IMG/VR virus record: IMGVR_UViG_3300021356_000068
Coordinates: 1-35,420 of that record
Reading direction: 5' to 3' (one strand)
DNA from: a virus
DNA: 35,420 bases
Shown: one piece after another, positions 1 through 35,420 of the stretch
How the letters are laid out: each line of letters begins with the position of its first letter
How positions within the stretch are numbered: position 1 is the first letter of the stretch
Translations under genes and position numbers: made by a program
The notes under the pieces: model-generated
What the model was told of the DNA's origin: nothing
Seen by the model: only the letters and a program-made list of their open reading frames with translations
Database searches by the model: none

Positions 1-338
1 TTTGCATCAAGTGCCTCAACGTCGTTTGAACAACTGCTGATAATTACTGCGACATTAGAACTGTGTGGTAGATTACTATGCTTCAATGCCTGATCTACAG
101 CATGAATTGCTAGTTCTTGTGCCCTGGTCATTGTCTTCAATTTTTTCGGCGCGAACCCCTCGGGAAGAAGAGTGTCATGATGACATGGTATGCCATACTG
201 AATCTTATGATCACCCATACAGTCTAACTTACGGATAGACTCGTAATCATTCACCATATTATCAAAACACTGGGTTGGTGTATTCCCCAGTGCATCGATC
301 ATTCCATAACCAACAACATATGCATTACTGACTGACAC
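1..338 (-). CDS. Beta-ketoacyl-ACP synthase-like protein, N-terminal part (runs off left edge)
   Basis: I read this frame directly. It opens with GTG at 338, preceded by GGAGG at 8 nt, and stays open to the window edge (112 codons). The translation begins with a VVGYGMIDALGN stretch and continues through a TRAQELAIHAVDQAL helix and a VAVIISSCSND strand. These match the N-terminal thiolase-fold half of FabF/KAS II enzymes, which condense acyl-ACP with malonyl-ACP. The catalytic Cys-His-His residues would lie beyond the edge and cannot be checked. It starts 4 nt after the stop of the 80-aa gene upstream, so it is probably co-transcribed. It could also be a polyketide-type ketosynthase or an inactive chain-length-factor homologue. 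Confidence 0.75.
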   Translation of the reverse strand, partial: MSVSNAYVVGYGMIDALGNTPTQCFDNMVNDYESIRKLDCMGDHKIQYGIPCHHDTLLPEGFAPKKLKTMTRAQELAIHAVDQALKHSNLPHSSNVAVIISSCSNDVEALDA

Positions 339-342
339 TGTA

Positions 343-585
343 CTATCCTCCAAATCCCTTGACAGATTCCTTCACATCATACTGACATGCATCAATAACA
401 TCAACATGACTCAAAAACTTTGAATCATACTGAAACCAAAATGATCGCATCTGCTCATAATCATCTACCGTAAGACTCTTACCATTGGTGAGTACAATAC
501 GATAAAAATGGCGATCATATGACCCATCACTCGTCTGAGTAAAGTACCTTGGATCATTTGGTTGAATCAGTTCTGTGTTTGACAC
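343..585 (-). CDS. Conserved-looking small phage protein, unknown function
   Basis: 80 aa, acidic and aromatic-rich, without membrane segments or known catalytic motifs. It follows the 74-aa gene with a 32-bp overlap and ends 4 nt before the ketosynthase GTG start, so it looks like part of one operon. I do not recognise the family. Confidence 0.6.
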   Translation of the reverse strand: MSNTELIQPNDPRYFTQTSDGSYDRHFYRIVLTNGKSLTVDDYEQMRSFWFQYDSKFLSHVDVIDACQYDVKESVKGFGG

Positions 586-778
586 CTGTGTAATGCTGCA
601 ATTTGTACTTACAATTATAGCGCCTTATATACTTCTCTGCGTGCTCATAGCATTCAAACCAACACACTCGCTTCTCTGTTAGATTATCCAGTCGCCATAA
701 GAACATTGCCCATGGGAATAATTCAAACTTCTTTGAGTTGGTTACCTTAATCGGTACTTCCTTCTTCTTTGGCATCAT
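554..778 (-). CDS. Small basic protein, unknown function
   Basis: 74 aa, lysine and arginine rich, with many Trp, Tyr and Phe and a WFECYEHAEKYI helix in the middle. It overlaps the AbrB-like gene by 32 bp and the next gene by 32 bp. The charge suggests nucleic acid contact, but no domain is recognisable. Confidence 0.6.
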   Translation of the reverse strand: MMPKKKEVPIKVTNSKKFELFPWAMFLWRLDNLTEKRVCWFECYEHAEKYIRRYNCKYKLQHYTGVKHRTDSTK

Positions 779-920
779 CCACCTTCTTCAACAAATAAGA
801 TCCATCATCCTGTTCAATCCATTCTAATACATCTCCCTCATTCCATCCTAACTCTTCTAGCATGGCATCAGGAAGTTGTAACATACCATCATCATCAACA
901 GTTAATGTTGTACTGATCAT
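747..920 (-). CDS. AbrB/SpoVT-like (swapped-hairpin) DNA-binding protein
   Basis: 57 aa. It reads as an AbrB/MazE-type fold: a first strand (TLTVDDDGMLQLP), then the signature segment LEELGWNEGDVLEW, and a last strand DGSYLLKKV. Proteins of this fold are dimeric transcription regulators or antitoxins; in phages they are often called AbrB-like. It starts at ATG 920 with an ATGA overlap with the 68-aa gene upstream. No toxin gene is recognisable beside it, so a regulatory role is more likely than an antitoxin role. The acidic C-terminal tail is unusual for a DNA-binding protein. Confidence 0.7.
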   Translation of the reverse strand: MISTTLTVDDDGMLQLPDAMLEELGWNEGDVLEWIEQDDGSYLLKKVDDAKEEGSTD

Positions 921-1123
921 TTGGACTTCTCCTCTTTGTTTAATTTGAAGTACAGTTTGTAATACCTGCCCTTCATCTCTTCTATTACTTCCATATCTTC
1001 CTTAAAACCCATATACTTAAGATGTTGGTATGTTCCCTCCATCTCACTTAACATGAGTAATAGGTTGATAGCAGTAACAGGGCGACCGCCAAACTTATAC
1101 TCCGATAAAGAATTCATTTGCAA
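917..1123 (-). CDS. Small helical protein, unknown function
   Basis: 68 aa, predicted mostly helical with a lysine-rich C-terminus. It is joined to the AbrB-like gene by an ATGA overlap and overlaps the 83-aa gene upstream by 29 bp. Family not recognised. Confidence 0.6.
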   Translation of the reverse strand: MQMNSLSEYKFGGRPVTAINLLLMLSEMEGTYQHLKYMGFKEDMEVIEEMKGRYYKLYFKLNKEEKSK

Positions 1124-1346
1124 AGAACTCCTCCTTGCTATTGTATTCTCTGAACTGGGTATCAGGTGGCATCATCTCATTGTACTTCTCCCATGCAACT
1201 TCTGCCTCTGCTCGCTTCATTGCAACACGGAGTTTATATCCTTCATCAGCATATGCATTGGAGAACATGGGCAATCCATCATCAGACAATACAATACCCT
1301 TGACGTATTCGTATGTCTCCTTATCCAGTTCTATGACATACTTCAT
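1095..1346 (-). CDS. Small protein, unknown function
   Basis: 83 aa. A short strand (MKYVIELDKETYEYV) is followed by a charged helix. It overlaps the 51-aa gene upstream by 4 bp (ATGA). Family not recognised. Confidence 0.6.
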   Translation of the reverse strand: MKYVIELDKETYEYVKGIVLSDDGLPMFSNAYADEGYKLRVAMKRAEAEVAWEKYNEMMPPDTQFREYNSKEEFFANEFFIGV

Positions 1347-1498
1347 GCTGGTCCCTCTTTGATAAACTCAACATTCATGATCATAGGAACTGTCTCCATC
1401 AACATGTTAATCAATTCATCAGCACTACATGCCACTGGAACTGATTGTTCCTCAACCCTACCATCAAGATAGGTTAATCGTACAGTGATTCTTTTCAT
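1343..1498 (-). CDS. 51-aa protein, unknown function
   Basis: Read directly from the minus strand: ATG at 1498, TGA at 1343-1345. It starts with a beta-hairpin-like segment (KRITVRLTYLDGRVEEQSV) followed by a Met-rich helix. It is coupled by 4-bp overlaps at both ends, which supports it as a real gene despite its size. Confidence 0.6.
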   Translation of the reverse strand: MKRITVRLTYLDGRVEEQSVPVACSADELINMLMETVPMIMNVEFIKEGPA

Positions 1499-1686
1499 TT
1501 GATCTCTCCTTCCGCAATCAATCCCATGATCTCACGGGCAGTTGCAGCAAAATTATGATGGTCTTCAAGACCCTCTTTGGTATACACATCAAACACAGCA
1601 GTTTGACGGTATGTATCAACAATCAAACTACAAGCATCATACAGTGCTGCAAGGTGATGTTGTTTGGATGGGAAGGAGACGGTCAT
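1495..1686 (-). CDS. 63-aa helical protein, unknown function
   Basis: 63 aa, His-rich N-terminus and a helical C-terminus (FAATAREIMGLIAEGEI). It overlaps the next gene by 4 bp (ATGA). Family not recognised. Confidence 0.6.
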   Translation of the reverse strand: MTVSFPSKQHHLAALYDACSLIVDTYRQTAVFDVYTKEGLEDHHNFAATAREIMGLIAEGEIK

Positions 1687-1689
1687 GAA

Positions 1690-1857
1690 TCAGTCCTCGG
1701 TGGGGAAGTCAGCGTAGGTTTGGTCAGGGTAGATACCCATCTCTTCACATCTTACCTCATAAGCAATGCGCTTGAGGTCTACGATGTCATAGTTCTCAAT
1801 CTTGTTGATGATGGTGCGACGGATTTGAGCGTCGATGGTGTGGAAGGTGGAGTTCAT
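1690..1857 (-). CDS. 55-aa protein, unknown function
   Basis: The frame is open to 1950, but ATG 1857 forms an ATGA overlap with the stop of the membrane protein upstream and gives a compact 55-aa helical protein, so I chose that start. Family not recognised. Confidence 0.55.
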   Translation of the reverse strand: MNSTFHTIDAQIRRTIINKIENYDIVDLKRIAYEVRCEEMGIYPDQTYADFPTED

Positions 1858-2006
1858 TTGAGGAATCCAGCGTTTTTGAGCACTGTGATCAGGTGCATGT
1901 TGCCATGATAGTACCCTGCCACGATAATTGCAATACCAAACACGAAGCAAATGCCGATGGGAATCAATCCAGCACCGTTCTTAGGTCCTGGGAGTTTAAT
2001 TCCCAT
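1854..2006 (-). CDS. Small single-pass membrane protein
   Basis: 50 aa from ATG 2006 (a longer start at 2036 would overlap the upstream gene by 41 bp). One hydrophobic segment, LIPIGICFVFGIAIIVAGYY at about residues 14-33, follows a short Lys/Pro-rich N-terminus. It is probably an inner-membrane protein. Role unknown; small membrane proteins in phages include holin-like and superinfection-exclusion factors, but nothing here shows either. Confidence 0.55.
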   Translation of the reverse strand: MGIKLPGPKNGAGLIPIGICFVFGIAIIVAGYYHGNMHLITVLKNAGFLK

Positions 2007-2214
2007 AATATGCCTTGTAGTATGCCACGATACCACTTGTGGTCGCGTTACCCTGGGATACCCAGTCGTGAACGCACTCGTAGATACTTTGGTTTGAATA
2101 TCGGGGTGTGCCGTCAGAACACAGTTCAGAACCGAACTTCTTGAATAGAATGTTCAGTCCCTGTGTTCTAACGTCCATGCGCTCATCACTGTAGCGCCAA
2201 TCATCAGTACTCAT
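1996..2214 (-). CDS. 72-aa protein, unknown function
   Basis: 72 aa, soluble, with mixed charge and Tyr-rich C-terminus. It overlaps its neighbours by 11 bp on each side. Family not recognised. Confidence 0.55.
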   Translation of the reverse strand: MSTDDWRYSDERMDVRTQGLNILFKKFGSELCSDGTPRYSNQSIYECVHDWVSQGNATTSGIVAYYKAYYGN

Positions 2215-2341
2215 TTAGCAGGTCCATCGGTAGTTCTTCTTCCACAATAATTTGTGGGAATTCTTCAGCCATAAGAGACTCCAGATCTTGGTCATCAGTA
2301 CCCATCAGGTTCTGGAGTTGGATTTCGTTGTAGTCGTCCAT
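2204..2341 (-). CDS. 45-aa strongly acidic protein
   Basis: Read directly from the sequence: ATG 2341, TGA 2204-2206. The peptide is very acidic (Asp/Glu make up about a third) with no basic residues visible. Short acidic phage proteins can act as decoys or inhibitors of host DNA-binding proteins, but that is only a possibility here. Confidence 0.5.
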   Translation of the reverse strand: MDDYNEIQLQNLMGTDDQDLESLMAEEFPQIIVEEELPMDLLNEY

Positions 2342-2390
2342 GTCAGTGGTTTATTGACCTCCATAGGATATATGCTCTGTATGCCCTCTG

Positions 2391-2411
2391 GAAGCGCCTG
2401 TGTGCCGCTTC
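2391..2411. other. Small hairpin in the 79-nt gap between genes
   Basis: GAAGCG and CGCTTC form a 6-bp inverted repeat with a 9-nt loop. There is no T run on either side, so it is not a convincing terminator. It sits in the 5' leader of the 45-aa gene. Confidence 0.3.
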
Positions 2412-2420
2412 TAAAACTGG

Positions 2421-2627
2421 TTAGGTAAGATCCTCCAGTTCGTCAGCAATTTGGAATAATTCCCGTGCGGTCTTCAAATTCATGGTAGGACACTCATCCA
2501 CAAGTGCGCGAACGAATCCACCCAGTGATCGAACACCAATCTTTGCCTTCTTCTCATGAGTGGTAACCATCAAAGCGTGCATTTGCTTCAGGTATTCATT
2601 TTCTAATCTTCTTGCTCTATCAGACAT
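2421..2627 (-). CDS. 68-aa helical protein, unknown function
   Basis: 68 aa, Arg/Lys-rich in the first half and acidic in the second half, probably all alpha-helical. It lies 1 nt after the glycosyltransferase gene. Family not recognised. Confidence 0.6.
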   Translation of the reverse strand: MSDRARRLENEYLKQMHALMVTTHEKKAKIGVRSLGGFVRALVDECPTMNLKTARELFQIADELEDLT

Positions 2628-2628
2628 G

Positions 2629-3738
2629 TCAACTTACAACCTCAAACGAACGTGGATCTGGATTCTCAAGGGGAACAAACTTATCGGTGATAAAATTACC
2701 TGCAAGAGATGCAGTTTGATTAAACTCATCAAGATCAGTTTGAATTGCTGCAATTCCACCTTCAGGATGTCCTTGCATCCAATACATTGGATAAATCACT
2801 TTTTTTGGATTACCCAGTGTAGCACCCCAAAGACTAAATGTGCTATTTGCCATAATAACGTAATCACACATACTCATCAAGCACAAATCATATGATGCAT
2901 TATATGACTTAGATTTAATCTTTTGTCTATATGTAGGATGAAGTTGTGCCGATAGTTCTTTAATTGTGGTCTTCAACTGATCCATTGTATATCCATTAGT
3001 ATCCATGGCAAATTCTTTAAGTTCAGTATGTGCCATCTTGGTAAGACCATTCATATAATTGAATTGTGTGTACTTACCATCATTATCAACTAAACGATCT
3101 AACTCTTGACCTACATCACAATTAATGAATTCATTGTCATTGTATAAGTCAGTGATAAAAGTGAATCGTGTTGGATTACTGGCAATTAATTGATTATCTG
3201 CAATGACACTATCCTTATCATTGGTGAAGATAAGAACAGGAATATCATCAGGGAGTTGATCAAGTGCAGCAGTATAATAATCATTGCCACACACAAACAT
3301 ACCACTACCCAATTCTAGGAAGTCACCTCTACGGATGTGCATAGCAATGACTTCACCATCGAACTGGTCTCTAAATGCACGACACTTATCTACAATGTCC
3401 TGCCTGAATTGTAAAGACTCCACAATACTATCAGTGTGCTCTGATGCAATATTTGCTGGAGTTGGATACACAAATAGTTTGGAATTATCTTTTACACTAT
3501 CTTTAATTAGTGCATATCCCACTTCATCATCAAGTTCAAGATCATTGTATTCTTGCTCACTATCATCAACTACTAAGGATAATCCAGAAAATGTATTACG
3601 CAGTAGATTAAAATCCTTGCTTGAGATAGACCAATTAAGGTCAGTATCTGCCGCAAGAGACATCATTAAAATATATGCAGAGATCTGACAACCCAGACCA
3701 CTACCACTCGTACTGTATTCTTGTTGATATCTAATCAT
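2629..3738 (-). CDS. GT11-like (alpha-1,2-fucosyltransferase-type) glycosyltransferase
   Basis: 369 aa from ATG 3738, whose A is shared with the stop of the preceding gene. Features of GT11 are present. There is a GxGLGCQ loop near residue 14 in place of the usual GLGNQ. HIRRGD at 134-139 is the donor-binding signature. CDYVIMANSTFSLWGATL at 291-308 matches the C-terminal donor-site motif. Family members move fucose from GDP-fucose onto a sugar. I infer that it modifies a host surface glycan or a phage glycan; the acceptor is not predictable. It is translationally coupled to an oxygenase-like gene. The change of Asn to Cys in the N-terminal loop means another donor sugar is possible. Confidence 0.75.
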   Translation of the reverse strand: MIRYQQEYSTSGSGLGCQISAYILMMSLAADTDLNWSISSKDFNLLRNTFSGLSLVVDDSEQEYNDLELDDEVGYALIKDSVKDNSKLFVYPTPANIASEHTDSIVESLQFRQDIVDKCRAFRDQFDGEVIAMHIRRGDFLELGSGMFVCGNDYYTAALDQLPDDIPVLIFTNDKDSVIADNQLIASNPTRFTFITDLYNDNEFINCDVGQELDRLVDNDGKYTQFNYMNGLTKMAHTELKEFAMDTNGYTMDQLKTTIKELSAQLHPTYRQKIKSKSYNASYDLCLMSMCDYVIMANSTFSLWGATLGNPKKVIYPMYWMQGHPEGGIAAIQTDLDEFNQTASLAGNFITDKFVPLENPDPRSFEVVS

Positions 3739-4535
3739 CAGAAGTAAAGCTCCCAAGTCTCATTAACTTTGACACCATGCCCTTGCAAGGTGATACGCTT
3801 GTCGTGCAAACCAAGATTAAATCCTGGAGACATTTGATGCTTCAATGCTCCAATCCAATAGAACATTTTGCCAGGAACATAAGGAATCACCGCATCTGGT
3901 GGTCCATATCCACCATATTCAAGAGACTTGACATGATTACTATAATCATCACCCAGGTCGTAACATTTGACAGAATCATCTTCCCATGTACTCAAACCAG
4001 CACCAGTGTCAGGTGCAGCAAGGCATAAAGTGAATGACAAAGTATTCTCAAGATCTACAGTTGCACCACTCTTCTCATAATCAGACCAAAGTCCTTTATG
4101 AGACAAATGCTGTTCATCATAATGAATTGTGGCACATGGACGCTCAAGGTATTCTTTACTTGCAGGTTTTGGTTCTTGCTCTGGTTTTGCACCAAAGATA
4201 TGGAATCCAGGCGGTGCAAGATCATTACTTATTCTACATGGTCCAATAGCATCATATAGATGATACTCAATCACACCATACAACCATTCAAAATATTCCT
4301 TCATCATTGGAGATGCTTCTTCCTTGATCATTTCATAGATCATAGGATCATCCATATATGTGGCAGCACCAATGGTATGGAAGTCAATCGGATTGTCCTC
4401 ATCAGGAGCAAACTTCTTCTCTTTACCACTATAGATGCCACGGGGAATCCACCACTCTTGCATCAAATCAATGCGCTCAAGGGTGTTATCAATCCCTTCC
4501 TGATCTAGAATATCTAAAATGCCTGATGTAATCAT
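3738..4535 (-). CDS. Putative Fe(II)/2-oxoglutarate oxygenase
   Basis: 265 aa. A likely double-stranded beta-helix core carries H138-x-D140 (in ATIHYDEQH), a distal H233 (ALKHQMSPG) and R247 before a TLQGHG strand. This is the order of Fe(II) and 2OG ligands in this superfamily. The substrate is unknown. It is coupled by overlaps to the small membrane protein upstream (ATGA) and to the GT11-like glycosyltransferase downstream (one shared base), suggesting that both enzymes act on one pathway. Assignment rests on motif order only; the N-terminal 120 residues are not recognised. Confidence 0.6.
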   Translation of the reverse strand: MITSGILDILDQEGIDNTLERIDLMQEWWIPRGIYSGKEKKFAPDEDNPIDFHTIGAATYMDDPMIYEMIKEEASPMMKEYFEWLYGVIEYHLYDAIGPCRISNDLAPPGFHIFGAKPEQEPKPASKEYLERPCATIHYDEQHLSHKGLWSDYEKSGATVDLENTLSFTLCLAAPDTGAGLSTWEDDSVKCYDLGDDYSNHVKSLEYGGYGPPDAVIPYVPGKMFYWIGALKHQMSPGFNLGLHDKRITLQGHGVKVNETWELYF

Positions 4536-4729
4536 GTCTGTTTCTGTTCTACATTATTATTTGGTACATCATTCCAGTGTCTAATGACTCCAGATATGAT
4601 AAAACAATTAGTGACCAAGTAAGTAACAAGTATAAAGGTGCGTATGATAGCAATCTTATCAGACTCTCGGTCGTCATTTGTTGCCTTCTCCCCTAATGCC
4701 TTTGCCCACAGTCTCCAAATCTTCGCCAT
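4532..4729 (-). CDS. Small membrane protein, cyanophage-type
   Basis: From ATG 4729 the protein has 65 aa: a basic amphipathic start (MAKIWRLWAKALGEKA), a charged stretch, then one membrane segment (IRTFILVTYLVTNCFIISGV). AAGGG lies 9 nt before this start; an alternative ATG at 4753 adds 8 residues. It overlaps the downstream oxygenase gene by 4 bp and the upstream gene by about 56 bp. The sequence resembles small proteins common in T4-like cyanophages; function unknown. Confidence 0.6.
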   Translation of the reverse strand: MAKIWRLWAKALGEKATNDDRESDKIAIIRTFILVTYLVTNCFIISGVIRHWNDVPNNNVEQKQT

Positions 4730-4964
4730 ACTTCGATGCCCTTGTTTTGACATACTCCAAATTCTTCCACTCTTCTGGGAAGCACAATACTAAGCAATGT
4801 GTCTTCTTATGTATGGGACAATCAGCAATGTTCTCATCATCCTTACACTTAACACCAATCTCTATTGTTATGTAATGCTCGGATACAAAATAAACCCACC
4901 CCTGTAAGGGATGGGGAGTCGTATTCCAGATTACATAATCATCGATACGTGGACTATAGGGCAT
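4674..4964 (-). CDS. Conserved cyanophage protein, unknown function
   Basis: 96 aa. It begins with a beta-rich segment (DDYVIWNTTPHPLQGWVYF, EHYITIEIGVK) containing the pair Cys-x10-Cys and ends in a basic tail. The fold may be a small SH3-like barrel. I know similar sequences from cyanomyoviruses without an assigned function. Confidence 0.65.
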   Translation of the reverse strand: MPYSPRIDDYVIWNTTPHPLQGWVYFVSEHYITIEIGVKCKDDENIADCPIHKKTHCLVLCFPEEWKNLEYVKTRASKYGEDLETVGKGIRGEGNK

Positions 4965-5142
4965 TGGTCATATCAGAGATGAAGAGGTATTCAGTGGGTT
5001 CTTCGCCATCAATGACGAATTCCTCAAAGATTGCGTCTGCATCATTGAAGCGACTGTTCTCTACCAGATCACCGAGTCGTCCCATATAGAACTCCTCAAT
5101 CTCTAGCATAGACTCATCATGCTTTGGGTCGGTCGAATTCAT
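4954..5142 (-). CDS. 62-aa acidic protein, unknown function
   Basis: 62 aa, very acidic, probably helical. It overlaps both neighbours by 11-26 bp. Family not recognised. Confidence 0.55.
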   Translation of the reverse strand: MNSTDPKHDESMLEIEEFYMGRLGDLVENSRFNDADAIFEEFVIDGEEPTEYLFISDMTNAL

Positions 5143-5263
5143 TTAAAAACTCCTGAATGTTCTTCATCTCAGTGACAATCTTCTCCAGTTGTGATTGGAG
5201 ATGTTGCATACGATCTTTTTGTGATTTGACGAATTGTGGATCCAATGCGGTGATGTTCATCAT
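5117..5263 (-). CDS. 48-aa coiled-coil-like protein
   Basis: Read directly: ATG 5263 forms an ATGA overlap with the stop of the 81-aa gene (a second ATG follows at 5260). The middle part (QKDRMQHLQSQLEKIVTEM) has heptad spacing of hydrophobic residues, so a short coiled coil is likely. Function unknown. Confidence 0.6.
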   Translation of the reverse strand: MMNITALDPQFVKSQKDRMQHLQSQLEKIVTEMKNIQEFLNEFDRPKA

Positions 5264-5505
5264 GTGGTGAATTCCTCTACAATACCAGACACGACGTTCT
5301 CTTCATCAAGTTTGTAAACTTGTCCACTAGTGATGTTCTCACGGAGATCACCATAGTATTGGACATTGAAGTCAGAACTGTCTGCTGCTGTGATCAGATC
5401 AAAACACTCTTCATCATTGTCAGCAATCACATTCCAAATGCCACCGTATTCGGACTGTGGGAAGGGAACGTAATGCTCAACGATGTAAAGATACTTAGAT
5501 GCCAT
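5260..5505 (-). CDS. 81-aa protein, unknown function
   Basis: 81 aa, mixed alpha/beta, acidic. The start codon has AAGGAG upstream at about 15 nt. TATAAATT, one base off the T4-type late promoter element TATAAATA, lies in the leader near 5531-5540. Family not recognised. Confidence 0.6.
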   Translation of the reverse strand: MASKYLYIVEHYVPFPQSEYGGIWNVIADNDEECFDLITAADSSDFNVQYYGDLRENITSGQVYKLDEENVVSGIVEEFTT

Positions 5506-5559
5506 TGCTCGGTGATTAGACTCCTTGATTTTAATTTATAAAGGTCAGAGTGTCAAGTG

Positions 5560-5703
5560 TCACTCAGACAGGGGATTGTTGTCACGCCAGGGTTTGGTAA
5601 CCTGGTTATGAGTGTACTCGTTGTACTCATCAGGAACACTGAGATCGATCATCTCCTCGTCCTCAATGATGTTGAGTTCAGAATTGACTTGATCTTCAGG
5701 CAT
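5560..5703 (-). CDS. 47-aa acidic protein, unknown function
   Basis: I chose ATG 5703 because GGAGG lies 6 nt upstream; the frame also has an ATG at 5754 that would add 17 residues. The product is acidic and polar. The 143 nt between this gene and the metallopeptidase holds no other convincing gene. Confidence 0.5.
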   Translation of the reverse strand: MPEDQVNSELNIIEDEEMIDLSVPDEYNEYTHNQVTKPWRDNNPLSE

Positions 5704-5846
5704 GATAACCTCCGTTGTGTTGGTTGAGAGGCGGTTCTGCGGATGAGAACACATTTTAGTTTACCTCTCGTGATAGTTGTGTCGGGTCTCCCCTCCACAT
5801 ATCAAGTATACATGGTATGGTCGCCGCGGCCAAGTGCTTGTTACAC

Positions 5847-6278
5847 TTATAGACCTGTCCATACCCTGCCACTGTCACACATGAACTTGAGAAGATGATC
5901 CCTCTCACCCTCATGTGCTTCAATCTCATGTGGTGCATCCATGTCACCACTGACCTTGCGTCCCTTGTAGCAAAGTGTGCCTTGCTTCAAGGTAAGATCA
6001 CCATCGATCCACTGTCCTACATGAATAAGTTCATGCACCAATGTCTCTGCATAGGTTCTCTTATCCAGATTAGATTGGATCTCAATCAGGAACGTGCGTG
6101 GTTTACGCTCCTTCTCCATGATGTCACACCAACCATAGACACCCTCGCGCTTCATACCACGATGGTTCACAGTGATGTCAATCTTATGTCGTGGGTAGAA
6201 TGACTTGGCAAACCACCAAAGTATGTCCTCACAGAGATACTTTGGATAACCGTACCCACTTGTCTCAAAATAGAGCAT
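5847..6278 (-). CDS. SprT-like zinc metallopeptidase
   Basis: 143 aa. The signature HELIH occupies residues 82-86 within YAETLVHELIHVGQW, giving two zinc-binding His and the catalytic Glu. A likely third ligand lies in the EIEAHEGER segment near 118. Proteins of this size with HExxH in the SprT/Wss1-like clan are proteases; host SprT-like enzymes act on DNA-protein crosslinks. Here the target is unknown. The leader carries an 11-bp perfect hairpin at 6310-6338, and I see no clear Shine-Dalgarno sequence. Other HExxH phage proteins exist, so the exact family is less sure than the peptidase activity. Confidence 0.75.
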   Translation of the reverse strand: MLYFETSGYGYPKYLCEDILWWFAKSFYPRHKIDITVNHRGMKREGVYGWCDIMEKERKPRTFLIEIQSNLDKRTYAETLVHELIHVGQWIDGDLTLKQGTLCYKGRKVSGDMDAPHEIEAHEGERDHLLKFMCDSGRVWTGL

Positions 6279-6309
6279 TGATCGCTACCGTGGTAACTCT
6301 TGTGCCCCA

Positions 6310-6338
6310 TTGTAGCATCCACATGAAGGATGCTACAA
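6310..6338. other. Perfect 11-bp inverted repeat in the leader of the metallopeptidase gene
   Basis: TTGTAGCATCC and GGATGCTACAA are separated by 7 nt. No T run follows on the minus strand, so it is not a typical terminator. It may be an operator, an RNA-processing or a translation-control hairpin between the membrane-protein gene and the peptidase gene. Confidence 0.6.
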
Positions 6339-6364
6339 AGATTAGTTTGTGTGTGGTGGTCATC

Positions 6365-6532
6365 TCATCGTGCAAAGAAGTAGAAGAATGGGAACGCGAC
6401 AAGACCAAGGATAGCACCAAAGGCAATGGGTGCTGGTGCCAATGCCACCAAATATACAAGAGCGGCGAGTGCAGGAACGATTGAGGCAACAAGCAGGGAA
6501 CGCTTGATTGCTCTACGCATACGTTTTTTCAT
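6365..6532 (-). CDS. Small two-helix membrane protein
   Basis: 55 aa, read directly: ATG 6532, TGA 6365-6367. A very basic start (MKKRMRRAIKR) is followed by two hydrophobic segments, about residues 12-32 and 35-53, and a final Arg. Positive charges at the start suggest that it stays cytoplasmic. Size and shape fit holin-like or other small phage membrane proteins, but no lysis genes are next to it. It lies 3 nt downstream of the 122-aa gene. Confidence 0.6.
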   Translation of the reverse strand: MKKRMRRAIKRSLLVASIVPALAALVYLVALAPAPIAFGAILGLVAFPFFYFFAR

Positions 6533-6535
6533 GAT

Positions 6536-6904
6536 TCAGCGAATGTAAAGGTAGCTACCTGCCCAGTCTGCATTGTCGAACAACCATTCACGTTGTTCAA
6601 TGATGCGAAGATCAAAGCGAACACCCTTGGCAGGTGATTTGTAGGATGCTGCTTTGTAGACCTCACCAGTCTTCTTGTCCACAAATGCATGGACAGATTG
6701 AGATTGGGATTCAGTCTCCATCAAAATCTTGTGGTACTTACGACCAGTCTCAACAGAGAATGTGTAAGGATCAGACTTGGGATGACGCTGCTTGAAGTTC
6801 TGCTCCAAGGCACTGCACAGAGAATGAGTGTGCTTGAGGACAGCAGCGGCAATGTCTTCACGCGCTTGCTGGGTCTCTTTGTACTCAGTGAATGTGGAAC
6901 GCAT
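6536..6904 (-). CDS. Conserved cyanophage protein with HAFVD motif
   Basis: 122 aa. An N-terminal helical half is followed by a beta-rich half with KYHKILMET, a HAFVDKKTGEVYKAAS hairpin and a final GSYLYIR. The second half is similar to the 133-aa protein at 10149-10550 (KYFKV, HAFVD, WDL, GYYLN in the same order), so the two look like distant paralogues. Sequences of this type recur in T4-like cyanophages without known function. Confidence 0.7.
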   Translation of the reverse strand: MRSTFTEYKETQQAREDIAAAVLKHTHSLCSALEQNFKQRHPKSDPYTFSVETGRKYHKILMETESQSQSVHAFVDKKTGEVYKAASYKSPAKGVRFDLRIIEQREWLFDNADWAGSYLYIR

Positions 6905-6924
6905 GGTGGATGTCTGAACTGGTT

Positions 6925-6958
6925 TAATAATAAAGGGTCACCAGTCTCCTGGCAACCC
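6925..6958 (-). terminator. Rho-independent terminator
   Basis: On the minus strand GGGTTGCCAG and CTGGTGACCC (6958-6949 and 6944-6935) form a 10-bp stem with two G-U pairs and a GAGA tetraloop, followed by TTTATTATT. It ends transcripts from the 56-aa gene at 6974-7144. Confidence 0.7.
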
Positions 6959-6973
6959 CCTTGTGACAGTTAT

Positions 6974-7144
6974 TCAGTTGTAACCCATCCCGTTCAGGAT
7001 GGCACGGCGAGCACCCATGGCAACAAACTCATTGGGGAAGGTGCCGATCTTGATCCAATCTTCCCTCCAATACAGTGCCCAGTTGGTGCTACCCATCACC
7101 TGCTTGACGACGATGGGGTTGTCAATGCCAAGGGGATAAGACAT
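6974..7144 (-). CDS. 56-aa protein, unknown function
   Basis: Read directly: ATG 7144, TGA 6974-6976. Trp-rich (NWALYWREDWIKIGTF) with a short helical end. It is bounded by its own likely promoter (7168-7176) and a terminator (6925-6958), so it may be a single-gene transcript. Family not recognised. Confidence 0.65.
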   Translation of the reverse strand: MSYPLGIDNPIVVKQVMGSTNWALYWREDWIKIGTFPNEFVAMGARRAILNGMGYN

Positions 7145-7167
7145 GGTGTTGTGTGCGTTACCCCCAT

Positions 7168-7176
7168 ATCATAGCA
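7168..7176 (-). promoter_or_regulatory. Extended -10 promoter
   Basis: TGCTATGAT on the minus strand, 24 nt before ATG 7144. It matches the extended -10 pattern TGnTATAAT with one change. No clear -35. Confidence 0.45.
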
Positions 7177-7178
7177 GA

Positions 7179-7529
7179 TCAATCAGAGGGTGGAGTGGTT
7201 GGTGTGACCAACTTAAGAACTCCTTCATCTGATGATGCACTGTATGCAATACCATCCTTTACAAGTACATCATCATCAACAGAACCATAGTATCCCATCT
7301 TGAAGAGGAGATCCCTACACTTCTCATAGTACCTCTTATAGTATGCAGCATCACTCTTGATAGTATTGATCAAGTCATCATATGTCTGCTGTGAATCAAC
7401 ACTCTCATCAGAGAGATAATCAAAGATTGCATCATCAAGACGCTCTTTACGTTGAGCAGAGTATGAAGGAGTGCTGCTCATTTGTTCATCAGAAGATTCA
7501 TACATTGTTCTCTTTGGTCTCCTTGGCAT
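7179..7529 (-). CDS. 116-aa protein, unknown function
   Basis: 116 aa from ATG 7529; ATG 7505 (108 aa) is an alternative that would reduce the overlap with the gene upstream to 8 bp. The N-terminus is basic, the middle is a helical segment rich in Asp, Tyr and Lys, and the tail is Thr/Pro/Ser-rich. Family not recognised. Confidence 0.6.
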   Translation of the reverse strand: MPRRPKRTMYESSDEQMSSTPSYSAQRKERLDDAIFDYLSDESVDSQQTYDDLINTIKSDAAYYKRYYEKCRDLLFKMGYYGSVDDDVLVKDGIAYSASSDEGVLKLVTPTTPPSD

Positions 7530-7641
7530 ACTCTATCACATACTTCTTATGTTTGGTAGTTCTATCAGAACATTCATAATGTTTTAACACACCACCAAGT
7601 TGATCTGCAAGAATGCGAAGAAGTTGTTCAGTGTCACTCAT
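7498..7641 (-). CDS. 47-aa protein, unknown function
   Basis: Read directly: ATG 7641 overlaps the TGA of gnd by 4 bp; stop TGA 7498-7500. A short helix (TEQLLRILADQLGGVLKHY) is followed by a Lys-rich end. Its coupling to gnd suggests co-expression only. Confidence 0.55.
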   Translation of the reverse strand: MSDTEQLLRILADQLGGVLKHYECSDRTTKHKKYVIEYAKETKENNV

Positions 7642-8702
7642 CGAACGTCATGACCTCCAAACATGGCACGCATACCGTTCAGAACCTTGGCAGTGAAAGC
7701 ACCCAGACGGCGCGACTCAAAACGTGCCCACAGCGCACTGCTGATGACAGGAGCGGGTACGCCAAGAACCACAGCAGAGTGAACCGTCCAACGACCCTCA
7801 CCACTGTCTGATACTCCACCATCGAACTTGCTAAGCTCTCTATCGCTGCGTAGAACATCAGCGGTAAGGTCAAGTAACCAACTACCAACCACAGAACCAC
7901 GACGCCAACACTCAGCAACCTTAGCAACGTCAATGTCGTACTGATAATCGGCAGGGTTGTCCATCGGGGCAACTTCTGCATCTCCTGCTTTGACGTACTT
8001 GGCACCTGCATTTGCTTCGTGTAGGATGTTGAATCCTTCGGCATATGCCTGCATGATACCATATTCTACGCCATTATGCACCATCTTTACAAAGTGACCA
8101 GCGCCTGGATCGCCGCAGTGCATCCATCCATACTCCTCTGGATACCATGTGAAGTTATCTCTGTCATTGGTCCTAGGAGCGGCGCTGATACCTGGTGCGA
8201 GTGCGTCAAAGAGAGGACGGCAGACATCGACTGCATACTTTCCGCCACCAACCATGAGACAGAATCCACGCTCCAAACCGTACACACCACCACTAGTACC
8301 ACAATCAATATATGCGATGCCCAGTTTTGCAAGACGCTCTGCCCGCCTCCGACTGTCCTTAAAATTGCTATTGCCATGATCAATAACAATATCTCCCTCG
8401 TTACAAAACTGTAATAGCTCATTGAGTGTGTCCTCTACGGTCTCTGCTGGTACAACCATCATGAAGACGCCAGGCATGTATACTGTCTCGCCTGACTTCT
8501 CACCGTAGATTGCATTATCTTGATGTACTACTTGAACAAGGCTTTCCAGAGAAGTGGTACATCCACTGATATAACCCTTCTCAAATTGTTCTTCAGCTTT
8601 TTTATAGTTGTTACGATACCCATGTACTTCATGCCCTGCTTTAATGAGGCGGCGGGACATACCCTCTCCCATCCGCCCAAGTCCAATCATTCCTACTTTC
8701 AT
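7638..8702 (-). CDS. gnd: 6-phosphogluconate dehydrogenase (decarboxylating)
   Basis: 354 aa. The N-terminal Rossmann fold starts with GLGRMGEGMSRRL (residues 7-19). DHGNSNFKDS and DCGTSGGVYGLERG form the substrate-binding region, and GHFVKMVHNGVEYG carries the catalytic Lys and the Asn/Glu that complete the 6PGDH active site. The enzyme converts 6-phosphogluconate to ribulose 5-phosphate, CO2 and NADPH. The length fits the short tetrameric GntZ/YqeC-type rather than the 470-aa form. Cyanophages use it with talC to draw host carbon through the pentose phosphate pathway for nucleotides and NADPH. A TGCTATAAT extended -10 lies 25 nt before the start. Confidence 0.92.
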   Translation of the reverse strand: MKVGMIGLGRMGEGMSRRLIKAGHEVHGYRNNYKKAEEQFEKGYISGCTTSLESLVQVVHQDNAIYGEKSGETVYMPGVFMMVVPAETVEDTLNELLQFCNEGDIVIDHGNSNFKDSRRRAERLAKLGIAYIDCGTSGGVYGLERGFCLMVGGGKYAVDVCRPLFDALAPGISAAPRTNDRDNFTWYPEEYGWMHCGDPGAGHFVKMVHNGVEYGIMQAYAEGFNILHEANAGAKYVKAGDAEVAPMDNPADYQYDIDVAKVAECWRRGSVVGSWLLDLTADVLRSDRELSKFDGGVSDSGEGRWTVHSAVVLGVPAPVISSALWARFESRRLGAFTAKVLNGMRAMFGGHDVR

Positions 8703-8727
8703 AGTGTCAATCTACGTCAATGTATGT

Positions 8728-8736
8728 ATTATAGCA
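8728..8736 (-). promoter_or_regulatory. Extended -10 promoter of gnd
   Basis: TGCTATAAT (perfect extended -10) on the minus strand, with the hexamer ending 25 nt before the gnd ATG. No clear -35 at 17 nt. Confidence 0.6.
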
Positions 8737-8767
8737 GAATCAATAATGATGAGTATTTGTCACCATA

Positions 8768-8989
8768 TCAATACATGCTGTTGGATGTAAGTCCTCGGGA
8801 ATCACTTGACCAAAAGTCTTCCCAATCGTCTTCAGTTGCTTCGCTAATGTTGCTCATGCCATTCTCAATGGCAATGATAATATCTGAGTATTCTTGATAC
8901 CACTTAGAACCACACATCTCATGTCGCTGATGCTCTTTAAGAGAACCGAGAATGAGTTCCCACTGACGCTTGTCGAACTTTGGAATCAT
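8768..8989 (-). CDS. 73-aa acidic protein, unknown function
   Basis: 73 aa with a helical N-terminal half and an acidic Trp-rich segment (EDDWEDFWSS). It has its own likely promoter at 9012-9039. Family not recognised. Confidence 0.6.
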   Translation of the reverse strand: MIPKFDKRQWELILGSLKEHQRHEMCGSKWYQEYSDIIIAIENGMSNISEATEDDWEDFWSSDSRGLTSNSMY

Positions 8990-9011
8990 CGGATTTGTCC
9001 TTTGCGATACA

Positions 9012-9039
9012 AGTCTAACATATGTATCCGAATGAGCAA
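9012..9039 (-). promoter_or_regulatory. Sigma70-type promoter
   Basis: TTGCTC, 16 nt, then TAGACT, with TGT before the -10 (TGTTAGACT). It precedes the 73-aa gene starting at 8989. Confidence 0.45.
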
Positions 9040-9042
9040 CTC

Positions 9043-9228
9043 TCAGTCGTCGATCTTCATATTTGCTATAGAAGTAATAGTCTCCTTCTGCTTGAGGAAC
9101 AACTTGACATATGATTTTGCTACCTTCCGCAGCATCTTCACATCCTCAATGTTGTCAATCTCACGGGCAACCTTCTCATATTCAAAAGATTTGCCCATAC
9201 TCTCCAGTTTTATGTCGTCAGGATTCAT
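9043..9228 (-). CDS. Conserved cyanophage helical protein
   Basis: 61 aa from ATG 9228 (the open frame extends to 9276). Starts MNPDDIKLESMGKSFEYEK and is nearly all helical and charged. The pattern is familiar from T4-like cyanophages, where it has no assigned role. It overlaps the 49-aa gene upstream by 11 bp. Confidence 0.65.
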   Translation of the reverse strand: MNPDDIKLESMGKSFEYEKVAREIDNIEDVKMLRKVAKSYVKLFLKQKETITSIANMKIDD

Positions 9229-9367
9229 GGTTAGTCTTGTTAAAAGGATCGTTCTCGTAGTATGATTCCCATTCATGAGGCTTCCAAGAGTTTACATCTT
9301 CGCGAATCTCGTCAATCTTCTTCTCAATCTCTTTGAGTTTAAGTTCAATGCGCTCCCAGGGTTGCAT
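9218..9367 (-). CDS. 49-aa charged helical protein
   Basis: Read directly: ATG 9367, TGA 9218-9220. The helix ERIELKLKEIEKKIDEIRED has coiled-coil spacing, followed by a Trp/Tyr-rich end. It is the first gene after the composite terminator/promoter at 9391-9426. Confidence 0.6.
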   Translation of the reverse strand: MQPWERIELKLKEIEKKIDEIREDVNSWKPHEWESYYENDPFNKTNHES

Positions 9368-9390
9368 ATCTACTCACACAGTGTACATCC

Positions 9391-9426
9391 CATTATAAAA
9401 CCCCCCTGACCAGAAGTCAAGGGGGC
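9391..9426 (-). terminator. Rho-independent terminator
   Basis: On the minus strand a CCCCCTTGAC / GTCAGGGGG stem with a short loop is followed by TTTTATAAT. It ends transcripts from the 65-aa gene at 9454-9651. Confidence 0.75.
9392..9420 (-). promoter_or_regulatory. Sigma70 promoter built into the terminator
   Basis: TTGACT (minus 9420-9415), 17-nt spacer, TATAAT (9397-9392). The -35 lies in the ascending arm of the terminator hairpin and the -10 lies in its T tail. The next start codon, ATG 9367, is 24 nt downstream of the -10. Five of six plus six of six consensus bases with ideal spacing make this the best promoter I found. Confidence 0.75.
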
Positions 9427-9453
9427 GATTGACATAAAGATTTTAGCGTATGA

Positions 9454-9651
9454 TTAAATGAGTTTAGAGTCTAGTGTCTTATCAGCTAGAATCTGTTTGC
9501 AGATCCTCTTGCAAGTAGGCTGATCGTCGTCACACTCAATCAAACATTCATAGTAGTCATTGATTGCATCCTCCATTGCATTTGCACGTTCAACAGTCTC
9601 CTCAAATTCTCTCCATCCTGCTAGTTGATTGTAAGAAATTAAGTTGTGCAT
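9454..9651 (-). CDS. 65-aa Cys-containing acidic protein
   Basis: 65 aa, acidic, helical, with four Cys at the C-terminal half (CLIECDDDQPTCKRIC). The pattern could bind a metal or form disulfides. GAGG lies 9 nt before the start. The leader contains an odd start-stop unit at 9699-9715. Confidence 0.6.
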   Translation of the reverse strand: MHNLISYNQLAGWREFEETVERANAMEDAINDYYECLIECDDDQPTCKRICKQILADKTLDSKLI

Positions 9652-9698
9652 GGTTTTTTACCTCACGCATGGACAAGTTCATAATGTAGATAAAATCA

Positions 9699-9715
9699 TT
9701 ACATGGCGACCTCCT
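9699..9715 (-). other. Strong Shine-Dalgarno followed by ATG-TAA
   Basis: AGGAGG (9715-9710), 5 nt, then ATG TAA (9704-9699), overlapping a second ATG at 9700 that opens a six-codon frame (MILSTL). It lies in the leader of the 65-aa gene and could be a minimal leader ORF or a ribosome standby site. Confidence 0.4.
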
Positions 9716-9777
9716 AAGTCATATCCATATTCTACACTATATAGACACATTTGTGTTAATTCACTAACATTTGTAAA

Positions 9778-10143
9778 TTATTTGCACTTCTCAATATGAG
9801 TTAACACTTCTACAACTCCATCACGAAACAAAACTCTAACTTCTGGGAATGGTGCATACTTACAGTCCCATACTTCTGGATATACTGTGATCGTACCGTT
9901 GTATCGAAATGGCGAACACTTACCATGATTACCATTCTTCACCCATTTAAACTTTAGTGGATGCTCCTGATCTTCACAGAAGTCATGAGTGCCATCAGAA
10001 TTAAGAACCCAGAACTGTCCTGCAGGATCTAACCAATACACACTCATTGTTGGTGTATTGTATATACCCTTTGTCTGCAACTTCTTCCTATTAAAACCTG
10101 GTCCAATATCATAATGGTTTATGATAGTGTCATACATTCCCAT
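9778..10143 (-). CDS. Conserved phage protein, unknown function
   Basis: 121 aa from ATG 10143; an alternative GTG at 10152 makes a GTGA overlap with the gene upstream. The protein is rich in Tyr, Trp, Pro and Gly with several beta strands (TMSVYWLDPAGQFWVLN, GTITVYPEVW). N-terminal GMYDTIINHYDIGPGF is reminiscent of small cyanophage proteins of unknown role. Confidence 0.65.
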   Translation of the reverse strand: MGMYDTIINHYDIGPGFNRKKLQTKGIYNTPTMSVYWLDPAGQFWVLNSDGTHDFCEDQEHPLKFKWVKNGNHGKCSPFRYNGTITVYPEVWDCKYAPFPEVRVLFRDGVVEVLTHIEKCK

Positions 10144-10148
10144 AATAC

Positions 10149-10550
10149 TCACTCAGGATCTTTGTTCAAATAATAACCTCTCCAATCACACAATCGTATG
10201 CAATCATCAAGGTCCCAGTGTACATTCTTGTCTGCGTTTTTACCCTTTACTCTATGTACTCTGGATGTGGTAAAGTCTACGAAGGCATGAGCAGTCAACT
10301 CAAGGTCCTCATTAATCATACTTACTTTGAAGTATTTTTTGTTCCGCTTCTCACAATCAATAACAAATAGACCAATGTCTAGGTTATTATCAAGTTCTCT
10401 ACGCGCAAACTTTGTCTCAAGCGTGACACCCTGAGTCTCTTCAATCCTGTTGATACGCCAGTAGTTCTCTCTTCTGTAGTCATTAGTAAGGGCGAGGCAT
10501 AATAACCCCACCCTGTTTAAGACTTTTCTTTTTTGATCATCCCATTCCAT
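10149..10550 (-). CDS. HAFVD-type conserved phage protein
   Basis: 133 aa. The N-terminal half is basic and helical; the second half has KYFKVSMIN, HAFVDFTTSRVHRV, WDLDDCIRLCDW and GYYLN, matching in order the second half of the protein at 6536-6904. Function unknown. Confidence 0.65.
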   Translation of the reverse strand: MEWDDQKRKVLNRVGLLCLALTNDYRRENYWRINRIEETQGVTLETKFARRELDNNLDIGLFVIDCEKRNKKYFKVSMINEDLELTAHAFVDFTTSRVHRVKGKNADKNVHWDLDDCIRLCDWRGYYLNKDPE

Positions 10551-10568
10551 AGATCACTATCGTAATAT

Positions 10569-10580
10569 AGTATCTATGCA
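10569..10580 (+). repeat. Direct repeat copy 1 (12 bp)
   Basis: AGTATCTATGCA occurs here and again at 10820-10831. Each copy sits just upstream, in minus-strand sense, of the start region of a small gene (10550 and 10792). Confidence 0.6.
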
Positions 10581-10792
10581 GACTCTTCCCATACTTCTTT
10601 GTATTTGAAGTTCTCCTTCAAATCAAAGTACATACGATGAGTCTCGGTTTGAACATAATAACCAGTCAGATCCTTACCATCATCAGTCCAACCATAACCA
10701 ATGACGCGCTCATCAATATCTTGCAGATCCAATTTTTTAGGAGTATGAAGATAGTGGTTGAATTTTTGATGAAGATTGACTGGCATGGGCAC
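10574..10792 (-). CDS. 72-aa protein, unknown function
   Basis: 72 aa; basic N-terminus, then YGWTDDGKDLTGYYVQTETHR strands. The pattern of a strand pair followed by MYFDLK resembles the C-terminal part of the HAFVD proteins, but I cannot prove the relation. AGCGAGG lies about 6 nt before the start. Confidence 0.6.
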   Translation of the reverse strand: MPMPVNLHQKFNHYLHTPKKLDLQDIDERVIGYGWTDDGKDLTGYYVQTETHRMYFDLKENFKYKEVWEESA

Positions 10793-10811
10793 CTCGCTTA
10801 AGTATGTTCAT

Positions 10812-10820
10812 ATTCTAACA
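10812..10820 (-). promoter_or_regulatory. Extended -10 promoter
   Basis: TGTTAGAAT on the minus strand, 20 nt before ATG 10792. The repeat AGTATCTATGCA directly precedes it. Confidence 0.45.
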
Positions 10821-10831
10821 GTATCTATGCA
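10820..10831 (+). repeat. Direct repeat copy 2 (12 bp)
   Basis: Second copy of AGTATCTATGCA (first at 10569-10580). It abuts the TGTTAGAAT extended -10, so it may be part of a promoter or an operator. Confidence 0.6.
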
Positions 10832-10885
10832 AGGTTCAGGATTCCTTTGGGATCGCTTTAGATTTGTGTTAGTGTTTGTAAAGAT

Positions 10886-11116
10886 TCACTCACCCAGGTC
10901 AGTCAATGGACCCCACTTGCCAGAGTCACCATCTTTGCGGTTATCCAACTTATCAAAGATGTCTTCAATCGTGGTAAGGTTCTCAATGCTAGCAATCATC
11001 TCAGCAATTCCTTTACACACATGTGGTTTTTCACCACGAGCAGCAAATGCAAGAGCGTTTCGAAGTGATGCACTAGCATCATCAAGTGATTCTTTAACTG
11101 AGTCGGACAATGCCAT
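10886..11116 (-). CDS. 76-aa helical cyanophage protein
   Basis: 76 aa. An Ala/Ser-rich N-terminal helix (SASLRNALAFAARGEKPHV) is followed by a second helical region and a Gly/Pro end. It has its own promoter at 11138-11166 and starts a new transcription unit. Function unknown. Confidence 0.65.
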   Translation of the reverse strand: MALSDSVKESLDDASASLRNALAFAARGEKPHVCKGIAEMIASIENLTTIEDIFDKLDNRKDGDSGKWGPLTDLGE

Positions 11117-11137
11117 GTATTAGTCTCCGTTTTTACT

Positions 11138-11166
11138 ATTATAGCATCAAGTAAACCAAGTTACAA
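11138..11166 (-). promoter_or_regulatory. Sigma70-type promoter
   Basis: TTGTAA (11166-11161), 17 nt, TATAAT (11143-11138) with TGC before the -10. It lies over the end of the double-dioxygenase gene and drives the 76-aa gene starting at 11116. Confidence 0.65.
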
Positions 11167-12289
11167 TAGAGTAACGTGTTCCTTCTGTGACATCCATGAT
11201 CTGATGCGGATACATGAAGTTAGCAGGGAATAATATTACACTACCTGCACCTGCTCTGATCTGTACTTCTTTATTAAAGAATGCCATACTACCACCTTCA
11301 TAGTCATCATTTAGATTGATAGACATGGCAACAGTTCTTGGTTGTTCCTTAAAACTATCAGTATGTTCTCTGTAGAATCCACCTTTTTGATAGCGTAGCA
11401 GGTCATAACCACTATCAGACTTCAGGAAGCAAGCAGGGAAGTCTTTAATATACATCTGAGCTGCTCCATTTGCCTTCTTGAAGATCATCTTATCGATCAT
11501 GTCACGATGCAATCTATTCTTATTGATGATCCGTGGTGTAGAGATGGATATAATGTCACAGTTACGAACACTAGGATTCTGTGTATTATTAGAACTAACC
11601 CCTGCTGGTAACCAGTGCTCACAATCCCTATACTCATCAAGAATCATTTCACACTCATCTGGTGTGAAGATGTTGTCATAAACTTTGACATACTCTAGCA
11701 ACTTATTCTCGCCAGAGATTGTTGTAGTAGTCTTTACCAAGTCTTCTCTATATCGATGATCCTTATCAAAATAGTATTTGAAGCACGGACCATGCAACCT
11801 GACATAATGTAAGAATACTTGCGTACAAGACTCTCCTTTAAAAGCATCTCTACCATGCTCACCATCCATGCCCAGGTACAACATGGCATCACCTGGATGC
11901 AAGTCAACAGACTTCTTCTCACCCAAAGGTGTATAGATCCAAATAGTCCATACTTCATCACACTCCAAGTTAATGGTAAGTGAGATCTCACATTGTGGTT
12001 TATCTACATGACCTACAAGAACATTACCATTCTTATACTGTCTGGCATAAGAGTACGTTGGTAATACAGACTCTCCAACCATGTCACATACATGCTGGTT
12101 CTTCTCAACCAACAGTTCAATGAATGGTTTAAAGTCGTACTTTGCAGAACTCCCGAAGACTTGAGGGTCACTTGGGAGTTCATGAGTATTACAATACTCC
12201 TTAAATTCTTTTGCTAAGCTATCTGCTCTCTCTTTAGATATAAAATTAGGAACAATGACGTAGTTGTTGTCAATCAGTTGTTGGTTCAT
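11147..12289 (-). CDS. Fused double Fe(II)/2OG oxygenase
   Basis: 380 aa with two oxygenase domains in one chain. The N-terminal domain has H94-x-D96 (VGHVDKPQ) and H145 as a likely distal His. The C-terminal domain (about 195-380) is a prolyl-4-hydroxylase-like unit with H309-x-D311 (FYREHTDSF), GGSMAFF, H362 (MYPHQIM) and R372, the complete Fe and 2OG set. The C-terminal half is the surer one. Members hydroxylate proteins or small molecules; the substrate is unknown. It is at the end of the tail-fibre operon and overlaps the 294-aa gene by 20 bp, which suggests action on virion proteins, but this is inference. Confidence 0.75.
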   Translation of the reverse strand: MNQQLIDNNYVIVPNFISKERADSLAKEFKEYCNTHELPSDPQVFGSSAKYDFKPFIELLVEKNQHVCDMVGESVLPTYSYARQYKNGNVLVGHVDKPQCEISLTINLECDEVWTIWIYTPLGEKKSVDLHPGDAMLYLGMDGEHGRDAFKGESCTQVFLHYVRLHGPCFKYYFDKDHRYREDLVKTTTTISGENKLLEYVKVYDNIFTPDECEMILDEYRDCEHWLPAGVSSNNTQNPSVRNCDIISISTPRIINKNRLHRDMIDKMIFKKANGAAQMYIKDFPACFLKSDSGYDLLRYQKGGFYREHTDSFKEQPRTVAMSINLNDDYEGGSMAFFNKEVQIRAGAGSVILFPANFMYPHQIMDVTEGTRYSIVTWFT

Positions 12290-13154
12290 TATCAGGGATT
12301 GAGGCGTCAGGGACTTCAGACTCTTCCTCTGCGATCAGTTCTTCGATCTCAGAGACGACTTGCTCCGTGCTGTCTTCCTCAAATAATAACTCAAGATTGA
12401 ACTCACTGTCAAGCATATTCAAGTCAATATCATCAAATTCACTTACAGTGTTGGGAGTAATCTCATCATTTTCTACATTAACCTCCTCTTCCTCATACTC
12501 AATGAGTGGTTTAGATGCAATACTCTTAACAGACTCAGCATCTACCACCGTTGCTTCTTCAACTTCAAACATGGACTCATCTACAGCATCATCAAACAAT
12601 GATGGATCAACATTACCATCAAATACTGTTAGATTCTCATATCCTGCTTCAAATTCAAAAGATCTTTCACTCTCACTGAGATTCTCTTTGATTCTTTGTT
12701 CACCATAGAATAAGTTTTCGTGTGCTTCAGCAACACGTTGATGAACTTTTTCCATTTGTGAATCATGATCAGCAGTCATGCCACGAAGATTAGATTCATG
12801 CCTCTTCTGCATCTCCTCCATCTGACCTTCTAACTCTGCCATTGCCTCTTGCCAAGACAATGCTTGCTTCTTCTCTTCTTCTTCTCTCTTAAGTCTCTCT
12901 TGAGTCTGACGTTCCTTCTCTTGATTAAAATGATCAACATATCGCTCAATCATTGCACGAGTAGCAGGAGTATTGGCAGCAGCACCAGAATCGTACTCTA
13001 CCTCACCAACACCATCTACAGTACCATTATCCTTCCACTGAATCGCCCATAGATGCTCAATATCAGCAAATGGCCAGTTCTCTTCAGTAAAGAAGATACC
13101 TAGTCCATCAATGTTGATGTACTTATCTGCTTCAATTAAGGTAAACTTCTTCAT
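12270..13154 (-). CDS. Cyanophage coiled-coil protein of the tail-fibre region
   Basis: 294 aa. Residues 1-75 form a globular part (IEADKYINIDGLGIFF, WPFADIEHLWAIQW). About 75-165 is a long charged coiled coil with Glu/Lys/Gln runs. The last 130 residues are extremely acidic and low in complexity. I know this architecture from T4-like cyanophages next to tail-fibre genes, without an established function; a chaperone or assembly role would fit the acidic tail. It is coupled to the 110-aa gene by an ATGA overlap. Confidence 0.65.
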   Translation of the reverse strand: MKKFTLIEADKYINIDGLGIFFTEENWPFADIEHLWAIQWKDNGTVDGVGEVEYDSGAAANTPATRAMIERYVDHFNQEKERQTQERLKREEEEKKQALSWQEAMAELEGQMEEMQKRHESNLRGMTADHDSQMEKVHQRVAEAHENLFYGEQRIKENLSESERSFEFEAGYENLTVFDGNVDPSLFDDAVDESMFEVEEATVVDAESVKSIASKPLIEYEEEEVNVENDEITPNTVSEFDDIDLNMLDSEFNLELLFEEDSTEQVVSEIEELIAEEESEVPDASIPDNEPTTD

Positions 13155-13483
13155 TCTTCTACCTCTTTTACATCTGCTGGGATTACCTTTTGATCTCTTG
13201 CCTGACTCAGCATCTGTGCTGCAGCAGATAAGACATCAATGTTAGTTGAATTTGCCTTCACCATCTCATTTCTAAAAGACTCCACACCAGCACTTGTTGA
13301 ACGTTGCTGTTGAGAGTTCTCAATAAGTAACATGGGCATCCATGTAACCGCACATCCCCATTCATCTACGGGTTCACCTGTTTGTGGATTAGTTCCTCTA
13401 ATTTGAGTATACCAAGAACATTCAAGTCCTTTACAGTCCTCGCCAATTAAAGGACAAAAATTACCAGGTTTAATTTGTGCCAT
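13151..13483 (-). CDS. Conserved cyanophage protein with Cys-rich N-terminus
   Basis: 110 aa. The first 45 residues contain four Cys (FCPLIGEDCKGLECSWY and a later GCAVTW), suggesting metal binding or an Fe-S site. The rest is helical and Gln/Ser-rich. It lies between the tail-tip paralogues and the coiled-coil protein, an order I recall from other cyanophages. Function unknown. An extended -10 (TGGTATACT) lies about 22 nt before the start. Confidence 0.65.
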   Translation of the reverse strand: MAQIKPGNFCPLIGEDCKGLECSWYTQIRGTNPQTGEPVDEWGCAVTWMPMLLIENSQQQRSTSAGVESFRNEMVKANSTNIDVLSAAAQMLSQARDQKVIPADVKEVEE

Positions 13484-13504
13484 AACGAATCACTTTATTA
13501 ATTT

Positions 13505-13513
13505 AGTATACCA
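13505..13513 (-). promoter_or_regulatory. Extended -10 promoter
   Basis: TGGTATACT on the minus strand, 22 nt before ATG 13483. The same nonamer lies before ndhD at 32812-32820. Confidence 0.5.
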
Positions 13514-13516
13514 TAT

Positions 13517-14092
13517 TTAGTTCAGTGTACAAATAATAACATCGACATATTGAACGCCGAGGTCTATTCCATCACTGAATGAAGTATTGATTGTTGTTGT
13601 TCCACTGAATGGGTGATTGTGTGCTCCACCACCAGTTGACTCATTCATAGTTCCTGTGGCATTATTACCATCAACGGTACGAGCACCAGTGTTACTAAAT
13701 GGTGTAGCGTTAGCACCACCAGTAGGACCATAAATTGATGGGTGAACGTGATCTGGCAGTTCTGTTATTGACAGAGTGTGATTACCAATGAATGTACCAG
13801 CACCAGGAGGAATCTCCACTGGTAGTGTAGTGTTAATGCCAACGTTTATATTACCACTACTAGAACTCAATGCAGTAACAAATGAAGTACTACCACCAGT
13901 TCCACCACCAGTACCAGATACAACCCTCAACGCTCTATCAGCATTTGTAGTATCTTGAGTCCACCCAGTTGGTGCAGTTGCTTGAAAGAATAACTTCTTA
14001 GTTCCTGCAGGATACATCCAATAGAAGGAATCTATCTTATTATTTGGGTCCAGCAGATCGAATAGAACCCCATTGCCTGTTAAACGTGCCAT
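13517..14092 (-). CDS. Tail-tip/fibre-like protein (paralogue B)
   Basis: 191 aa. It shares a plan with the gene immediately upstream: AP(T)GWTQ near residue 40, a Gly/Ser-rich LRVVSGTGGGTGG loop, ELPDHVH near residue 115, a GAHNHPFSG segment and a final LGVQYVDVIICTLN strand. Gly-rich loops and HxH motifs are typical of the tips of phage fibres, where His can bind iron, and of receptor-binding baseplate proteins. I infer an adhesin role. It starts 2 nt after the paralogue and is co-transcribed with it. Confidence 0.7.
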   Translation of the reverse strand: MARLTGNGVLFDLLDPNNKIDSFYWMYPAGTKKLFFQATAPTGWTQDTTNADRALRVVSGTGGGTGGSTSFVTALSSSSGNINVGINTTLPVEIPPGAGTFIGNHTLSITELPDHVHPSIYGPTGGANATPFSNTGARTVDGNNATGTMNESTGGGAHNHPFSGTTTINTSFSDGIDLGVQYVDVIICTLN

Positions 14093-14093
14093 A

Positions 14094-14657
14094 TCAAGCG
14101 AACGAGCAGATGATTACATCGATATACTGAATTCTCAGGTCAATATTACCTGTTCCAGTAGCAGTAAGACTAACCTGTCCAGAGAATGGGTGATCGTGCG
14201 CCTGACCAATACCACCAGGAGATAGAACACCACCAGTATTGTTAGCACCTGGTGTTCTAAAACTACTACCACCACTAGATGCGTTTGCAGTTCCACCCAT
14301 GTTAGAGTCATGAGTGTGATCTGGAATCTCAGCAGTGGTCAGAGTGTGACCACCAACAGTACCAGATACTGGTGCAGTAGTATTAAAGTTGACAGTAATG
14401 TTTGAATTAGAAGAGGGGAATACTGTGCTGAAGTTACTACCACCAGCACCAGAAGTTCCACCAAATCCAAATCCACCGCCAGCACCATTAACTAAGCGCA
14501 ACGCCTTATCATTATGAGCAGTTACCTGAGTCCACCCAGTTGGTGCTGCTGCCTGATAGAATACGCTTACAGTATTTTGTGCTAATACGGAATACTTAGA
14601 AGATAATGATGTACCATCACTAAAAGTAACCCCAGTGGCGGTTAATTGTGCTGCCAT
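14094..14657 (-). CDS. Tail-tip/fibre-like protein (paralogue A)
   Basis: 187 aa. The same order of features as the downstream gene: APTGWTQ, LRLVNGAGGGFGFGG, EIPDHTH, QAHDHPFSG and LRIQYIDVIICSFA. The middle region between the two His motifs differs most, which fits diversification of a receptor-binding face. A T4-like late promoter element (GATAAATA) lies 28 nt before the ATG. Function is inferred from composition and motifs; no close T4 homologue is evident. Confidence 0.7.
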   Translation of the reverse strand: MAAQLTATGVTFSDGTSLSSKYSVLAQNTVSVFYQAAAPTGWTQVTAHNDKALRLVNGAGGGFGFGGTSGAGGSNFSTVFPSSNSNITVNFNTTAPVSGTVGGHTLTTAEIPDHTHDSNMGGTANASSGGSSFRTPGANNTGGVLSPGGIGQAHDHPFSGQVSLTATGTGNIDLRIQYIDVIICSFA

Positions 14658-14684
14658 CTTACAACCATACTTCCTTTATTTACT

Positions 14685-14692
14685 TATTTATC
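14685..14692 (-). promoter_or_regulatory. T4-type late promoter element
   Basis: GATAAATA on the minus strand matches seven of eight bases of TATAAATA. It is placed 28 nt before the first tail-tip gene, where a late promoter would be expected. Confidence 0.5.
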
Positions 14693-14966
14693 AAGTACAT
14701 TTAATCCAGAATCCATCATCAGTGAACTCCCAACCATCTGCAAGCACTGCTTGATAGTTCTCATATTTATCTTTGAATCCTTCAGGCACAAAAGGTGGCC
14801 ATTGATTCCTGTAGAATTCTTGTGTCCACCCATCATTATATGGGGATGTTGCCTGTACCTCATTCATGAGATCAGGGTAGATCTGACGACGTGGTTCATC
14901 ACTACCCATCTCACGAACATACACTGTCTTGCCACCATCGGGTGACTCATAGATTTTAGCAGTCAT
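14691..14966 (-). CDS. Conserved cyanophage protein, unknown function
   Basis: 91 aa, beginning MTAKIYESPDGGKTVYVRE, with Trp/Pro/Tyr-rich middle and end. This N-terminus is familiar from T4-like cyanophages near talC. Function unknown. It overlaps the 60-aa gene by 11 bp. Confidence 0.65.
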   Translation of the reverse strand: MTAKIYESPDGGKTVYVREMGSDEPRRQIYPDLMNEVQATSPYNDGWTQEFYRNQWPPFVPEGFKDKYENYQAVLADGWEFTDDGFWIKCT

Positions 14967-15138
14967 TGTTCTTGTTAAACTTTTTACGACACGCCTTCAC
15001 TTCCTTCATCTCATCTTTGATCATCTGATAGGCATCCTCAGCGTTAATTCTACCACCAAGTTCCATAGCACAGATGACTTCGACTCTAGTTCCAAAGTGC
15101 TTGAGTGCTTCTTCAAAACAATTTAGTTCTTCATACAT
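14956..15138 (-). CDS. 60-aa conserved helical protein
   Basis: 60 aa, helical, with two Cys. The segment LKHFGTRVEVICAMELGG is a pattern I recognise from cyanophage genomes without function. It overlaps talC by 8 bp. Confidence 0.65.
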   Translation of the reverse strand: MYEELNCFEEALKHFGTRVEVICAMELGGRINAEDAYQMIKDEMKEVKACRKKFNKNNDC

Positions 15139-15790
15139 TATTCAATGCCTCAAGGGATGCTTCATAATCACGTTGGAAGATAGCAAGTCCCTCACGAGTC
15201 AACACACTGTCATACATTGCATTGAACACTTTGGTTGGCATGGTAACAATGTCAGAACCATACATGAAGCAGCGAGAGACATGATGTGCATCACGCAGAG
15301 ATGCAGCAAGCACTTCAGTCTTCATGCCATGGACAGAACGACAGGTTGCAATAGCACGGACCAATTCAACACCACTGAAGGAGTTATCATTACAACGTCC
15401 AACAAAAGGAGACAGATAGGTTGCACCTGCCTTCATTGCCATCACTGCTTGTGCAACAGAGAAGACAAGAGTCACGTTAGTCTTGATACCCATTCCAGTC
15501 AGTCGCTTACAAACAAGCAGACCATCTGGAGTGCAGGGAAGTTTGATAGTGGCAGCAGTGCCAAACTTCTCAGCAAGGCGAACACCATCATCATACATCT
15601 CACCCACGGTGCCAACAACTTCCATGCTGACATCAGGCACGCCAATATCAATCATCTCCTGATATACTTCCTCAGGATCACGACCCGCCTTACGAATCAG
15701 AGAGGGGTTGGTAGTAACACCATCAACAAGTCCCGTCGCAAAATATTTACGGACTTCTTCGGTATCTGCGGTGTCAAGGAAGATCTTCAT
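15131..15790 (-). CDS. talC: Transaldolase, TalC/FSA type
   Basis: 219 aa, the usual length of the small TalC/fructose-6-phosphate aldolase-like class. FLDTAD is at residues 4-9, GVTTNPSL near 24-31, the Schiff-base lysine K83 in TIKLPCTPDG, and TNVTLVFS and YLSPFVGR near 104-130. It transfers a dihydroxyacetone unit between sugar phosphates. In cyanophages it replaces the host TalB activity and supports the pentose phosphate pathway during infection. It overlaps its neighbours by 4-8 bp. gnd, the other pentose phosphate gene, lies about 7 kb downstream in a separate unit. Confidence 0.95.
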   Translation of the reverse strand: MKIFLDTADTEEVRKYFATGLVDGVTTNPSLIRKAGRDPEEVYQEMIDIGVPDVSMEVVGTVGEMYDDGVRLAEKFGTAATIKLPCTPDGLLVCKRLTGMGIKTNVTLVFSVAQAVMAMKAGATYLSPFVGRCNDNSFSGVELVRAIATCRSVHGMKTEVLAASLRDAHHVSRCFMYGSDIVTMPTKVFNAMYDSVLTREGLAIFQRDYEASLEALNNV

Positions 15791-16020
15791 TTGTCTCCAA
15801 GGGAATAGTTGTCAAGATTATATTTGGGTGGGGCGATTTTGTCAATCTGTGCTTGTAAACTGTTCTCAACTTCATACAAACAATTGATCAGACTGATCCT
15901 CTCCTCTTCAAGGTACTTTACACGATCTTCAAGTTTCTCTACCTTGTGCTGAAGTTCGTTGATAGGTACTTGTTCTTTGATGCCCCACTTCTCAAAAAAC
16001 GAATATGGATTGTGTTTCAT
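15787..16020 (-). CDS. 77-aa coiled-coil protein upstream of talC
   Basis: 77 aa. N-terminal MKHNPYSFFEKWGI is followed by a coiled coil (residues about 24-63). Coupled to talC by an ATGA overlap. Function unknown; probably oligomeric. Confidence 0.65.
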   Translation of the reverse strand: MKHNPYSFFEKWGIKEQVPINELQHKVEKLEDRVKYLEEERISLINCLYEVENSLQAQIDKIAPPKYNLDNYSLGDK

Positions 16021-16021
16021 A

Positions 16022-16035
16022 TCATTTATAAATGA
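16022..16035. repeat. 14-bp perfect palindrome
   Basis: TCATTTATAAATGA spans the stop of the 26-aa gene and lies 2 nt before the next start. Its core TATAAATGA also resembles a late promoter element. Confidence 0.4.
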
Positions 16036-16102
16036 ATGGATCGCGGTTTTTGTTCCTAAACTTTTGAATAAAGTCTCTGACCTTATTGATTAGTTTCCTC
16101 AC
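16022..16102 (-). CDS. 26-aa basic peptide with GTG start
   Basis: Read directly: GTG 16102 overlaps the stop of the upstream gene as GTGA and has GGAGG 6 nt before it; TGA at 16022-16024. The peptide is very basic (KLINKVRDFIQKFRNKNRDP), amphipathic, and ends FIYK. Good Shine-Dalgarno, coupling and placement directly before the next ATG support a real microgene. Confidence 0.55.
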   Translation of the reverse strand: MRKLINKVRDFIQKFRNKNRDPFIYK

Positions 16103-16407
16103 AACTTACCTCCAACAACTCCACTATTTACAATGCGACTATTGTCTTCTAGTGTGTCCTCTTGGAGACACTTAAGATGCCAGCGAGAGACTGTCAACAC
16201 ACCATCATATGTAGCACCAGTGATAAAATTAGCACCCAAAATAGGTTCCTTCAGGACACTAGTGTACATACCAAAGCGAGTCTTCTTGATGTAAAATGCA
16301 TCATCGATCCACTCCACATCTTCAGGAATCTCCTTCTCAATCGTAGGGTTAGGACCCAGAGAAGTCATGATAGTTGGTCGTTTGGTCTCAGTCTTCTGTT
16401 CCGTCAT
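16099..16407 (-). CDS. Conserved phage protein, unknown function
   Basis: 102 aa from ATG 16407 (the open frame extends to 16428). The C-terminal half has a beta-rich segment (YIKKTRFGMYTSVLKE, FITGATYDGVLTVSRWHLKC) familiar from cyanophage proteins with no known role. An internal ATG at 16368 is another possible start. Confidence 0.6.
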   Translation of the reverse strand: MTEQKTETKRPTIMTSLGPNPTIEKEIPEDVEWIDDAFYIKKTRFGMYTSVLKEPILGANFITGATYDGVLTVSRWHLKCLQEDTLEDNSRIVNSGVVGGKL

Positions 16408-16615
16408 CGGTTTTCTTATTAAATCCAAAAGGTGCTGTCTGTTCTTCCTTCTCTACACGGAGTTTATGTGCAAGAGTACAGACTGTTTCCATTACTTTAA
16501 GAGTATCTTCAGTCTTAGAACCTTCTGGCATGTTACGATGAACAATGTCAAACAAGGGGAAGAACTGATTAGATGCTTCCAATACTTCTTCAGGAGTCAG
16601 AGGTTCTTTGTTCAT
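16388..16615 (-). CDS. 75-aa helical protein, unknown function
   Basis: 75 aa from ATG 16615; upstream in-frame codons to 16723 lie over the 53-aa gene and look like a shadow. Helical with a Thr/Glu-rich end. Overlaps both neighbours by 20-26 bp. Confidence 0.55.
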   Translation of the reverse strand: MNKEPLTPEEVLEASNQFFPLFDIVHRNMPEGSKTEDTLKVMETVCTLAHKLRVEKEEQTAPFGFNKKTDDGTED

Positions 16616-16751
16616 TTTTGTAAGGGTGTGGTTTGATAATACGGTTTTCAGCAGAGGTTTTGTGGAGTTGTTTAATTGCAGCAACAACCTCAGGAGTCTC
16701 ATCCCACTCCCAGGTCTCTCCACCTTTACCAGTAAAAGTTCTCTTAGTCAT
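16590..16751 (-). CDS. 53-aa protein, unknown function
   Basis: Read directly: ATG 16751 with AGGAG 6 nt upstream; TGA 16590-16592. Starts MTKRTFTGKGGETWEWDETPE, likely a beta-hairpin followed by a basic helix. Family familiar from cyanophages, no function. Confidence 0.6.
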   Translation of the reverse strand: MTKRTFTGKGGETWEWDETPEVVAAIKQLHKTSAENRIIKPHPYKNEQRTSDS

Positions 16752-16778
16752 TGTTATCTCCTGACTGTCTGGATTTTA

Positions 16779-17492
16779 TCACATATCCAGTGATTGTGCA
16801 ATCTTCTTTGCAATTACTTCATTAGTAACAATACCAGAGTGTACTAAGTCTCTGGCAGTATCTACTTGCTTGATGTAATCACAATCTATTGCCTTCCTAT
16901 TTGATGGATAGAGTGTAAAATCATAGTATTTTGTGCTGCTCCACATCATCTGTGCAGTCAACCTTGTCATCCTTAGATGCTCTTCATTATGATGATCAAA
17001 CCTTCTCCATGCTTTACCAAGTCCACCAATATCTTCCTTCCACTGACCACAATGAACCACAGAATCATTCAAATATAGTGGACATCTTTGAGATGCAGAC
17101 CATGAGAACACCACTGCAAGTGGTTCAGGGTACAGTGCCTTCAACTTAGCAGAGTTATGTAAAGAAAACATAGGAGATGATCCAGGTGCTCCCATATTGA
17201 TAACTGGTCTTCCAGTTATCCCACTTAACTGTGCAGCAATGGTTGAACTTAACTCACATCCAACACCAAAAACATAAGAACATCCAAACAAAACAATACA
17301 CTTATGCCACGGAATACGATCAAACTCTTGGGTTCTATACCCCATAGAATTCAACCTATAACTGACACCAATGTTCCTATATCTCCAACTAGCTGGTTGT
17401 GACTTGGCGTTCTTTATAAACAACTGCTTACTGTCTTGGTCAAACCAAGAACCACTTTGATCGGGTCTATCCTCTAATTCGTAAATGTTCAT
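16779..17492 (-). CDS. SGNH/GDSL-family hydrolase-like protein
   Basis: 237 aa. The block VLFGCSYVFGVG carries the putative nucleophile S72. INMGAPGSS supplies the block with N99. TARDLVHSG near the C-terminus gives the D215-x-x-H218 pair, so the full Ser-Asp-His set is present. Such enzymes are esterases or lipases, often deacetylating glycans or acyl groups. GCS replaces the usual GDS, which is common in this superfamily. It follows the carbamoyltransferase with an ATGA overlap, so both probably work in one pathway on a sugar or glycan; the substrate is unknown. Confidence 0.7.
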   Translation of the reverse strand: MNIYELEDRPDQSGSWFDQDSKQLFIKNAKSQPASWRYRNIGVSYRLNSMGYRTQEFDRIPWHKCIVLFGCSYVFGVGCELSSTIAAQLSGITGRPVINMGAPGSSPMFSLHNSAKLKALYPEPLAVVFSWSASQRCPLYLNDSVVHCGQWKEDIGGLGKAWRRFDHHNEEHLRMTRLTAQMMWSSTKYYDFTLYPSNRKAIDCDYIKQVDTARDLVHSGIVTNEVIAKKIAQSLDM

Positions 17493-18913
17493 TGGAATAT
17501 TTTTATACCATGAGTATCAGACCAAACCTTGGCATCATACTCATCATTGACTATTGGTTGTCCCTTAATATTTAAACTGGTATTAAGAAGAACTGGGTGA
17601 CCAGAAACCTTACCCCAACGAAGCAATAGATCATGTAACCTTGGTGCATCAGACTTCTTCACTGTCTGCACTCTACTGGTCCCATCAACATGCACCACTC
17701 CAGGTAATAACTCTGGCATCTTACACTTGACAGTATACTGCATAAATGGACTCTCCACCATGTCATCATGCATATCAAAATACTTTGAGGCGTATTCAAT
17801 CGGAACCACTGGTGAGAATGGTCGGAACGATTGTCTATGTTTGATAGTATTAACAACGTCTTTGATATTATGAACCGTTGGATCTGCCAATAAACTCCTG
17901 GCACCAAGTGCTCTGGGTCCAAACTCTGCTCTACCTCTAGCAAGACCACATACCTTATGATACCTCAAGTATTCAACGATTGAAGCGTTTGTATGCTTAT
18001 GTAAGATCTTATATCCCAAATAGGGAGTGAATGGTATCCTTATCTTCTTATGTGCGAGCACAGCACCAATAGCAGATCCTGAGTCATCTGGTGCTGGCAT
18101 GATCCATACTCTTTTGAAGAAGTCATATGCATGTGTGTTTGCAGCGCAATTCAACGCACACCCACCCATAATCACGACATTATCACTACCAGTCAATCGT
18201 TTTGTGAGTGCTAATGCATTACAAAATAATGTAGTGTAAACCGTTTGAGATGCAGCAGCAATCTCTTCAGGACATGCCTCTGGTTGCCAATCACCTACAC
18301 CTCTGTGCATATTTTGTTTGCATTCAAAATCCATCCCAATCAATTCACCAAAAATCTTACCAACATAATCACCACCTTTACCATATGCTGATAGACCCAT
18401 CATCAAATATTCTTCTTCATTTGGTTTGAATCCACAACGCTGAGTCATTGCAGAATACCAAAGACCAATACTATTCGGATACTTAAGTCTCCAAAGTTGT
18501 TTAATATTATTACCTTTAGCAGACCAAATGCTCATGGTGGTTGTCTCACCAATACCATCAATTACAAGAATGGCACTGCTTTGGAACTTACTGGTAAAGT
18601 ATCCAGCACAAGCATGACTGTAGTGATGGTCAATAAACTTATGCTTACAATTAAAATACTTGGTGAAGTTGTCTTGAAATGGTCCTTGACCTGCTCTAAT
18701 CTGTCGCAACTTCTTCCTAAGTGGTTGCTCATACCAACAGATCAGTTCAGGTTCACCATACTTATAAGCATAATTGATCAGTTCTTCACAAATATATGGA
18801 TCGTTCTTCTTCCTACTAAAACGTTCACTCTGACTGGCAAACATGAGAGAATCATTAGAAAATACTGCTAGAGCAGCATTGTGACTATTCGATGATATCC
18901 CCCATGTTATCAT
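17489..18913 (-). CDS. Carbamoyltransferase, NodU/TobZ family
   Basis: 474 aa. The N-terminal Kae1-like fold shows H11 (SNSHNAAL), the DHHYSH cluster at 95-100, VIDG 117-120, the MMGLSAYGK stretch near 171-179 and GGCALN near 240. The C-terminal YrdC-like lobe includes RGRAEFGPRALGARSLLADP (about 326-345), the hallmark of the family. These enzymes make carbamoyl-AMP from carbamoyl phosphate and ATP and transfer the carbamoyl group to a hydroxyl of a sugar or antibiotic. The product here is unknown. It is shorter than most bacterial NodU proteins (about 570 aa). It overlaps the radical SAM gene by 29 bp and the SGNH gene by 4 bp. Confidence 0.88.
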   Translation of the reverse strand: MITWGISSNSHNAALAVFSNDSLMFASQSERFSRKKNDPYICEELINYAYKYGEPELICWYEQPLRKKLRQIRAGQGPFQDNFTKYFNCKHKFIDHHYSHACAGYFTSKFQSSAILVIDGIGETTTMSIWSAKGNNIKQLWRLKYPNSIGLWYSAMTQRCGFKPNEEEYLMMGLSAYGKGGDYVGKIFGELIGMDFECKQNMHRGVGDWQPEACPEEIAAASQTVYTTLFCNALALTKRLTGSDNVVIMGGCALNCAANTHAYDFFKRVWIMPAPDDSGSAIGAVLAHKKIRIPFTPYLGYKILHKHTNASIVEYLRYHKVCGLARGRAEFGPRALGARSLLADPTVHNIKDVVNTIKHRQSFRPFSPVVPIEYASKYFDMHDDMVESPFMQYTVKCKMPELLPGVVHVDGTSRVQTVKKSDAPRLHDLLLRWGKVSGHPVLLNTSLNIKGQPIVNDEYDAKVWSDTHGIKIFQ

Positions 18914-19736
18914 ATTGCTTCTCCCAATAACTGACAGGTAGTGTTGGATCTTGTTTGATGTAAGGTTCCGTCTTATTCGCTGGACACATAGCGCAGAACG
19001 ACTCGTCCTGTCTACTCAAAAATTCTTTTAATTGTTCGTCAGTACAATCTGAACTCAACGGTTCATATTTTAGATAAGGATCCCACTTTTGACTCAGATT
19101 ATACTTGTTTGCTTGCATAGGGAGATACGCTAATGCAGGGCACTTCCATAACTTACCCTCATGTATTTGCATAGCATGTTTAGATACACACTTCTCCCAA
19201 CTCAACCTAGGATTATTATCTTCATATGGCATAAGGTTGTTGCCATACCCCTTATATTGAGGTATCCAGTGAGTATTTGTAAAGTCCCAGAACTCTACAT
19301 GTACACCCAGGTCATGCTTCCATTCCTTTGCAAGTTTATATCCTCTCTTGAACCTCCTCACATAGTCTTTATGTTTGGTGCTATGAATCGATATCGCTAG
19401 ATTTGTCTGTGTTGCTAGTAATGCTTGAGGGAGTCTAGGGTGATTATGTAGATAACTTGCGTTTGATACTAAGTCTATTTTAGTTGATGGATCAGGATAA
19501 ATCATCCTGACCAAATACACTATGTCCGACAAATCTTTGTTTAATGTTGGCTCTCCACCTAAGATGACAAATGTATCAGGCACCACCCTTTGACTCCAAT
19601 TATATAGCCATTCTCTGGCAGTATCTAAAGATAAGTTACCAAAGTGTCCATGATTGGAGTAATGAGAGCAACCCTCGCATGTAAAATTACATGCATGAGT
19701 TACATGTAGTTCTATCTGTTTAGTATTAAATTGCAT
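18885..19736 (-). CDS. Radical SAM enzyme with C-terminal Cys cluster (copy 1)
   Basis: 283 aa. C16-x3-C20-x2-C23 (ACNFTCEGC) binds the 4Fe-4S cluster that cleaves S-adenosylmethionine. ILGGEPTLN is the GGE SAM-binding motif. The C-terminal part has several Cys (KCVSK, WKCPALAY, SDCTDEQ, SFCAMCPA), consistent with a SPASM/Twitch-type auxiliary cluster. Enzymes of this shape modify peptides or oxidise sugars. It is paralogous to the protein at 23317-24135, with identical Cys positions and shared PALAYLPMQA and KWDPYLKY blocks. It lies between the carbamoyltransferase and three tandem oxygenases. Confidence 0.85.
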   Translation of the reverse strand: MQFNTKQIELHVTHACNFTCEGCSHYSNHGHFGNLSLDTAREWLYNWSQRVVPDTFVILGGEPTLNKDLSDIVYLVRMIYPDPSTKIDLVSNASYLHNHPRLPQALLATQTNLAISIHSTKHKDYVRRFKRGYKLAKEWKHDLGVHVEFWDFTNTHWIPQYKGYGNNLMPYEDNNPRLSWEKCVSKHAMQIHEGKLWKCPALAYLPMQANKYNLSQKWDPYLKYEPLSSDCTDEQLKEFLSRQDESFCAMCPANKTEPYIKQDPTLPVSYWEKQYDNMGDIIE

Positions 19737-20247
19737 AATAGTTAAAATTGATAACTATTCTTCTATAGTCATCTGTACATGATGTACCAGTGTGCATCAT
19801 AGTAGCAGGGAATTTGACAAATCTATTTGCTACACTCTCTACCTTAGTTCCATCCTCAAACAAGGTATATCCATCATTCGTATTAACGTAGTATATACCC
19901 GTCAACATGTTGTCTGCATGAGGACCAAAGTCACAATGAAATGCCCAATCAAATACAACTAATTCTTCAGTTTGACTGATAGCATTTGCTTTTATTCTAG
20001 CAATCGCACTCATATCCTCCTTATCAATTATTGGTTCTACAATATTATATGCATTACTAATAATATGTTGTTTTGAGTAAATTAGATGGACATACTGAGA
20101 GTGACCATCTCCAGGAGAATTTATACCATTATTGAATGTCCATACACATGAGTTAGCGATGTCGCCGTTATCATAATTACCTGTCCAGTAATTATACAAA
20201 TCGTTATGTATATCTGCGTCCAGATAATTATCAACTACTTCAATCAT
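19726..20247 (-). CDS. Fe(II)/2OG oxygenase, tandem copy 3
   Basis: 173 aa. H104-x-D106 (AFHCDFGPH), H152 (MMHTGTSC) and R162/R163 (YRRIVINFNY) make the Fe(II) and 2OG ligand set. NTNDGYTLFEDGTKVESVANRF is shared almost exactly with the two genes upstream. It is the most divergent of the three, with an insertion after HxD. Family proteins are common in cyanophages; the substrate is unknown. It overlaps the radical SAM gene by 11 bp and copy 2 by 8 bp. Confidence 0.8.
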   Translation of the reverse strand: MIEVVDNYLDADIHNDLYNYWTGNYDNGDIANSCVWTFNNGINSPGDGHSQYVHLIYSKQHIISNAYNIVEPIIDKEDMSAIARIKANAISQTEELVVFDWAFHCDFGPHADNMLTGIYYVNTNDGYTLFEDGTKVESVANRFVKFPATMMHTGTSCTDDYRRIVINFNYYAI

Positions 20248-20761
20248 ATGTCGAATAATTAAAGTTAATCAGTAGTCTACGATCAGTTGTAGTACATGTT
20301 GTAGCAGTATGTCTTGTCGTGCATGGAAATCTGCAAAATCTATTTGCAACACTCTCACACTTCGTTCCATCTTCAAACAATGTGTAACCATCATTAGTAT
20401 TGATATAGTATATACCAGTTGTTAATGTTTGAGGGAAGTCAGTATGAAATCCTTTAATCAATGCCTTTAGATTCTCTGTTCTAACCATACAATTTGCTTT
20501 AATTCTAGCAATAGAAGACATACCCTCCTTCTTGATGATTGGTGTCATCAAATTAAATGCGGGACTAATAATACTATGCTGAGCAAATATCAAATGAGTG
20601 AAGTGAAAATGATCATCTGGGTCATTTAATCCAACACATCCAGGGAAAAATACCCAAGAACATGAACCATTCAATGTCCCATCATCAGTGTCACCCTCAA
20701 AATATGCACGAATATTCTCAAACTCATGTTGAGGTAGATAATCATCAATAATCTCAATCAT
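20240..20761 (-). CDS. Fe(II)/2OG oxygenase, tandem copy 2
   Basis: 173 aa. H106-x-D108 (GFHTDFPQ), H151 (TRHTATTC) and R161/R162 before LLINFNYS. Shares SSIARIKANC, TGIYYINTNDGYTLFEDG and the HTATTC block with its neighbours. Probably functional by ligand content. It is coupled to copy 1 by an ATGA overlap. Confidence 0.8.
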   Translation of the reverse strand: MIEIIDDYLPQHEFENIRAYFEGDTDDGTLNGSCSWVFFPGCVGLNDPDDHFHFTHLIFAQHSIISPAFNLMTPIIKKEGMSSIARIKANCMVRTENLKALIKGFHTDFPQTLTTGIYYINTNDGYTLFEDGTKCESVANRFCRFPCTTRHTATTCTTTDRRLLINFNYSTYD

Positions 20762-21282
20762 AAGTATTCGCAGGTAGTAAAGTTAAAGTTAATCAGCAAC
20801 CTACGTCTGGTGTTTGTGCATGTTGTTGCCGTATGTTTTGTAGTACAAGGGAACACAACAAATCTATTTGCAACACTATCGCACTTTTGCCCATCTTCAA
20901 ACAAAGTGTATCCATCATTTGTATTGATATAGTATATACCTGTCATCAAATCTTTAGGAAAATCTGTATGGAATCCATCCTTAAATACCATCAATTCAGG
21001 AGTCTGTAACATACAATTTGTTTTGATCCTAGCGATCGATGTCATTCCTGCTTTATCAATCAGAGGTTGGAGCAAATGAAATGCTTTTGGGACTAAAACA
21101 TAATTCGCAGCAAAAACTAATGACGTGAAGTGATAATGCCCATCACCCTTCAAAGTGCATCCATCAGAATATAACCAGACACAAGAACCCTCTAAAGTTC
21201 CATCGTCCATCTCACTATTATAAAATGCACGAATGCCTTCATAGTCATCTGGACTCAAAAAATCATCATAAACTCTAATCAT
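20758..21282 (-). CDS. Fe(II)/2OG oxygenase, tandem copy 1
   Basis: 174 aa from ATG 21282. HxD in GFHTDFPK, distal His in TKHTATTC, and the RRR before LLINFNFT. It is the closest relative of copy 2. The three tandem copies, all with intact ligands, indicate duplication followed by functional divergence rather than decay. It overlaps the 184-aa oxygenase upstream by 8 bp. Confidence 0.8.
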   Translation of the reverse strand: MIRVYDDFLSPDDYEGIRAFYNSEMDDGTLEGSCVWLYSDGCTLKGDGHYHFTSLVFAANYVLVPKAFHLLQPLIDKAGMTSIARIKTNCMLQTPELMVFKDGFHTDFPKDLMTGIYYINTNDGYTLFEDGQKCDSVANRFVVFPCTTKHTATTCTNTRRRLLINFNFTTCEYL

Positions 21283-21829
21283 CAATATAACCAGTTGATT
21301 TAAGCATCTCTACAGCGTCGTCAAATGACTTATGCAGAATCTGTAGACAAACACACTTACGATCAGTAATACCAGGATTAGTTGGAATAACAGAATGTGG
21401 TTTTGATACATCCAGAAGATATGCATCACCAGGTTGTGCCATGAACCTGACTGCCTTCTTCAAGTATCCTTCATGGAATATAGCACCATCAGTCTGATTA
21501 TCGATCTGCTGACGAGGAACACTATCATCAGGAGGATAGTAGAACTGAGTGATACAATCGTCAGTACTAATATAGAAATTGATGATTGCCTCAATATCAC
21601 TATCAGTATGAGGAGGGATCTGATAATTTAATTCCATCAATGAGAATGTACATTGAGATCTATATCCTTTTGGAATTACCTGAAGTAGATCCTCATCATT
21701 AGTAGTATTGATGTATGAATACTTGATTCCCATAAAACCTATGGGACTATCAAGTCCATACTCAATCTTCTTGCCAGTTTTATTGTAATGATCAATTACA
21801 AACTTCTCATTCAACTTACGAAAGAACAT
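21275..21829 (-). CDS. Putative Fe(II)/2OG oxygenase of another subfamily
   Basis: 184 aa from ATG 21829, preceded by AGGAG at 5 nt. H74-x-D76 (IPPHTDSD), distal H145 (DVSKPHSV) and R157 give a complete ligand set. The core is unlike the tandem triplet; the pattern recalls Asp/Asn beta-hydroxylase-like or phytanoyl-type proteins. Substrate unknown. It lies between the HNH nuclease gene and the triplet and is co-directional with both. Confidence 0.65.
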   Translation of the reverse strand: MFFRKLNEKFVIDHYNKTGKKIEYGLDSPIGFMGIKYSYINTTNDEDLLQVIPKGYRSQCTFSLMELNYQIPPHTDSDIEAIINFYISTDDCITQFYYPPDDSVPRQQIDNQTDGAIFHEGYLKKAVRFMAQPGDAYLLDVSKPHSVIPTNPGITDRKCVCLQILHKSFDDAVEMLKSTGYIDD

Positions 21830-21837
21830 ATTGTCTC

Positions 21838-22314
21838 CTAGGTATAACTGTATTCCCTCCATTCAGGGACATTTGATTCTGCTAGATCAATAGCAACTGT
21901 GCTATATGGTGCTCTTGGTTGCTTCCTAAGTTTTAATTTAGTCTGCTCAAGTAATTTATCACTCTTCTTGACATTACATGTAGAACATGCTACTACCAAA
22001 TTTTCCCATGTGTCTTGTCCACCCTTGCTTCTTGGAATCACATGGTCAATAGTGAGTTTAGTTGTTGCCCCACAATATTGACAAGAATTTTTATCTCTCT
22101 TATAAATCTGACTCCTGGTTGGACGATTGTTCATAATATTCCTAACAGGTATTCTAATATAATTTAATAGTCTGACAACCCTCCCAGACAGAACTTGAAC
22201 CTTATCTTTTAGAACTAAAATTACTGCCCTCTTCCAATTTGTAAAATTAATTGGTTCGTAACTTGAATTAAGAACTAATATTGTCTGATTTGGTTGTATC
22301 TTAAGATGTTCCAT
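21838..22314 (-). CDS. HNH endonuclease
   Basis: 158 aa. A zinc-binding HNH core: C78-x2-C81 (CQYCG), D90-H91 (TIDHVIPRSKGG), N105 in WENLV, and C110-x2-C113 (ACSTCN). The N-terminal 75 residues (ILVLNSSYEPINFTNWKRA) match the RRXRR-like or ssDNA-contact part typical of cyanobacterial HNH proteins. It may be a homing-type nuclease inserted beside the oxygenase genes, or a nuclease acting on host DNA. It has no intron signature around it, so a free-standing nuclease is likelier. Confidence 0.85.
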   Translation of the reverse strand: MEHLKIQPNQTILVLNSSYEPINFTNWKRAVILVLKDKVQVLSGRVVRLLNYIRIPVRNIMNNRPTRSQIYKRDKNSCQYCGATTKLTIDHVIPRSKGGQDTWENLVVACSTCNVKKSDKLLEQTKLKLRKQPRAPYSTVAIDLAESNVPEWREYSYT

Positions 22315-22341
22315 ACTTGCAAGGGTATTGTGGACATTATA

Positions 22342-22575
22342 TCACCGATACATTCTATCTGACAAGTCTAAAGAAAACAGGATCTCTTCAACAGTACCAT
22401 GACAACCCACAGACCTTTGAAGAATCTCTTCTTTTTTTCTTGTTAGATTCATATCCCTCAAGACATGCGGATTACTCTGCAACCAGACATATTCGTCTGG
22501 TGCAATGTCATCAAACTGACCCTTGTTTATCTTTGATACTATACTAAAGTATTTAATCCTGTCGGAAGCTCTCAT
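22342..22575 (-). CDS. 77-aa protein, unknown function
   Basis: 77 aa, helical and charged with a short Cys-His pair (GCHG). It follows the 251-aa gene by an ATGA overlap. Family not recognised. Confidence 0.55.
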   Translation of the reverse strand: MRASDRIKYFSIVSKINKGQFDDIAPDEYVWLQSNPHVLRDMNLTRKKEEILQRSVGCHGTVEEILFSLDLSDRMYR

Positions 22576-23327
22576 ATTTTTGATGGGTGCATAAAATCAA
22601 CAACAATAACACATCTGTAATACTTATTAGCAATCTGTTTAGGAGGCATTACTGGTTGATGGTTAATGTGTGAGTGATGAATTAGCAAAGAGTTCTCATC
22701 ACCTGGAACAATGATCTCTCTATCCTTATTCTCAATCAACGTACCAAACATCCTTGATGGATTATTAAGATAATATATCATTCCCAAGTCAAAGTTCTCA
22801 TGACTGTGACTGTTCCTATAATTTATATCTAATTCATTCTTATAATCTTCTGGATTCGTTCCCTTCATCCTCTTTGCCCAGTAGGACTGAACCTTGTACT
22901 CTTTAACCCTGGGATCATTGGTTATTCTTGCATAGTTGTAAAGATGCTTTTTAACCATACTAAAGAACACATACCAACTGGTATAATGCATCAACTTCCT
23001 ATGTGGTAATTCATTAGTCGCCTCTACAGACCTATCCCATTTATCCTTACTGATTCTTAATTCATCATCAATATCATCTAAGAGATAATCCATATGGTGA
23101 CGACTGAGCATATTATATGCTCGGTAAATCGTATTACCACAAAAATCAAAATACTCCACATCCCTATTATCTTTCCAATAAGGATCTGTTGTTATTTGCT
23201 GAGGAACTACCCTGTTAATTCTATAGTATTCATCTTTTATGATCTCATCCAATCGTTCAGATGGAGATACTCCCGCTTTTATTGCAAGTTTTTCTAAAAG
23301 ATCTAAGAGTTCACCATCAAGTATCAT
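22572..23327 (-). CDS. Putative 2OG-oxygenase-like or cupin-fold protein
   Basis: 251 aa. The C-terminal third has H174-x-H176 followed by a GMIYYLN strand, a GTLIE turn, IVPGDENSLLIHHSHINHQP (His at 217, 218, 220, 223) and R238 before CVIVVDF. This layout of first His, PGDxN, distal His and Arg looks like a double-stranded beta-helix oxygenase, but the usual HxD is HxH, so metal binding may differ. The first 165 residues are helical and not recognised. It overlaps the radical SAM gene by 11 bp. Confidence 0.5.
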   Translation of the reverse strand: MILDGELLDLLEKLAIKAGVSPSERLDEIIKDEYYRINRVVPQQITTDPYWKDNRDVEYFDFCGNTIYRAYNMLSRHHMDYLLDDIDDELRISKDKWDRSVEATNELPHRKLMHYTSWYVFFSMVKKHLYNYARITNDPRVKEYKVQSYWAKRMKGTNPEDYKNELDINYRNSHSHENFDLGMIYYLNNPSRMFGTLIENKDREIIVPGDENSLLIHHSHINHQPVMPPKQIANKYYRCVIVVDFMHPSKI

Positions 23328-24135
23328 ATTTCTTCTTCCAATAACTCACAGGTAAAAGAGGGTTAGATGGACTAAAATATTGCTCAGTAGCAGGACACAT
23401 GGAACAAAACGATTCTTCTTTGCGTGTGAAGAAGTCCTTCAATTCTTTATCATCACAAGTATGCTCAAGAGGAACGTATTTTAAATAAGGATCCCACTTC
23501 TCAGATAGATTATACTTCTCTGCTTGCATAGGAAGGTATGCTAATGCAGGACACTTCCACAACTTACCCTGATGTAGTTGCACACATAATCTTGATACAC
23601 ATGCATTCCAACTTGATTTAGGATTATTGTCTTCAAAGGGTTCCATCTTGTCACCAAACCCCTTATATTGTGCCAACCAATGAACAACAGATGGTCTCAT
23701 CTCAACAGGAGCACCTTTAGTGATCCAGTCCTTCATTAATCTATAGATTGGTTCAAACTTATTGCGATAGTCTGGATTACTATCATCATGAACAGATACA
23801 GCAAGTGTTGTATTGGTTTCTTTTAACGCTACTGCTAAATCAGGATGCCTATGCAGGAAGAATCCATTAGATACAATCTCAATGTAAGAGTTTGGCCATT
23901 TCCTTCTAGTCAGATATACAAACTCAGTAAGATCTGGATGGAGGCTTGGTTCACCACCCATCAGAGTAATCCTTTTTGGTAGAACTCTTTTATTCCAGTT
24001 GTCATACCATTCAGAGGTAGTCTCTAAACTAACCTTACCAGAATGTCCCTGATTCATGTAGTGAGTACATCCCTCACATGTAAGATTACATGAATGAGTT
24101 AAGTGTAACTGTAGTTCATGTGGTACTTTTAACAT
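23317..24135 (-). CDS. Radical SAM enzyme with C-terminal Cys cluster (copy 2)
   Basis: 272 aa. C16/C20/C23 (SCNLTCEGC), LMGGEPSLH, and the C-terminal Cys blocks ACVSR, WKCPALAY, HTCDDKE and SFCSMCPA. It is a clear paralogue of the 18885-19736 protein along its whole length, including GYGN/GFGD turns and the PVSYW ending. It likely carries an auxiliary Fe-S cluster. Its neighbours are oxygenase-like genes on both sides, as for copy 1. Substrate unknown. Confidence 0.85.
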   Translation of the reverse strand: MLKVPHELQLHLTHSCNLTCEGCTHYMNQGHSGKVSLETTSEWYDNWNKRVLPKRITLMGGEPSLHPDLTEFVYLTRRKWPNSYIEIVSNGFFLHRHPDLAVALKETNTTLAVSVHDDSNPDYRNKFEPIYRLMKDWITKGAPVEMRPSVVHWLAQYKGFGDKMEPFEDNNPKSSWNACVSRLCVQLHQGKLWKCPALAYLPMQAEKYNLSEKWDPYLKYVPLEHTCDDKELKDFFTRKEESFCSMCPATEQYFSPSNPLLPVSYWKKKYDT

Positions 24136-24668
24136 TACCCTATATTTGCGGATAGAATCATCCTTCTAACATCAGACTGATTAGTTGGTACATAGTGTGC
24201 CAACCCAGATGGGAACATAACTAAAGTCCCCTCCTCAACACCTTCTGGTTCCCACTCCAAAAGATTACCATCATCAAGACTCATAAAAGGACACACAAAT
24301 GTGGTTGGTCTATGATGCTCAGGATCATACATTATGTAGCAAACCATGCTCAGGTTCCCCAGTCCATGGTTATGAATAGCATGAGAATGTGCTAAGTCAT
24401 AGGTTTGGAACCATGCATTAGCGACTCTCGGTGCCCTCTTATACTTGACCATATCTTTGGAAGCTTTTCTAATGTCATCGAACAGAATAGTTTCAATCAA
24501 GATATGATAATTATTATCCTGTTCAAAATCAGAATTTTGCTCACCCTCATCCATATTATCCTGGGCAAATCTATCGTAAATATCCAGGAGTTTTTGCTTC
24601 TTCTCTTCCCAGTTCTCAATCTTTGTTTGGTAAAAGGGAATAGCAAACTTCTCAATAAAATTCTTCAT
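24135..24668 (-). CDS. Putative Fe(II)/2OG oxygenase
   Basis: 177 aa from ATG 24668; a GTG at 24704 is an alternative start deeper in the upstream gene. HSHAIHNHGLGNLSMVCYI (94-112) contains the likely Fe ligands, and PSGLAHYVPTNQSDVRR (about 154-169) the distal H158 and the 2OG-binding Arg. This belongs to the cyanophage group of short oxygenases with an H-x-H-N type motif. Its stop shares one base with the radical SAM start, so both are tightly coupled. Confidence 0.65.
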   Translation of the reverse strand: MKNFIEKFAIPFYQTKIENWEEKKQKLLDIYDRFAQDNMDEGEQNSDFEQDNNYHILIETILFDDIRKASKDMVKYKRAPRVANAWFQTYDLAHSHAIHNHGLGNLSMVCYIMYDPEHHRPTTFVCPFMSLDDGNLLEWEPEGVEEGTLVMFPSGLAHYVPTNQSDVRRMILSANIG

Positions 24669-24843
24669 TCCTTCGGCGGTCAAGATATTCAATAATTTCA
24701 GCACGCCATTCTAGCAGTTCGTGATAACACTTCTGCTCATGAGCGTCTTGGCGCAACTCATGGTCGGGCTTCAGCACACTCTCGTAAAAGATGTAGAATG
24801 CATCCTTACGTTTTTCTTGTTTTGTTGTGTTGTCCCAATCCAT
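24652..24843 (-). CDS. 63-aa charged helical protein
   Basis: 63 aa, all-helical, rich in Glu, Lys, His and Arg; ends RRRNEEFY. It starts directly after the stop of the next oxygenase gene. Function unknown. Confidence 0.6.
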   Translation of the reverse strand: MDWDNTTKQEKRKDAFYIFYESVLKPDHELRQDAHEQKCYHELLEWRAEIIEYLDRRRNEEFY

Positions 24844-25335
24844 TTAAATCTCCTTTGTAACTTTAAGTCCACCCACAAAAACCTGTTTACTTTTTGAGTA
24901 TTCAGACGAATGTGGAATCATCGAAGAGAATAGTAAAACCGTACCCTTTTTTGGAGTTACCCTATACTGTTCGTTTAGATGAAGAACAGTGACACCATCA
25001 AGACAGTCGTTAAGGTACAATATAAAACTATAGTCCTCGTTGTGTTTGTGTGAGTGCTTTGACATTATACCACCATTGGTATAATCTACCATGTGCATGT
25101 AATGGTACTTTAGAATTTGACCAGTAACCTCTTCTGATCTTTTTAACAATCTGCCAGTATAGTTATAAAACTTATCGGGTAGTTTAAAATTCAGCAGATT
25201 AAGAGTAGCAGAGCAACTTGGTGACAAAGAACTCTGCTTATGATCAATTACTTCGGGGTTTGCCATACAAACCTTCAGTAAGAGGGTAAAATACTCTGTT
25301 ACTTTTTCACTAACTTCAAACTTCTTGATCATCAT
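24844..25335 (-). CDS. Putative Fe(II)/2OG oxygenase
   Basis: 163 aa. SKHSHKHNEDYSFILYLND (92-110), then VTVLHL, VTPKKGTVLLF and PHSSEY with distal H142, follow the order of small phage oxygenases: metal-binding His and acidic pair, minor-sheet strand, turn before the distal His. The usual C-terminal Arg is not clear; Lys may replace it. Substrate unknown. It overlaps the 63-aa gene upstream by 20 bp. Confidence 0.65.
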   Translation of the reverse strand: MMIKKFEVSEKVTEYFTLLLKVCMANPEVIDHKQSSLSPSCSATLNLLNFKLPDKFYNYTGRLLKRSEEVTGQILKYHYMHMVDYTNGGIMSKHSHKHNEDYSFILYLNDCLDGVTVLHLNEQYRVTPKKGTVLLFSSMIPHSSEYSKSKQVFVGGLKVTKEI

Positions 25336-25507
25336 CTACTGGATTGATGTCTACAATCTGAGATACTGGGACTTCATGCTCACCACCAATTAAATACCAG
25401 TGCTCTCCATCCCTCTCACCACAATACATGATCTCACTGCTAGGAAATTTATTCTCCCTAAGCATTGCCTGTAGTTGCAGATGAACCAACTCAGATCGTG
25501 ATATCAT
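25316..25507 (-). CDS. 63-aa protein, unknown function
   Basis: 63 aa from ATG 25507. Helical start (SRSELVHLQLQAMLRE), then GERDGEHWYLIGGEHEVPVSQI strands, an alpha/beta pattern like a small regulator or cofactor-binding module. Family not recognised. Confidence 0.55.
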   Translation of the reverse strand: MISRSELVHLQLQAMLRENKFPSSEIMYCGERDGEHWYLIGGEHEVPVSQIVDINPVDDDQEV

Positions 25508-25712
25508 CGTTCCCATAAACCTCAACATACTTTTTAATCAGAGAATCTCGCATATCATGATATGGCGTGAGATCCAGATCATACTCGTCACCAAAGTTCC
25601 AATTATCTGCTTGCTGAATAGCAGCAATAGCTGCCTGGATCATAGTCTTCAGACCTTCCTTGTCACATGTGATTGTCACCAGGGTGTCTGGATGCGGGTC
25701 AAGGTTCATCAT
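25491..25712 (-). CDS. 73-aa protein, cyanophage-conserved
   Basis: 73 aa, acidic. LVTITCDKEGLKTMIQAAIAA then a Trp/Asp-rich region and a helical end. Familiar from T4-like cyanophages with no function. Coupled by ATGA to the 75-aa gene upstream. Confidence 0.6.
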   Translation of the reverse strand: MMNLDPHPDTLVTITCDKEGLKTMIQAAIAAIQQADNWNFGDEYDLDLTPYHDMRDSLIKKYVEVYGNDDITI

Positions 25713-25936
25713 GATACAAAAACAGTTCCTTTTTTAATTTGGGTACGATGTTTTTTGATAAAGGTGTGGGCAGACTTCTCAGTCTTACAAACCTTCAGCT
25801 GCTCTCCATTATACACTACTACAAGAGATTTTGAACCTGCAAGTGGGACAGCAGCATAACCGTCCCTAGTCACAAATCCTTCTTTACAATCCTTGTAAAA
25901 ATTGTAAATCTCCTTTAGTTCTTTGTCAGTAGTCAT
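25709..25936 (-). CDS. 75-aa basic protein, unknown function
   Basis: 75 aa, basic, with a beta-rich middle (GYAAVPLAGSKSLVVVYNG) and a basic helix end. Coupled by ATGA overlaps at both ends, so part of the same operon as the cupin gene. Confidence 0.6.
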   Translation of the reverse strand: MTTDKELKEIYNFYKDCKEGFVTRDGYAAVPLAGSKSLVVVYNGEQLKVCKTEKSAHTFIKKHRTQIKKGTVFVS

Positions 25937-26367
25937 CCTTTACTAAAACTCAAAGTGATTCGTGGTTCAATAGTGATTGGGTTGTGATATACCCAGGCGG
26001 GAATGTACAGTCCATCCCCAGGATACAATGTTACCACATTTTTGTCATCAAATTGGTATGTCATCCTACCTCTTGACTGGACAATGAGAACGTCTTGGTC
26101 ATCATTATGTCTTCCGAGTGTCTCTGCACCTACTTTACGAGAGGTATACATGTGCATTGCTTCGTAACCACGCTCCTCCAAAAACTTTTTGTAAATGTTC
26201 TGCATAAATCCAGGAGTACATCCACAGTCAATGCACAAATCAGTGTCATCACTGACTGCCCTGTAAGTTTCATTCTCTTTCTCTAAGTCAATCTGCTTCG
26301 CAACATCTAACCAACTGATGTTTTTGGCGAATAAGTATTGCTTTTTATGGTGAGTATATTGAATCAT
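25933..26367 (-). CDS. Cupin/JmjC-like Fe(II) oxygenase
   Basis: 144 aa. H87-x-D89 (LGRHNDDQDVLIVQ), a LYPGDGLYIPAWVYHNP block with H128, and R136 before ITLSFS. The PGD-x(2)-YIP-x(3)-YH pattern is typical of JmjC-like cupin hydroxylases, here shorter than the family (200-300 aa) and possibly trimmed to the core. It lies at the junction of the oxygenase cluster and the restriction-modification-like cassette, coupled to the helicase gene by ATGA. Confidence 0.7.
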   Translation of the reverse strand: MIQYTHHKKQYLFAKNISWLDVAKQIDLEKENETYRAVSDDTDLCIDCGCTPGFMQNIYKKFLEERGYEAMHMYTSRKVGAETLGRHNDDQDVLIVQSRGRMTYQFDDKNVVTLYPGDGLYIPAWVYHNPITIEPRITLSFSKG

Positions 26368-27599
26368 CGTTTGATAGTAGCGATAGCGGGTTGACCCTGT
26401 ACAAATACAGTGTTGACGACCTTCTCAAGTCGCTTAACTGTGGAGATTCCAACGTTGCTGTAAACAGGAACGTGAACCAGACCAAATGGTTTAGAGTATT
26501 GCTTGGTATCACCAGGGATGAGAGTGCCCTGCTTGATGCCTTGAATGTCATCCAGGTGCAGACGAATGACACGTCCAACCGACTGACACATCTCAATGAC
26601 ATTCATCTGACGCATGAGAACAAGAGAAGTCAGACCAGGGACAGAGATGCCCTCACTCAGAATAGAGTAGTGGAGAACAACAAACTTCTTATCAGGATCA
26701 GCACCAAAGGCACGGACAAGGTTGAAGAAGTGCTCACGAGTGACCTTCTGATCATTATGGAAGGCACCATGCTTACTGGTGATCCAAAGCAGGTCATAAC
26801 CCAAAGCACGAACCTCAGACATGAAGTCTGTAGTTGCAAGCATACGCATCATAACCTTTGTATTGGGTGCTGCGATCAGCACCTTATCCATGCAATCTTC
26901 ATTCCTCAGTGTATCTAGGAGGGTATCACAATCTCCTTGTGCAGCATCTTCTCCCTTCTCCCTGTGAACACCAATAGGAATGGCATTGATCTTAGGAGGA
27001 AGAATAGATCCGTTCTCTACCAACTCTGTAGCAGGCACGTTGTAGATGATTCCGCCATACACGGGATCATTCATCCCGTACTTCCGATAAGTGGCAGTGT
27101 ACTTAGGAGTAGCAGTAAAGAAGTAACTGCGGCGAGCACCAGCAGAGATAAACCTGGTAGGACCAAAGAAGTTCTTCTTGATTGAGTTGTGCGCTTCATC
27201 AAAGTAGACAACATCTACAGATATATTAGACTCTTGAATACGATGAAGAGAGTGATATGTAGTAAATATTAACAAATGACCAGGAGTGTACTCCTGCCAC
27301 AAGCGAATCTCCTCAGGATTGGTTGTTGTGTGATGTGATCCACTGCCAGAGTGGACATGAAGAACAGCAGCGTTGGTGATGTGCTCAGTAAACTCAGCAG
27401 ATAACTGCTGTGCCAGCAGCAGGCGAGGAGCAACCACCACAATAGTCTTGCGACCAGGGGTAGCAAGCTCACGCTTAGCGTCAGAGATGGCAATAAAAGT
27501 CTTGCCCCCACCAGTGGGGACAACAATGATGCCGTTAGACCACTGGGTCATGACATCAAGTGCCTTTGACTGGTGAGGGCGAAGTTGCATTGAACCCAT
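26364..27599 (-). CDS. SF2 DEAH-type helicase/ATPase
   Basis: 411 aa from ATG 27599, just after the stop of the short methyltransferase gene; the longer open frame to 27722 lies over that gene. Walker A VPTGGGKT (27-34), FDEAH (133-137), FFTATP, and motif VI (CQSVGRVIR) mark a complete two-domain SF2 motor. The Type III/UvsW-like architecture fits a DNA translocase or a fork-remodelling helicase. There is no nuclease domain. Downstream it is coupled by ATGA to the cupin gene; upstream it follows the methyltransferase genes, so it may serve with them. Confidence 0.85.
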   Translation of the reverse strand: MGSMQLRPHQSKALDVMTQWSNGIIVVPTGGGKTFIAISDAKRELATPGRKTIVVVAPRLLLAQQLSAEFTEHITNAAVLHVHSGSGSHHTTTNPEEIRLWQEYTPGHLLIFTTYHSLHRIQESNISVDVVYFDEAHNSIKKNFFGPTRFISAGARRSYFFTATPKYTATYRKYGMNDPVYGGIIYNVPATELVENGSILPPKINAIPIGVHREKGEDAAQGDCDTLLDTLRNEDCMDKVLIAAPNTKVMMRMLATTDFMSEVRALGYDLLWITSKHGAFHNDQKVTREHFFNLVRAFGADPDKKFVVLHYSILSEGISVPGLTSLVLMRQMNVIEMCQSVGRVIRLHLDDIQGIKQGTLIPGDTKQYSKPFGLVHVPVYSNVGISTVKRLEKVVNTVFVQGQPAIATIKR

Positions 27600-27612
27600 A
27601 TCGATAGAGATA

Positions 27613-28029
27613 CTATACCATGAACTGATCCATTGTGATAGGTCCTGTTGTCCCATCAAACCTGTAATGATATTGAAGTGCGTCTGCACAAACGAAGTGC
27701 GGGTGATCTGTAGGGATGTCAAGTCTCCTACACATCTCTTTGTGATTGTCTTCCATCAACTCCACAGCATACAGCATGTTGTTGATGATGTGATCTCTGC
27801 TGTGATATTCCTGCAGTGTCTCACACAGACAAACAAGGAAGTTACCACTACCAGCACAGTTGTCAATGAACTTAGACTCAGGATCCTTCAGTTGTGACAC
27901 TGGTATCTCCCGAATCATCTGCTCAATCAGAGCAATGGGAGTAAAGACCTCCGCAGTCTGACTGATGCGCTCATCGGAGCGTTCAATGGTAGACCCATGC
28001 TTTTGATTGTGGCGATTCTTAGATGACAT
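27613..28029 (-). CDS. Short N6-adenine methyltransferase fragment with motifs X and I
   Basis: 138 aa. AEVFTP (26-31, motif X), IDNCAGSGNF (55-64, motif I, SAM-binding), an ELMEDNHK segment (motif II region, E90) and CADALQYHY (motif III region). It ends just where the catalytic NPPY/F motif IV is expected. It cannot therefore methylate alone. The gene upstream carries NPPY but only a degenerate motif I, so the two may complement each other as a split enzyme. It overlaps that gene by 11 bp. An alternative is that it is the remnant of an older methyltransferase. Confidence 0.75.
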   Translation of the reverse strand: MSSKNRHNQKHGSTIERSDERISQTAEVFTPIALIEQMIREIPVSQLKDPESKFIDNCAGSGNFLVCLCETLQEYHSRDHIINNMLYAVELMEDNHKEMCRRLDIPTDHPHFVCADALQYHYRFDGTTGPITMDQFMV

Positions 28030-29425
28030 TGATTCTCTGCAGGTAGTTCAGTTCTTCTGAGGTGAGACCAAATTGACCAGGCAGATCCTCATAGTTCGTG
28101 ATGTCAGGTACTTCCGCATTTTTAATAGCAGGAGTAAATCCCGAAGTCCTCTTATAATTCTCCACAAAAAACCGAATGATCGGGTTATCAAAGATCTCAC
28201 TAAGGCGCGATCCCTCCTCTTGAGAAGGAACAGGGCACCAAACATTAAGCATACCAACAAATCCATTAGAGACAAACCTCTTCTTGTAAGTGCTGGAGAA
28301 CGGTACGATGAACTTTAGCACGTCTCCAGTGTTTGGGACCACGTTGGTACGAGCAATCTTGTCACCAGTCTTGAAGACCTCATACTTACCATCAGGAACG
28401 TAGTCATCATTGGCAATCTCCTGACCAATCTTCAGAGGAATACGAGGATGGTTTGAGTTTGCAATCTTATCGAGGATAGAGTGCTTGAGAGCAGCATCAC
28501 CGAAGAGAGGCAGACCATCGCGAAGGTCCCAGGTGAAGGTCCCATCATGAGTAATCACAGTAGTCTTGCCCTGATAGGGTTCATTCACCAGATGCCAGCG
28601 ACAGATATCTACACCCTCAGTGAAGTAATCATCAGCAGTGTAGTCAATGAGTTTGAGGTTGTAGATCGTAGAGAACAACTGCATAAACTTCTTACCCTTA
28701 CCCGTGTTACCCAACACAGATGCAGGAGTAACCTCACACATGTCACCACCAGGAGCAACCATATCCAGATGCTGCTCAACCACCTTAGTCCACAGCTTAT
28801 TGTTCCGTGCCTTCTTGGTCGGATCCTGATATGGAGGATTGGCAAGAATGGCGGTGAACTTCATGTCTGGGTGGGCGGCAACGACGTTAATCTGCTTATC
28901 AATATATCCTACACGATTGCGATGACTATCGCAACTCTCCCAAACAGTGAGACTGCTGGGATCAATACCATGTTCCAGGAGTCGAGCAGAGTGAGAACCA
29001 CTGGGATCACCGAACATGTAGGTGCTGCTCATATCTTGACAGTCATTGATCATATTGTCAAGCAGATGTGCAGGAATCGCTCTCTGAATCTCAGATGAGA
29101 CCGACAGACTATCAATGGTCTTGGAGACTGACTCCCTCATGCTCTTCTGGATGCTGTTTGTCACCAAACCAATCCGACGAGTCAGGAGTTCTACGCTGTG
29201 AGGATTCTTTGAGATAACTTCAGAGAGAATACCCTCATTGTCACCAGTAACAGATGGATAGATATGAGATCCGATCACATCATTGATTGAGTACACGTTC
29301 TGACCACTACGGATAATGTAGAACATGGTCAGAGGAATGGATTCCAGGAGTGCCTTGACAGTCTGCTTCTTCAGAGTGTCAAGGTCGTCTGCTTTTTTAC
29401 GCGATCTACCTCCATCACAACGCAA
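28019..29425 (-). CDS. N6-adenine methyltransferase-like protein (NPPY), probably made by -1 frameshift from the helicase
   Basis: 468 codons from a TTG at 29425, but no convincing start or Shine-Dalgarno exists for it. The frame is entered exactly by a -1 shift at 29392-29398 in the helicase gene, so I expect a fusion. GDPSGSHSARLL (139-150) is a degenerate motif I, VWESCD motif II, and ILANPPYQDP (193-202) the catalytic motif IV; EVTPASVLG is the strand after it. The C-terminal 200 residues resemble the target-recognition part of Type I/IIG methyltransferases. As Eco57I-type enzymes methylate adenine at N6, that is the expected reaction. The poor motif I makes activity uncertain without the downstream 138-aa protein. 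Confidence 0.75.
   Translation of the reverse strand: MRCDGGRSRKKADDLDTLKKQTVKALLESIPLTMFYIIRSGQNVYSINDVIGSHIYPSVTGDNEGILSEVISKNPHSVELLTRRIGLVTNSIQKSMRESVSKTIDSLSVSSEIQRAIPAHLLDNMINDCQDMSSTYMFGDPSGSHSARLLEHGIDPSSLTVWESCDSHRNRVGYIDKQINVVAAHPDMKFTAILANPPYQDPTKKARNNKLWTKVVEQHLDMVAPGGDMCEVTPASVLGNTGKGKKFMQLFSTIYNLKLIDYTADDYFTEGVDICRWHLVNEPYQGKTTVITHDGTFTWDLRDGLPLFGDAALKHSILDKIANSNHPRIPLKIGQEIANDDYVPDGKYEVFKTGDKIARTNVVPNTGDVLKFIVPFSSTYKKRFVSNGFVGMLNVWCPVPSQEEGSRLSEIFDNPIIRFFVENYKRTSGFTPAIKNAEVPDITNYEDLPGQFGLTSEELNYLQRINVI
29353..29413 (-). promoter_or_regulatory. Programmed -1 ribosomal frameshift element, dnaX-like
   Basis: In minus-strand order: GGAGG at 29413-29409; 10 nt; slippery heptamer A_AAA_AAG at 29398-29392 in phase with the helicase codons GTA AAA AAG; 7 nt; stem CCTTGACA (29384-29377) pairing with TGTCAAGG (29360-29353). 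Inside the 16-nt loop a further TCTG/CAGA stem forms with an AAGAAG hexaloop. The 0 frame stops at 29371-29373, 18 nt after the heptamer. After a -1 slip the next codon is GCA of the methyltransferase frame. Three elements at the spacings known from E. coli dnaX make chance unlikely. Confidence 0.8.
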
Positions 29426-31167
29426 CTTTGGTTATTGGCACCATTGTCATTCAACTGTGCCTCCTTCATGACTGTTGTGAGAGCAGACTTCTGACGGAGG
29501 TTGAAGTCTCTCAAATCACTTAGATCTAGTGATTCAACGATACTAGTCACAGTGGAGATGCTTCCCTCAACATCTGCTGCCAAAGCATCCTCAAATGCTT
29601 CCTTGTTCAGTTCCTGGAACCCATCATTCCATTCATGAATGTTGGTGAAGTCCACAACGCTGAATTCTGACAGAGAAGGATTACTATCACATGCCAGTTG
29701 GAACGCTGTGTGAAGGGCACGTAGGCACCGCTGAGCATCAAAATCAACGACCCACCAGTCATGATCACCAGATCCTCCACGGAAGGCAAGTTGAGTCCAG
29801 AACTCGATTGATTCACCACCACGGCAGTTGATAACTGTATCGATCTTCTCAGCAGTCACACCCAAAACATTTGCAGACTGAGTGATGATCAATGCCTTGG
29901 GATGCTCATCCAAGAATAGATTAATATCTTCCTGATCTTTCTTAGCATCAGAGGTAACTACCAATGCAGGATAGTAACACTCGACCAACTTTTGGAATGC
30001 ATGACATGCCTTAACACTGGGCAATGCCATCATGTGATATGTGCCTTTGAGAAGGCGATCACCGATACGAATATTACGTTGTGGTCCAAAGTAATTGCGA
30101 ACGAACTCTCTCACCAAACCTTCATGAAGGAACTCCTTACCCTTCATCGTGAAGATGTTCTTCATGGCATCAGGATCATTACCAAAGATCTCCTGATATG
30201 CAGCGGTCTGATACTTGGCAACAGCAACGTTCATCTTAGGACGTTTGAAGACCCCTCTCTGAACATCCTGTTGCTCATCAAAGTAGGTATAGACAAACTT
30301 CTGGTTGTCTTCGGGGAACATCCAACAAAGTTTATGAGCAGTTCCAGAGATGTAGCAAATACGAGTATCAAGTTCTTCGCGCAGTTTGACGAACTGATCA
30401 GCAGTGCCGCCAATATGTGCCTCATCAAAAGCAACAAAGTCAACGTTCTTGATCTTGTCCAGACGCTTCAAGCAAGTCTGAACCGTACCCCAAAGAACAA
30501 CATTTACATCACGTTGACTCCAGTATTCAAGGAAGGTCTCCCAACCAGGATCTTTGAGAGAGACGTACTTGACTGAAGGGAAGTACTTGTTTGAATCCTT
30601 TTTCCAGGACCCCTCAGGAGACTTCTGACGGGAGCAAACCAGGGATACCTTATAGTTGGTATCGACAATGTGCTTCAAGACCATTGCAGACTTGCCTGCA
30701 CGGCACTTAGCGAACAGCAGGAACTCGTTACTAGTACACCATGCAATCTTATTGAGGAACTTCTGCTGATATGGACGTGGTTTAAATTCTTCATACACCT
30801 TCTCCTTTCCTGAGAAGAACTTCTCATGGATCATCTCACCGATGATATCCATGTTATATCGAGTTGTATCGTACTTAAAAGTCTCACCATTCTTAGACTC
30901 ACCAATTCTCTCGATACCAATTTGTTTAACCAACCATTGATGAATGATCTTATCGTGAGCACCATCCTTGCCATCATCACGAGTAGATACATCCTCCCAC
31001 CAACGGCAGCGAACATACTTGGCCTCAAATTGGGCATAAGATTGTTTTGCCTTACCATAATCGCTCCCACGATGCCGATGCTCATAAGCGAAGCGAGTCT
31101 GTCCAAGATTGAAGGACGGTACAGTGATGTTGTTGGCAGTGTCCAAGTAAATGTTTACGAGAGCCAC
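29371..31167 (-). CDS. GIY-YIG-like/SF2 helicase protein, restriction-enzyme-like
   Basis: 598 aa from GTG 31167, with no obvious Shine-Dalgarno. Residues 1-105 look like a MUG113/T5orf172-type GIY-YIG domain: NIYLDT, LGQTR (21-25), TRDDGKDGAHDKIIHQWL (62-79) and GETF (94-97), a pattern found in restriction-type helicases. A Walker A AKCRAGKS (153-160) and FDEAH (247-251) define the SF2 motor; SGTAHK is motif III and FRGGSGD takes the place of motif VI. The last 8 residues follow the frameshift site. I infer that the chain cuts or translocates DNA and that a share of it is extended into the methyltransferase. Confidence 0.8.
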   Translation of the reverse strand: MALVNIYLDTANNITVPSFNLGQTRFAYEHRHRGSDYGKAKQSYAQFEAKYVRCRWWEDVSTRDDGKDGAHDKIIHQWLVKQIGIERIGESKNGETFKYDTTRYNMDIIGEMIHEKFFSGKEKVYEEFKPRPYQQKFLNKIAWCTSNEFLLFAKCRAGKSAMVLKHIVDTNYKVSLVCSRQKSPEGSWKKDSNKYFPSVKYVSLKDPGWETFLEYWSQRDVNVVLWGTVQTCLKRLDKIKNVDFVAFDEAHIGGTADQFVKLREELDTRICYISGTAHKLCWMFPEDNQKFVYTYFDEQQDVQRGVFKRPKMNVAVAKYQTAAYQEIFGNDPDAMKNIFTMKGKEFLHEGLVREFVRNYFGPQRNIRIGDRLLKGTYHMMALPSVKACHAFQKLVECYYPALVVTSDAKKDQEDINLFLDEHPKALIITQSANVLGVTAEKIDTVINCRGGESIEFWTQLAFRGGSGDHDWWVVDFDAQRCLRALHTAFQLACDSNPSLSEFSVVDFTNIHEWNDGFQELNKEAFEDALAADVEGSISTVTSIVESLDLSDLRDFNLRQKSALTTVMKEAQLNDNGANNQSCVVMEVDRVKKQTTLTL

Positions 31168-31195
31168 GAATGCGAAGATGGTTGTGTATGCAGTA

Positions 31196-31201
31196 AGTAT
31201 A
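31196..31201 (-). promoter_or_regulatory. Possible -10 box before the helicase gene
   Basis: TATACT on the minus strand, 28 nt before GTG 31167 and just beyond the ndhD terminator. No clear -35. Confidence 0.3.
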
Positions 31202-31205
31202 CACC

Positions 31206-31231
31206 ATAAAAAAGGGGGGCAATGCCCCCTG
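31206..31231 (-). terminator. Rho-independent terminator after ndhD
   Basis: GGGGGCA and TGCCCCC form the stem on the minus strand, followed by TTTTTTAT. It is almost identical to the terminator at 32821-32846, including the ATAAAAAAGGGGGGCA stretch on the plus strand. Confidence 0.85.
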
Positions 31232-31237
31232 TGCCAC

Positions 31238-32788
31238 TTATACAGTTGGTGCGGTGTACCTCACCGTGAATGGCAATGCCTTCTCACGAATCAACGGTGC
31301 TGAGTCGCGTGCAACAAGAGCATCAATAGAACTCTTGTAAACATCCGTCATAAACTTTGGATAGAGTCCAATCGCGATGATAGGGACAAGCAAAGCACTG
31401 ACGACATAAACCTCACGGGGTTCTGCATCAACCAAGTTTGTATGGGAGACCAGTTCTGGATTGGGTTTACCATAGAAGATCTCGCGCAGCATCGAGAGCA
31501 GGTAGATCGGAGTCAGGATAACTCCAATAGCAGCAACTGCACACATGATGATACGGAATGGCAAACCATACATCGTGTCAGTTGCAAATCCAGCAAAGAC
31601 CATCAACTCACTCACAAATCCACTCATGCCTGGGAGGGCAAGAGATGCCATGGAACACATTGTCCACAGAGCAAACATAACCTTCATATTCTGACCAACA
31701 CCACCCATCTCGTCCAACTGGAGAGTATGAGTCCTGTCATAGGTAGCACCCACCAGGAAGAATAGGGATGCACCAATCAGACCATGACTGATCATCTGAA
31801 GCATGGCACCACTGGTGCCGAGAGCACTGTAACTACCAATGCCAATGAGAACGAATCCCATATGACTAATAGAACTGTAAGCAATCTTCTTCTTAAGATT
31901 CCTTTGTGCAAACGAAGTAAGTGCTGCATAGATGATATTGATAGCGCCAAGGACAATTAGGAGCGGTGCAAACACCGCATGTGCTTCAGGCAGCAGTTGA
32001 CAGTTGAACCGCAGAAGTGCGTATCCACCCATCTTAAGAAGAATACCTGCCAGCAGCATGTGAACTGGTGCGGTTGCTTCACCATGAGCATCAGGCAACC
32101 ATGTATGAACTGGTACAATAGGGAGTTTGACGCCAAAGGCAATCAAGAATCCTGCATAGCACCAGAGTTGGAAATTCTTTGGGAATCCTTGCTGCATCAG
32201 AGTGGTGTACTCAAAGTTGGGAGCACCACCACCTGCCCAGAATCCCATCGCCAGTCCAGCAATAAGAATGAACAGAGAACTTCCTGCAGTGTAGATAATG
32301 AACTTCGTAGCAGCATACTGGCGATTTTTACCTCCCCAGATTGCAATCATGAGATACACAGGAACAAGTTCCAATTCCCACGACAAGAAGAACAAGATCA
32401 AATCTTGAACTGCAAAGACCATAATCTGACCACCTGCCATCAGAAGCAGCAGGAAGTAGAAAAGTTTAGGTTTGAATGTAACTGGCCAAGCAGCAAGTGC
32501 TGCCAGACTTGTAATAAAACTTGTCAGCAGAATGAGGGGCATTGACAAACCATCTGCACCCACAGACCAGGTGAGTCCTAGTGAAGGAACCCACGAGATC
32601 CTCTCTGCCATTTGTAGACCACTGATAGAGGGATCATATCCATTGATATACCCTGCTACCGTGATGATGAACGTAATTAAACACGCTCCCAATCCATACC
32701 ATCGGACAACCTTATTACCTTCTGGAAGGAAGAAGATGCCGAGAGAACATGCGATCGGGAACAATATAGCAAGACTCAACCAGGGCAT
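31238..32788 (-). CDS. ndhD: NAD(P)H-quinone oxidoreductase subunit NdhD (chain 4)
   Basis: 516 aa, about full length for cyanobacterial NdhD1/D2. It has about 14 membrane segments. The proton-channel residues of the MrpD/NuoM fold are present: E138 in [11 protein letters not shown]221 in [21 protein letters not shown]252 in ILLKMGG and K299-301 in LKKKIAYSS. NdhD is the distal antiporter-like subunit that pumps protons in NDH-1, for respiration and cyclic electron flow around photosystem I. The N-terminus ([12 protein letters not shown]) aligns with the D1 type rather than the CO2-uptake D3/D4 type. It is boxed between two near-identical terminators with its own extended -10, as a self-contained cargo gene. 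Confidence 0.93.
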
Positions 32789-32811
32789 ATTTTAAGACAA
32801 GAGTCAAACCC

Positions 32812-32820
32812 AGTATACCA
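32812..32820 (-). promoter_or_regulatory. Extended -10 promoter of ndhD
   Basis: TGGTATACT on the minus strand, 24 nt before the ndhD ATG and directly after the terminator of the fibre gene. The same nonamer occurs at 13505-13513. Confidence 0.55.
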
Positions 32821-32846
32821 TAAAAAAGGGGGGCAGTGCCCCCCAT
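32821..32846 (-). terminator. Rho-independent terminator after the fibre gene
   Basis: GGGGGGCA and TGCCCCCC make the stem on the minus strand, followed by TTTTTTAT. It lies 9 nt past the stop of the S74 protein. Confidence 0.85.
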
Positions 32847-32854
32847 GTGTTGGT

Positions 32855-35420
32855 TTAGAGATCGTCCAATCTTGATCTCAATTCGTTTATCTGTTCTTGC
32901 TGTTCCTTAATTGCCTCAATCAAGACTGCAACCATATTCTGATATGCAACTGCCTTGGTTCCGTCAGGAGTTTCCTTGACAAGTTCAGGAAGAACCTTCT
33001 CAACCTCTTGTGCAATGACACCGATCTCACGATCATCATAAGTCTTACCAATGCGGTTGAAGTATACGCCTCTGAGGTCCATGACCTTCTCAAGTGCGTT
33101 GGTGATACCAACAACATTCTCCTTCAGTTTCTCGTCGGAGTTGGCAGTGACAGTACCAGAGAAGTTGGCATTTCCAGCGGCGCTGATTCTGAGTCTCTCT
33201 TGTGGATTGGAGGCTCCGTTCTCCATTGTACCGAAGACCAGACCAAACTGACCAGAAGTACCTTCAGATACACCCTTAATGTATCCACGCTCACCAGTGT
33301 TACCAATGTCATTACCTTCAAACTTGAGACCACCATATCCATAAGCAGAGTTAAGTGCGGGGTCAGTCTGAAGGAATCTGATAAAGTTACCATCATTATC
33401 CGACACATCATTAGTTACAGCAGGGTCAGTACTGACAATGATATTCTCCAAGAATGTAGATATACCAATTGCATTGAAGGTATTAACATTAACCTGTTGA
33501 TTGAACGTCGTTATACCCGTATTAACCAGGAATCCACCTGTAACGTTCCATATCAGAGATTCCATTCTAAATTCAACGTTGTTCTCAAAGAGAACAGGAC
33601 CACTGGCATACAAGGAATACCCTGGTTTTGCTGAGGTTGTCTCAATACCAACGTTTGCAGTGGTAGAGATACCAACACCATCAAATACCCAAACGTCGGA
33701 TACGTTTGTCAGTCCAGAACCATCACCTCTAAAGGTTCCACTCCAAAGACCAACATAGTAGTTGTCTGGATTTGCTTGAATAGGACCAAACTTCTTCCAG
33801 TTATTATCATTAGTGTAGACCCATCCAAGTTCGCCACCAGAATTTGGTTCAGCATCAAAGACAACATTACCAACGTTACCAGCAGTCTGTGGAGTAGAGA
33901 TGCCAACCGTATACTCTCTAGCAATAGTTTGATCGCCCTGGATCAGAACACTATTACCTTCCAAAGAATCATTGACTGTCAACTTCTTATTGACAATCAG
34001 AGGACCATTGAATTGAGAGATGATAACATTATCTTTACCACCATCAACCTTGATGCCTCTGGTGACAGAGAGTTGTTCGGTCTGATCTACATCAAATCCA
34101 ACAGCACCAGTATCACTAGTAATGTCTTCACCAGTTACAGTAGGAACTGGGGCATTAGTGATCAAGTCTTGACCAGTAGTACCACTAGTAAACTTATTAA
34201 CAGTATATGCGTTACCCTGGTCATCCAAACCATTATAGAATGGCGTACCAGCATTTACCGATACCGACTGAGACAGAAGTCTCTCAACCTGCTTGAATTG
34301 TCTATCTTGTCTCTCTGGAAGAGCGGTAGAGTAGTTACCAGGTCCAAATCCAAGATATTCAAAAGTATGACCAGATGCACGAATAATAGAGTTTCTTCTA
34401 AATTCAACTGGTTCAAACTTAACCTTACGCATGACTGAACCAACTGGGTGGTTCTGCTTCTGTGATCCAAAGAGTCCACGGAATACGTCAATTGCAGTGT
34501 CACTAGTTACAGACTCACTAATTCTCATGATCTCATTATCGATCACGAGATAGTCACCAACGTCCCATCCCATGTGAGATGCATTAGTGACAGTCAGAGT
34601 ATTAAGTGTTGGATCGTTAAGGGCAGTAGCAATGGTTGAGGTAATACCAGCATAAGTTGGAACAAGTCTAGAGGATGCTGCTTCATCTGCTATATCAATT
34701 CCAGACGCTTGAGCATTAACACCTGTTGGATAGATAAATCCACCACCCGTTGGAGTAACAGTCGTGGTTCCAATACCAATCTTAACTGCAAGACTATTGA
34801 CATTGTAAACAGTATCAACACTCCAGTGACCATCAATCAGAGAGTTGCCTGCTCCACCAATTACGATGGAGTTACCAACCAACAGACCATGAGAATCAAC
34901 AGTAGTAATACTGGAGATACCAGATACATTGTCATATGTGATAGAACTGATGCCGATTGCCTCACCAGTTAAGTATGCAGTAACGTCAGAGAAGATAGCA
35001 GAGCTAATCTGAGTCAATCCACCAGTATTAATACCAGTGATTGCCGAAGGAGCAGAAAATTGCTCCTTATAGTAAACAGTGCTTGCAGATGCAACATTTA
35101 TGTTTACATCATCTCCAGTATCAACACTGGTAACTCTATAGAGGTTATTGTAATCTTTAAATCTATCATCTCTAATACCATCAATACGCAGAACATCACC
35201 AATACTATTGTGAATCTGCTCAACAATAACATGACCTACAATATGTCCTACAGTTGTGCCGATGCCAGTAACTGCAAGTGTGTTACCGATTCCATATGCA
35301 GAACCACCATCAACAATCTTGATGTCAGAGATAGCACCTGTAGCATCAATCTCAACGTTAGCAGTAGCATACTTACCAGTTGTAGAACCAGCAAATCCAA
35401 CTAATTTTGCATTATAGAGA
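32855..35420 (-). CDS. Long tail fibre/spike protein with C-terminal S74 chaperone domain (5' end beyond window)
   Basis: The frame is open from the right edge (at least 855 codons); a TTG at 35017 is only an internal codon. The chain is made of repeated beta-rich Gly/Thr/Val/Asn modules (ITGINTGG, GDGSGLTNVSDVW, STFLENI) as in trimeric fibres. The last 95 residues are a Peptidase_S74 intramolecular chaperone: SDEKLKENVVGI, then YFNRIGKTYDDREIGVIAQEVEKVLPELV and a coiled-coil end. This domain trimerises the fibre and cuts itself off. It was the transcriptional lead-in to ndhD, separated from it by a terminator. Confidence 0.85.
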   Translation of the reverse strand, partial: LYNAKLVGFAGSTTGKYATANVEIDATGAISDIKIVDGGSAYGIGNTLAVTGIGTTVGHIVGHVIVEQIHNSIGDVLRIDGIRDDRFKDYNNLYRVTSVDTGDDVNINVASASTVYYKEQFSAPSAITGINTGGLTQISSAIFSDVTAYLTGEAIGISSITYDNVSGISSITTVDSHGLLVGNSIVIGGAGNSLIDGHWSVDTVYNVNSLAVKIGIGTTTVTPTGGGFIYPTGVNAQASGIDIADEAASSRLVPTYAGITSTIATALNDPTLNTLTVTNASHMGWDVGDYLVIDNEIMRISESVTSDTAIDVFRGLFGSQKQNHPVGSVMRKVKFEPVEFRRNSIIRASGHTFEYLGFGPGNYSTALPERQDRQFKQVERLLSQSVSVNAGTPFYNGLDDQGNAYTVNKFTSGTTGQDLITNAPVPTVTGEDITSDTGAVGFDVDQTEQLSVTRGIKVDGGKDNVIISQFNGPLIVNKKLTVNDSLEGNSVLIQGDQTIAREYTVGISTPQTAGNVGNVVFDAEPNSGGELGWVYTNDNNWKKFGPIQANPDNYYVGLWSGTFRGDGSGLTNVSDVWVFDGVGISTTANVGIETTSAKPGYSLYASGPVLFENNVEFRMESLIWNVTGGFLVNTGITTFNQQVNVNTFNAIGISTFLENIIVSTDPAVTNDVSDNDGNFIRFLQTDPALNSAYGYGGLKFEGNDIGNTGERGYIKGVSEGTSGQFGLVFGTMENGASNPQERLRISAAGNANFSGTVTANSDEKLKENVVGITNALEKVMDLRGVYFNRIGKTYDDREIGVIAQEVEKVLPELVKETPDGTKAVAYQNMVAVLIEAIKEQQEQINELRSRLDDL

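What the first reader, a model, noticed from the sequence alone, without database searches (positions are those of the whole stretch)
1..338. A beta-ketoacyl synthase gene in a phage
The first 112 residues read as FabF-like. A fatty acid or polyketide condensing enzyme in a cyanophage would be an unusual metabolic gene and might alter host lipids. It has a good Shine-Dalgarno and GTG start.
Basis: partly seen in the sequence, partly recalled or inferred. Interest (0 to 1): 0.6.

Follow-up and report, generated by a model that had tools for sequence, protein, structure and literature searches.

The report
Cyanophage fatty-acid condensing enzyme gene
The left edge of this piece of a cyanobacterial virus carries the start of a gene for a fatty-acid chain-building enzyme, a member of a virus-only enzyme family that in many other aquatic phages lies beside fatty-acid desaturase genes, so these viruses probably retune their host's lipids during infection.

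Summary
Window 3-338 (-) encodes the first 112 residues of a beta-ketoacyl-ACP synthase (KAS); the ORF runs off the left end (Pfam PF00109, E 2.8e-5; GTG start, GGAGG 8 nt upstream). The record is a cyanophage: NdhD, transaldolase and Gnd genes, and the nearest relative's record carries psbA and psbD. At least 104 IMG/VR contigs encode relatives (best 80 listed, 41-100% identity). In 53 compared, Cys-His-Lys-His is invariant. The AF2 model of the closest relative matches FabF. All viral copies form one clade, far from bacterial FabF (best 28-35% identity found). The invariant FabF pocket loop GSGIGG is replaced by SSxSND-like residues, also in the window, so acyl specificity has probably changed. 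KAS is near a membrane desaturase in 24/53 viral loci, and overlaps a soluble acyl-ACP desaturase gene in 3 loci, where an ACP is also encoded. But no desaturase or ACP was found in the window or its own (incomplete) cyanophage clade. Best reading: a viral KAS II-like elongase that redirects host acyl-ACP during infection. One paper already lists fabF plus stearoyl-CoA desaturase in freshwater pelagimyophages; I found no report of the family-wide picture, the cyanophage members or the altered pocket.

The parts
3..338 (-). 5' part (112 codons, GTG start, open at the left end) of a beta-ketoacyl-ACP synthase (KAS II / FabF-like) gene
   Evidence: tree position beside L035
21..38 (-). codons 101-106 (SSCSND), the position of the FabF GSGIGG acyl-pocket loop (I108 gate); the three Gly of the bacterial loop are in 51/51 bacterial copies and the loop is replaced throughout the viral family
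347..351 (-). Shine-Dalgarno GGAGG, 8 nt before the GTG
   Evidence: read from sequence
343..585 (-). upstream gene, 80 aa, DUF7441, same strand, stop 4 nt before the KAS start; the same two small genes precede KAS in the nearest relative L035

Best explanation
The gene encodes a virus-lineage beta-ketoacyl-ACP synthase of the FabF (KAS II) kind. Shown by sequence and model: KAS family, FabF fold, invariant Cys-His-Lys-His in relatives, purifying selection, an altered acyl-pocket loop. Inferred: during infection the enzyme takes acyl chains from the host's acyl-ACP onto its Cys, condenses them with malonyl-ACP (His/His/Lys) and hands a beta-ketoacyl-ACP back to host FabG/FabZ/FabI, so a chosen acyl chain is lengthened by two carbons (for example C14/C16 to C16/C18). 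Where the phage also encodes a desaturase, the two together would raise longer or unsaturated acyl chains for membrane (in cyanobacteria, thylakoid) lipids. In the window's cyanophage the viral KAS would act with host enzymes only, unless partners lie in the unsequenced part.
For: Both KAS Pfam domains in full-length relatives; fabF model 205-255 bits; nearest solved chains are FabF, E 7e-49; AF2 pLDDT 86.5, pTM 0.90, Foldseek best hits all FabF, TM 0.86-0.89. C157, H286, K314, H319, F378, F380 in 53/53; dN/dS 0.14-0.31. Membrane desaturase within 10 kb in 24/53 viral KAS loci and in 23/48 whole records. Reciprocally 24 of 38 viral desaturase loci hold KAS, and the 14 without it have about 5.5 kb or less of downstream sequence by my reading of the coordinates. 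A soluble acyl-ACP desaturase (PF03405, 178 bits) overlaps the KAS end in 3/3 viral loci, and the two records tested also encode an ACP. Precedent: fabF overexpression in Synechococcus elongatus moves C14/C16 to C18, and with added desA/desB raises unsaturated product (PMC6123915).
Against: The window lacks the active site. No desaturase (A2 profile, PF00487, PF03405) or ACP was found in the window or its clade's records, including a 119-kb one, though all are fragments. Scores are far below the FabF equivalog cut-off (255 against 493.75). The pocket loop differs from all FabF compared, so the substrate may not be an ordinary fatty acyl-ACP. No expression or biochemical data. The desaturase link is partly inherited by lineage.
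Confidence: 0.6

Rival explanations
1. The viral KAS is one step of a phage-encoded pathway for a special acyl metabolite (an oxidised or amine-linked acyl compound), not bulk membrane lipid. The altered pocket accepts an unusual starter, and neighbouring 2OG/aspartyl-hydroxylase-like oxygenases, P450, AdoMet decarboxylase and amidinotransferase tailor the product.
For: Pocket loop altered throughout the family; freshwater cassette of desaturase, several oxygenase-like paralogs, KAS, AdoMetDC, polyamine-type amidinotransferase (best PDB match HsvA), Asp-hydroxylase-like genes; L111 with ACP, P450, 2OG oxygenases, KAS, acyl-ACP desaturase.
Against: Oxygenase paralogs are common in such phages without KAS (general knowledge); the cassettes differ between lineages; in the window's clade KAS is flanked by small unknown genes; no thioesterase, ligase or full reducing set was seen, though not searched for systematically.
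Confidence: 0.2
2. The gene is a recent pick-up of the host's own fabF, simply adding dosage of an ordinary KAS II.
For: FabF is the closest characterised family.
Against: All viral copies form one clade against 51 bacterial FabF (SH-aLRT 100); bacterial matches found are at most about 35% identical; Synechocystis FabF (1e5m) scores lower than Firmicute FabF (128 against 170 bits).
Confidence: 0.05
3. Lipid remodelling is aimed at the virion or host surface (for example acyl chains for a lipid or glycan of the envelope) rather than the photosynthetic membrane.
For: Glycosyltransferase-like and 2OG-like genes lie close to KAS in the cyanophage clade (c33, c15).
Against: Such genes are widespread in these phages and their order relative to KAS is conserved only among close relatives.
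Confidence: 0.1
4. Bacterial DNA mis-binned as virus.
For: INPHARED KAS hits are mostly in unannotated records that look like bacterial host fragments; the Rhodobacteraceae prophage report describes a host-like fabG-acpP-fabF order.
Against: The window and relatives sit among phage genes (S74 tail-fibre chaperone domain, talC, gnd, psbA/psbD in the relative, UvsX/gp32-like genes in others) and the bacterial genome scan found no member of the family.
Confidence: 0.02

Closest known systems
FabF / KAS II (beta-ketoacyl-ACP synthase II; PF00109+PF02801, TIGR03150)
   Same: Fold, length and the Cys-His-Lys-His catalytic set with the NSFGFGG motif
   Different: About 24-30% identity; far below the equivalog cut-off; GSGIGG pocket loop replaced; separate viral clade
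Freshwater pelagimyophages of Ca. Fonsibacter (PMC7029224)
   Same: That paper lists fabF, stearoyl-CoA desaturase, speH and a 2OG-Fe dioxygenase as genes unique to them, probably the L060/L069 group here
   Different: The paper gives one sentence; no family analysis, no cyanophages, no catalytic or pocket analysis; identity of those genomes with L060/L069 not tested
Cyanophage lipid desaturases vFAD (Roitman et al. 2018; known to me from memory and as cited in PMC8224337; text not held)
   Same: Phage genes for host fatty-acid modification
   Different: Desaturase, not condensing enzyme; the KAS-carrying cyanophage records here showed no desaturase
ACP and ACP synthetase genes of two co-isolated MED4-infecting cyanophages (PMC3037559)
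   Same: Fatty-acid synthesis parts in cyanophages
   Different: The passages found there mention no ketoacyl synthase; the window's clade has no ACP found
acpP-fabF-fabG in Rhodobacteraceae prophages (PMC8224337)
   Same: fabF reported in phage regions
   Different: Same gene order as the bacterial operon; may be host flank (my inference)

Membership tests
Beta-ketoacyl synthase (thiolase-like KAS I/II) | PF00109 and PF02801 domains | tested here: met
   Window fragment over the PF00109 cut-off; both domains in full-length relatives
Beta-ketoacyl synthase (thiolase-like KAS I/II) | Catalytic Cys-His-His plus Lys | tested here: inconclusive
   Invariant in 53/53 relatives; not visible in the window, which ends at residue 112
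FabF (KAS II) equivalog | TIGR03150 curated cut-off 493.75 bits | tested here: not met
   177-258 bits in the 13 full-length viral copies scored
FabF (KAS II) equivalog | GSGIGG acyl-pocket loop | tested here: not met
   Three Gly in 51/51 bacterial copies; the first (G103) in 0/54 viral copies; window has SSCSND
FabF (KAS II) equivalog | FabF fold | tested here: met
   AF2 model of L001 (89% identical over the fragment): TM 0.86-0.89 to FabF structures
FabF (KAS II) equivalog | Condensing activity on C16 acyl-ACP | not testable with these tools
   Needs enzyme assay
Phage auxiliary metabolic gene | Metabolic gene inside a phage genome, kept by selection, not a host flank | tested here: met
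   Phage gene neighbours, dN/dS 0.14-0.31, viral clade

The most novel reading that the evidence does not exclude
Aquatic phages of several lineages share an old, virus-only condensing enzyme with a rebuilt acyl pocket, used with viral desaturases, and in some with ACP, P450, AdoMet decarboxylase and amidinotransferase, to make acyl chains or acyl-amine compounds that the host does not make.
Probability: 0.2. Interest if true: 0.82.

Novelty: new variant of a known kind. Interest (0 to 1): 0.55.

Why it matters
If right, phages carry not only a desaturase, a step on finished acyl chains, but also a chain-building step of fatty-acid synthesis, in a form that has evolved inside viruses. It would make the question of how phages reshape host lipids testable with a single soluble enzyme and simple fatty-acid profiles, and would give a marker gene (KAS beside desaturase) for lipid-remodelling phages in aquatic data.

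Tried and rejected
PHROGs and INPHARED searches with the fragment gave nothing; with the full-length relative INPHARED gave 28 records under 60% identity (24-35% as listed), mostly unannotated host-like fragments. A host-derived fabF was rejected by the tree and identity. Desaturase alignment A2 was too diverse for a pattern scan; replaced by A3. PhoH-anchored loci as control: 9 with both KAS and desaturase, 45 with neither, but this is one lineage plus outgroups, so its Fisher p is not an independent test. A sample of FabF from the phylum of G052 (phylum not named by the tool; I had hoped for cyanobacteria) was used only as tree rows. The AF2 job on the amidinotransferase had not finished and is not used.

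Full report
Observation. On the minus strand the window opens with the 5' part of a gene: GTG at 338-336, GGAGG 8 nt before it, 112 open codons to the end of the record. The record is a 35,420-base virus contig, so nothing lies to the left. The fragment passes the Pfam cut-off for the N-terminal ketoacyl-synthase domain and is matched by 32 viral loci, the closest 89% identical.

The phage. The window encodes NdhD (87.6% aa identity to Synechococcus phage S-SCSM2R, 84% to two other Synechococcus phages), transaldolase and 6-phosphogluconate dehydrogenase-like genes, and a protein with an S74 chaperone domain typical of tail fibres. The 119-kb record holding the closest relative, L035, carries two Photo_RC genes (299 and 243 bits), which I read as psbA and psbD. 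The two genes just upstream of KAS are shared between the window and L035. The window is therefore a cyanophage fragment, most likely of Synechococcus (inference from the NdhD match).

The enzyme. Full-length relatives are mostly 375-419 aa. Across 53 of them Cys157, His286, Lys314, His319, Phe378, Phe380 and Gly381 (L035 numbering) never vary. The fabF model gives 205-255 bits on five tested, against a cut-off of 493.75. The AF2 model of L001 (pLDDT 86.5, pTM 0.90) matches FabF crystal structures with TM 0.86-0.89. The gene is under purifying selection (dN/dS 0.14-0.31). I infer an active elongating condensing enzyme; that the window's own copy keeps the catalytic residues is inferred from relatives at 79-89% identity.

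What is odd. The GSGIGG loop, which in FabF holds the Ile108 gate of the acyl pocket (established knowledge, not tested here), has its three Gly in 51/51 bacterial copies; most viral copies have S-(S/T)-x-S-N-D, none has the first Gly, and the window itself has SSCSND. The substrate pocket has probably changed.

Neighbours elsewhere. Around 53 viral KAS loci, a membrane desaturase (three His boxes; alignment A2) lies within 10 kb in 24, in differing gene orders. Of 38 loci found by their desaturase, 24 carry KAS; in the other 14 the contig leaves at most about 5.5 kb downstream. In L047, L111 and a further contig a different, soluble acyl-ACP desaturase overlaps the KAS end, and the records of L047 and L111 also encode an ACP. 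In L102 a MaoC-like dehydratase lies nearby. On the KAS tree the desaturase label needs 9 changes, so it is not one inherited block; part of this may come from contigs cut short. These facts tie the family to fatty-acid chemistry. However, none of the records of the window's own clade showed a desaturase or ACP; they are incomplete.

Mechanism. Most likely the viral KAS elongates host acyl-ACP by two carbons and feeds the host's reducing enzymes; with a viral desaturase it would shift chain length and unsaturation together. Overexpression of the native fabF in S. elongatus turns C14/C16 into C18, and with added desaturases raises unsaturated product (PMC6123915). The mechanism is inference; no assay exists.

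What is known. PMC7029224 lists fabF, a stearoyl-CoA desaturase and speH in freshwater pelagimyophages, probably the L060/L069 group. Cyanophage desaturases and an ACP with its synthetase are known (Roitman et al. 2018 as cited in PMC8224337; PMC3037559). I found no paper on a phage KAS family, on cyanophage KAS, or on the altered pocket in nine searches of an open-access library; subscription papers are mostly not held. Verdict: a real, probably functional, virus-lineage KAS; a new variant of a known kind.

Noticed in passing
window 16779-25335 (-): Block with two radical SAM genes, a carbamoyltransferase, several 2OG-Fe oxygenase-like genes and an HNH nuclease; resembles a cassette in Pelagibacter phage Mosig (carbamoyltransferase, MoaA-like genes, aminotransferase, Asp-hydroxylase, desaturase).
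   Followed up: partly
window 31238-32788 (-): NdhD gene, 84-88% aa identical to NdhD of three Synechococcus phages.
   Followed up: partly
window 26364-29425 (-): DEAD/ResIII helicase beside an Eco57I-like DNA methylase (28019-29425) and an overlapping ORF with an N6-methylase match (27613-28029): a restriction-modification-like set.
   Followed up: no
window 11147-12289 (-): 380-aa ORF that matches PHROG ferrochelatase families and also 2OG oxygenase and DNA endonuclease families.
   Followed up: no
L069 11168-13217 and similar freshwater loci: After KAS: AdoMet decarboxylase, an unknown 160-aa protein, and an amidinotransferase closest among solved structures to HsvA, inosamine-phosphate amidinotransferase, SxtG and AGAT.
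   Followed up: partly
L111 2501-12095; L047 5672-12807: Phage segment with ACP, several oxygenases, KAS and acyl-ACP desaturase; L111 also a cytochrome P450, L047 also a PhyH-like gene.
   Followed up: partly
L109 11115-11312; L102 11199-11543: Small ORF between KAS and a 270-aa oxygenase-like gene, sharing a C-terminal NSxHNSxxRTR motif.
   Followed up: no
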